Source: an uncultured Gammaproteobacteria bacterium
GTDB taxonomy: Bacteria > Pseudomonadota > Gammaproteobacteria > UBA9214
Assembly: GCA_905479705.1 (NCBI GenBank)
Contig: CAJQNP010000285.1
Coordinates: 1 to 32,400 of the forward strand
Direction: 5' to 3'
DNA: 32,400 nucleotides
Of the stretch, positions 1 through 32,400 are shown one piece after another. The position numbers were made by a program, and so were the translations under genes. How positions within the stretch are numbered: position 1 is the first letter of the stretch; each line of letters begins with the position of its first letter. Below the pieces are notes generated by a model. That model had not been told where the DNA came from, ran no database searches, and saw only the letters and a list, made by a program, of their open reading frames with translations.

Positions 1-444
1 CCCCTTGACGCGATACTTTTCGGATACCGCACTCTCCGGATCAAACAGGATCGGAAAGGTCGGGAAGACGTTCAGATCACCGGTGTAGGTAAACACATGA
101 TCCGGGTCTTCCCACTGGTTCACGGCCAGCACGGCAAAGTCCTCTGTCCCCAGTTTCTTGTACAGGGCCTCGAGCGCCGGCATCTCCTTGCGGCACGGTG
201 GACACCAGGTTGCCCAGAAGTTCACCAGCACGACCTTGCCTCGATAGTCGCTCAGCGTGTGCGTCTCTTCATCCATGTCCTGCAACGAAAAGTCCGGGGC
301 AGCCTGTAACGGCGCCAGCGGTGTGAAGCGGTAACCCAGCTCGCCCTCTGCCCGCGCAGTTACGGCAAACGCAGATAACAGGACCAGGCAAGTGAGCAGT
401 CCAAGCAGCGACCTAGTCGATATTCGGTGGTTCTTCAGGCGCAC
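1..444 (-). CDS. TlpA/ResA-like thioredoxin, exported, C-terminus cut by window edge
   Basis: A thiol-disulfide oxidoreductase of the TlpA/ResA family that would act on the periplasmic side of the membrane. From a GTG start the protein has a basic N-terminus, a hydrophobic helix at about residues 12-30 (signal peptide or anchor), then the thioredoxin fold with the active-site motif WCPPC (residues 80-84) after VVLVNFWAT. The GTG start is chosen because a strong AAGGAGG lies just upstream; it overlaps the end of the upstream minus-strand gene by about 30 bases, suggesting translational coupling. The ORF track missed it because the frame leaves the window before a stop. TlpA proteins reduce apo-cytochromes or other envelope targets; the exact substrate cannot be told from this fragment. 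Confidence 0.88.
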   Translation of the reverse strand, partial: MRLKNHRISTRSLLGLLTCLVLLSAFAVTARAEGELGYRFTPLAPLQAAPDFSLQDMDEETHTLSDYRGKVVLVNFWATWCPPCRKEMPALEALYKKLGTEDFAVLAVNQWEDPDHVFTYTGDLNVFPTFPILFDPESAVSEKYRVKG

Positions 445-1018
445 ATTGCACCTCCTTGATGGTTCGTGTCTCGGTGTGACCGTCCTGTGACCAGCTGTAC
501 ACCAGTGAAAAGACATCATTGGGTTGTAAGGGAATTGTGGTAAAACCCTGCCCCCAGTCGCCCACCTCGAAGGTCTGGTCATCCGGCAACATGGACCAGC
601 GAAAGGCTACCCCCATGTCACGCCATTCCTCGACCCACTCGGTCTTGGTGCGAATTTCGTGACGTTTGCCGTCCGCTGTGATGTAGCGCCAGTCGGCAAC
701 GCGGTAGCTCAGCGGCTTGTCCGTGGTGTTTTTCAGAATGGTACCGAACACGCAGTAGCTGCTGACCTTGTCGATGAGGGGCTTTGGCAAACCGCGCGTG
801 GTGAACACTGCGCGCACATAGTCGGGCAACACCTGCAGCAACTCGAAGTCCAGGGCATCGCCGGAAGATTTCCAGGAGACCAGGCCGGTGTCCGGGCTGA
901 CTTGCCTGTGCATATCAGCCTGCCCCGCTTGTGGACCCAACGAGCAAAACAGGATGACAAGGCTGGTCAGCCAGCCTCTGCTGCGGATGACCCGGGCCGG
1001 GGGCACGCTATGTCCCAC
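413..1018 (-). CDS. Exported hypothetical protein upstream of tlpA-like gene
   Basis: I do not recognise a named family. The 201-residue product has an N-terminal signal sequence (hydrophobic stretch WLTSLVILFCSLGPQAG ending near residue 34), followed by a soluble domain rich in beta-strand-like segments. Two cysteines, one in SSYCVFG and one close to the C-terminus in VQCAPEE, could form a disulfide, which would fit a neighbour of a periplasmic thioredoxin. It overlaps the small membrane-protein gene upstream by 11 bases and the tlpA-like gene downstream by about 30 bases, so the three genes look like one translationally coupled operon. The function is unknown. Confidence 0.75.
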   Translation of the reverse strand: MGHSVPPARVIRSRGWLTSLVILFCSLGPQAGQADMHRQVSPDTGLVSWKSSGDALDFELLQVLPDYVRAVFTTRGLPKPLIDKVSSYCVFGTILKNTTDKPLSYRVADWRYITADGKRHEIRTKTEWVEEWRDMGVAFRWSMLPDDQTFEVGDWGQGFTTIPLQPNDVFSLVYSWSQDGHTETRTIKEVQCAPEEPPNID

Positions 1019-1229
1019 GTCTCACCTCGTAGGCAAACTTCAGCAGCAGTAACACCAGTGGTGTGCCATGCAGGAACAGGTCAAAGATATCGATCGGCCG
1101 CACCAGCGCACCGGCAGACAGCATCTTGAGTTTTTCCCAGAGATGCGGTTCGGGACTGAACGGCGCCAGCGCGAGAAACACCGCCAGCGGCAGCAGCAGC
1201 GTGTAGGGTATTTTGTCCAGCCAGTTCAT
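1008..1229 (-). CDS. Small two-helix membrane protein, RND-associated type
   Basis: A 73-residue protein starting MNWLDKIPY, with two predicted membrane helices (IPYTLLLPLAVFLALAPF and TPLVLLLLKFAYEV) joined by a loop containing PEPHLWEKL and RPIDIFDL. Small proteins of this pattern are common in Proteobacteria and are often labelled RND transporter, a name carried by neighbourhood rather than by homology to the pump. The listed ORF starts further upstream, but the internal ATG is preferred because AGGAG lies about 9 bases before it and the preceding residues are polar and unlike the family. It is the first gene of the minus-strand operon leading to the tlpA-like gene. Confidence 0.7.
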   Translation of the reverse strand: MNWLDKIPYTLLLPLAVFLALAPFSPEPHLWEKLKMLSAGALVRPIDIFDLFLHGTPLVLLLLKFAYEVRRGT

Positions 1230-1337
1230 TTCCCGGTCATCTCCTGTCGCATCGCCCTGCCCCGTTACGGTAACATTGGCCGCCAAATTCAGAACCCGCG
1301 CAACATATTGCGCGACAATCAGTATCCGGACACGACA

Positions 1338-1724
1338 ATGAGACTATTCTTCAAATACTTTTTCAAGACTATTCACTATATTATCGGACCGATCATCCTG
1401 CTGCTGGATGCCCTCACCTCGCCGAAAGGCATGGTACGCGCTGCAGAGACACAGCAACAGGTGGATGCCAGCACAAAAAGCCTGGTGCTCTACCAGTTCA
1501 GGATGTGTCCGTACTCCGTGAAGGTACGCCGGGCCGTCAAGCGGCTGTCCCTCAACATCGAGACACGCGATGCCATGCGCGAGCCGTCCAGCCGGGAAGA
1601 ATTACTCCAGGGTGGCGGCGAGATCAAGGTGCCCTGCCTGCGCATCACCGACGACCAGGGTGAGGCAAGGTGGATGTATGAATCCGACGATATTATCGAC
1701 TACCTCGAGGCGCACTACGCCTGA
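1338..1724 (+). CDS. Membrane-anchored glutaredoxin-like protein
   Basis: A 128-residue protein with a hydrophobic N-terminal segment (residues about 8-25, IHYIIGPIILLLDAL) and a glutaredoxin/GST-N domain. The active-site-like motif is CPYS at residues 57-60 in FRMCPYSVKVRRAVKRL. A single catalytic cysteine followed by PYS suggests a monothiol mechanism. The cis-proline region is KVPCL and the domain ends with the GST-N-like YESDDIIDYLE. The listed ORF begins far upstream, but everything before MRLFF overlaps the divergent minus-strand gene and is not protein-like. No strong Shine-Dalgarno is visible. Its stop lies six bases from the end of the convergent lipoprotein gene. Confidence 0.82.
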   Translation: MRLFFKYFFKTIHYIIGPIILLLDALTSPKGMVRAAETQQQVDASTKSLVLYQFRMCPYSVKVRRAVKRLSLNIETRDAMREPSSREELLQGGGEIKVPCLRITDDQGEARWMYESDDIIDYLEAHYA

Positions 1725-1730
1725 GAACGA

Positions 1731-2459
1731 CTAGTAACGCATCAACAGCGGCTGGTAGGCATACACGGCATTCAGGTGATGCAGCATGGCATGCTGCCCC
1801 TGGCCCTGCCAGATATCGGTAAGCCCGTCCTGTACCTTGCGGTACTTCTCATCCAGATCGCGGGTGGCATACTCTTCCGCCGCCAGCTCCGACACCATAT
1901 CCAGCCACATGCGGCTGACACCCATGATCATCGCCGGCCAGGTCTTCTGTACCGGTTCTGGCCAGCGGTCATCGCTGGTGTCCTCGATATTCGGGCGGGT
2001 GATGCGGGTCACGTCATCGACAGCCACCCGGGTCAGTTGCCCGCTGTCCAGTAGTGATTTCACCACGGCGTGGTTCTCAATGGCCGTATAGATACGCTGC
2101 GCGCCCTGCGGCGTACTGTAGAAAATGAAACTGAATACATGCCCGCCATCGCGACTGGCGCGACGGTGCACGCGCCAGATATAGATATCCTGGTAGTACT
2201 CGTCAAACACCGGCGCAATGACCTCGCCACCGATGAGGGTTCCCATGTACCAGCGGATCGGTGAGTCTTCCGGCCAGTCAATGTGAAAGCGCGCGTACCA
2301 CCAGCCCTCGCCGTCAGGCAGGGTTTCACCCGGTCCCTGGGTCACCGATACCGGCTTGTCTTCCTCGACCGGTGTCACAGCAGCGCACCCGGACACCACA
2401 AGCAATACAAAGACAATGGCCGGCAGACGGCACAGCGATAAAAAATCAGTCTTGCTCAT
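1731..2459 (-). CDS. Lipoprotein of unknown function
   Basis: About 242 residues beginning MSKTDFLSLCRLPAIVFVLLVVSGC. The lipobox VSGC marks a lipid-modified cysteine, so the mature protein should be membrane-tethered. The remainder is soluble and aromatic-rich (GEGWWYARFHIDWPEDSPIR, IYIWRVHRRA), and I do not recognise the family. The ATG at 2459 sits inside the last codons of the upstream NTF2-like gene (14-base overlap) without a clear ribosome site, which points to translational coupling. The ORF track begins at a TTG three codons earlier. Confidence 0.72.
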   Translation of the reverse strand: MSKTDFLSLCRLPAIVFVLLVVSGCAAVTPVEEDKPVSVTQGPGETLPDGEGWWYARFHIDWPEDSPIRWYMGTLIGGEVIAPVFDEYYQDIYIWRVHRRASRDGGHVFSFIFYSTPQGAQRIYTAIENHAVVKSLLDSGQLTRVAVDDVTRITRPNIEDTSDDRWPEPVQKTWPAMIMGVSRMWLDMVSELAAEEYATRDLDEKYRKVQDGLTDIWQGQGQHAMLHHLNAVYAYQPLLMRY

Positions 2460-2835
2460 GGGGAACAATCATCTTGTTGTACTCGGTGGCATCGAAAATC
2501 GATTCAATGGCTGTCACCTTGCCGGCAACAACCGTCGCAATCTGGACGGTCGTCGTTGCGTTCTGGGTGTCCATGGTGGTGTGAACCCGCAACAGGTTGC
2601 AGACATCGTTGCCACTGACAAAGGTCTTGACGCGTTCGATACGCTCAAGGATTGGCCCGACACGCGAGATATTGGCGATGAAGTCATCGGCGGAGGACAT
2701 CGACTCGATGGGGCTCTGGTAGGTAAATTCACTGTCGGAGAGGTAAGTGCGCGCACGCTCGAAGTCGCGCCCCTCAAAGGCATCCAGCAAGGCACTCACG
2801 ACTTCTTCCGGAGCAGGTGAATTCATCGCTTCCAT
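2446..2835 (-). CDS. SnoaL/NTF2-like small protein
   Basis: A 129-residue protein with the typical order of an NTF2-like (SnoaL) cone fold: an N-terminal helix (EEVVSALLDAFEGRDFERARTYLS), a segment like the substrate-pocket loop (FTYQSPIESMSSADDFIANI), and C-terminal strands ending GKVTAIESIFDATEYNKM. Members range from isomerases and hydrolases to non-catalytic binding domains, so the fold does not give a substrate. Its 3' end overlaps the lipoprotein start. It diverges from rapA, and the two share the AT-rich stretch near 2836-2900. Confidence 0.7.
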   Translation of the reverse strand: MEAMNSPAPEEVVSALLDAFEGRDFERARTYLSDSEFTYQSPIESMSSADDFIANISRVGPILERIERVKTFVSGNDVCNLLRVHTTMDTQNATTTVQIATVVAGKVTAIESIFDATEYNKMIVPHEQD

Positions 2836-2944
2836 TGTACCTGCATATAAATGATTTCTCGAACAATTATGGAGCGATCAACAGACAGGATTTTTCGCCA
2901 TGAATCCACTACCATGTCGCCCCCCGCCCAATCAGGATCATGGC

Positions 2945-5827
2945 ATGAGCGAGTTTATCCCGGGACAACGCTGGGTCAATTACGCCGAACTGCAACTCGG
3001 TCTCGGCACCGTGCTGTCCGTTGACGGGCGCACCGTCACGCTGGTGTTTCTCGCCAGCGGCGAGACCCGTACCTACTCCATGCAAACCGCACCGCTGACG
3101 CGGGTGCGTTTCAGCGCGGGTGACACGATTCGCGGCCACGAGGGGCTGTCACTGACCGTCACCGGGGTCCACGAGCAGGACGGCCTGCTCACCTACAGCG
3201 GCAGCAGCGATACGGGTGAGGACATCGTCCTGACCGAGGGCGAACTGGACAGCCAGGTACAGCTCAACCGTCCGGCGGAGCGCCTGCTTACCGGCCAGGT
3301 GGATGATGACAGCTGGTTCGAGTTGCGTTACCAGACCCTGCACCACCTGAGCCGCCTGTCACAATCCGGTCTGCGCGGCCTGACGGGCGCGCGCACCAGC
3401 CTGATACCGCACCAGCTCTACATCGCCCATGAGGTCGCCGGCCGACATGCACCGCGGGTCCTGCTCGCCGATGAGGTCGGGCTCGGCAAGACCATAGAAG
3501 CCGGCCTGATCCTGCATCAACAGCTGCTGACCGAGCGGGCACGGCGCGTGCTGATCGTGGTGCCCGAGAGCCTGCTGCACCAGTGGCTGGTGGAGATGCT
3601 GCGCCGCTTCAACCTGCCTTTCAGCATCCTCGACGAGGAACGCTGCGACGCCATCACCGAGAGTACCGGCCAGGACAACCCGTTTCATACCGAGCAGCAG
3701 GTGCTGGTCACACTGGAATCCCTGATGGCCCACCCGCTACGTTGCCAGCAGGCGGTCGACGGCGAGTGGGACCTGCTGGTTGTGGACGAGGCGCACCACC
3801 TGCAGTGGGCACCCGGCAACGCCAGCCCCGAGTACCAGCTCATCGAGCAGCTGGCGCGTGTCACGCGCGGCGTGCTGCTACTCACCGCGACGCCCGAGCA
3901 GCTCGGCAAGGAGAGCCACTTCGCACGCCTGCGACTGCTCGACCCCGACCGCTTTCCGGACTTTGACGCCTTCGTACAGGAAGAACAGGACTACGAACCC
4001 ATCGCCAGCGCCGTACAGGCATTGCTCACTGAAGACACACTGTCCGCACAATCACGGGCGACCTTGCAGACACTCCTGCAGGAACCGGACAGTGAGGCGT
4101 TACTCGCCGCCGCGCAGGCAGAAGACAACAAGGCCGCACAGCAGGCACGCGCACAACTGGTCGACTGGTTGCTTGATCGCCACGGCACCGGGCGTGTGCT
4201 GTTTCGAAATACGCGCAGTGCTGTCAGGGGGTTTCCCGACCGGTCACTGCATGCCTGTCCCCTGCCCGTGCCGGCGGCCTACAGCAAGATACTCAACAAT
4301 GTCGAACGGGTCGGCGAGGCCGGGGCGCAGCAACTGCTCTGCCCGGAACTGCTTTACCAGTCAGTGGAAACCGAAAACAGCGAACGCTGGACAACGTGTG
4401 ATCCGCGCGTGCCCTGGCTGTGCGAGCAGTTACGCACACTGCGCCCGGACAAGGTACTGGTGATTACCGCCAGCGCAGAAACCAGCATGGACCTGGCCGA
4501 GTGGCTGCACAGCAGGAAAGGTATCCATGCCGCTGTATTTCACGAGGGCATGAGCATTATCGAGCGTGACCGCGCCGCTGCCTATTTCGCTGACGTGGAG
4601 TTCGGCACACAGGTGCTGATCTGCTCGGAAATTGGCAGCGAGGGCCGGAATTTCCAGTTTGCGCATCACCTGGTGCTGTTTGACCTGCCGCTGAATCCTG
4701 ACCTGCTGGAGCAACGCATCGGCCGTCTGGACCGCATCGGACAACACGAGGACATCCAGATCCATGTGCCGTACCTGACCGGTAGCGCACAGGAAACACT
4801 GCTGCGCTGGTATCACGAGGGACTCGATGCGTTTGAACACATCTGCCCGGCCGGTCAAACCGTGTACAACGAGTTCAGTGAAGAATTACTGAATGTGCTG
4901 CACACGCAATCCGATCCGGCCACGCTGATCAAGGCCGCACACACCCGCCACGCCGCGCTGAACGAGGCCCTGCACCGTGGCCGCGATCGCTTGCTGGAAT
5001 ACAACTCCTGTCGCCCGCAGATCGCCAGCGCGCTGAAACAGCAGACCGAGGCGCAGGATGCGGACGCACAACTGCACGACTACATAGAGCAGCTGGTCGA
5101 TTGCTACGGACTCGAGCTGGAACCGCATTCGAGCGGCAGCCATATCCTGCGACCGGGTGAGCACATGCACAGCCATTTTCCGGGGCTGCGCGATGAAGGC
5201 ATCACGTTTACCTGTGACCGCGCCATTGCACTGGCCAACGAGGACCGCGAATTTTTCAGCTGGGAGCACCCGTTGATCACCGCGGCCATGGAGATGGTTC
5301 CGGCCAGCGAGACGGGCAATACCGCCATGACGACCATCAAGTACAAGGGCGCCGCCGCCGGCACGCTGATGCTTGAATGCCTGTACACCCTCGACACGGT
5401 CTCCAGCGATGTACTGCAGACCCGGCGTTACCTGCCTGCGACCACGATCCGCGTGCTCGTTGACCAGTACGGCAAGGACCACAGCAGCGCCCTCAGCCAC
5501 CGGGAGATCAACGACAGGCGCGAGGACATCCCTGTTGACACGGCCATCAGGATTATCCGCGGCTACGCCCGGCAGCTGCGCGAATTGCTGGTGCACTGCG
5601 AGTCAATGGCCAACCGCCAGTCACCCGCCCTCATCTCGGGGGCACGCGAGCAATCCACCCGTATCCTGTTGAATGAAATCGATCGTCTCAAGGTGCTGGC
5701 CCGGGTCAACCCGAACGTCCGTGACGAGGAAATCGAATTCATGGAGCTGCAGCGCGAGGCCCTGACGATCGCCCTGGATTCCGCCAGCTTCCGCCTGGAT
5801 GCGCTGCGCGTCGTTGTTGCAACCTAG
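2945..5827 (+). CDS. rapA: RapA, RNA polymerase-associated SWI/SNF-type ATPase
   Basis: RapA is a Swi2/Snf2 translocase that binds RNA polymerase and helps recycle it after termination. The protein aligns with E. coli RapA over its whole length (about 960 against 968 residues). Landmarks are the N-terminal Tudor-like start (FIPGQRWVNYAELQLGLGTV), SLIPHQLYIAHEVAGRHAPRV, Walker A in LLADEVGLGKTIEAG (near residue 175), DEAH in VVDEAHHL (near 280), LLLTATPEQLG, motif V in CSEIGSEGRNFQFA (near 560), motif VI in EQRIGRLDRIGQ, and the C-terminal LRLDAL-V end. I chose the ATG giving MSEFIPGQRW because the family begins there; an in-frame ATG at 2900 would add 15 unlike residues. Its stop shares a CTAG with the convergent gene. 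Confidence 0.97.
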   Translation: MSEFIPGQRWVNYAELQLGLGTVLSVDGRTVTLVFLASGETRTYSMQTAPLTRVRFSAGDTIRGHEGLSLTVTGVHEQDGLLTYSGSSDTGEDIVLTEGELDSQVQLNRPAERLLTGQVDDDSWFELRYQTLHHLSRLSQSGLRGLTGARTSLIPHQLYIAHEVAGRHAPRVLLADEVGLGKTIEAGLILHQQLLTERARRVLIVVPESLLHQWLVEMLRRFNLPFSILDEERCDAITESTGQDNPFHTEQQVLVTLESLMAHPLRCQQAVDGEWDLLVVDEAHHLQWAPGNASPEYQLIEQLARVTRGVLLLTATPEQLGKESHFARLRLLDPDRFPDFDAFVQEEQDYEPIASAVQALLTEDTLSAQSRATLQTLLQEPDSEALLAAAQAEDNKAAQQARAQLVDWLLDRHGTGRVLFRNTRSAVRGFPDRSLHACPLPVPAAYSKILNNVERVGEAGAQQLLCPELLYQSVETENSERWTTCDPRVPWLCEQLRTLRPDKVLVITASAETSMDLAEWLHSRKGIHAAVFHEGMSIIERDRAAAYFADVEFGTQVLICSEIGSEGRNFQFAHHLVLFDLPLNPDLLEQRIGRLDRIGQHEDIQIHVPYLTGSAQETLLRWYHEGLDAFEHICPAGQTVYNEFSEELLNVLHTQSDPATLIKAAHTRHAALNEALHRGRDRLLEYNSCRPQIASALKQQTEAQDADAQLHDYIEQLVDCYGLELEPHSSGSHILRPGEHMHSHFPGLRDEGITFTCDRAIALANEDREFFSWEHPLITAAMEMVPASETGNTAMTTIKYKGAAAGTLMLECLYTLDTVSSDVLQTRRYLPATTIRVLVDQYGKDHSSALSHREINDRREDIPVDTAIRIIRGYARQLRELLVHCESMANRQSPALISGAREQSTRILLNEIDRLKVLARVNPNVRDEEIEFMELQREALTIALDSASFRLDALRVVVAT

Positions 5828-6189
5828 TCTGTATGTTCAAGGTAGCTGACGACTTCAGCCAGCCGACCCTCATCGACGATCAGCAGGTGTGGCGTGTTGC
5901 CCAGCACCGGGTGGTGTTTACGCAACCAGTGGCGCATGGCAACGCCATCAGCATCCATCCTGCCATATAGTAATTGATAGAAGCGCACGAATAACTGCGC
6001 CTGCTCCCATGACGGGCTGCCACGATCGAGACAGCGCTGCGCCGCCGACAGTTCGCCAATGTCACTGCACTGCAACTGCAGCACCCTCGCCAGCTCTGCC
6101 TGGTACATGTCCAGCATGGCGATTATCTGCAACACTGACTGGGTCAGCTGGCGCGGTTCTGTCGTATCGAGCTGAATTTCAAAGACCAT
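5824..6189 (-). CDS. Orphan MbcA/ParS/Xre (DUF2384)-like protein
   Basis: A 121-residue all-helical protein. The C-terminal half, QLFVRFYQLLYGRMDADGVA followed by RHWLRKHHPVLGNTPHLLI and a short final helix (EVVSYLEH), fits the pattern of DUF2384 antitoxin domains, in which a WL..p..lgg.TP core is followed by a last helix. The N-terminal part (LQIIAMLDMYQAELARVLQLQ) resembles the Xre-like helical region. DUF2384 proteins usually pair with a RES-domain toxin, but no toxin is adjacent: rapA is convergent and the next plus-strand gene is unrelated. It may be a free-standing regulator. The assignment rests on motif reading only. Confidence 0.65.
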   Translation of the reverse strand: MVFEIQLDTTEPRQLTQSVLQIIAMLDMYQAELARVLQLQCSDIGELSAAQRCLDRGSPSWEQAQLFVRFYQLLYGRMDADGVAMRHWLRKHHPVLGNTPHLLIVDEGRLAEVVSYLEHTD

Positions 6190-6259
6190 GTTATACGTGA
6201 AACCGCTTCAGGGTTGACGGCAACGCTCATGCTGCTTCGCGATACCGGGTAAATATGGC

Positions 6260-6265
6260 TATAAT
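6260..6265 (+). promoter_or_regulatory. Candidate -10 element (TATAAT)
   Basis: An exact TATAAT lies about 65 bases upstream of the small ORF at 6331. The best -35 candidate (TTCGCG, 18-base spacer) is weak, so this is a one-element call. It would give a leader of roughly 60 bases. Confidence 0.4.
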
Positions 6266-6330
6266 TATTAACAGGAGTATGTCATTAATCGCCCGCGGGC
6301 AATGCATGCGTATAGCACAAGGAGAGCACG

Positions 6331-6552
6331 ATGTTTTTAAAAAACAAGATCAACGATGACCTGGTTGAAGTCCTGACGCTGAAAGACCTGTTTGACCCGT
6401 TTTGCGAAAACCTGATCGGGCGCTACCAGCACGGCGAGGAAATGCAGGACCCGGAGAAATTCAGCAAGTCCGACCTGGTCTTTCTCTCCGGGGAGTCGCT
6501 ACCCCGCTGCTGGATGGATGCCCATTACCGCGACAAGGAACTGCAGCGCTGA
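6331..6552 (+). CDS. Small conserved-looking protein, function unknown
   Basis: A 73-residue acidic protein (MFLKNKINDDLVEVLTLKD...) with no signal peptide or membrane segment. It has a clear ribosome site (AAGGAGAG about 7 bases before ATG) and a TATAAT upstream, which argue for a real gene. The middle part FDPFCENLIGRYQHGEEMQDP and the end LPRCWMDAHYRD look like a compact domain, but I cannot name it. It stands alone, divergent from the DUF2384-like gene. Confidence 0.7.
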   Translation: MFLKNKINDDLVEVLTLKDLFDPFCENLIGRYQHGEEMQDPEKFSKSDLVFLSGESLPRCWMDAHYRDKELQR

Positions 6553-6872
6553 CCTCGACCAGCTGAACGACCCGGCCATGCCGCGTCAATGATCTGACAA
6601 TAACAAGAATAATCAGGTTGTTAACTTCATGGCGGAGGGATTTATTGCTATCCAGTTAATGACCAGCTTGCGTACAGATCTTCTGTGCGCACGCCTTTCT
6701 GTTGTAACCCCGAGATTACCCTGTACCTCACTGGCAGCTGCAGTCCGGGATACCCGCCTGCGGCACAACGGCCACGGGGAGACAGGTCCGTTTGCCGGTC
6801 ATGCCCGTGAATCCGGCCGGTCGCCGAGCCGACGCGTTGAACTGCCGCGCCGCCAGCCTGCCCCAGCACCAC
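6553..6872. other. Gene-free stretch
   Basis: The ORFs listed here (6629..6907 plus, 6648..6872 and 6728..6928 minus) have low-complexity, arginine-rich or otherwise unprotein-like sequences and no ribosome sites. No tRNA-like cloverleaf or REP palindrome was seen. I see nothing in it apart from the terminator at its right edge. Confidence 0.5.
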
Positions 6873-6903
6873 AAAAAACGGGGACCGGCATAACCGGTCC
6901 CCG
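6873..6903 (-). terminator. Rho-independent terminator of the DUF2845 gene
   Basis: On the minus strand a perfect 10-bp stem (CGGGGACCGG / CCGGTCCCCG) with a five-base loop is followed by six T. It lies about 30 bases after the stop of the minus-strand DUF2845 gene, in the right orientation to end its transcript and probably that of the exported-protein gene upstream. Confidence 0.92.
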
Positions 6904-6935
6904 CTAGCAGGACTTGGCTGTTCAACAAGCGGTGA

Positions 6936-7193
6936 TCACCGGATCCGCTCTACCTTGCCGTCTTTAAAATAGACCTCGATATCACGACCACCCTTTGAGT
7001 AAATCCAGGAATTACCCTCGCGGTACTTGGGCTCGCCGCATTTCTTGAGCACTTCGTACTTGGTCGGACTGTTGCGTTCACCTTCCTGGATAACATGCAC
7101 ACCGCAATTGAGGGACGCTGCCTGGGCAGACTGTACAGCGGACAGCCCCAGAAGACCGGCAAGCAGATACCATCGACTTGTCTGTTTCATCAT
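6936..7193 (-). CDS. DUF2845-type small periplasmic protein
   Basis: An 85-residue exported protein: signal peptide (YLLAGLLGLSAVQSAQA, cleavage after AQA), then a mature domain of about 60 residues with LNCGVHVIQEGE, KYEVLKKCGEP and the C-terminal strands IYSKGGRDIEVYFKDGKVERI. This pattern matches DUF2845, whose conserved cysteines in NCG and KCGEP probably form a disulfide. An ideal AGGAGG lies 4 bases before the first of two tandem ATG codons and 7 before the second, so the second (7190) may be the true start. It follows the gene at 7225 by about 30 bases and ends at a clear terminator. Confidence 0.85.
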   Translation of the reverse strand: MMKQTSRWYLLAGLLGLSAVQSAQAASLNCGVHVIQEGERNSPTKYEVLKKCGEPKYREGNSWIYSKGGRDIEVYFKDGKVERIR

Positions 7194-7224
7194 AAAACCT
7201 CCTGATAGGAATCCAACTGTCTGC

Positions 7225-7758
7225 CTACCTGGCCAGTTTATAGGTCAGGTTTGGCAGGATCGCGAGACCGGTAGCGGCTCGCACCGCATCACCGTTACCC
7301 ATGCCGACGACCAGCGTGTTGAGTACCGAACGCACCAGCATGTCGCTGGAGCCGGTCACCCCGGCGTACTTGCCGGTACCACCCGTCAGCTTGAATGTAC
7401 CCTCGCAGGCACCGACCTTGCCCTTGCAACTCCACTCGGCGAAGACCACTTCCTCGCTGGAGATCGTGATCGTGCAATAGCCCTTGGCGCTGCTTTGCTT
7501 GGCGCTCACATCGATATGCTGACTGGCAGGACAGTTCGCATAGGCTGCATCCATGTCGCCGGCCGATGTCTCGACATACATGATGCCCTCGAACTCGCCC
7601 ATGAAAAGCAGCTTGTCGGTGCCAATCGTGTACACCGAGCCTTCACCGTCCCAGGGCATGAGAATTTTTACCGACTTTTCCCCGGCCCGCGCCATGCCGG
7701 CCATCCCCGCAATTACCAGGCCCAGCACCAGACCGGACCAGAACTTGTTCAACACCAT
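7225..7758 (-). CDS. Exported hypothetical protein with barrel-like motif
   Basis: A 177-residue protein with a signal peptide (FWSGLVLGLVIAGMAGMARA, cleavage after ARA). The mature part contains three cysteines (NCPAS, GYCTI and the SCKGKVGACEG pair region) and a motif FKLTGGTGKYAGVTGSS. A G-T-G-x-x-x-G-V-T-G-S turn of this kind is typical of allene-oxide-cyclase-like or DUF3224-like beta barrels, so a secreted small barrel is a fair guess, but no function follows. GGGAGGG lies about 6 bases before the ATG. It is the first gene of a two-gene minus-strand unit with the DUF2845 gene. Confidence 0.78.
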   Translation of the reverse strand: MVLNKFWSGLVLGLVIAGMAGMARAGEKSVKILMPWDGEGSVYTIGTDKLLFMGEFEGIMYVETSAGDMDAAYANCPASQHIDVSAKQSSAKGYCTITISSEEVVFAEWSCKGKVGACEGTFKLTGGTGKYAGVTGSSDMLVRSVLNTLVVGMGNGDAVRAATGLAILPNLTYKLAR

Positions 7759-7850
7759 GGAACCCTCCCTTTCACACCGTTAGAAAATTGATCGATCTAT
7801 ACTAGCACGCATAATGCAGCGAAAAACCTGCGTGACTTCACTGCATCAGA

Positions 7851-8054
7851 CTAGTCGCGTGCGTCGCCTGACGTCACTGCGCGCAGTGACAGCGCCCAGT
7901 TGACGGGCTCCGCATCGCCGAGACGCACACTCTCGCCCACCTCGTTTTCATACCAGCCGGTGTCGTTGCGCAGCGGCTCGACACTGTAACCCCACACACT
8001 GCCGTCACTGTCCTGCGCGATCCAGTTGACCCATGGCGGGATCACATACTGCAC
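7851..8054 (-). CDS. Small tryptophan-rich hypothetical protein
   Basis: A 67-residue protein from a GTG start (MQYVIPPWVNWIAQDSDGSVWGYSVEPL...). The aromatic-rich, well-ordered sequence (WVNWIAQDSDGSVWGY, NDTGWYENEVG) looks like a real small domain, though I do not know the family. The Shine-Dalgarno is weak. It lies in the same reading frame as the GNAT gene just upstream, separated from it by that gene's TAA and 11 codons. Confidence 0.55.
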   Translation of the reverse strand: MQYVIPPWVNWIAQDSDGSVWGYSVEPLRNDTGWYENEVGESVRLGDAEPVNWALSLRAVTSGDARD

Positions 8055-8087
8055 GTCGTCACCGTGCAGCCATGACCCTGTCCGCTG

Positions 8088-8351
8088 TTAATCAAGTTTG
8101 CGTTTCTCGAGGATACGCTTCACATACCAGCAACTCGCCGTCATCTCGTAGTCCTGCTCCCTGGCCCAGCGCAATCCGGTGCGCACCAGTTTTTCAGCAA
8201 TGCCCTGCCCGCGCATGGACTCCGGCACGAAGGTCCGCTTGAAGTCGATGACGTTACCAGGCAACAGTGTATATTCAAGCACGGACTCTTCAGCGCCAGA
8301 CGACGACACAAAGCGATGCTTGCCAGGCTGATGGACAACTTCAACGGTCAC
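8088..8351 (-). CDS. YjdJ-like minimal GNAT acetyltransferase-fold protein
   Basis: An 87-residue minimal GNAT domain of the COG2388/YjdJ type. The acetyl-CoA-binding signature is visible as ESMRGQGIAEKLVRTGLRWAREQ (R/Q-x-x-G-x-G/A), preceded by the strand VIDFKRTFV. These short GNATs lack the N-terminal strands of full acetyltransferases and their substrates are unknown. The gene lies 22 bases downstream of ppnN on the same strand, so co-transcription is likely. Confidence 0.83.
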   Translation of the reverse strand: MTVEVVHQPGKHRFVSSSGAEESVLEYTLLPGNVIDFKRTFVPESMRGQGIAEKLVRTGLRWAREQDYEMTASCWYVKRILEKRKLD

Positions 8352-8373
8352 GGGAGAATGCAGCGACGGGCTG

Positions 8374-9744
8374 TTACTTGATAACCTGGTAACAGGGCAC
8401 GTACTCCTTGCCCGGCAGTTTCATACGGTGCTGCTCGACAAAGGACGCCAGCAGCGCATCCATCGGCTCCATGATGCTGGTATCACCGCGAATTTCGAAA
8501 TGTCCATGCTTCTCGATGGCGCGAATACCCTCGTCCTTGACGTTGCCGGCAACCACGCCGGAGAAGGCCCTGCGCAGGTTGGCCGCGAGCACGTGCCTGT
8601 CCTGGTCCCTGTGCAGGGCCAGGTTGCGCATGTTCTCGTGAGTGGGTTCGAACGGCCTCTGGAATTCCGGGTCAATCGTCAACAGCCAGTTAAAGTAATA
8701 GGCGTCATCATGCTCGGTTCGATAATCGCGCACCTGTCGCAGCCCGGCGTGCATCTCGCGTGACACCCGGTCCGGGTCGTCGATAATGATCTTGTAGCGC
8801 TGCTGCACCTCGATACCCAGGGTGTCGATAATGAACTGGTTAATCTGCTTGAAGTAATCCTCGGTACTCTTTGGCCCGGTCAGGATCAACGGAAACGGAA
8901 TACTGCTGTTATCCGGATGCAGCAGGATACCCAGGATATAAAGAATCTCCTCGGCGGTCCCGGCGCCACCGGGGAACACCACGATGCCGTGACCGACACG
9001 CACGAAGGCCTCCAGCCGCTTCTCGATGTCCGGCATGATGACCAGGTCATTCACGATCGGGTTGGGTGATTCAGCCGCGATAATGCCGGGCTCGGTGATA
9101 CCGAGATACTGTCCGCTGGAGATGCGCTGCTTGGCATGACCGATGGTCGCACCCTTCATCGGCCCTTTCATGGCACCCGGGCCACAACCGGTACATATAT
9201 CCTCACCACGCAGTCCAAGCCGGTAGCCAACTTCCTTGGTGTAGTCATACTCCTCGCGCGATATGGAGTGTCCGCCCCAGCACACCACCAGGTTAGGATT
9301 CGTCGATGGCCGCAAAATACCGGCATTGCGCAGGATATGGAACACGGCGTTGGTGACACCGCTGGAGTTATCCAGGTTGAACTCCGGGTTGTTTTCAATC
9401 TCGTCACTGACATAGATGACATCACGCAACACGGCGAACAGGTGCTCGTTGATGCCCTTGATCATCTTGCCGTCGACAAAGGCATGCGCCGGTGCGCCGA
9501 CGACTTCCAGCTTGATGCCGCGCTCTTTCTGGATCACCCGAATTTCGAAGGACTTGTAGCGTTCCAGCAGTTCCTTGCCATCGTCCAGCTGGCTGCCGCT
9601 GTTCAGGACCGCCAGCGAACAGTTCCGAAACAGCCGGTACAGCCCCCCCTGGCTGGTATCGAGCAGCTTGTTGACTTCAGCCTTTGAGAGCACCTCCATG
9701 CCACCGGATGGTGAGATGCGTGCATCGACGACTTCATATTCCAT
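8374..9744 (-). CDS. ppnN: PpnN, pyrimidine/purine 5'-monophosphate nucleosidase
   Basis: PpnN (YgdH) hydrolyses nucleoside 5'-monophosphates to free base and ribose 5-phosphate and is allosterically controlled by (p)ppGpp in E. coli. The 456-residue product matches the 454-residue E. coli protein over its full length: N-terminal regulatory region (LYRLFRNCSLAVLNSGS, RGIKLEV), the nucleotide-binding LOG core (VVCWGGHSI, CTGCGPGAMKGPMKGA, PGGAGTAEE near residue 257), and a C-terminal region ending QHRMKLPGKEYVPCY. The conserved glycine-rich PGGxGTxxE motif is intact, so activity is expected. It lies upstream of the GNAT gene and downstream of the exonuclease gene, all minus strand. Confidence 0.96.
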   Translation of the reverse strand: MEYEVVDARISPSGGMEVLSKAEVNKLLDTSQGGLYRLFRNCSLAVLNSGSQLDDGKELLERYKSFEIRVIQKERGIKLEVVGAPAHAFVDGKMIKGINEHLFAVLRDVIYVSDEIENNPEFNLDNSSGVTNAVFHILRNAGILRPSTNPNLVVCWGGHSISREEYDYTKEVGYRLGLRGEDICTGCGPGAMKGPMKGATIGHAKQRISSGQYLGITEPGIIAAESPNPIVNDLVIMPDIEKRLEAFVRVGHGIVVFPGGAGTAEEILYILGILLHPDNSSIPFPLILTGPKSTEDYFKQINQFIIDTLGIEVQQRYKIIIDDPDRVSREMHAGLRQVRDYRTEHDDAYYFNWLLTIDPEFQRPFEPTHENMRNLALHRDQDRHVLAANLRRAFSGVVAGNVKDEGIRAIEKHGHFEIRGDTSIMEPMDALLASFVEQHRMKLPGKEYVPCYQVIK

Positions 9745-9792
9745 GATTAATAACTGTTCTCTTTGTAGAAGGATTGTCTCGCGTGAGCCGGG

Positions 9793-10431
9793 CTACTCGT
9801 CCCGCACACGTTCCAGGAATTTACCGAGGCCTGCCCGCGGCACCCGCGTCAGGCCCTGCATGACGGGAAACGGAATCGACTCCAGGGCATAGCGCCCGTG
9901 CAGTTCTTCGAGCATACCGACCCACAGACCCGCTGTCATTTCAGCATCGGCCAGCGCACGGTGAAAGGTCCCGTCGGTGGGTATATTCCGGTATTCGACC
10001 AGCGTACCAAGCTTGTGATTCGGCGCGTCGGGGTAGACGCGCCGCGCGGCCAGCATGGAACAGGCAAACCCGCCACTGTAATCACGGCCAATACGCTTCA
10101 GCTCGGCATCGAGAAAGCGCTGATCAAAGGAGGCATTGTGGGCCACCAGGTCATAGCCCTCGATAAAATCGGCAAACTGATCCATCACCGACTCGCAGCT
10201 CGGTGCCGAGGACACCATTTTATTGCTGATTCCGGTCAGGCCCTCGATAAAGCCATTGATGCGCCGGCCCGGGTTCATCAGGGCCTGAAAGCGCCCGGCG
10301 ACCTGTCCGTTGGTGAGTTTGACAGCACCCACCTCGATGGCCCGGTCACCGCAGTCCGGTGACATGCCTGTCGTTTCAAAATCGAGCACGATGACACTGT
10401 CTGCACTGGTGGTTGTGCTGTTTAATTCCAT
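9793..10431 (-). CDS. DnaQ-like DEDDh 3'-5' exonuclease
   Basis: A 212-residue DnaQ/RNase T-type exonuclease. All acidic ligands are visible: D17 and E19 in VLDFETTG, D103 in HNASFDQRF, and H157 with D162 in FHRALADAE, which makes it a DEDDh enzyme. It lacks the polymerase-binding C-terminal tail of a full epsilon subunit, so it is probably a stand-alone nuclease acting in repair or RNA/DNA processing. The ORF track starts 34 codons upstream inside the cupin gene. I prefer the ATG giving MELNSTTT, with AGGAG in the last codons of the cupin gene as its ribosome site. Confidence 0.9.
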   Translation of the reverse strand: MELNSTTTSADSVIVLDFETTGMSPDCGDRAIEVGAVKLTNGQVAGRFQALMNPGRRINGFIEGLTGISNKMVSSAPSCESVMDQFADFIEGYDLVAHNASFDQRFLDAELKRIGRDYSGGFACSMLAARRVYPDAPNHKLGTLVEYRNIPTDGTFHRALADAEMTAGLWVGMLEELHGRYALESIPFPVMQGLTRVPRAGLGKFLERVRDE

Positions 10432-10439
10432 GGTGCGAT

Positions 10440-10832
10440 CTACTCCTCGAGATCCCGGTAGCTCTCCGCGACAAAGCGCGGTGTACAAATGCACAGGAAT
10501 ACCAGGTCTGTCTGACCGGTATTGGTAATGCACTGCGGCACGTCCGCCGGGATATTCACCACGTCCAGCGGATGGACGGGTTGCGGCGCTGCCCTGTCGA
10601 CCTGGACCTCGCCTGCCCCCTGCAGTATCACGTAGCGCTCAATGGTGGCGTCAAGGCAATGCAGCCGGGTGGTCTTGCCGGGCTCGAGCCGCGCGCGGGC
10701 AATGGAACAGTCCTCGTCCGCGTCGCCATTGTGCAACTCCACGATATGACAGCCCTCCTCGATCAGGGCCTCGGTCTCCGGACGGAAGCGTTCAACCGAC
10801 TCCATGGCTTGCGTCCTCATACGGTCGGGCAC
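10440..10832 (-). CDS. Cupin-domain protein
   Basis: A 130-residue single-domain cupin. Motif 1 is LEPGKTTRLHCLDATIERYVILQGAGEV, giving metal ligands H and E in place of the usual H-x-H. Motif 2 is PLDVVNIPADVPQCITNTG, where the usual histidine is Q, so metal binding may be altered. It resembles the sugar-isomerase-like cupins of COG0662/COG1917. The start is uncertain: GTG at 10832, ATG at 10820 or ATG at 10805 are in frame. It sits eight bases before the exonuclease gene and carries that gene's ribosome site. Confidence 0.8.
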   Translation of the reverse strand: MPDRMRTQAMESVERFRPETEALIEEGCHIVELHNGDADEDCSIARARLEPGKTTRLHCLDATIERYVILQGAGEVQVDRAAPQPVHPLDVVNIPADVPQCITNTGQTDLVFLCICTPRFVAESYRDLEE

Positions 10833-10936
10833 ACCCGATTAAATCATATCTCATTGTTTTACCGGGATTACCCTTTCATCGCGATTATCATTACGGCTAA
10901 CCGTGCAAACAAAATCAGTAGCCAGTTACCCTGCGG

Positions 10937-11326
10937 TCAATTCTGCCACACTGCCACGCCCTGGCGGCGCAGCCAGTCTGCCAGCGCGGCCTCGCGCTCC
11001 TCTTCAGGCAGCGCCCCGGCGTCAAAGCCATCCATCAGTTCCAGTGCCAGCTCGATGCCGTAATAGCGCGGATACTTGCTGCTACGATAGCCGAGCTTGT
11101 GCTGCTGGAAACGGTCACCGGGCGCGTGGATCGTCATACCGACATACACACAGGGCATGCCCTCGATATAACCGGGATTTTCATGGCGAAACTCCCTGCG
11201 CCACAACACCTCCGGATCCAGGGTGATCACGTACAGGTTGCGGGGCCGCTTCTTCTTGCCGGCCGCCCGCGCCTTCTTCTGCCACGACAGGATCAGCGCA
11301 TCCCGCTGTTCATCACTGATATTCAT
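10937..11326 (-). CDS. GIY-YIG-like small protein
   Basis: A 129-residue basic protein. The core NLYVITLDPEV...PCVYVGMTIHAPGDRFQQHKLGYRSS resembles a GIY-YIG fold: the YVI and YVG strands separated by an insert, then the helix with R and QHK seen in UvrC/SLX1-like domains. The insert between the two strands is longer than usual and the catalytic glutamate is not obvious, so nuclease activity is not assured. The N-terminus has a basic cluster (KKARAAGKKKRPR) that could contact nucleic acid. It lies about 100 bases upstream of the cupin gene. Confidence 0.6.
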   Translation of the reverse strand: MNISDEQRDALILSWQKKARAAGKKKRPRNLYVITLDPEVLWRREFRHENPGYIEGMPCVYVGMTIHAPGDRFQQHKLGYRSSKYPRYYGIELALELMDGFDAGALPEEEREAALADWLRRQGVAVWQN

Positions 11327-11437
11327 ACCGTGAAGAATCCCTTCTGGACAAAAAATAAAACCTGATTAAAATCCCCGCCTGTTACCATTCCCGTGACTAT
11401 AGCAACACCCTGCAACAAAAGCCGCACAGGACACCAT

Positions 11438-11932
11438 ATGAGCGAAACCATTCCCTGCCCCTGCCAGTCAGGACTTGACTATGATGCTTGCTGCGAACCC
11501 CTGATCAAGGGTACGCGACCGGCACCGGACCCGGAGGCGCTGATGCGCGCCCGCTACACCGCCTTCGCCATGGTCGAAATGCCCTACCTGCGCGACACCC
11601 TGCACCCTGGCCAGCGCGATGATTATGACGAAATCGGCGCCACCGCCTGGGCACGGGACTCTGACTGGACCGGACTGGACATCATCAATGTTACCGGCAA
11701 CCCGGAGACCAACAACAGCGGCACGGTCGAGTTCAAGGCGCACTACCGCCGCAAGAACGAGAAACTCGAACACCACGAACTCGCCGAGTTTCGCAAGAGT
11801 AACGGTGTCTGGTATTTCTATGACGGCAAGATGGTCAGCCCGGGACAGGTCAGGCGCGAGACACCCAAGGTCGGCAGGAACGAGCCCTGCCCCTGTGGCA
11901 GCGGCAAGAAATACAAGAAATGCTGCGGCTAG
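11438..11932 (+). CDS. YchJ-like UPF0225 protein with N- and C-terminal SEC-C motifs
   Basis: A 164-residue YchJ-family protein. It begins with a zinc-binding motif [16 protein letters not shown] and ends with the classic SEC-C motif [15 protein letters not shown]. Between them lies the NTF2-like middle domain ([38 protein letters not shown]). The metal-binding C-x-C...C-C sets are complete at both ends. The cellular role of YchJ is not known; the SEC-C motif is the one used by SecA to bind zinc and SecB. I use the ATG giving MSETIPCPC, since the upstream extension is unlike the family. It converges with the Cache-type sensor gene. Confidence 0.92.
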
Positions 11933-11950
11933 CCGCGCACTGAAACCAGG

Positions 11951-12829
11951 TTACTGGTCATCTTCATCCAGCAGGATCATGCGCATGATGGCCGAGACCA
12001 CCACAAACCCCATGAAGATAAGGATTGAACGCACCAGGATGTTTCGGTGCGCCTCGCTGTAGAGCGTATTTCCCGGCAACACGACAACATCCCAGCGCGT
12101 GTTTACTACCGGTGAGGTAGCACTGATAAGTCGCATTTCCTTGTCACCCAGTCTGCCGTCTTCCGGCAGGACATCGCGGTTGTCCGGGGGAATTATCTCG
12201 ACACTGGCCGGGTCATTGCGCCTGACAAGCATCAGGCGATGACCGAGCACGTTCGCGTGCTGCAGCACCTCCTCGATCCGGTCGGTCTTGATGCTGATAA
12301 AAAATATTTCCTCCGCCGAACTGCTGCCTTCCCAGTGCGTCATCAGGTCGAAGTGCGGGTATTTTCCGCTGGGAGACTGGTGGCGGTAGGCCTCGTGGAC
12401 ATCTTCGGACACGGCAAAGGCCTTGAGGTCATCCCGGCACATCGGCCCTACCAGTTCCTCCTGTCCAGGCAGCAGGGTCTCGCCATGCTCGTCTGCGATC
12501 GTAAATGACAGGGCATCCGGAAAGAAGCGCACAATCTTCTCCTCCAGTTCTGCGTACAGAGCCTTGTCCTGCGGCCACAACTCGACATTACTCAGAAAAA
12601 AACGGTTCTCCTCCGCAAAGATATCAACCGCCCGCTGGTAGCCCTGTATGTAGGTCTCGAGTTCACTGGCTGCCGCCTTGACGCTCTGCATGGCCAGTTG
12701 CCGCTGGCGGTCATTGAACCCGGAAATGCGCGTCGTGGCATCCCAGACGAGCAGCAGACCGACCATGACCAGTGACACCAGGATCAGCTCATTGGCGAGC
12801 TTTCTCGCTTGCTTGATCTTCTTGTTCAT
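11951..12829 (-). CDS. Cache-type membrane sensor lacking an output domain
   Basis: A 292-residue protein with two transmembrane helices (about residues 14-30, ELILVSLVMVGLLLVWD, and 263-283, ILVRSILIFMGFVVVSAIM) enclosing roughly 230 residues outside the cytoplasm. The long first helix (MQSVKAAASELETYIQGYQRAVDIFAEEN) followed by alternating strands is typical of double-Cache (PDC) ligand-binding domains. After the second helix only MILLDEDDQ remains, so there is no HAMP, kinase, GGDEF or chemotaxis output. It may partner another protein through the membrane. It diverges from the sodium symporter operon, so sensing of the transported solute is a reasonable guess. Confidence 0.75.
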   Translation of the reverse strand: MNKKIKQARKLANELILVSLVMVGLLLVWDATTRISGFNDRQRQLAMQSVKAAASELETYIQGYQRAVDIFAEENRFFLSNVELWPQDKALYAELEEKIVRFFPDALSFTIADEHGETLLPGQEELVGPMCRDDLKAFAVSEDVHEAYRHQSPSGKYPHFDLMTHWEGSSSAEEIFFISIKTDRIEEVLQHANVLGHRLMLVRRNDPASVEIIPPDNRDVLPEDGRLGDKEMRLISATSPVVNTRWDVVVLPGNTLYSEAHRNILVRSILIFMGFVVVSAIMRMILLDEDDQ

Positions 12830-13123
12830 ATATTCATTAACTGGATGTACCGATTACAACGTGCCTTTAAGTCGTGCAGGCCGACAGCCTCGAACTGCCC
12901 CCGCCCCCGCTGTTAAAACCGCGTGATTATCCGCCACGCCCCTGGCGGACAGTTCACTGTTACAAGTTGCAGTTTGGCTGCTGATCAGGCTACCTGTCAA
13001 CGGCAGCCGGCGCCCGGACCATGAACAACCGCGGCCTGCATGGCCGGGCGTTGCAATTTCCCGGAAGAAAGCAAATCATTGGCAGCGACCAGTATCACAA
13101 CAATCAATAACGGGGGATCAGAC

Positions 13124-13378
13124 ATGGATACTCGCAAGACAGAGTACTGGCGGGCCAACATACGCCTGGTCAGCGGCTGCCTGCTGGTGTGGTTCATCGT
13201 GTCCTTTGGCTGCGGCATCCTGCTGGTGGACTTTTTCAACCAGTTCCAGATTGGCGGCTACAAGCTGGGGTTCTGGTTTGCACAACAGGGCTCTATTTTC
13301 TCGTTTCTGATCCTGATCTTTTTCTACGCCATTCGCATGAACGCGCTCGACCGCCGCTACGGCGTCAGTGAAGACTGA
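13124..13378 (+). CDS. DUF4212 small subunit of sodium:solute symporter
   Basis: An 84-residue membrane protein with two helices (LVSGCLLVWFIVSFGCGILLV and GSIFSFLILIFFYAIRMNAL) and a conserved link (FFNQFQIGGYKLGFWFAQQGS). This is the small subunit, DUF4212, that always precedes the VC_2705-type sodium:solute symporter. The ATG giving MDTRKTEYW has GGGGGATC upstream; the longer listed ORF start is not needed. The gap to the large subunit gene is 14 bases. Confidence 0.93.
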   Translation: MDTRKTEYWRANIRLVSGCLLVWFIVSFGCGILLVDFFNQFQIGGYKLGFWFAQQGSIFSFLILIFFYAIRMNALDRRYGVSED

Positions 13379-13392
13379 GCCGGTACACCGTC

Positions 13393-15204
13393 ATGGACCT
13401 GCAGACACTGACATACCTCGCCATCGGCCTGAGCTTTGCCCTGTATATCGGCATCGCCATCTTTTCGCGCGCATCCAGCACCGGTGATTTCTATGTCGCC
13501 GGAAAGCACGTGCACCCGGTTGCCAACGGCATGGCAACCGCGGCCGACTGGATGTCAGCGGCCTCGTTCATTTCCATGGCCGGGCTGATCGGCTTTCTCG
13601 GCTACGAGGGCGGCATGTACCTGATGGGCTGGACCGGCGGCTATGTATTGCTCGCCATGTTGCTGGCCCCCTATTTGCGCAAGTTCGGAAAATTCACGGT
13701 CCCGGAATTCATCGGTGATCGTTATTACTCGCAGCTCGCGCGCATTGTCGCCGTCATCTGCCTGATCTTCATTTCATTTACCTATGTCGCCGGACAGATG
13801 CGCGGCGTGGGCATCGTGTTCTCGCGCTTCATGGAAGTCCCTATCGAGACCGGTCTTTACATGGGGATGGGTGTGGTCTTTATCTACGCCGTACTCGGTG
13901 GCATGAAGGGTGTGACCTACACCCAGGTGGCGCAGTATTGCGTGCTGATCTTTGCCTACACGGTCCCGGCCGTGTTTATCGCGTTCAATGTCACCGGTGT
14001 CGCCCTACCGCAAATCGCACTGGGCAGCGAGGTCGTCGACGGTTCCGGCTACCTGCTGGAAAAACTCGACAAGACACTGGTTGACCTCGGCTTTGGCGCC
14101 TACACCTCACCGTTTAATGACAAGTCCATGATCGACGTGTGCGCCATCACGCTTGCCCTCATGGTCGGCACCGCCGGCCTGCCGCATGTGATTGTGCGCT
14201 TTTTTACCGTACCCAGGGTCCGCGATGCCCGCATCTCTGCCGGCTGGGCGCTGTTGTTTATCACCCTGCTGTACACCACGGCCCCGGCCGTCGGCGCCCT
14301 GTCGCGGCTGAACCTGATCGAGACCGTCAACGGGCCGGAGGGTAGCGGGACGGCCTATGCCGTCATGCCGGACTGGTTCAAGACCTGGGAAAACTCGGGC
14401 CTGCTGGCGTGGTACGACCACAACGACGACGGCAAGGTACAGTACGCCGCTGGCAAGGTCTTTTCCGGCGACGGCAAACCCGTGTTCGCCGGTGAGCAGC
14501 GCGGCGAGCACCGCGAGCGCGTCACCAGCAATCCCGGCCAGGGTGACATGATCGCCAATGCGCCGTTTGCCAATGAACTGTACGTCGATCGCGACATCAT
14601 GGTACTGGCGAATCCCGAGATCGCCGGCCTGCCGAACTGGGTGATCGCACTGATTGCTGCCGGCGGTATTGCCGCCGCGCTGTCGACGGCCGCCGGCCTG
14701 CTGCTGGTGATCTCGTCGAGCATCTCGCACGACCTGCTGAAGAGTACCTTTACACCGAACATCAGCGAGAAGCAGGAACTGATGGCCGGACGGCTCGCGG
14801 CCGGTATCGCGATCACCATTGCCGGCTACCTGGGGCTGCATCCACCGGCGTTTGTTGCACAGGTGGTCGCGTTTGCTTTTGGCCTGGCCGCGTCCTCGCT
14901 GTTCCCGGTGATCCTGATGGGGATCTTCAGCAAACGCATGAACAAGTGGGGCGCTATTTCAGGCATGCTGACCGGCCTGACCTTTACCCTCGGATACATC
15001 ATCTACTTCAAGGGCGTGTTCGTGGAACCGTTTGCGGCCAACGTACCCGAGAACTGGTGGCTGGGTATTTCGCCGGAGGGTGCCGGCGTCATCGGCATGT
15101 TACTAAACTTCAGCGTGGCCATGATTGTTGCCCGCAACACGGCACCGCCTCCGGCGCATATCCAGCAACTGGTTGACGATATACGCATTCCCAAATCGAC
15201 CTGA
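13393..15204 (+). CDS. VC_2705-type sodium:solute symporter, large subunit
   Basis: A 603-residue member of the sodium:solute symporter family, related to acetate permease ActP, with many membrane helices. Family landmarks include the first helix (YLAIGLSFALYIGIAIFSR), the sodium-site region DFYVAGKHVHPVANGMATAADWMSAASFI, PEFIGDRYYSQLARI and the late helix AAGGIAAALSTAAGLLLVIS. A hydrophilic loop of about 70 residues (about 330-405) lies between helices and carries an EF-hand-like stretch DHNDDGKVQY at residue 342. Members are thought to import small carboxylates such as acetate; the substrate is not provable here. It forms an operon with the DUF4212 subunit and ends at a REP cluster. Confidence 0.93.
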   Translation: MDLQTLTYLAIGLSFALYIGIAIFSRASSTGDFYVAGKHVHPVANGMATAADWMSAASFISMAGLIGFLGYEGGMYLMGWTGGYVLLAMLLAPYLRKFGKFTVPEFIGDRYYSQLARIVAVICLIFISFTYVAGQMRGVGIVFSRFMEVPIETGLYMGMGVVFIYAVLGGMKGVTYTQVAQYCVLIFAYTVPAVFIAFNVTGVALPQIALGSEVVDGSGYLLEKLDKTLVDLGFGAYTSPFNDKSMIDVCAITLALMVGTAGLPHVIVRFFTVPRVRDARISAGWALLFITLLYTTAPAVGALSRLNLIETVNGPEGSGTAYAVMPDWFKTWENSGLLAWYDHNDDGKVQYAAGKVFSGDGKPVFAGEQRGEHRERVTSNPGQGDMIANAPFANELYVDRDIMVLANPEIAGLPNWVIALIAAGGIAAALSTAAGLLLVISSSISHDLLKSTFTPNISEKQELMAGRLAAGIAITIAGYLGLHPPAFVAQVVAFAFGLAASSLFPVILMGIFSKRMNKWGAISGMLTGLTFTLGYIIYFKGVFVEPFAANVPENWWLGISPEGAGVIGMLLNFSVAMIVARNTAPPPAHIQQLVDDIRIPKST

Positions 15205-15242
15205 TCGCGCCTGCATGGCGCAGCCGCGCCCGCCGGCCAAAA

Positions 15243-15297
15243 CCTGCAGGAGCGGATCGCATCCGCGACAGAGGTGTATTCCTGTCGCTCCTGCAGG
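15243..15297. repeat. REP pair with nested hairpins
   Basis: Outer 12-bp perfect inverted repeat CCTGCAGGAGCG / CGCTCCTGCAGG at 15243-15254 and 15286-15297. Inside lie two smaller dyads, CGGAT-cgc-ATCCG and GACAG...CTGTC. The left half is a full REP of the family found at 17 kb and 23.8 kb. It lies between the convergent symporter and sprT genes. Confidence 0.85.
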
Positions 15298-15323
15298 TAG
15301 GCAATCACCTGCGTATCAACTGA

Positions 15324-15348
15324 TGCAGGAGCGCCCTGCAGGCGCGAA
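15324..15348 (+). repeat. REP element
   Basis: TGCAGGAGCGCCCTGCAGGC followed by GCGAA. This is the conserved GCAGGAGCG head followed by a GCGCC/GGCGC hairpin, in the same gap between the symporter and sprT. Confidence 0.85.
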
Positions 15349-15370
15349 CATCCTAATCTGCCGCAACCTG

Positions 15371-15898
15371 CTACAGCTCGCCACCTGAAAACACCAGCGG
15401 TTGGCGACACTGTCTGCAGAGATAGCGCCCCTTGCCAGTTTGTGCCCGGTTGTGGCGCACGGCACTCACGGCATGCGTGTTACACGCACAGCTGTATTCA
15501 AAGCGACGCTGGCGGCGCTGCGGGATACCACTCAGGTCATAGCGACAGGTTACCGAGGGCTCCGCACCCAGGCGGTGCATCACCGCGCGCCACTCGATGC
15601 CGTGTGGTTGTACCTTGCGACGACCATACAAGGCGTTGACGATGAAATGCGCCACCTCGTGCGGAACGGTATTGGCCAGGTTATCCGCGAAATACTTGCT
15701 GAAGATATACGGGTTATAGCGAATCTGCCGTCGCTCGCCCTGCACCCGGTACATCCCCGCACTGCGCCCGGTCAGGTCAAAGGTGATCAGCGGCGGCGTA
15801 AACGTGCGCGCATACAATCGCTCTGAACGGCGGATACATTCAAGGGTTGCGGCGACGACCTGATCCTGACGGGAAGGCTCGAGAGACTCGACTTGCAT
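15371..15898 (-). CDS. sprT: SprT-family zinc metalloprotease
   Basis: A 175-residue SprT-like protein. The zinc-binding HExxH motif is HEVAH at residues 80-84 (NTVPHEVAHFIVNALYG), the third ligand is likely the H of KVQPHGIEWRAVM, and the C-terminal part has cysteine pairs (YSCACNTH and YLCRQCRQPL) forming the zinc ribbon typical of SprT/SPRTN-like domains. Eukaryotic SPRTN cleaves DNA-protein crosslinks; the bacterial role is less clear. Length and motif order match E. coli SprT. It is convergent with the symporter across a REP-filled gap. Confidence 0.93.
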   Translation of the reverse strand: MQVESLEPSRQDQVVAATLECIRRSERLYARTFTPPLITFDLTGRSAGMYRVQGERRQIRYNPYIFSKYFADNLANTVPHEVAHFIVNALYGRRKVQPHGIEWRAVMHRLGAEPSVTCRYDLSGIPQRRQRRFEYSCACNTHAVSAVRHNRAQTGKGRYLCRQCRQPLVFSGGEL

Positions 15899-16052
15899 GA
15901 TGTCATCCGGACAGCGAGTGGAAACTGCATTTTTATCACTCTGTCAGGAACAATGTAAATAGCTGTCGTACAAATATCACAAAGAAATAACCTGAAGAAA
16001 AACCAACCTGCCGTGATGGTTCTGTGACACGACAGGGTATACACTGTCGCGC

Positions 16053-17000
16053 ATGAACGAGACCCTCAGGAACGCCATCCACCACCAGCGTGTTGAGCTT
16101 GCCGAGATGCTGCAGGAACCACTTGGCGAACTCGCAAAACAGTGCGCCAGGGTGTGGGACTCCCGTGAAGAACTGGACAGCATCCTCACGGATGGTTTCC
16201 GAACCGTACCCCATTGCCTGTTCCTGTATGCGATGAATTCCGAGGGCATACAGATCAGCGACAACATCGGTATTGGCGGGCTGCTACCGGAACATTTCGG
16301 TCGTGACCGCTCCGTGCGCCCCTACATGCGCGAGGTCGTACCGCCCTGGGGATTCCTGCTATCCGACGCCTACCTGAGTCTGCGCGCACACCGGCCATCG
16401 GTAACCGCCGTGCAGGTCGTTCGCAGCAACGACGAGATGCTGGGTTTTATCGGCGCCGACTTTGACCTGCGGGACCTGCCGTCCACCACCGAGACCGTCG
16501 AGGAACCGATCGACTGGCGCCAGATCAAGGGTGACCCGTCGATTCGCGGTACCGTGTTCCAGCAACACCGCGTCGAGAGCCTGATGGACCGCAACATGGA
16601 CACGAACTGTGCGGTGCTTGAAGACCTGATTACCGAGCGCGGCCTGTTCCAGGCGGTGATCCATTTTTCCAGCAGCCGCGCCACCGTGTGGTTCATTGAT
16701 GACCCGTTTCGTTACCGCATCTTTGATCACGAGGCCCTCAGTGATCCAGACATCTGCCTGCTGTACCCGCGCCGCCAGTACCCGGGCGAGGCCGTCATTC
16801 CCCGGGACCGCGTGATCGACGTCCTCAACGGCATGCGCCAGCTGCGCACCGCGGATGACACGCTGTACCTGCGCTCCGCATCGATCAATATTTTCAACGG
16901 ACTGGTCAGCCTGACATTCTCCTGTGACGGTACCCACTACATGTCATGGCAGGAATTTCTCGACAAGGACATGTCCTTCTGGGTAGGCTGCGCAGCCTAG
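16053..17000 (+). CDS. Soluble PDC/Cache-domain sensor protein
   Basis: A 315-residue protein without membrane segments. The N-terminal half resembles a PDC (Cache-like) sensor domain: helix ELAEMLQEPLGELAKQCARVWDSREELDSIL, then CLFLYAMNSEGIQISDNIG, RDRSVRPYMREVVPPWGFLLSDAYLS and MLGFIGADFDLRDLP, which is the usual order of the ligand-binding strand and loop elements. PDC domains are normally extracytoplasmic, so a cytoplasmic version without output domain is unusual. The C-terminal half (SSSRATVWFIDDPFRYRIFDHEAL, CLLYPRRQYPGE) is not a domain I can name. No Shine-Dalgarno is visible before the ATG; a TACACT lies 7 bases upstream. Confidence 0.78.
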   Translation: MNETLRNAIHHQRVELAEMLQEPLGELAKQCARVWDSREELDSILTDGFRTVPHCLFLYAMNSEGIQISDNIGIGGLLPEHFGRDRSVRPYMREVVPPWGFLLSDAYLSLRAHRPSVTAVQVVRSNDEMLGFIGADFDLRDLPSTTETVEEPIDWRQIKGDPSIRGTVFQQHRVESLMDRNMDTNCAVLEDLITERGLFQAVIHFSSSRATVWFIDDPFRYRIFDHEALSDPDICLLYPRRQYPGEAVIPRDRVIDVLNGMRQLRTADDTLYLRSASINIFNGLVSLTFSCDGTHYMSWQEFLDKDMSFWVGCAA

Positions 17001-17025
17001 TAATCCGGCAGCACCTGACCAGTGG

Positions 17026-17073
17026 TGCAGGAGCGCCTTGCAGGCGCGATCGCGGCTACAAGCCGCTCCTGCA
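17026..17073. repeat. Head-to-head REP pair (BIME-like)
   Basis: Two 24-base REP units in inverted orientation abut at a central GCGATCGC. The left unit starts TGCAGGAGCGCCTTGCAGGC (plus) and the right one, read on the minus strand, TGCAGGAGCGGCTTGTAGCC. The outer heads are perfectly inverted, while the inner hairpins differ with compensating changes. It sits between two convergent genes. Confidence 0.9.
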
Positions 17074-17084
17074 GGAAGCCATAC

Positions 17085-17891
17085 CTACGAGGCAGCATCT
17101 TTCAGCGTAATCCCCAGCCACGTCGTCCACTCTGCAAACAATGCCGCGTCCACGGCCGCGACCGAAGAGCGCGGCGTCAGGGCATGGGTGAAGACGGGGT
17201 CCCCGGCGAGGCTGCAGGAATGGCCACCGGCCTGGTGAAAGATGTAGTTCCCTGCCGAGTAATCCCATAATTTGGAGCGGCCATGCAGGTAGACGTGGCA
17301 GCGGCCGGCCGCAAGCCAGCACCAGTCCAGCGCCACCGAACCAAAGCTGCGCTGCGAGGCATACGGGATCTCCGAGACCAGCCGGGTGGCCAGAGGTGGA
17401 TCAAGGCGCTTGAAATCGATTAGCGCGGTGGTCTGAGCCAGTGCCAGCCCACTCGCCTTCACCTGCAGTGGCTCAGCGTTCAGCTGCGCCCCCGTCGCGG
17501 CATCCGCGGTAAAACACTCGTCGCGCACAGGGTCGTAGATAATACCCAGCAACACCTCGCCGCCTTGCAACAGGGCCAGCGACACACAGAAAAACGGGAT
17601 ACCGGCTGCAAAATTACTGGTGCCATCCAGCGGATCGAGGCACCACACCGGCTGTTCGCTGTCGAGCAGGCCGGCCTGCTCGTCCGCATCCATCTCCTCG
17701 CCGAGAAACACGGTATCCGGCCACCGCGCCTGTAATTCGCCGGCAATTCGCGACTGCATCGTGAGATCGGCCTCGGTGATGACACTGCCATCGCGCTTGT
17801 GCTGGCGTTCCACGCGGGTAAAGCGCGGCAGCAATTCTTCCCGTGCCGCGGGGATGATGATGTCTTTCAAGGTCGTTAACGAATACGTCAT
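17085..17891 (-). CDS. Inositol monophosphatase-family phosphatase
   Basis: A 268-residue member of the IMPase/CysQ/FBPase-like superfamily of metal-dependent, lithium-sensitive phosphatases. The metal ligands are all present: GEEMD (64-68), DPLDGTSNF (86-94) and WDYSAG (209-214) followed by HQAGG. The sequence resembles generic inositol-phosphatase-like proteins rather than E. coli SuhB or CysQ specifically, so the substrate (inositol phosphate, PAP or a sugar phosphate) is open. The ATG has GAGAG upstream. Its 3' end borders the paired REP. Confidence 0.9.
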   Translation of the reverse strand: MTYSLTTLKDIIIPAAREELLPRFTRVERQHKRDGSVITEADLTMQSRIAGELQARWPDTVFLGEEMDADEQAGLLDSEQPVWCLDPLDGTSNFAAGIPFFCVSLALLQGGEVLLGIIYDPVRDECFTADAATGAQLNAEPLQVKASGLALAQTTALIDFKRLDPPLATRLVSEIPYASQRSFGSVALDWCWLAAGRCHVYLHGRSKLWDYSAGNYIFHQAGGHSCSLAGDPVFTHALTPRSSVAAVDAALFAEWTTWLGITLKDAAS

Positions 17892-18420
17892 TTTCTGTCT
17901 CTCGCGGTGAACATTACTGGCCGACTGTATTCGACCAAAACGCGCATTTTATACCAATTAGCTGCCCGTCTTGCTGATAATGCAGAAAACAGTCCATTCA
18001 CTCCCGCTGCCTTACCTGCCCCCCCTGGCTCTTTGTTTATTCATCACGATCCGGCAGCAGCCCGCGCTCGTGCCGTGCTGACCCACGACCAGGACCCGCG
18101 GTGGCCGTGAATCCCTTTACGAAATCACAATGGAAAGGTCTACTTGAATGCAGCGACTGATTATCAGCCCTGACAGTCAACAACAGCCCGGGGTGTCAGA
18201 TGCAGGCTGTTTGCTGCTCGCGGCCCCTTGAACACGAGACGCCAGACACAGGACAGACAACGGCCTGGAACGGCAAGACAGCCGGCGTCCGCGGCATCAG
18301 CGGGCTGACTTGAAACCCGGGTTAGCGCCGCCACCCGTGAGCCGCGATTTCACGCGCAGCAGTCAGACACCAGCAGCTTACCTTGAAGCGGGCGATGCCT
18401 GCCTGCGGTCAGCCAGCCGG
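17892..18420. other. Gene-free stretch
   Basis: About 530 bases between the phosphatase start and the slipin stop. The ORFs here (17907..18110 and the start of 18310..19167) look random or are shadows of slipin. No REP, tRNA or clear terminator was seen. A small GCCGG/CCGGC dyad overlaps the slipin stop codon but lacks a T-run. A small RNA cannot be excluded. Confidence 0.45.
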
Positions 18421-19176
18421 TTAGCCGGCAGAATCATTGCCGAACATCTTGCCGATGCTGTCCAGTGGCAAGGGGAACACGATGGTGGAACTCTTTTCCC
18501 CGGCAATCTCGGTCAGCGTCTGCAGGTAGCGCAGCTGCAGGGACTGCGGTTGCTCATTCAGGGTTTTCGCCGCAGCGACCAGCTTTTCCGCGGCCTGCAT
18601 CTCGCCCTCGGCATGGATGACCTTGGCGCGGCGCTCGCGCTCTGCTTCAGCCTGGCGCGCAATCGCGCGCACCATAGTCTCATCGATATCGACATGCTTG
18701 ATTTCCACGTTCGCCACCTTGATACCCCAGGCATCCGTCTGCTGGTCGAGCAGGGTCTGGATATCGGAATTCAGTTTTTCCCGCTCCGCCAGCATATCAT
18801 CCAGTTCGTGCTGCCCCAGCACCGAGCGCAGCGTGGTTTGCGCCAGCTGGCTGGTTGCAGCCAGGAAGTCCTCCACCTGGATAATCGCCTTCTCCGCATC
18901 AATCACACGAAAGTAGATCACCGCATTGACCTTCACCGACACATTGTCACGCGATATCACGTCCTGGCTCGGCACATCCATCACAACCGTGCGCAAGCCC
19001 ACCTTGACCATTTGCTGTATCACGGGGATCACGATGATCAGCCCGGGACCTTTTACTTTCCAGAATCGTCCCAGCGTAAAGATCACCCCGCGCTCGTATT
19101 CCCGCAGGACGCGGAACGTATACAGCAACAGCGCTACAAAAATAACCAGCCCGACAAATACTCCTGAAATAGCCAT
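18421..19176 (-). CDS. Slipin (SPFH/stomatin-like) membrane protein
   Basis: A 251-residue slipin. It has one N-terminal membrane helix ([19 protein letters not shown]) and the SPFH domain ([76 protein letters not shown]). A long helical region follows ([31 protein letters not shown]), which mediates oligomerisation. Slipins build ring or cage assemblies in the membrane and are partners and substrates of NfeD proteases. The gene starts one base after the nfeD stop, with AGGAGG overlapping the end of nfeD, so the two are translationally coupled. Confidence 0.95.
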
Positions 19177-19177
19177 C

Positions 19178-20548
19178 TCATGCCTCCTGATGCAGCGACT
19201 GTACTTGCAGTACCAGCCCGTCTACGGCAACCACCTTTACCCTGTCGCCCCGTTTTTTCGGCCTGCCTGATTCAGCCTGCCAGATTTCACCGTGCACACG
19301 AATGCGGCCCGAGTGTTCAAAGTCGTCCAGCACCTCGCCAACCGCATGCAGCATTTCTTCCCGGCCACTGACAACAGGTCGTTCACGTGCCTTGATGGCG
19401 GCGGCGATGACAAACAGGAAGAAACCTGCCGTCATGAATGACAGGGCAAAGATCAACGGTAGCGAGACTGCGTAACCGGTGCCTTCCTGGTCGAACAGGA
19501 TAATGGAACCGATCACGAATGCGATCACACCACCAAAGCCCAGCGCCCCGAAACTTGGAACAAAGGCCTCTGCCAGCATGAATATGATACCCAGGCATAA
19601 CAGTGCCAGCCCGGCATAGTTCACCGGCAACACCTGGAAGGCATACAACGCGAGCAACAAACTGATGGCACCGGCGACGCCCGGTAATACAAAGCCCGGG
19701 TTGGCAAACTCGAAAAACAGGCCATATATACCGATCAGCATCAAGATGTAGGCCACGTTCGGATCGGTAATGACGGCCAGCAGGCGATTACGCCAGTCCG
19801 GCGCGATGACCTGCAGCGGGAGATGCTCGACATCGAGGACCTGCTCGATCCCTGCAACGACAACGCTGCGCCCCTGCATCTGCCTGAGCAGGTCACGCTT
19901 GTTCACGGCGACAATATCGATCACCCCCAGTGCCAGCGCCTCCTCTGCCGGCAGGCTGGCCGCCTCGCGCACCGCAAGCTCGGCCCATTCAACATTGCGC
20001 CCGCGCATCTGGGCCAGGCCACGCAGGTAGGCAGTGGCATCATTTATCCGCTTGCTTTCCATGGCGTCCTGTTTCTCCAAGGGTTGCGTATCCTGGTCAT
20101 TGCCGTCCTTCTTTTTCAGCATGTCATCGGCATCCGGAAATCCGCCGATCTCCACCGGCGTGGCCGCACCCAGGTTGGTGCCGGGGGACATGGCGGAAAT
20201 ATGGCTGGCATACAGGATGTAGGTACCCGCACTGGCAGCCCGGGCACCACCGGGGGTCACGTAGCTTGCAACCGGCACCGGTGACACCAGGATGGACTGG
20301 ATGATGTCACGCATGGCCGTGTCCAGCCCGCCCGGTGTATCCATCGACAGGATAACCAGCCCGGCGGACTGCTCGCGGGCACGTTCCAGTCCGCGATCGA
20401 TATAGTCCGCCGTGGCAGGACCAATCGCACCGTCAATATTCAGTACCACGGCCACCCGCTCGTTGGCGAATGGAAACCATGCCGGAGCAAGCAGCAGACA
20501 AGCCAGCAGCAGATACCAGGGGTAGCGACTTCGGTTGTTTATTTGCAT
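19178..20548 (-). CDS. NfeD-family membrane serine protease, long form
   Basis: A 456-residue long-form NfeD. After a signal or anchor helix ([14 protein letters not shown]) comes a ClpP-like protease domain with the catalytic serine S106 in [11 protein letters not shown] and the likely catalytic lysine K166 in [11 protein letters not shown] membrane domain of several helices follows (residues about 255-390), then a C-terminal OB-fold NfeD domain ([21 protein letters not shown]). The family cleaves the C-terminus of partner slipins and contributes to membrane quality control. An acidic, lysine-rich insert ([15 protein letters not shown]) separates Ser and Lys. A GGAG lies 9 bases before the ATG. 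Confidence 0.95.
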
Positions 20549-20596
20549 GATATCTCCACATTAGCACATGGCTGCGCCACCACCATGAAAACAGAC

Positions 20597-20626
20597 CTGA
20601 CCCGACTGCGCCGCATCGACTACAAT
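20597..20626 (+). promoter_or_regulatory. Candidate promoter of the methyltransferase gene
   Basis: CTGACC and TACAAT separated by 18 bases. The -10 ends five bases before the ATG at 20632, so transcription would start at or next to the start codon and give a leaderless mRNA. No Shine-Dalgarno precedes that ATG. Confidence 0.4.
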
Positions 20627-20631
20627 CATTA

Positions 20632-21387
20632 ATGTCACCGGTTATAACAATGCCACATAGATATTCATTATCCTGGCTTCTTGCCGCACTGCTGCCACTG
20701 GCCGCGACCCCCGTCCTCGGCGACGACTACACGCAGGCCCGCCAGCACCTGCTCAGTGAAATTGAGCGGGACGCACAGGACACCAGCCTCTACCTCGACA
20801 GGGAAGCACTGGACCCGCGCGTGATGGCGGTCATCGGCCGGGTACCGCGGCATGAATTCGTGCCGGCCAACCAGCGCAGCAACGCCTACCGCAATCGCCC
20901 CCTGCCCATTGGCCACGGACAGACGATTTCGCAACCCTATATCGTTGCCTTGATGACTGACCTGATCGAACCACAGCCTGATCACCGGGTACTGGAGATC
21001 GGCACCGGCTCCGGCTACCAGGCGGCCGTGCTGGCCGAGCTGACCGGGCAGGTCTACAGTATCGAAATCATCGAGGAACTGGGTGAACAGGCAAGCAAAC
21101 GGCTGGCCCGACTGGGCTATGACAATGTCAGCGTGCGACTCGGCGACGGCTATTATGGCTGGGAGGAACATGCCCCGTTTGACACCATCGTGGTCACGGC
21201 CGCCGCCAGCCATGTCCCACCGCCACTGGTCGCGCAACTCAAGCCCGGTGGTCGCATGGTCATCCCGGTTGGCAGCCGCTTTCTCACCCAGCAACTGGTG
21301 CTGATCGAGAAGCAGCAGGACGGCCAGCTTATTACCCGACAGCTGCTGCCCGTCCGCTTTGTACCGCTCACCGGGGGTCACGATTAA
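20632..21387 (+). CDS. Exported protein-L-isoaspartate O-methyltransferase
   Basis: A 251-residue PIMT that uses S-adenosylmethionine to methylate isoaspartyl residues in damaged proteins. Family motifs are FVPANQRSNAYRNRPLPIGHGQTISQP, the AdoMet motif VLEIGTGSGYQAAVLAEL (about 120-137), VRLGDGYYGW, DTIVVTAAASHVPPPLVAQLKPGGRMVIP. In front is a typical signal peptide (YSLSWLLAALLPLAATPVLG, cleavage near residue 30), so this copy should be periplasmic, unlike cytoplasmic Pcm. AdoMet supply outside the cytoplasm is unexplained. The start may be 20632 or the in-frame ATG at 20650; both keep the signal peptide. The 3' end overlaps the next gene. Confidence 0.93.
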   Translation: MSPVITMPHRYSLSWLLAALLPLAATPVLGDDYTQARQHLLSEIERDAQDTSLYLDREALDPRVMAVIGRVPRHEFVPANQRSNAYRNRPLPIGHGQTISQPYIVALMTDLIEPQPDHRVLEIGTGSGYQAAVLAELTGQVYSIEIIEELGEQASKRLARLGYDNVSVRLGDGYYGWEEHAPFDTIVVTAAASHVPPPLVAQLKPGGRMVIPVGSRFLTQQLVLIEKQQDGQLITRQLLPVRFVPLTGGHD

Positions 21388-23809
21388 GCCACAGCGGTTA
21401 CCCGTCCTGTCAATCGCACTGGTCTCGGCGACCGCGCTCGCCTACGAGGTGCTGTTGATGCGCCTCTACTCCATTATCCAGTGGCACCATTTCGCCTACA
21501 TGATGATCAGCCTGGCATTGCTCGGTTTTGGCGCCAGCGGCGCCCTGCTGACCATCCTGCAACGCCCCCTGCTGCAACGTTTTGCAGCGAGCTACATCAT
21601 AAACATCGCCTTGTTCGGCATCTCGACCGTCGCCTGCTTTCTGCTTGCACAGCGATTGCCCTTCAACGCCGAGGAGGTACTCTGGGATCCACGACAGTAC
21701 CTCTGGTTGACGGGCACCTACCTGTTACTTGCCGTACCGTTTTTCTTTGCGGCAAATGCCATCGGCCTTGCCCTGACCCACTACCGCCTCAGGCTCGCGA
21801 GGATTTATGCCGCCGACCTGCTGGGTGCCGGGCTGGGAAGTATCTGCATACTGCTGTTGCTGTTCTTCGTCTTGCCCATGCAGGCATTGATGCTACTCGG
21901 ACTGACGGCAATCGCTGCCGCCTTTCTGGCCAGCCGTGAACTGCAATATCCCTGGCGCACCACGGTGGTGTGGCTGGCCCTGGCCACTGCCTGCCTGCTG
22001 GTCATACCCGCCGAGTGGCGCACGCTGGAGATGTCACCCTACAAGGGTCTCGCGCAGACACTCCGCGTCAAGGACACGCGCATCATTAGCGAACTGTCCA
22101 GCCCGCTGGGACTGCTCAGTGTTGTTGAAAGCCCTGCCATCCCGCTGCGTCATGCACCCGGCCTGAGCCTGAACGCCCGCACGGAGCCACCGGCACAGCT
22201 GGGTGTCTTCACCGACGGCGACGGACTCTCGGTGATCACCCGCTACAACGGCGACCGGCAGACACTCGCCTACATGGACCAGCTGACCTCGGCCCTGCCC
22301 TACCACATGCACGCCATCAACCGCGTACTGATACTGGGTGCCGGCGGCGGGTCCGACGTACTCCAGGCGTTGTACCAGGATGCAACGACCATAGACGCCG
22401 TGGAACTGAACCCGCAATTTGCCCGCCTGGTGAGCAACGACCATGCCGACTTCGCCGGACATCTTTACCAGGCACCGGGCGTGTCCCTGCACACTGGAGA
22501 GGCGCGCAGCTTCACGGCCAGCAGCGCGGGTGACTATGACCTCATCCAGGTGTCATTGCTGGATGCATTCAGTGCGTCCGCATCGGGTCAGTATTCCCTC
22601 AGCGAGAATCACCTGTACACCACCGAGGCACTGGGCGAGATGCTGCAGAAACTTGCACCCGGCGGCATGTTATCGATTACACGCTGGGTAAAACTGCCAC
22701 CTCGTGACACCCTGAAACTGTTTGCCACGGCTGTCACGGCACTGCGCGACAGCGGCGCGCAGCATCCCGAACGGCAACTTGTGCTTATCCGTGGCTGGCA
22801 GACCAGTACCCTGCTCGTCAACAACGAGCCATTCACTGAGGAGCAAATCGAACGCCTGAAGACCTTCACGGCGGCCCGCTCTTTCGACGCGGCCTACCAC
22901 CCAGGCATCGGCGAAAAAGAGGGCAACTACTATAACCGCCTGCGGAATGACTGGTTCCATGACGCCGCCGTCGCACTACTGGGCGACGATCCCGGGGCCT
23001 TTCTTGACCAGTACAAATTCAACCTGCACCCGGCCAGCGATGACCAGCCCTATTTTTTCCATTTTTTCAGGTGGCAGACATTGCCGGAGATCCTGCGCCT
23101 GCATAACCAGGGCGGCGCCACACTGGCCGAGGCCGGCTACCTTGTGCTGGTTGCAACCCTGGTGCAGGCGATCATGGCCAGCCTGATACTCATCCTGTTA
23201 CCGATCTGGCTTTACCAGCGTTATATCAACCCGGCACGCTACACCACGAGTCGCGCACGGCTCATCGGCTATTTCCTGTTACTCGGACTGGCCTTCCTGT
23301 TTATCGAGATTGCCTTTATCCAGAAGCTGCTGCTGTTCCTGCATCACCCCCTGTACGCCATCGCCGTGGTCCTGAGCAGTTTCCTGGTGTTTTCCGGGCT
23401 CGGCAGTGCCTGGTTCGGACAGACGGCAGCAGACAATCGCGGCCGGCTGATCATCATGGCCATCTCGGGGATCGTCATCATCGGGATGACCTACCTGTTT
23501 ATGCTGGGACCGTTGCTGCAGCAATTCACGGCAGCCCCGGACGGGGTGCGCATCCTGGTCAGCGTCATCGTGATCGCGCCGCTGGCCTTCTGCATGGGGA
23601 TCCCGTTCCCCTCGGGGCTTGCACAACTGGCCGATTTCGCACCCGGCCTGATCCCCTGGGCCTGGGCCATCAACGGCTGTGCATCCGTGATCAGCGCCAT
23701 AGTCGCAACCCTGCTTGCGATACACTTTGGCTTCACCCTGGTTATCGCCATTGCACTGGTGATGTATGCCCTGAGCCTCTGGATGTTTCCGGTGCCCTGC
23801 GAGGAATAG
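21359..23809 (+). CDS. Membrane-embedded spermidine-synthase-like protein
   Basis: A protein of up to 816 residues in three parts. First, an N-terminal block of about six helices (10-215). Second, a Rossmann domain resembling spermidine synthase (about 300-530: VLILGAGGGSDVLQALY, DAVELNPQFARL, YDLIQVSLLDAF, LYTTEALGEMLQKLAPGGMLSI). Third, a C-terminal block of about seven helices (about 590-810). The first of the two active-site aspartates of aminopropyltransferases (D-x-x-D) is serine here (S399...D402), so normal polyamine synthesis is unlikely. The start is unclear. The listed TTG overlaps the methyltransferase gene and has no ribosome site; an ATT at 21383, preceded by GGGGG, is an alternative. 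Translational coupling to the upstream gene is likely. Confidence 0.85.
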   Translation: MYRSPGVTIKPQRLPVLSIALVSATALAYEVLLMRLYSIIQWHHFAYMMISLALLGFGASGALLTILQRPLLQRFAASYIINIALFGISTVACFLLAQRLPFNAEEVLWDPRQYLWLTGTYLLLAVPFFFAANAIGLALTHYRLRLARIYAADLLGAGLGSICILLLLFFVLPMQALMLLGLTAIAAAFLASRELQYPWRTTVVWLALATACLLVIPAEWRTLEMSPYKGLAQTLRVKDTRIISELSSPLGLLSVVESPAIPLRHAPGLSLNARTEPPAQLGVFTDGDGLSVITRYNGDRQTLAYMDQLTSALPYHMHAINRVLILGAGGGSDVLQALYQDATTIDAVELNPQFARLVSNDHADFAGHLYQAPGVSLHTGEARSFTASSAGDYDLIQVSLLDAFSASASGQYSLSENHLYTTEALGEMLQKLAPGGMLSITRWVKLPPRDTLKLFATAVTALRDSGAQHPERQLVLIRGWQTSTLLVNNEPFTEEQIERLKTFTAARSFDAAYHPGIGEKEGNYYNRLRNDWFHDAAVALLGDDPGAFLDQYKFNLHPASDDQPYFFHFFRWQTLPEILRLHNQGGATLAEAGYLVLVATLVQAIMASLILILLPIWLYQRYINPARYTTSRARLIGYFLLLGLAFLFIEIAFIQKLLLFLHHPLYAIAVVLSSFLVFSGLGSAWFGQTAADNRGRLIIMAISGIVIIGMTYLFMLGPLLQQFTAAPDGVRILVSVIVIAPLAFCMGIPFPSGLAQLADFAPGLIPWAWAINGCASVISAIVATLLAIHFGFTLVIAIALVMYALSLWMFPVPCEE

Positions 23810-23821
23810 GCGGGACGTCCC

Positions 23822-23854
23822 TTCGCGCCTGCAAGGCGCTCCTGCGCACTCGCC
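23822..23854 (-). repeat. 33-bp inverted repeat, left copy (contains a REP)
   Basis: Perfect inverted copy of 24018-24050. It contains a complete REP unit (GCGCAGGAGCGCCTTGCAGG on the minus strand) plus GGCGAGT outside the usual REP head. It begins 12 bases after the spermidine-synthase-like gene's stop. Confidence 0.92.
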
Positions 23855-23860
23855 AAGACC

Positions 23861-23885
23861 TGCAGGAGTGCATCGCATGCGCGAC
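23861..23885 (+). repeat. REP element, variant
   Basis: TGCAGGAGTGCATCGCATGC followed by GCGAC. The head has one change (GAGTG for GAGCG) and the inner hairpin is GCAT-cgc-ATGC. Confidence 0.8.
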
Positions 23886-23898
23886 CTTGTCAATCACT

Positions 23899-23925
23899 GT
23901 CGCGGATTACGATCCGCTCCTACGC
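23899..23925 (-). repeat. REP element, variant
   Basis: On the minus strand GTAGGAGCGGATCGTAATCC followed by GCGAC. The hairpin is CGGAT/ATCCG, the same subtype as at 15243. Confidence 0.8.
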
Positions 23926-23948
23926 GTTATTCTTACAGCGTGCGAGAA

Positions 23949-23975
23949 TTGCAGGAGCAGATCGCAATCCGCGAC
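23949..23975 (+). repeat. REP element, variant
   Basis: TTGCAGGAGCAGATCGCAAT followed by CCGCGAC. The head is GCAGGAGC and the inner stem is slightly degenerate. Confidence 0.78.
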
Positions 23976-24017
23976 TGGTGACCCACGAATTGTGTGCCAT
24001 GCAGCCATACAGGTGCC

Positions 24018-24050
24018 GGCGAGTGCGCAGGAGCGCCTTGCAGGCGCGAA
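24018..24050 (+). repeat. 33-bp inverted repeat, right copy (contains a REP)
   Basis: Perfect inverted copy of 23822-23854. It carries GCGCAGGAGCGCCTTGCAGG and ends 18 bases before the -10 of the quinone oxidoreductase gene. The flanks of the two copies do not match, so the identity is limited to exactly these 33 bases. Confidence 0.92.
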
Positions 24051-24065
24051 AAAATCGACCGGCTG

Positions 24066-24074
24066 TGCTATAAA
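24066..24074 (+). promoter_or_regulatory. Extended -10 promoter, probably leaderless transcript
   Basis: TGCTATAAA matches the extended -10 (TGn-TATAAA). The hexamer ends six bases before the ATG at 24081, so the RNA would begin at or next to the start codon. No Shine-Dalgarno is present and no good -35 is seen. Confidence 0.6.
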
Positions 24075-24080
24075 TCACCC

Positions 24081-25079
24081 ATGCAAGCCATACACATGAC
24101 AGCGGCCGGCGCGCCAGCGGATGTCCTGCAACTCGTGGATACTGCGGAGCCGGAAATCACCGCCCCCGACCAGATCAAGGTGCAGCTCAAGGCAGCCGGC
24201 ATCAACCCCGTCGACACCAAGCTGCGCAGCCGCGGCGTATTCTTTCCTGACGCCCTGCCGGCCATTCTCGGCTGTGACGGCGCCGGCATCATTACGGCCG
24301 TCGGTGACGAGGTGACACGTTTCCAAACGGGTGACGCGGTGTGGTTCTGCCACGGCGGCCTCGGTGGCACGCCCGGCAATTACGCCGGGTATACGGTGCT
24401 GCCCGAGGCCGAGGCCGAACTCAAGCCCGCCTCGCTTGATTTCACCGAGGCGGCCGCCCTGCCGCTGGCCCTGATCACTGCCTGGGAGGCCCTGTTTGAC
24501 CGCGGACGCCTGCAGCAGGGCCAGACCGTCTTGATCCATGCCGGCGCCGGTGGTGTCGGACACGTCGCCATACAACTTGCCAGGTCCGTTGGCGCCCGCG
24601 TGGCCACCACGGTCAGCACACCGCAAAAGGCGGACCTTGCCCGCGCACTCGGTGCAGACAGGGCGATCCTCTATACAGACGAGGATGTGCAGACTGCCGT
24701 GATGGAATGGACCGGCGACCGCGGTGTCGACGTGGTGCTCGACACGGTTGGCGGGGACACCTTTCGTGACAGCCTGGAACTCGCCAGCGTGTACGGCCAG
24801 GTGGTGACCCTGCTGGAGCCGGGGACTGATGTCAGCTGGGGAACCGCACGTTCAAAAAACCTTGGCATCCACTTCACCCTGATGCTGACACCGATGCTGC
24901 AGGACCTCCCCGAGGCACGGCGACACCAGGGCGAAATACTCAATCACTGCAGCCAGCTGATATCAGATGGAAAACTCCGGGTACATATTGCCGAGGTATT
25001 GCCACTGGCCGAGGCGGCGCGCGCTCATGCAGTCATTGAGGCCGGTCATGTGCAGGGAAAGATTGTCCTGAGCATGTAA
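24081..25079 (+). CDS. Zinc-less NADPH:quinone oxidoreductase (zeta-crystallin-like MDR)
   Basis: A 332-residue medium-chain dehydrogenase/reductase of the quinone oxidoreductase subfamily. The N-terminal GroES-like domain (IKVQLKAAGINPVDTKLRSRG, LGCDGAGIITAVGDEVTRFQTGDAVW) is followed by the nucleotide-binding domain with VLIHAGAGGVGHVAIQLA and DVVLDTVGGDTF. There is no structural-zinc cysteine cluster, which fits QOR-type enzymes that reduce quinones or enals with NAD(P)H. The listed ORF starts inside a REP; the family start is MQAIHMTAAG, directly downstream of the extended -10. The gene ends at a strong hairpin shared with the convergent gene. Confidence 0.93.
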   Translation: MQAIHMTAAGAPADVLQLVDTAEPEITAPDQIKVQLKAAGINPVDTKLRSRGVFFPDALPAILGCDGAGIITAVGDEVTRFQTGDAVWFCHGGLGGTPGNYAGYTVLPEAEAELKPASLDFTEAAALPLALITAWEALFDRGRLQQGQTVLIHAGAGGVGHVAIQLARSVGARVATTVSTPQKADLARALGADRAILYTDEDVQTAVMEWTGDRGVDVVLDTVGGDTFRDSLELASVYGQVVTLLEPGTDVSWGTARSKNLGIHFTLMLTPMLQDLPEARRHQGEILNHCSQLISDGKLRVHIAEVLPLAEAARAHAVIEAGHVQGKIVLSM

Positions 25080-25104
25080 AAACGCCGCGCAATGCGCGGC
25101 GTTT
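25080..25104. terminator. Bidirectional intrinsic terminator
   Basis: An 11-bp perfect stem (AAACGCCGCGC / GCGCGGCGTTT) with an AAT loop immediately follows the quinone oxidoreductase stop. On the minus strand it is followed by a T-run (GGCGTTTTTAC), so it terminates the convergent HAMP gene well. The plus-strand T-run is only three bases. Confidence 0.85.
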
Positions 25105-25125
25105 ATGTGGATATAGTCTACCGAT

Positions 25126-25605
25126 TTACTCTTTGCGTTTTTCCAGCGCCGCTGCCAGCTCGTTCAACTCGTTGGCGAGTTCCTGGAAACAGTCATAGCG
25201 GCGCAGCTTGACACGCTGGCTGTAGAAACCGTCCTTCAGGGCCCGGATATGTCGCATGATCGGCAGCGTGGGTCCAATCATGCGGTGGGTATACACGGTT
25301 ATCAGCGTCACCATCATCACGGTATACACCACGAGCAGTAACAGGAACATGGATTTGAACTGGTGAATCTGCTGGGTGACGACGGCCTGGATGTACTCGG
25401 CCTGGGTGGTGTTCTCGACCAGTGTGATATAGGTCTGCTCGAAGTACATCTTGCCAAAGAATACGGTGGTGCACAGGAAAATCAGGGTCAGCATGATGGC
25501 GTACAGGGCCAGTTTCAGTTGCAGCACGGGCTTGAGCAACATGTTTCTGGCCTTGCGGTTTTCGTCAAGGCCCAGACGCCTGAGTATCGATTGAGTCTCG
25601 TTCAT
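25126..25605 (-). CDS. Two-helix HAMP-like membrane protein without output domain
   Basis: A 159-residue protein. Helix 1 (LKLALYAIMLTLIFLCTTVFFG) and helix 2 (MFLLLLVVYTVMMVTLITVYTH) flank a short external loop of about 35 residues (YFEQTYITLVENTTQAEYIQAVVTQQIHQ). A HAMP-like region follows (RMIGPTLPIMRHIRALKDGFYSQRVKLRRYDCFQELANELNELAAALEKRKE), with the usual P in the first helix and a second amphipathic helix. HAMP domains relay signals to kinases, cyclases or chemotaxis domains, none of which is attached here. It could act in trans or by hetero-oligomerisation. It is divergent from nothing, sharing only a convergent terminator. Confidence 0.78.
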   Translation of the reverse strand: MNETQSILRRLGLDENRKARNMLLKPVLQLKLALYAIMLTLIFLCTTVFFGKMYFEQTYITLVENTTQAEYIQAVVTQQIHQFKSMFLLLLVVYTVMMVTLITVYTHRMIGPTLPIMRHIRALKDGFYSQRVKLRRYDCFQELANELNELAAALEKRKE

Positions 25606-25790
25606 GACCAGTTAAACTCCCGGATTATCTACTGCCGATCAGCATGAGCCGAACCCAATCAGGGCCGGATATATAGGGTATCGCGGGTCTGGCGAATAGC
25701 TTTAGGAGGAATTGAGCGCCGCAACGGCGTTCACCGGGAAATCAGCCTGGCCGGGTATTTCACCGGACTGGCTGCGGTCAGCGTTGCGGC

Positions 25791-26309
25791 CTAGCGCGCG
25801 CTGTTTATATTCTTCAGGGCCGCGATGACCATCACGGCACTCAGTATCAGCAACAGGACAGATGACACCATCAGCGCCTCGGCCATGGTGATACCGAACA
25901 GCAGCTCCGGGGTGTAACCGCAGGAGGTCTGCACCTTGAACATCTGCGGAAACCAGACATCGATGGCAAACCACGATGGCATCCCCAGGTCAAAGCCGCA
26001 GTCACTGAACGTAAAGCCACGTTCAGTACCGAGCAGCTGGTAGGAGCGTTCCAGCAGGCCCAGCGCAATCAGGAGTGTCAGGACATGCGCAAACAGGTTG
26101 GCCGGGCGGTAGCGCCGCATCCACAGGGCAGCCAGGGAAACGAGGATCAACGCCAGCACCCAGATGCGTACATGGATACACAGCACGCAGGGCATCTCTT
26201 CCAGCACGTGCTGGTAAAACAGGGCCACGCCCTCGAACGCCAGCCCCGCCAGCAACAACATCAACCAGTAGCCTGCGCTGCGACCGATTTTGTCCAGTTG
26301 ACCTGACAT
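25791..26309 (-). CDS. dsbB: DsbB, quinone-dependent disulfide-generating membrane protein
   Basis: DsbB reoxidises DsbA in the periplasm and passes electrons to quinone. The 172-residue protein has four membrane helices and both cysteine pairs: C41/C44 in PCVLCIHVRIW and C104/C130 in FSDCGFDLG and QTSCGYTPELLF, which match the E. coli DsbB cysteine numbering exactly. The conserved arginine after the first pair (R48) involved in quinone binding is present. GGGGG lies just before the ATG. Candidate promoter elements lie upstream at 26373-26402. No dsbA was seen in the window; a TlpA-like thioredoxin is at the far left end. Confidence 0.94.
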   Translation of the reverse strand: MSGQLDKIGRSAGYWLMLLLAGLAFEGVALFYQHVLEEMPCVLCIHVRIWVLALILVSLAALWMRRYRPANLFAHVLTLLIALGLLERSYQLLGTERGFTFSDCGFDLGMPSWFAIDVWFPQMFKVQTSCGYTPELLFGITMAEALMVSSVLLLILSAVMVIAALKNINSAR

Positions 26310-26372
26310 ATAACCCCCATGGTGTTTGTGTGCTGACCGGCGCTGCCGCCGTCAACACGGTGTATTGGCATG

Positions 26373-26402
26373 ATCATAACCGTGCAGCTCGGACCGGTAC
26401 AA
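26373..26402 (-). promoter_or_regulatory. Candidate dsbB promoter
   Basis: On the minus strand TTGTAC, an 18-base spacer and TATGAT, about 65 bases upstream of the dsbB ATG. Each hexamer matches four or five of six consensus positions. Confidence 0.4.
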
Positions 26403-26431
26403 GGCCCGCCAGACAGCGGCAATCCCGTCAC

Positions 26432-26460
26432 TGGTGAAAACACCAGGTGTCACCTATTAT
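26432..26460 (+). promoter_or_regulatory. Tandem GGTG/CACC dyads over a candidate promoter
   Basis: TGGTGAAAACACCA and AGGTGTCACCT abut, giving GGTG-CACC-GGTG-CACC, followed by TATTAT. The TATTAT ends six bases before the ATG at 26467, so the transcript could be leaderless. The dyads cover the spacer between TGGTGA (a weak -35) and this -10, the place where a repressor operator would lie. Confidence 0.45.
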
Positions 26461-26466
26461 CGGCTT

Positions 26467-27075
26467 ATGGCATCAGCTGCACTCGTTATCAACGATCGCA
26501 CCGACGCGCAGGAAGCTGTCGAGTTCGTCTGCGACAAGCTGGGCGGCTACGACCTGCGACTGCTTGACTGGGTGCGACTCTACCCGATGACGGAGGCCCA
26601 GCATCACTCACAGCTGGACGGTGAGTGCCCGCCGCTGACATTGAGCACCTGCTGGAAACCGCGAGAGGCCGATAGCGTCAGCAACCCGCCCCTGCCGCAA
26701 CACAAGTACCGCATCAAGGTGAATGTCTGGCAGGGCAACGACTACCCTGCCGAGGAAAGCAACTGGGGACGCATTCCGCCCCGGCCGATACGACGCCGCA
26801 GCATTCCCGATCGCTACACGACACGTGGCCTGTGTCGCTGGCGCTACCCCGACCGCATGGCCGCGACCGTGCACGCCCTTGCGCGGCCGTTGTTTCTGTA
26901 CCTGGCCAGCACCCGGCAGCTGCCGCTGAATCCCAGCGACAGCAATGCCAGTGCCTGGGGACATCGCTGGGCGGTTGACTGGCTAAAGTCCCGCCACCAG
27001 GAGCAGGCGGCGCAAGACCTGGTTACCCAGCTGATGCAGTGGACCCTGATTCAGAGCCAGGGACTGCCCGGGTAG
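26467..27075 (+). CDS. Hypothetical cytoplasmic protein
   Basis: A 202-residue protein from the ATG (MASAALVINDRTDAQEAVEFVCDKLGG...). I do not recognise the family. There is no signal peptide or membrane helix. A central segment is rich in R and P (WGRIPPRPIRRRSIPDRYTTRGLCRWRYPDRM). Codon use and length argue for a real gene. The track start is a GTG 11 codons earlier, but that region forms tandem dyads and a -10-like TATTAT, so the ATG is preferred. The last 25 bases overlap the 3' end of the convergent M48-like lipoprotein gene. Confidence 0.68.
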   Translation: MASAALVINDRTDAQEAVEFVCDKLGGYDLRLLDWVRLYPMTEAQHHSQLDGECPPLTLSTCWKPREADSVSNPPLPQHKYRIKVNVWQGNDYPAEESNWGRIPPRPIRRRSIPDRYTTRGLCRWRYPDRMAATVHALARPLFLYLASTRQLPLNPSDSNASAWGHRWAVDWLKSRHQEQAAQDLVTQLMQWTLIQSQGLPG

Positions 27076-27920
27076 GCGTCCGCCACCTCGTCATCCACGA
27101 CTTCACTGGCCGGCTGCATCACCTGCCGTGACATGGCCGACTCAAGCAGGGCAATGCGTTCAGCGGGAGGCAGCTTGCGGTGCAGGCGCTGCAGGCGCTT
27201 TTCCAGTGCCGGATCGGCCGCGGCCCGCTGCCAGAAACCCAGCAAGCCATCGGGTGCATACCCGGCGTTGGCCATTACCAGCAGCGCAATATCCGCCATT
27301 TCCTCTAGCTGTTGCTGGTCATACACACGGTCGAGTTCATCGAGATCGGTCGCCTCGACATATAACCAGCGCGTCATGCCGGTCCCGCTGACCGCCACCA
27401 TGCCCTGCGTCAGGACCATGATGCCAACACTGGCGGCAATATCAGTCAGTCCGAACATCAACTCGGTGCCCAGGCCGAACTCGACCGGGTCGGTATGCCG
27501 CGCCAGGCCATGCGCCAGCTCACAGGCAAGCAAACCGGACAGCTCGTCCGGCGTCTCGATCACATCAAACAGGCCCGACCAGACAAACAGGGTGTTGCCC
27601 GGGATCGCGCGCATATCGACGACATCCGGCGCATCAAACAGGTAGATGCGCCAGTCGTCAGGATTGACCCCGGAACCCGCCGCCAGACGGGAGAACCGGT
27701 CAAGCAGCAGGTAATAATTCCTGCTGCTGTCATCGACCACGTGGTCCTCGCGCAGGTCCTCGAGGACGCTATCCGCATGCTCCTCTTCAAGCAGCGTGGT
27801 TGTGCTGGCCTGTGGCAGGGCGCCGGCCGGAATACGTGCCTGCTGTACCGTACAGGCAGAGAGCAAGGTCAGTAACAGGAGGATAGCCAGCTGTTGTAAT
27901 TGTTGTTTCAGCCAGTACAT
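27051..27920 (-). CDS. M48-like lipoprotein with degenerate zinc site
   Basis: A lipoprotein of about 289 residues (signal LLLLTLLSAC, lipidation at C) with an M48/Oma1-type peptidase domain. Recognisable parts are WRIYLFDAPDVVDMRAIPGNTLFVWSGLF, which matches the VxNAfalPGGxxxxxxGLl region, then DELSGLLACELAHGLARHTD where active members have HExxH, and later EEMADIALLVMANAGYAPDGLLGFWQ. The first zinc histidine is cysteine (CELAH, codon TGT), so proteolysis is doubtful. The start could also be 27950 or 27935; 27920 leaves a normal lipoprotein signal. The gene overlaps its convergent neighbour by 25 bases. Confidence 0.82.
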   Translation of the reverse strand: MYWLKQQLQQLAILLLLTLLSACTVQQARIPAGALPQASTTTLLEEEHADSVLEDLREDHVVDDSSRNYYLLLDRFSRLAAGSGVNPDDWRIYLFDAPDVVDMRAIPGNTLFVWSGLFDVIETPDELSGLLACELAHGLARHTDPVEFGLGTELMFGLTDIAASVGIMVLTQGMVAVSGTGMTRWLYVEATDLDELDRVYDQQQLEEMADIALLVMANAGYAPDGLLGFWQRAAADPALEKRLQRLHRKLPPAERIALLESAMSRQVMQPASEVVDDEVADAYPGSPWL

Positions 27921-28120
27921 GACGCCCCATTGCATCACATCGACAGGCACGGGTTCAAGGAGCCGCCGCGTGGCGTGTCCAGCAGGCCTGCGAAAAACGG
28001 CCTCGAAAACCGGGAATCAGGGCACGGACCGGTCTGGATATAACCGGTAAACTATTGATTGCATTCGTAACGCGATTGGGTCAAAGTACGCACCCATATC
28101 GTTTCAAGGGGATATGGATT

Positions 28121-29017
28121 ATGAAGACCAGTCTACTATTCTGCTGCCTCACGCTTACCCTTCTCACCCCTGTCAGCCACGCTGCAGACTCCCCTACCCG
28201 GCTGGCAAAGCTGGAACCCAACCAGCCGGCCGTGGACGCTACCGCACAGATCCCGTGGCAGGCGCTGAACCCGAAAAAACTGCAACTCAAGTCTGCCTCT
28301 GCGCTGGTACTCGATGAGGATGGCAATGATATCTATACCAAGGCCATCAACGAAGCGGTCCCGATCGCATCGATCACCAAGCTGATGACCGCCATGGTGG
28401 TACTGGACGGCAAGCTGGACATGGATGAAAAGATCGTCATCACCAAGGATGACCGCGACCTGATCCAGCTCACCGGTTCACGCCTGCAGTACGGTGCTAC
28501 GCTGAAACGCAAGGAGATGCTGCAACTGGCCTTGATGTCATCCGAGAACCGCGCGGCCAACGCGCTCGGACGAACATGGCCGGGTGGCATGAGGGAGTTC
28601 ATCAAGGCCATGAACAGGAAGGCCCTGGCGCTGGGCATGAAGTCCAGTCAATTTGCCGACCCGGCAGGTCTGGACCCCGGGAATGTCGCCTCGGCAGAGG
28701 ACGTGGCAAAGATGGTGCGCGCCGCCATGCGTTACCCGGAGATTCGCAAGGCCACAACCACCCGCTCGGCCAGCGTCTATCCCTACAAGGATCGCGGTGA
28801 CCTGCGCTACAGCAACACCAACCGCCTGCTGAAGAACAATAGCTGGGATATCCAGCTGAGCAAGACCGGCTACCTTAACGAGGCCGGGCGCTGCCTGGTG
28901 ATGCATACCGAGATCGCCGATGAACCGCTCACCATTGTATTGCTGAACTCCTTCGGCAAGCTCACGCCGTTCGGTGACTCCAACCGTATTCGCAAGTGGA
29001 TAGAGAACGGAATCTAG
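28121..29017 (+). CDS. pbpG: PbpG-like D-alanyl-D-alanine endopeptidase (PBP7)
   Basis: A 298-residue low-molecular-mass penicillin-binding protein of the PBP7 type, which cleaves peptide crosslinks in peptidoglycan. It has a signal peptide (LLFCCLTLTLLTPVSHAAD) and all three active-site motifs: SITK (84-87), SEN (141-143) and KTG (248-250, SKTGYLNEAG). Length and motif spacing match E. coli PbpG (about 310 residues), and it lacks the C-terminal beta domain of DacA/DacC carboxypeptidases. The ATG giving MKTSLL is chosen because AAGGGG precedes it and a signal peptide follows. A 10-bp hairpin lies directly after the stop. Confidence 0.94.
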   Translation: MKTSLLFCCLTLTLLTPVSHAADSPTRLAKLEPNQPAVDATAQIPWQALNPKKLQLKSASALVLDEDGNDIYTKAINEAVPIASITKLMTAMVVLDGKLDMDEKIVITKDDRDLIQLTGSRLQYGATLKRKEMLQLALMSSENRAANALGRTWPGGMREFIKAMNRKALALGMKSSQFADPAGLDPGNVASAEDVAKMVRAAMRYPEIRKATTTRSASVYPYKDRGDLRYSNTNRLLKNNSWDIQLSKTGYLNEAGRCLVMHTEIADEPLTIVLLNSFGKLTPFGDSNRIRKWIENGI

Positions 29018-29040
29018 CAGGCCAGTTCAGCTGGCCTGCT
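29016..29040. terminator. Hairpin after pbpG, probable terminator
   Basis: Perfect 10-bp stem AGCAGGCCAG / CTGGCCTGCT with a five-base loop, overlapping the pbpG stop codon and lying between convergent genes. The T-run is poor (TTC), so it may act as a 3' stabiliser as well as, or instead of, a true intrinsic terminator. Confidence 0.6.
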
Positions 29041-29055
29041 TCAGTGATTGCCCAC

Positions 29056-29805
29056 CTAGTAGGCTGAAAACACCTTCTGCAGCAACTCGGTGCTGCGTGC
29101 AGCCGGATTCTTGCGGATCTTGCGTTCTTCCCTGGCAATCATCAGGAACAGACCGTCGAGTGTCTTTGAGGTAATGTAACCGTCGATGTCCGTGGCAGTC
29201 GCAGGCATCATGCCGGCAAACCCGCCTGCAGCACCCAGCATGTCTTTATAGGCCGAGGTCACCCCGGTACTTGCCGTGGCCGTCTCGACGATCGGCCGCA
29301 TGCGTTGCGTCAACTCGGCCTCCGTGTTGCCACGGAAATACTCGGTTGCCGCATTATCCGGCCCGCTCAGGATACCCTGCGCATCCTGCACACTCATCTC
29401 CTTGATTGCCCCAGAAAAAATGTCTGCCGCCTCAGGTACGGCCTGTTCCGCGGCAGTATTCATGGTGTCAATAAACTCATCGGCCATCTCGTCCTGCCCC
29501 ACCGTACGCAGGGATGACTCGACCCAGGACAGGCTGTCCGGCATCGGGATGCGCACCTTCTTGTTGTCGAGAAAGCCACCCGGCTGGCCAAGCTTGTTCA
29601 CGGCAAACTGTGTGCCCTTGTCCAGCGCCTGCTTCAGGCCTGCAACCAACTCGTCATTCGTGAGGTCTGTTGCTGGTACGGCGACACCGGATGAATCCAG
29701 CGCCTCCCTGGCTGAATCAAGGTACTGCGACAAGTCGGCCTGTACCGGCAGCGTGACCAGCAGCAACAGCAGGACGGGCGTAGCTACATACTGAATTGAT
29801 TTCAT
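29056..29805 (-). CDS. DUF4197 exported protein
   Basis: A 249-residue protein with a signal peptide (YVATPVLLLLLVTLPVQA, cleavage after VQA) and a mostly helical mature domain. Characteristic segments are ELVAGLKQALDKGTQFAVNKLGQPGGFLDNKKVRIPMPDSL, a MADEFIDTMNTAAEQAVPEA region and KTLDGLFLMIAREERKIRKNPAARSTELLQKVF near the C-terminus. This matches the DUF4197 family, found widely in Proteobacteria and Bacteroidetes with unknown function. A GGAGG stands upstream of the ATG. It is convergent with pbpG across a short hairpin region. Confidence 0.9.
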   Translation of the reverse strand: MKSIQYVATPVLLLLLVTLPVQADLSQYLDSAREALDSSGVAVPATDLTNDELVAGLKQALDKGTQFAVNKLGQPGGFLDNKKVRIPMPDSLSWVESSLRTVGQDEMADEFIDTMNTAAEQAVPEAADIFSGAIKEMSVQDAQGILSGPDNAATEYFRGNTEAELTQRMRPIVETATASTGVTSAYKDMLGAAGGFAGMMPATATDIDGYITSKTLDGLFLMIAREERKIRKNPAARSTELLQKVFSAY

Positions 29806-29856
29806 GGCGAGTAAATCCTCCGGGTTATTAGTATAAGTGTAGCTGCCCTGCGGCGA

Positions 29857-30603
29857 TCAGACACGCACCTTCTCAAGGCCATCACTCATCAGTGGCTTGA
29901 GGGTTGTCAGCAACGACTTGAACAGCAGCCGGTTGTCGCGTTCTTCCGCGGCAAGCAACTCCTTCATGTGCTGGCGCCGGGTCGGCATGGCAAAGCAGGC
30001 CGGGCAGGAATCGGCGATGACCGGCAGAGCGTTATCCTGCGCAAAATCCCGCGTCTGGCGTTCACGCACATACACCAGCGGACGAATGACGCGCAGGTCT
30101 CCGTCATCATTGCGGTAGTGGGCCTTCATGGTCTGCAGGCGACCACCGTGAAAGGCCGACATGAGAAAACTCTCGGCCAGGTCATCGAGATGCTGCGCCA
30201 GGGCGATGACGTTATAACCCTGTTCGCGGGCAGTCTGGTAGATCAAGCCGCGCTTCAGACGCGAGCAAAAACTGCAGTAGGACTTCCGCCCCATGTGCGC
30301 CTGCGCCATCTCCATGATCGGCTTGCGAACGTAGTGGTAATCGACACCCAGTGATTTTAGGTAGGGAATCAGCCCGGAGGGATCGAAATCACCGGCCATC
30401 GGATCAATGGTGACTGCCCCCAGCTGGAAAGTAATCGGTGCACGTTGCTGCAGGTTATGCAGGATGTGCAACAGTGACAGGGAGTCCTTGCCGCCCGACA
30501 GCCCCAGCAGCAGCCGGTCTCCATCACGGATCATGCCGAAATCGGCAACGGCGCGCCCGGTCAGCCTTGCAAGGGGTTTTGAGGGTGTCCTGAATCCAGT
30601 CAT
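29857..30603 (-). CDS. TtcA-family PP-loop ATPase, short form
   Basis: A 248-residue PP-loop protein related to TtcA, the iron-sulfur enzyme that makes 2-thiocytidine at tRNA position 32. The PP-loop is SGGKDS (36-41). Cysteine pairs CSFC (110-113) and CPAC (200-203) correspond to the cluster-binding cysteines of E. coli TtcA. Other shared blocks are RGLIYQTAREQGYNVIALAQHLDDLAESFLM and VIRPLVYVRE. It is about 60 residues shorter at the C-terminus than E. coli TtcA, so it may be a paralogue with another substrate. The listed TTG start is unlikely; the ATG giving MTGFRTPSKPLARL fits the family. It diverges from the fasciclin gene across the TGTACA-rich region. Confidence 0.82.
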   Translation of the reverse strand: MTGFRTPSKPLARLTGRAVADFGMIRDGDRLLLGLSGGKDSLSLLHILHNLQQRAPITFQLGAVTIDPMAGDFDPSGLIPYLKSLGVDYHYVRKPIMEMAQAHMGRKSYCSFCSRLKRGLIYQTAREQGYNVIALAQHLDDLAESFLMSAFHGGRLQTMKAHYRNDDGDLRVIRPLVYVRERQTRDFAQDNALPVIADSCPACFAMPTRRQHMKELLAAEERDNRLLFKSLLTTLKPLMSDGLEKVRV

Positions 30604-30667
30604 GTCGTGGATGATGCCAGAAAGCCATGGTTGCGATGACTGCCACGGCACGTTTAGCGCCTGTGTT

Positions 30668-30853
30668 TGTACAGGAGTAGCCTTCTCCTGGCGACCTTGA
30701 ACACATTTTGTACAACTATACAAAGTTACATCTCATTGAATTATCTGATATTTATATATCTCTGTACGATTTCAGGTAATTTTTTACTTGAAATGTACAA
30801 TTTTTGTATTAATATGATCTCTAAACAGGCAGACGTTGTTCACATCTTGTACA
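30668..30853. promoter_or_regulatory. Cluster of TGTACA boxes in AT-rich divergent region
   Basis: Exact TGTACA at 30668-30673, 30709-30714, 30794-30799 and 30848-30853, plus near copies TATACA at 30717 and TGTACG at 30763. The segment is much more AT-rich than the rest of the window. Spacings between exact boxes are 41, 85 and 54 bases, close to whole helical turns. It lies between the TtcA-like and fasciclin genes and upstream of a MerR-family regulator. Confidence 0.65.
30788..30815 (+). promoter_or_regulatory. Candidate promoter of the fasciclin gene with internal dyad
   Basis: TTGAAA (30788-30793) and TAATAT (30810-30815) with a 16-base spacer. The spacer holds TGTACA and the perfect dyad TACAA-TTT-TTGTA (30796-30808), which is the position bound by MerR-family regulators. 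Transcription would start near 30822, leaving a leader of about 90 bases. Confidence 0.55.
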
Positions 30854-30913
30854 CCTCCTGCATCGAGACAAACATCTGAACCGCTGAAACCAATACGAAT
30901 AGAGGATGTAAAC

Positions 30914-31393
30914 ATGAACACTTACACACTCAACTTCATAAGGATCTATTCACTGATGTTCCTGCTGGCCGTTTTCACGACCAGCGGTTATGCCGGTGAG
31001 CAAGGCCGCAACAACCTGCCCACCATCGCCGATACCACGGATGGTTTTTCCGTGCTGTCCGCCGCCCTGCAGGCAACCGGATTCGATGCAGTGCCTGACG
31101 GCAGGAAGCAGTACACGGAGTTCGCCCCGGCGGACGAGGCCTTTCTGCAATTACTGAAGAACCTGGGCCCGACTCCCGAACAACTGCTGAGCCAGCCTGG
31201 GCTGGTTGCAACCGTTCTGAAGTTTCACGCGACCCGTGGCAACCACTACCCCAACAGAGTGATCGGTGCAGGCGTACTGAAGATGCCGGATCGCAATGTC
31301 AAGGCCATCACTGTCACTGCAGAAGGCGCCATGATCCGGGACGCCGTTATCAAGACAGCTGACCTGCGCGCCATCCTGCCGGGCGCACTTTGA
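30914..31393 (+). CDS. Short exported fasciclin (FAS1) domain protein
   Basis: A 159-residue protein with a signal peptide (IYSLMFLLAVFTTSGYAG) and one FAS1 domain. The H1 box is visible as YTEFAPADEAFLQLL and the helix after it as TPEQLLSQPGLVATVLKFHAT, which corresponds to the H2-box region (usually LLYHVV). The C-terminal strands are partly present (ITVTAEGAMIRDAVIKTADLRA), but the protein stops at ILPGAL before the usual NGVIHVID-VLLP ending, so it is a short form. FAS1 domains mediate adhesion or bind small molecules. AGAGGATG precedes the ATG. It lies upstream of the MerR/B12 regulator gene in the same orientation. Confidence 0.85.
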   Translation: MNTYTLNFIRIYSLMFLLAVFTTSGYAGEQGRNNLPTIADTTDGFSVLSAALQATGFDAVPDGRKQYTEFAPADEAFLQLLKNLGPTPEQLLSQPGLVATVLKFHATRGNHYPNRVIGAGVLKMPDRNVKAITVTAEGAMIRDAVIKTADLRAILPGAL

Positions 31394-31413
31394 TTGCCGG
31401 GATAACCAGGATC

Positions 31414-31473
31414 AGGTCACCCCGAACAACCCTTGTGATTGAGAAAGTTCAGACACCATGACCGGGGTGACCT
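31414..31473. repeat. 11-bp perfect inverted repeat before the regulator gene
   Basis: AGGTCACCCCG (31414-31424) and CGGGGTGACCT (31463-31473) are perfect inverted copies with 38 bases between. The right arm lies just after an in-frame ATG at 31458 and 30 bases before the preferred ATG at 31503. In RNA it could form a leader stem; as DNA it could be a split operator. Confidence 0.7.
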
Positions 31474-31502
31474 TGAATCTGCAGCAGCAAATGAGAACTG
31501 AC

Positions 31503-32400
31503 ATGAATACAAACATAGCGACGATGGAACAGAGGGATCTCTTCCCGATACGCACGGTAGCCTCGAAGACCGGCGTAAACCCGGTTACCCTGCGCGCCTG
31601 GGAACGTCGCTACGGCCTGATAAAACCCGCGCGCACAGCCAAGGGCCATCGTCTCTACAGCCAGCAGGATGTCGATCGCATCAAGCAGACGGTTTCACTG
31701 CTGGATCGCGGCATATCGATCAGCCAGGTCAGCAAAAACCTGGAGACGGAACCACCCGAAAATACACAAACAACCGCGCACAGCTGTGACACCTGGACCG
31801 CGTACCGCGCACAGGCAATCATGGCGATCATCCGTTTCGACGAGAACCAGCTGAACCTGCTTTACAACGAGGCATTGTCACTCTATCCCATCGACGTGGT
31901 AACCGAACACATGTTGCTTCCCCTGCTGGTCAGCCTGGGTGAGCGCTGGGCCAACTCCGACGGCAGCATTGCCGAGGAACATTTCTTCGGGGCCTTCATG
32001 CGCAACAAACTGGGGGCCCGCTTGCACCATCGTCACTGGACACCCACGGGCAAGAAATTGCTGGTGTCATGCATGCCCGGGGAACACCACGAAATAGGCA
32101 CCATGCTGTTTTCACTGGCGGCGCACGATCACGGTTTGAGGATTGTCTACCTGGGTGCTGACATGCCACTGAGGGAGCTGGTGCTGACGGCAAAACGTGC
32201 GGCATGCGACGCCATCGTCATATCGTCGTCGATTGATCCACACGAACACATCCTGGCACACGAGCTGCCAGGGCTCGTTAACAGCTCGCAGTATCCGGTA
32301 ATCATTGGCGGCCAGACCTCGATTAGCTGCGCAGACGCCATCAAGAGAGCGGGTGCACATGCCATCGGTACCAGGATCAGGGAATCCATCAGGCGAATGG
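31503..32400 (+). CDS. LitR/CarH-type MerR regulator with B12-binding photoreceptor domain (3' end outside window)
   Basis: At least 299 residues; the frame is open to the window edge and so is absent from the ORF track. Residues 15-80 form a MerR winged-helix domain (IRTVASKTGVNPVTLRAWERRYGLIKPAR, then HRLYSQQDVDRI). A four-helix cap follows, with the CarH signature W-x9-EH (W149, E159, H160), then a cobalamin-binding Rossmann domain with E-x-H-x-x-G (E194-G199, axial ligand H196) and IIGGQ. Spacing of these residues matches Thermus CarH, in which adenosylcobalamin senses light and controls DNA binding. An in-frame ATG at 31458 could add 15 residues. It follows the fasciclin gene by about 110 bases. 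Confidence 0.92.
   Translation, partial: MNTNIATMEQRDLFPIRTVASKTGVNPVTLRAWERRYGLIKPARTAKGHRLYSQQDVDRIKQTVSLLDRGISISQVSKNLETEPPENTQTTAHSCDTWTAYRAQAIMAIIRFDENQLNLLYNEALSLYPIDVVTEHMLLPLLVSLGERWANSDGSIAEEHFFGAFMRNKLGARLHHRHWTPTGKKLLVSCMPGEHHEIGTMLFSLAAHDHGLRIVYLGADMPLRELVLTAKRAACDAIVISSSIDPHEHILAHELPGLVNSSQYPVIIGGQTSISCADAIKRAGAHAIGTRIRESIRRM

Follow-up and report, generated by a model that had tools for sequence, protein, structure and literature searches.

The Locus

The window, that is, the whole stretch of DNA analyzed here (32,400 nucleotides), is an entire contig (C285) of an uncultured gammaproteobacterial assembly that amounts to 2.66 Mb in 325 contigs and is 98% complete; the same-genus relatives with which it is compared have been deposited as uncultured Gammaproteobacteria or Ectothiorhodospiraceae. 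A 229-bp intergenic cluster of REPs starts 12 nt past the stop codon of the gene for an 816-aa spermidine-synthase-like protein (spds), and it ends 30 nt upstream of the ATG of a gene for a zinc-type quinone oxidoreductase. The name of the former protein is that used in the original prediction, as it has no Pfam match. The cluster contains five recognizable REPs and a decayed sixth (Table 1), and it is bounded by exact inverted copies of a 33-mer (TTCGCGCCTGCAAGGCGCTCCTGCGCACTCGCC), each composed of REP A and part of a conserved REPIN spacer. No arm-to-arm match of this kind was found in 100 dinucleotide shuffles of the window, even when 3 mismatches were allowed. Thus the exact inverted ends, as well as the three further REP variants originally recognized between them, are confirmed, with the decayed REP as an addition. 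The abrupt stop of identity that had been claimed for both sides is real outside the arms, where identity is lost immediately (GCGCGAA/GGGACG on one side and GCGCGAA/AAAATC on the other), but not on the inner side, where an inverted repeat of 56 nt at 86% extends inward. Likewise, each arm does carry extra bases in addition to a full REP, but these lie on the inner, spacer side.

Table 1. Coordinates (in the window) of the REP cluster, its parts and the adjoining gene block.
Feature	Position	Strand	Basis
Four-gene block region (Band 7, NfeD, PCMT, 816-aa spds), with the REP cluster at the right junction	17892..24050		
Complete six-REP palindromic composite	23822..24050	no strand	single long hairpin fold
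Left 33-bp arm: REP A (R1, 23823-23843) and 9-11 bases of REPIN spacer	23822..23854	-	
C-type REP (R2), head-to-head partner of R1, 20-nt spacer	23864..23884	+	
B-type REP (R3), inner left	23900..23921	-	
B-type REP (R4), inner right, head-to-head with R3, 31-nt center	23953..23974	+	
Decayed sixth REP, C-type, mirror of R2	~23985-24008 (approximate)	-	56-nt inverted repeat, half-versus-half alignment
Right 33-bp arm: REP A (R5, 24029-24049) and REPIN spacer	24018..24050	+	

A Nested Palindrome

The entire 229 bp form an imperfect palindrome whose order is A-C-B, center, inverted B-(C)-A and whose spacers are homologous; aligned with their own reverse complement, they match at 73% (237 columns, E 7e-29). 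The left half aligns with the inverted right half at a score of 68, above the maximum of 54 (mean 24, sd 11) obtained in 500 controls in which the REPs were kept and the non-REP bases were shuffled, and therefore the spacers are mirrored, not the REPs alone. With the decayed C-type REP in the position mirroring R2, the right half thus repeats the left half in inverted form. The DNA of the cluster folds into one hairpin nearly from end to end (-89 kcal/mol, z -11.75), and the RNA fold is very stable (-150.7 kcal/mol, z -13.9). Such stability, along with the location shortly after a stop codon and with a conserved TGCTATAA box that follows ~16 nt downstream, ahead of the oxidoreductase gene, could speak for a functional RNA or DNA element (an mRNA 3' stabilizer, an attenuator or a topology site) that is kept for its role and is not mobile DNA. 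We find this decidedly unlikely: a single long hairpin of this stability is expected from palindromy alone, no terminator-like site was found at the cluster, the window has no Rfam match at the gathering threshold, and the equivalent places in the relatives either lack the cluster or differ.

A GTAG-Type REP Family

The REPs of this family follow the pattern G[C/T]AG-GA-GCGCCT-TGC-AGGCGC-GA, with stem variants, and a scan of the 2.66-Mb genome returned 134 and 132 matches, or at least 266 REPs, compared to 3 matches (1 and 2) for the reversed pattern. Among 55 exact A REPs, drawn from stretches around REP matches in this genome, position -2 is always G (55/55) and position -1 is T in 44 and C in 11, followed by AG, GA and the 6-bp stem. 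Outside these REPs, conservation ends one base after CGCGA (A in 48/55), while inward a spacer consensus of ~20 nt continues up to a second REP. A tag, a palindrome, two extra bases, a short tail and a high copy number, all present here, characterize the GTAG-type REPs, and by its sequence the REP of the cluster fits the described GTAG-1 type (Di Nocera 2013, PMC3733652), with which it shares the GYAG tag, the two unpaired bases (GA), the short perfect stem and the short tail, as well as the formation of head-to-head and tail-to-tail hetero- and homodimers and of large mixed clusters. Particular to the family described here are the stem/loop subtypes A, B, C, D, E, and F and the symmetric arrangement of six REPs, A-C-B-B-C-A. 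The BIMEs of Escherichia coli and their TnpA-REP REPtron (PMC8266576) present the same kind of mosaic of REPs and inverted REPs with defined spacers, and a single-stranded hairpin as the substrate; however, the stem is bulged in the E. coli REPs, whereas the REPs here have perfect stems and a 2-base linker after the tag, as in the group 3 REPtron Mb (PMC8266576).

The three REP clusters of the window are all intergenic. Besides the one in question, a group of REPs is located at 15248-15347, and an abutting tail-to-tail A/E pair at 17029-17070 lies between convergent genes; for the latter, one relative (G003) was considered as a candidate empty site, but its gap is too diverged for a clean alignment. 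A pattern search revealed another REP type on contig C283. The phage and plasmid collections searched contained no match.

What Is the Repeated Unit?

The pair R1/R2 is a 63-bp A/C REPIN, an inverted REP pair with a conserved spacer that folds into a hairpin, and it recurs in this genome and in the relatives, with the 20-nt spacer conserved in about ten clusters of the former and in several of the latter. Similar inverted doublets with conserved spacers, forming hairpins and linked to RAYTs, have been described in Pseudomonas (Bertels and Rainey 2011, PMC3116915); here, the two partners of an A/C doublet differ from each other, and the doublets build composites of 150-230 bp by nesting or mirroring. 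Other clusters in the genome repeat the arrangement <A 20 >C 15 <D or B ~36 >A, or a symmetric form, <A..<B >B..>A, so that a head-to-head/tail-to-tail architecture recurs at fixed spacings (20, 15, and ~36 nt).

Only one other unit matches the cluster in extent, a full palindrome of 236 bp with the same ends (C297:3455-3690), whose flanks are unrelated to those of the 229-bp unit. Its existence, the end of conservation outside REP A, and the occurrence in relatives of junctions without a REP cluster (G001 and G005, which have different REPs there, being the exceptions) are what could be expected if the 229-bp unit, ends included, were a discrete mobile element that had inserted whole between the two genes. 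We regard this as quite unlikely. The two full-length units are the only ones, and they are 72% alike (28% differing), so the unit as a whole was not copied recently; other clusters have only A-C-B, A-C-D-A or A-B-B-A parts in common with it; the commonest match in the relatives, among the matches listed, is the 63-bp A/C pair, with a maximum of ~104 nt, and not the 229-bp unit; and a decayed A REP, oriented as R1, already exists 20 nt behind spds in G001 and G012 (19-20/24 bases, against a chance maximum of 16). Neither transposition, nor excision, nor a clean empty-site allele of the 229-bp unit was seen.

The perfect 33-bp ends must be viewed in the same light. The exact 33-mer occurs in this genome only at the locus itself, and copies with 1-3 mismatches occur at 8 other places; the nearest other copy of the right arm (C297:3307-3347, 98% over 41 nt) is as close to it as the left arm is. 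An extended 30-mer has no match in any other species of the named-genome collection scanned. In opposite-facing A-REP pairs within one cluster, identity past the REP usually spans 0-5 bases, and only the present cluster (11 bases) and the one on C297 (14 bases) exceed ~5. As most of the similar clusters lack such ends, these are not the mark of a mobile unit. Both outer REPs also carry GCAG in place of an intact GTAG, suggesting little present activity, and no claim of present mobility is made.

The Neighborhood of the Cluster

The adjacency of spds and the oxidoreductase gene is found in no relative among the matches listed. In G003, the oxidoreductase gene and the neighbors beyond it come immediately after the genes that in the window lie left of 17.9 kb, the last of which belongs to the inositol-monophosphatase family, and the Band7-NfeD-PCMT-spds block resides on another contig, with other neighbors; the block is also located elsewhere in G004, of the same genus. 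Thus the REP cluster is located at the right-hand junction of a block that occupies a different place in this lineage. The cluster itself is lineage-specific. One could imagine it as a recombination scar, formed between REPs behind spds and REPs before the oxidoreductase gene when the translocated four-gene block was joined to its new neighbor. The REP remnants behind spds in G001 and G012, together with REPs ahead of the oxidoreductase gene in G001, suggest that the REPs in these places may be older than the junction, and the gene order in G003 would agree with a move of the block. However, a search for REPs at the block's left junction (17892-18420) and next to the genes located after spds in G003 found none, which weakens such a reading, and a like palindrome exists in another context on C297; a scar of this origin is therefore unlikely. 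Even less can be said for a misjoin across the cluster caused by its repeats, which we hold to be very unlikely. Many contigs of this assembly do end in or near REP clusters, and the novelty of the neighborhood could raise such a suspicion, but a palindrome of similar length is present on C297, and the REP-less left junction is equally novel, so that one chimeric join would not explain both.

RAYT Transposases

A RAYT with an exact REP A on both sides (GTAGGAGCGCCTTGCAGGCGCGA) is present in a relative of the same genus, G007, and it is recognized by NCBIfam REP_Tyr_transpos at 141 bits (cut-off 80). Its best match in the genome analyzed is at the end of contig C50 (L142/L233), where only the start of a RAYT remains, 71% identical over 28 aa, and this start is preceded by a decayed A REP (18/24 bases, counted by eye). 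The genome thus probably possesses the cognate RAYT gene, interrupted where the contig stops. Two complete RAYTs were found in this genome, each beside other REP types, although one A REP lies ~560 bp from the RAYT on C317. The genome's second RAYT (L072) is flanked by an unrelated type, GTAGCCCGGATGGAGGCG...ATCCGGG (around 640-760 and 1420-1470), indicating that at least two REP systems coexist. Around further RAYTs of the genus (53-62% identical), the flanking REPs share this design but belong to other stem subtypes; several of these subtypes, such as CGGACCGCGTCCG, serve as inner REPs in clusters of the genome analyzed. Related RAYT loci in named genomes have a similar REP within ~500 bp in 59 of 80 cases, compared to 1 in shuffles.

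Origin of the Composite

We now hold, with good confidence, that the cluster is a GTAG-1-type REP composite (BIME), made of REPs spread by a RAYT and containing nested REPINs, and that its 33-bp ends are not transposon termini. Two A/C pairs in opposite orientation would surround a B/B pair, resulting in the nested palindrome. The REPs would have spread in the lineage as non-autonomous elements, served in trans by a RAYT (TnpA-REP) acting on single-stranded hairpins, and the family has probably been copied by a domesticated transposase of a known kind, with recognition, cleavage and copying of single strands presumed by analogy with the published TnpA-REP and REPIN work (PMC8266576, PMC3116915). 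The symmetry of the composite probably arose either from an inverted duplication or from REPINs being nested step by step, and the perfect ends would stem from common ancestry within a sub-lineage or from a local correction of the arms against each other. The outer REPs, with their GCAG, are probably poor substrates today, as such substrates are barely detectably cleaved by one TnpA-REP studied, an enzyme different from the RAYT here (PMC8266576).

With respect to the original prediction, the idea of a REP-derived, non-autonomous, RAYT-linked and lineage-specific sequence has found support in the high-copy family, in the RAYT of G007 and the fragment on C50, and in the absence of the cluster from most relatives, and the proposed search for a RAYT gene was successful, including the two complete genes. 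Neither the view of the 33-bp identity as a hallmark of a mobile unit nor that of the whole unit as a recent copy has survived the comparison with the other clusters and with C297. The mobile unit itself has gained a second example on C297 but lost ground to the A/C pair as the part repeated in the relatives, among the matches listed. The search for empty sites has revealed corresponding places without the cluster in most relatives, but no clean empty site. Uniqueness of the 33-mer, along with its presence in the same form in all relatives, had been named as counting against mobility; the exact 33-mer is indeed unique, but near-copies exist and the relatives lack it.

The cluster is a well-formed and ordinary case of the known bacterial mini-mobile DNA and leaves the known picture of REP elements unchanged. 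It does show clearly how REPINs can be nested into long palindromes, it adds a lineage of uncultured gammaproteobacteria in which closely related genomes differ in their REP subtypes and, along with these, in the RAYTs they flank, and it bears on the questions of which unit is copied (the REP, the doublet or the composite) and of REP clusters as points of rearrangement. A bolder proposal, that the six-REP A-C-B-B-C-A palindrome is a propagating unit above the level of the REPIN, and that such REP ends can move genes, such as the four-gene block, via a RAYT, appears to us most improbable.

Two further observations can be made. Tandem arrays of REP-containing units are found at L050 (1-620) and L055 (28-508), the former with a 145-bp period and three near-identical copies. 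The closely related RAYTs of the genus at L123-L127, L134, and L135 are each accompanied by a different flanking REP stem subtype, and they represent a natural data set for the co-evolution of REPs and RAYTs.

Follow-up and report, generated by a model that had tools for sequence, protein, structure and literature searches.

A putative B12-dependent CarH-type regulator paired with a secreted FAS1 protein in an uncultured gammaproteobacterium

Genes at the right end of contig C285

The window, i.e., the whole 32.4-kb stretch of DNA analyzed here, is the entire contig C285 of a metagenome-assembled genome (MAG) of 2.66 Mb in 325 contigs. Its right end carries a TtcA-like PP-loop gene (29857 to 30603, minus strand), a divergent gene for a secreted FAS1 (fasciclin) protein of 159 amino acids (30914 to 31393, plus strand), and a carH/litR-like gene (31503 to 32400, plus strand), which is cut short because the MAG is fragmented and the contig ends here. 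The four features that the original prediction had named here, namely, a MerR+B12 regulator, a short secreted FAS1 protein, a divergent TtcA-like gene, and four exact TGTACA boxes, were all present in the sequence, and their coordinates were correct. It had also held that what lies beyond position 32400 is not visible; there is indeed nothing to see, but this position is the end of the contig, and no stretch is hidden behind it.

The regulator comprises a MerR DNA-binding domain, a four-helix bundle, and a B12 Rossmann domain (Pfam MerR_1, 8.9e-18; B12-binding_2, 9.8e-11; B12-binding, 1.8e-6). The RxWERRY motif of the DNA-binding domain is present as RAWERRY, the W-x9-EH of the four-helix bundle, where the B12-binding_2 domain was also found, is intact (WANSDGSIAEEH), and E-x-H-x-x-G reads EHHEIG, in agreement with the intact CarH signature previously claimed for this protein. 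Its B12 motif, E194-x-H196-x2-G199-x41-S241-x-S243-x25-GG (G269 and G270), has the right spacings for the class I motif D/E-x-H-x2-G/P-x41-SxT/V-x22-27-GG (PMC9304148), with S243 in place of T/V, as in five of five relatives aligned. The closest solved structures were those of Thermus CarH (3whp and 5c8d; E about 1e-34). The NCBIfam CarH equivalog NF052513, which covers a narrower set, was the top-scoring model among those listed, but the score of 142.6 bits falls far short of its cut-off of 400; the protein is also truncated by the contig end. In a quick tree, the regulator grouped with CarH proteins of other Gammaproteobacteria and Betaproteobacteria and not with the carH clade of its own family (support, 99), and therefore it was probably acquired or represents a separate lineage.

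Positions 31894 to 32400 overlap the end of another contig (G000:C288:6952-7458) over 507 bp with 92% identity, and the likely CarH C-terminus (...RRMDEILHD stop) is found on that contig. The joint is inferred from this sequence match, and C288 may come from another strain; such an overlap could mean that strains are mixed in the MAG or that the assembly broke where the sequence is polymorphic. Past the overlap, C288 carries, in this order, the end of carH, an open reading frame (ORF) of 54 to 68 amino acids, another small ORF rich in Cys, and a SulP transporter gene in convergent orientation, and this right-hand continuation holds no photolyase or carotenoid genes. The two small proteins encoded 3' of carH (L003:6668-6829 and 6386-6538), one of 54 amino acids (MSKYEMQIRNT...) and one Cys-rich (PCRGCTRxC...PWR), are also encoded in G021 (L050:8920-9081 and about 9283-9360), 5' of carH-phrB and behind a TGTACA promoter, and the Cys-rich protein was found in L044 and L110 as well.

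The FAS1 protein matched Pfam Fasciclin (PF02469) at 1.6e-8 over profile positions 2 to 108 of 123, scoring 35.2 bits against a gathering score of 22, and has a signal-like N-terminal stretch, as expected from its earlier description as short and secreted, and an H1-type motif (YTEFAPADEAF). About 11 residues corresponding to the C-terminal NGVIHVIDSV-type strand (NG(V/I)(I/V)H(V/I)ID) are absent in frame, and the reading frame is intact. The last conserved strand is missing, and therefore the function of the protein is uncertain; this loss may have impaired it. An AlphaFold model built from three sequences was uninformative (pLDDT, 34).

Between FAS1 and carH (31414 to 31473, plus strand) lies a perfect 11-nt inverted repeat (AGGTCACCCCG/CGGGGTGACCT) of mild stability (z = -2.0). 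A role as a terminator was set aside, since the repeat has no T-run; it is possibly an mRNA hairpin, which may stabilize the FAS1 mRNA or damp carH expression. An Rfam search of positions 30500 to 31600 gave no match.

Boxes, promoter, and predicted targets

The 310-bp region between the TtcA-like and FAS1 genes contains exact, palindromic TGTACA boxes at 30668, 30709, 30794, and 30848. Four such boxes compare with 0.19 expected, and none of 20,000 dinucleotide shuffles reached four. Two pairs with an 11-bp step and at least 11 of 12 matches occur in the region (P about 5e-5), and at a looser threshold the window has four 11-bp-step pairs (30698, 30783, 30794, and 30837), all of them here. We predict three operator arrays on the plus strand, each with 11-bp steps: O1 (TGAACACATTTTGTACA, 30698 to 30714, with TATACA 8 bp further), O2 (TTTACT / TGTACA / TGTATT, 30783 to 30810), and O3 (TGTTCACATCTTGTACA, 30837 to 30853); the TGTACA at 30668 to 30673 has no 11-bp partner and is closest to the TtcA-like gene. 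The middle array overlaps the -35 element and spacer of a sigma70-like promoter predicted for FAS1-carH (TTGAAA-16-TAATAT, 30788 to 30815, plus strand), and O3 lies 3' of it. This is the sole promoter-like site of the region, and its 9/12 match is weak alone (shuffles average 0.9). A promoter of like arrangement, TTGACA-TGTACAATATTTGTATTATTATT, occurs in G021 at L050:8671.

It has been reported that the DNA targets of B12-dependent CarH are 11-bp repeats in tandem, which contain T-n-n-A-C-A and overlap the -35 or -10 element (PMC8156234, PMC9304148), whereas the operator of Pseudomonas class II LitR is TGTACA-N12-TGTACA (PMC9758184). As judged from the sequence, the box layout of the locus is of the B12-dependent CarH kind, unlike that of class II LitR. 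The likeness to Pseudomonas LitR operators that had been suggested thus extends to the hexamer but not to the spacing, N12 there and an 11-bp period here; no 18-bp-step pair was found in the 310-bp region. The only perfect TGTACA-N12-TGTACA of the genome (L004:1501-1524; C124:3496-3519) lies about 20 bp before the ATG of a short ORF.

When the organism's own genome was searched for TGTACA-N5-TGTACA, allowing one mismatch, the only hits were on contig C270, on contig C282 (a pair of overlapping sites), and at this locus (two sites). The first two lie at clusters of stress genes. The repeats on C270 are flanked by genes for CFA synthase and DUF2878 and, in the other direction, by genes for GPx, YbgA/DUF1722, and lipocalin, and on C282 (L153:5940-6674) cupredoxin and SDR genes lie downstream of TATACA/TGTACA/TGTACA/TGTATA repeats. 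The latter repeats are kept in G007, and the cupredoxin/SDR arrangement is conserved in another genus (L051:15836); the cupredoxin is a predicted light-regulated copper protein. In the family's other genomes, carH usually adjoins phrB, with TGTACA-N5-TGTA repeats (also given as TGTACA-N5-TGTACA) upstream. In a census of 15 upstream regions, 6 picked by carH homology alone and the others by pattern search, 11 bp was the sole recurrent spacing of TGTACA-like hexamers (14 of 15). Furthermore, the CFA synthase, GPx, and YbgA genes near the predicted sites match the usual neighbors of carH-phrB in this group. A scan of the own genome found no PF03441 photolyase and no phytoene synthase; a PduO-type adenosyltransferase (PF01923), for making adenosylcobalamin (AdoCbl), is encoded, and an adenosyltransferase of the BtuR/CobO type was looked for there and is absent. 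The best reading of these gene contents is that FAS1-carH belongs to a predicted regulon for photo-oxidative stress that includes neither photolyase nor carotenoid synthesis.

FAS1 genes beside MerR-B12 regulators in other genomes

Few genomes of the class (35 of 370) encode FAS1. Among 31 class FAS1 loci sampled regardless of their regulators, a MerR-B12 gene directly adjoined FAS1, in divergent orientation, at five (L158, L159, L172, L174, and L176), as opposed to far below one expected (binomial P about 4e-8 if a chance rate of 0.3% is assumed). Two of these loci have a CarH with TGTACA repeats, and the other three have a second MerR-B12 lineage in which Q-x-H replaces E-x-H, with TGTCCA/TGTCCT repeats that are 11 bp apart in L174 and L176. 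The boxes of this lineage lie at L174:2074-2090 and L176:2030-2046 (TGTCCA) and at L172:1237-1290 (TGTCCTAGACAA); its wing reads SRRLYS or RRRLYS, as opposed to GHRLYS in CarH, and a change of specificity is possible. At a sixth of the 31 loci, in another gammaproteobacterium (G159, L157:1935-2480), a gene for a BLUF blue-light sensor directly adjoins FAS1.

Outside the 31-locus sample, FAS1 is likewise followed by carH in a genome of the same genus (G014), where repeats precede FAS1 and carH has a promoter region of its own; in Peristeroidobacter agariperforans, two FAS1 genes adjoin carH. In G007 and G063, too, 11-bp repeats lie upstream of FAS1, and the stretch examined contains no CarH. 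The original prediction had proposed comparing the gene order and the TGTACA boxes across relatives; in fact, the pairing of FAS1 with MerR-B12 genes recurs, spanning different families and different regulator lineages, and 11-bp TGTACA pairs precede carH or its predicted targets. In contrast, of about 80 carH loci taken with their flanks from public genomes, only one (P. agariperforans) had FAS1 nearby. The link is therefore recurrent, not general: FAS1 is often with CarH, but CarH is seldom with FAS1. The window FAS1 query matched 2 of 23 family members and missed divergent copies in G014 and G021.

The recurrence of both the pairing and the 11-bp boxes supports the prediction that a CarH-type regulator would control FAS1 and, most likely, itself through the TGTACA boxes. 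Besides, we lean slightly toward a broader view, in which the B12-dependent MerR photoreceptors of Gammaproteobacteria would repeatedly have FAS1 surface proteins as a direct output, so that light read by B12 would switch surface adhesion; the pairing would then have arisen at least twice, in two lineages with different half-sites (TGTACA for CarH and, likewise with an 11-bp step, TGTCCA in G315 and G328). Since G034, G103, and Peristeroidobacter carry the pairing as well, it is accessible to work with cultures or cloned DNA, and the prediction does not hinge on this uncultured genome.

Proposed mechanism and comparison with known systems

We propose, with a probability of about 0.74, that FAS1-carH is a light-induced operon repressed in the dark by AdoCbl-CarH on 11-bp TGTACA repeats, that the exported FAS1 protein acts at the surface, and that the TtcA-like gene is outside the module. 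In the dark, AdoCbl-loaded CarH would bind the repeats O1 to O3 and cover the promoter (30788 to 30815), repressing FAS1 and its own gene; light would break the Co-C bond and release CarH from the DNA, and the two genes, presumably cotranscribed, would be expressed. Binding, photolysis, and induction are proposed here by analogy with work on the CarH family (PMC8156234, PMC9304148). Once exported, FAS1 would serve in adhesion, aggregation, or another photo-oxidative-stress role, as suggested by the alphaproteobacterial FAS1 proteins of RpoE-ChrR systems and the light-induced FAS1 genes of Mycobacterium kansasii, alongside the predicted CarH targets CFA synthase/DUF2878 and the divergent GPx/YbgA (C270) and cupredoxin/SDR (C282). 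Because the pairing of FAS1 with CarH recurs in unrelated Gammaproteobacteria, light probably induces the surface protein here.

Relatives generally have boxes before carH, mostly with phrB rather than FAS1, and so the boxes here might only autoregulate carH, with FAS1 as a decaying passenger inserted between the operator and carH. The lost C-terminal strand and the partial Pfam coverage would fit such decay, but the reading frame is intact, the MerR-B12 pairing recurs across families and regulator lineages, the FAS1 gene of G014 has repeats of its own apart from the carH promoter region, and those of G007 and G063 have them with no CarH in the stretch examined; we regard a passenger as not very likely. 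It is likewise unlikely that the regulator is a B12 gauge (a CarH-like repressor) or a sensor of another signal rather than of light. The sequence alone is no proof of photochemistry, the genome lacks PF03441 photolyase and phytoene synthase, and sediment MAGs are among its relatives; on the other hand, W-x9-EH, the upper-ligand pocket required for photoreceptor activity (PMC9304148), is intact, the predicted CFA synthase, GPx, and YbgA targets match the usual neighbors of carH-phrB, and the BLUF gene adjoins FAS1 in another genome.

The TtcA-like protein, with its PP-loop and CxxC, scored 224.2 bits with the NCBIfam TtcA equivalog NF007972, under the cut-off of 272. Its proposed membership in a light/B12 module did not survive comparison: the box at 30668 and O1 lie between this gene and the FAS1 promoter, closer to TtcA, but bidirectional control by CarH, linking light to tRNA thiolation, is quite improbable, since the orthologues in the genus (75 to 81%) adjoin PdxH where the upstream gene is intact, no TGTACA occurs between them and PdxH in these relatives, and no minus-strand promoter-like site was found in the 310-bp region. 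The TtcA-like gene is most likely a vertically inherited bystander, set aside as a module member on the basis of synteny and its box-free relatives, and a rearrangement in this lineage seems to have brought the FAS1-carH block next to it.

CarH is known chiefly for controlling carotenoids and DNA repair. A direct and recurring link from it to a secreted FAS1 protein would extend B12-based light sensing to a surface or adhesion function, and TGTACA at 11-bp steps would offer a simple regulon signature for spotting light-controlled genes in this group. The locus matches the AdoCbl photoreceptor-repressors of CarH/LitR class I (Thermus, Bacillus megaterium, and Myxococcus) in domain layout, in W-x9-EH and E-x-H-x2-G, in the tandem 11-bp T-n-n-A-C-A repeats over the promoter, and in a layout implying autoregulation (PMC8156234, PMC9304148). 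It differs from them in that FAS1, and not a carotenoid or photolyase gene, comes first after the operator, that the genome is without PF03441 photolyase and phytoene synthase, that the B12 motif has SxS, not SxT/V, and that four well-separated boxes form partial arrays of two to three repeats. With the class II LitR proteins of Pseudomonas (PplR and PmlR2), which are light-responsive MerR family members, it shares the TGTACA half-site (PMC9758184); those lack B12 binding and have an N12 operator and a LOV partner, whereas the present regulator has an intact B12 domain and boxes with an 11-bp step.

The original prediction considered control of a FAS1 protein new. FAS1 is, however, already a light or photo-oxidative target under other regulators: in Rhodobacter, the FAS1 protein RSP_1409 is induced by RpoE-ChrR along with photolyase and CFA-type genes (PMC7074977); in Azospirillum, FAS1 is tied to photo-oxidative stress and flocculation, according to the citation of that work in PMC10949492; and in M. 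kansasii, FAS1 transcripts rise in light (PMC9861118). A search of open-licence papers found nothing linking CarH or MerR-family regulation to bacterial fasciclin. The regulator type, the operator type, and FAS1 as a light or photo-oxidative target are already known, and the part of the novelty claim that stands is FAS1 directly under a B12 photoreceptor, which was not found in that literature. The RpoE-ChrR regulons of Rhodobacter and Azospirillum rely on sigma/anti-sigma control by singlet oxygen, as opposed to the B12 photoreceptor-repressor predicted here, and M. kansasii is an actinobacterium for which the text of PMC9861118 names no CarH, LitR, or MerR regulator. If the proposed operon is real, it would join two separate literatures, that on CarH photoreceptors and that on FAS1 in ChrR-type photo-oxidative stress.
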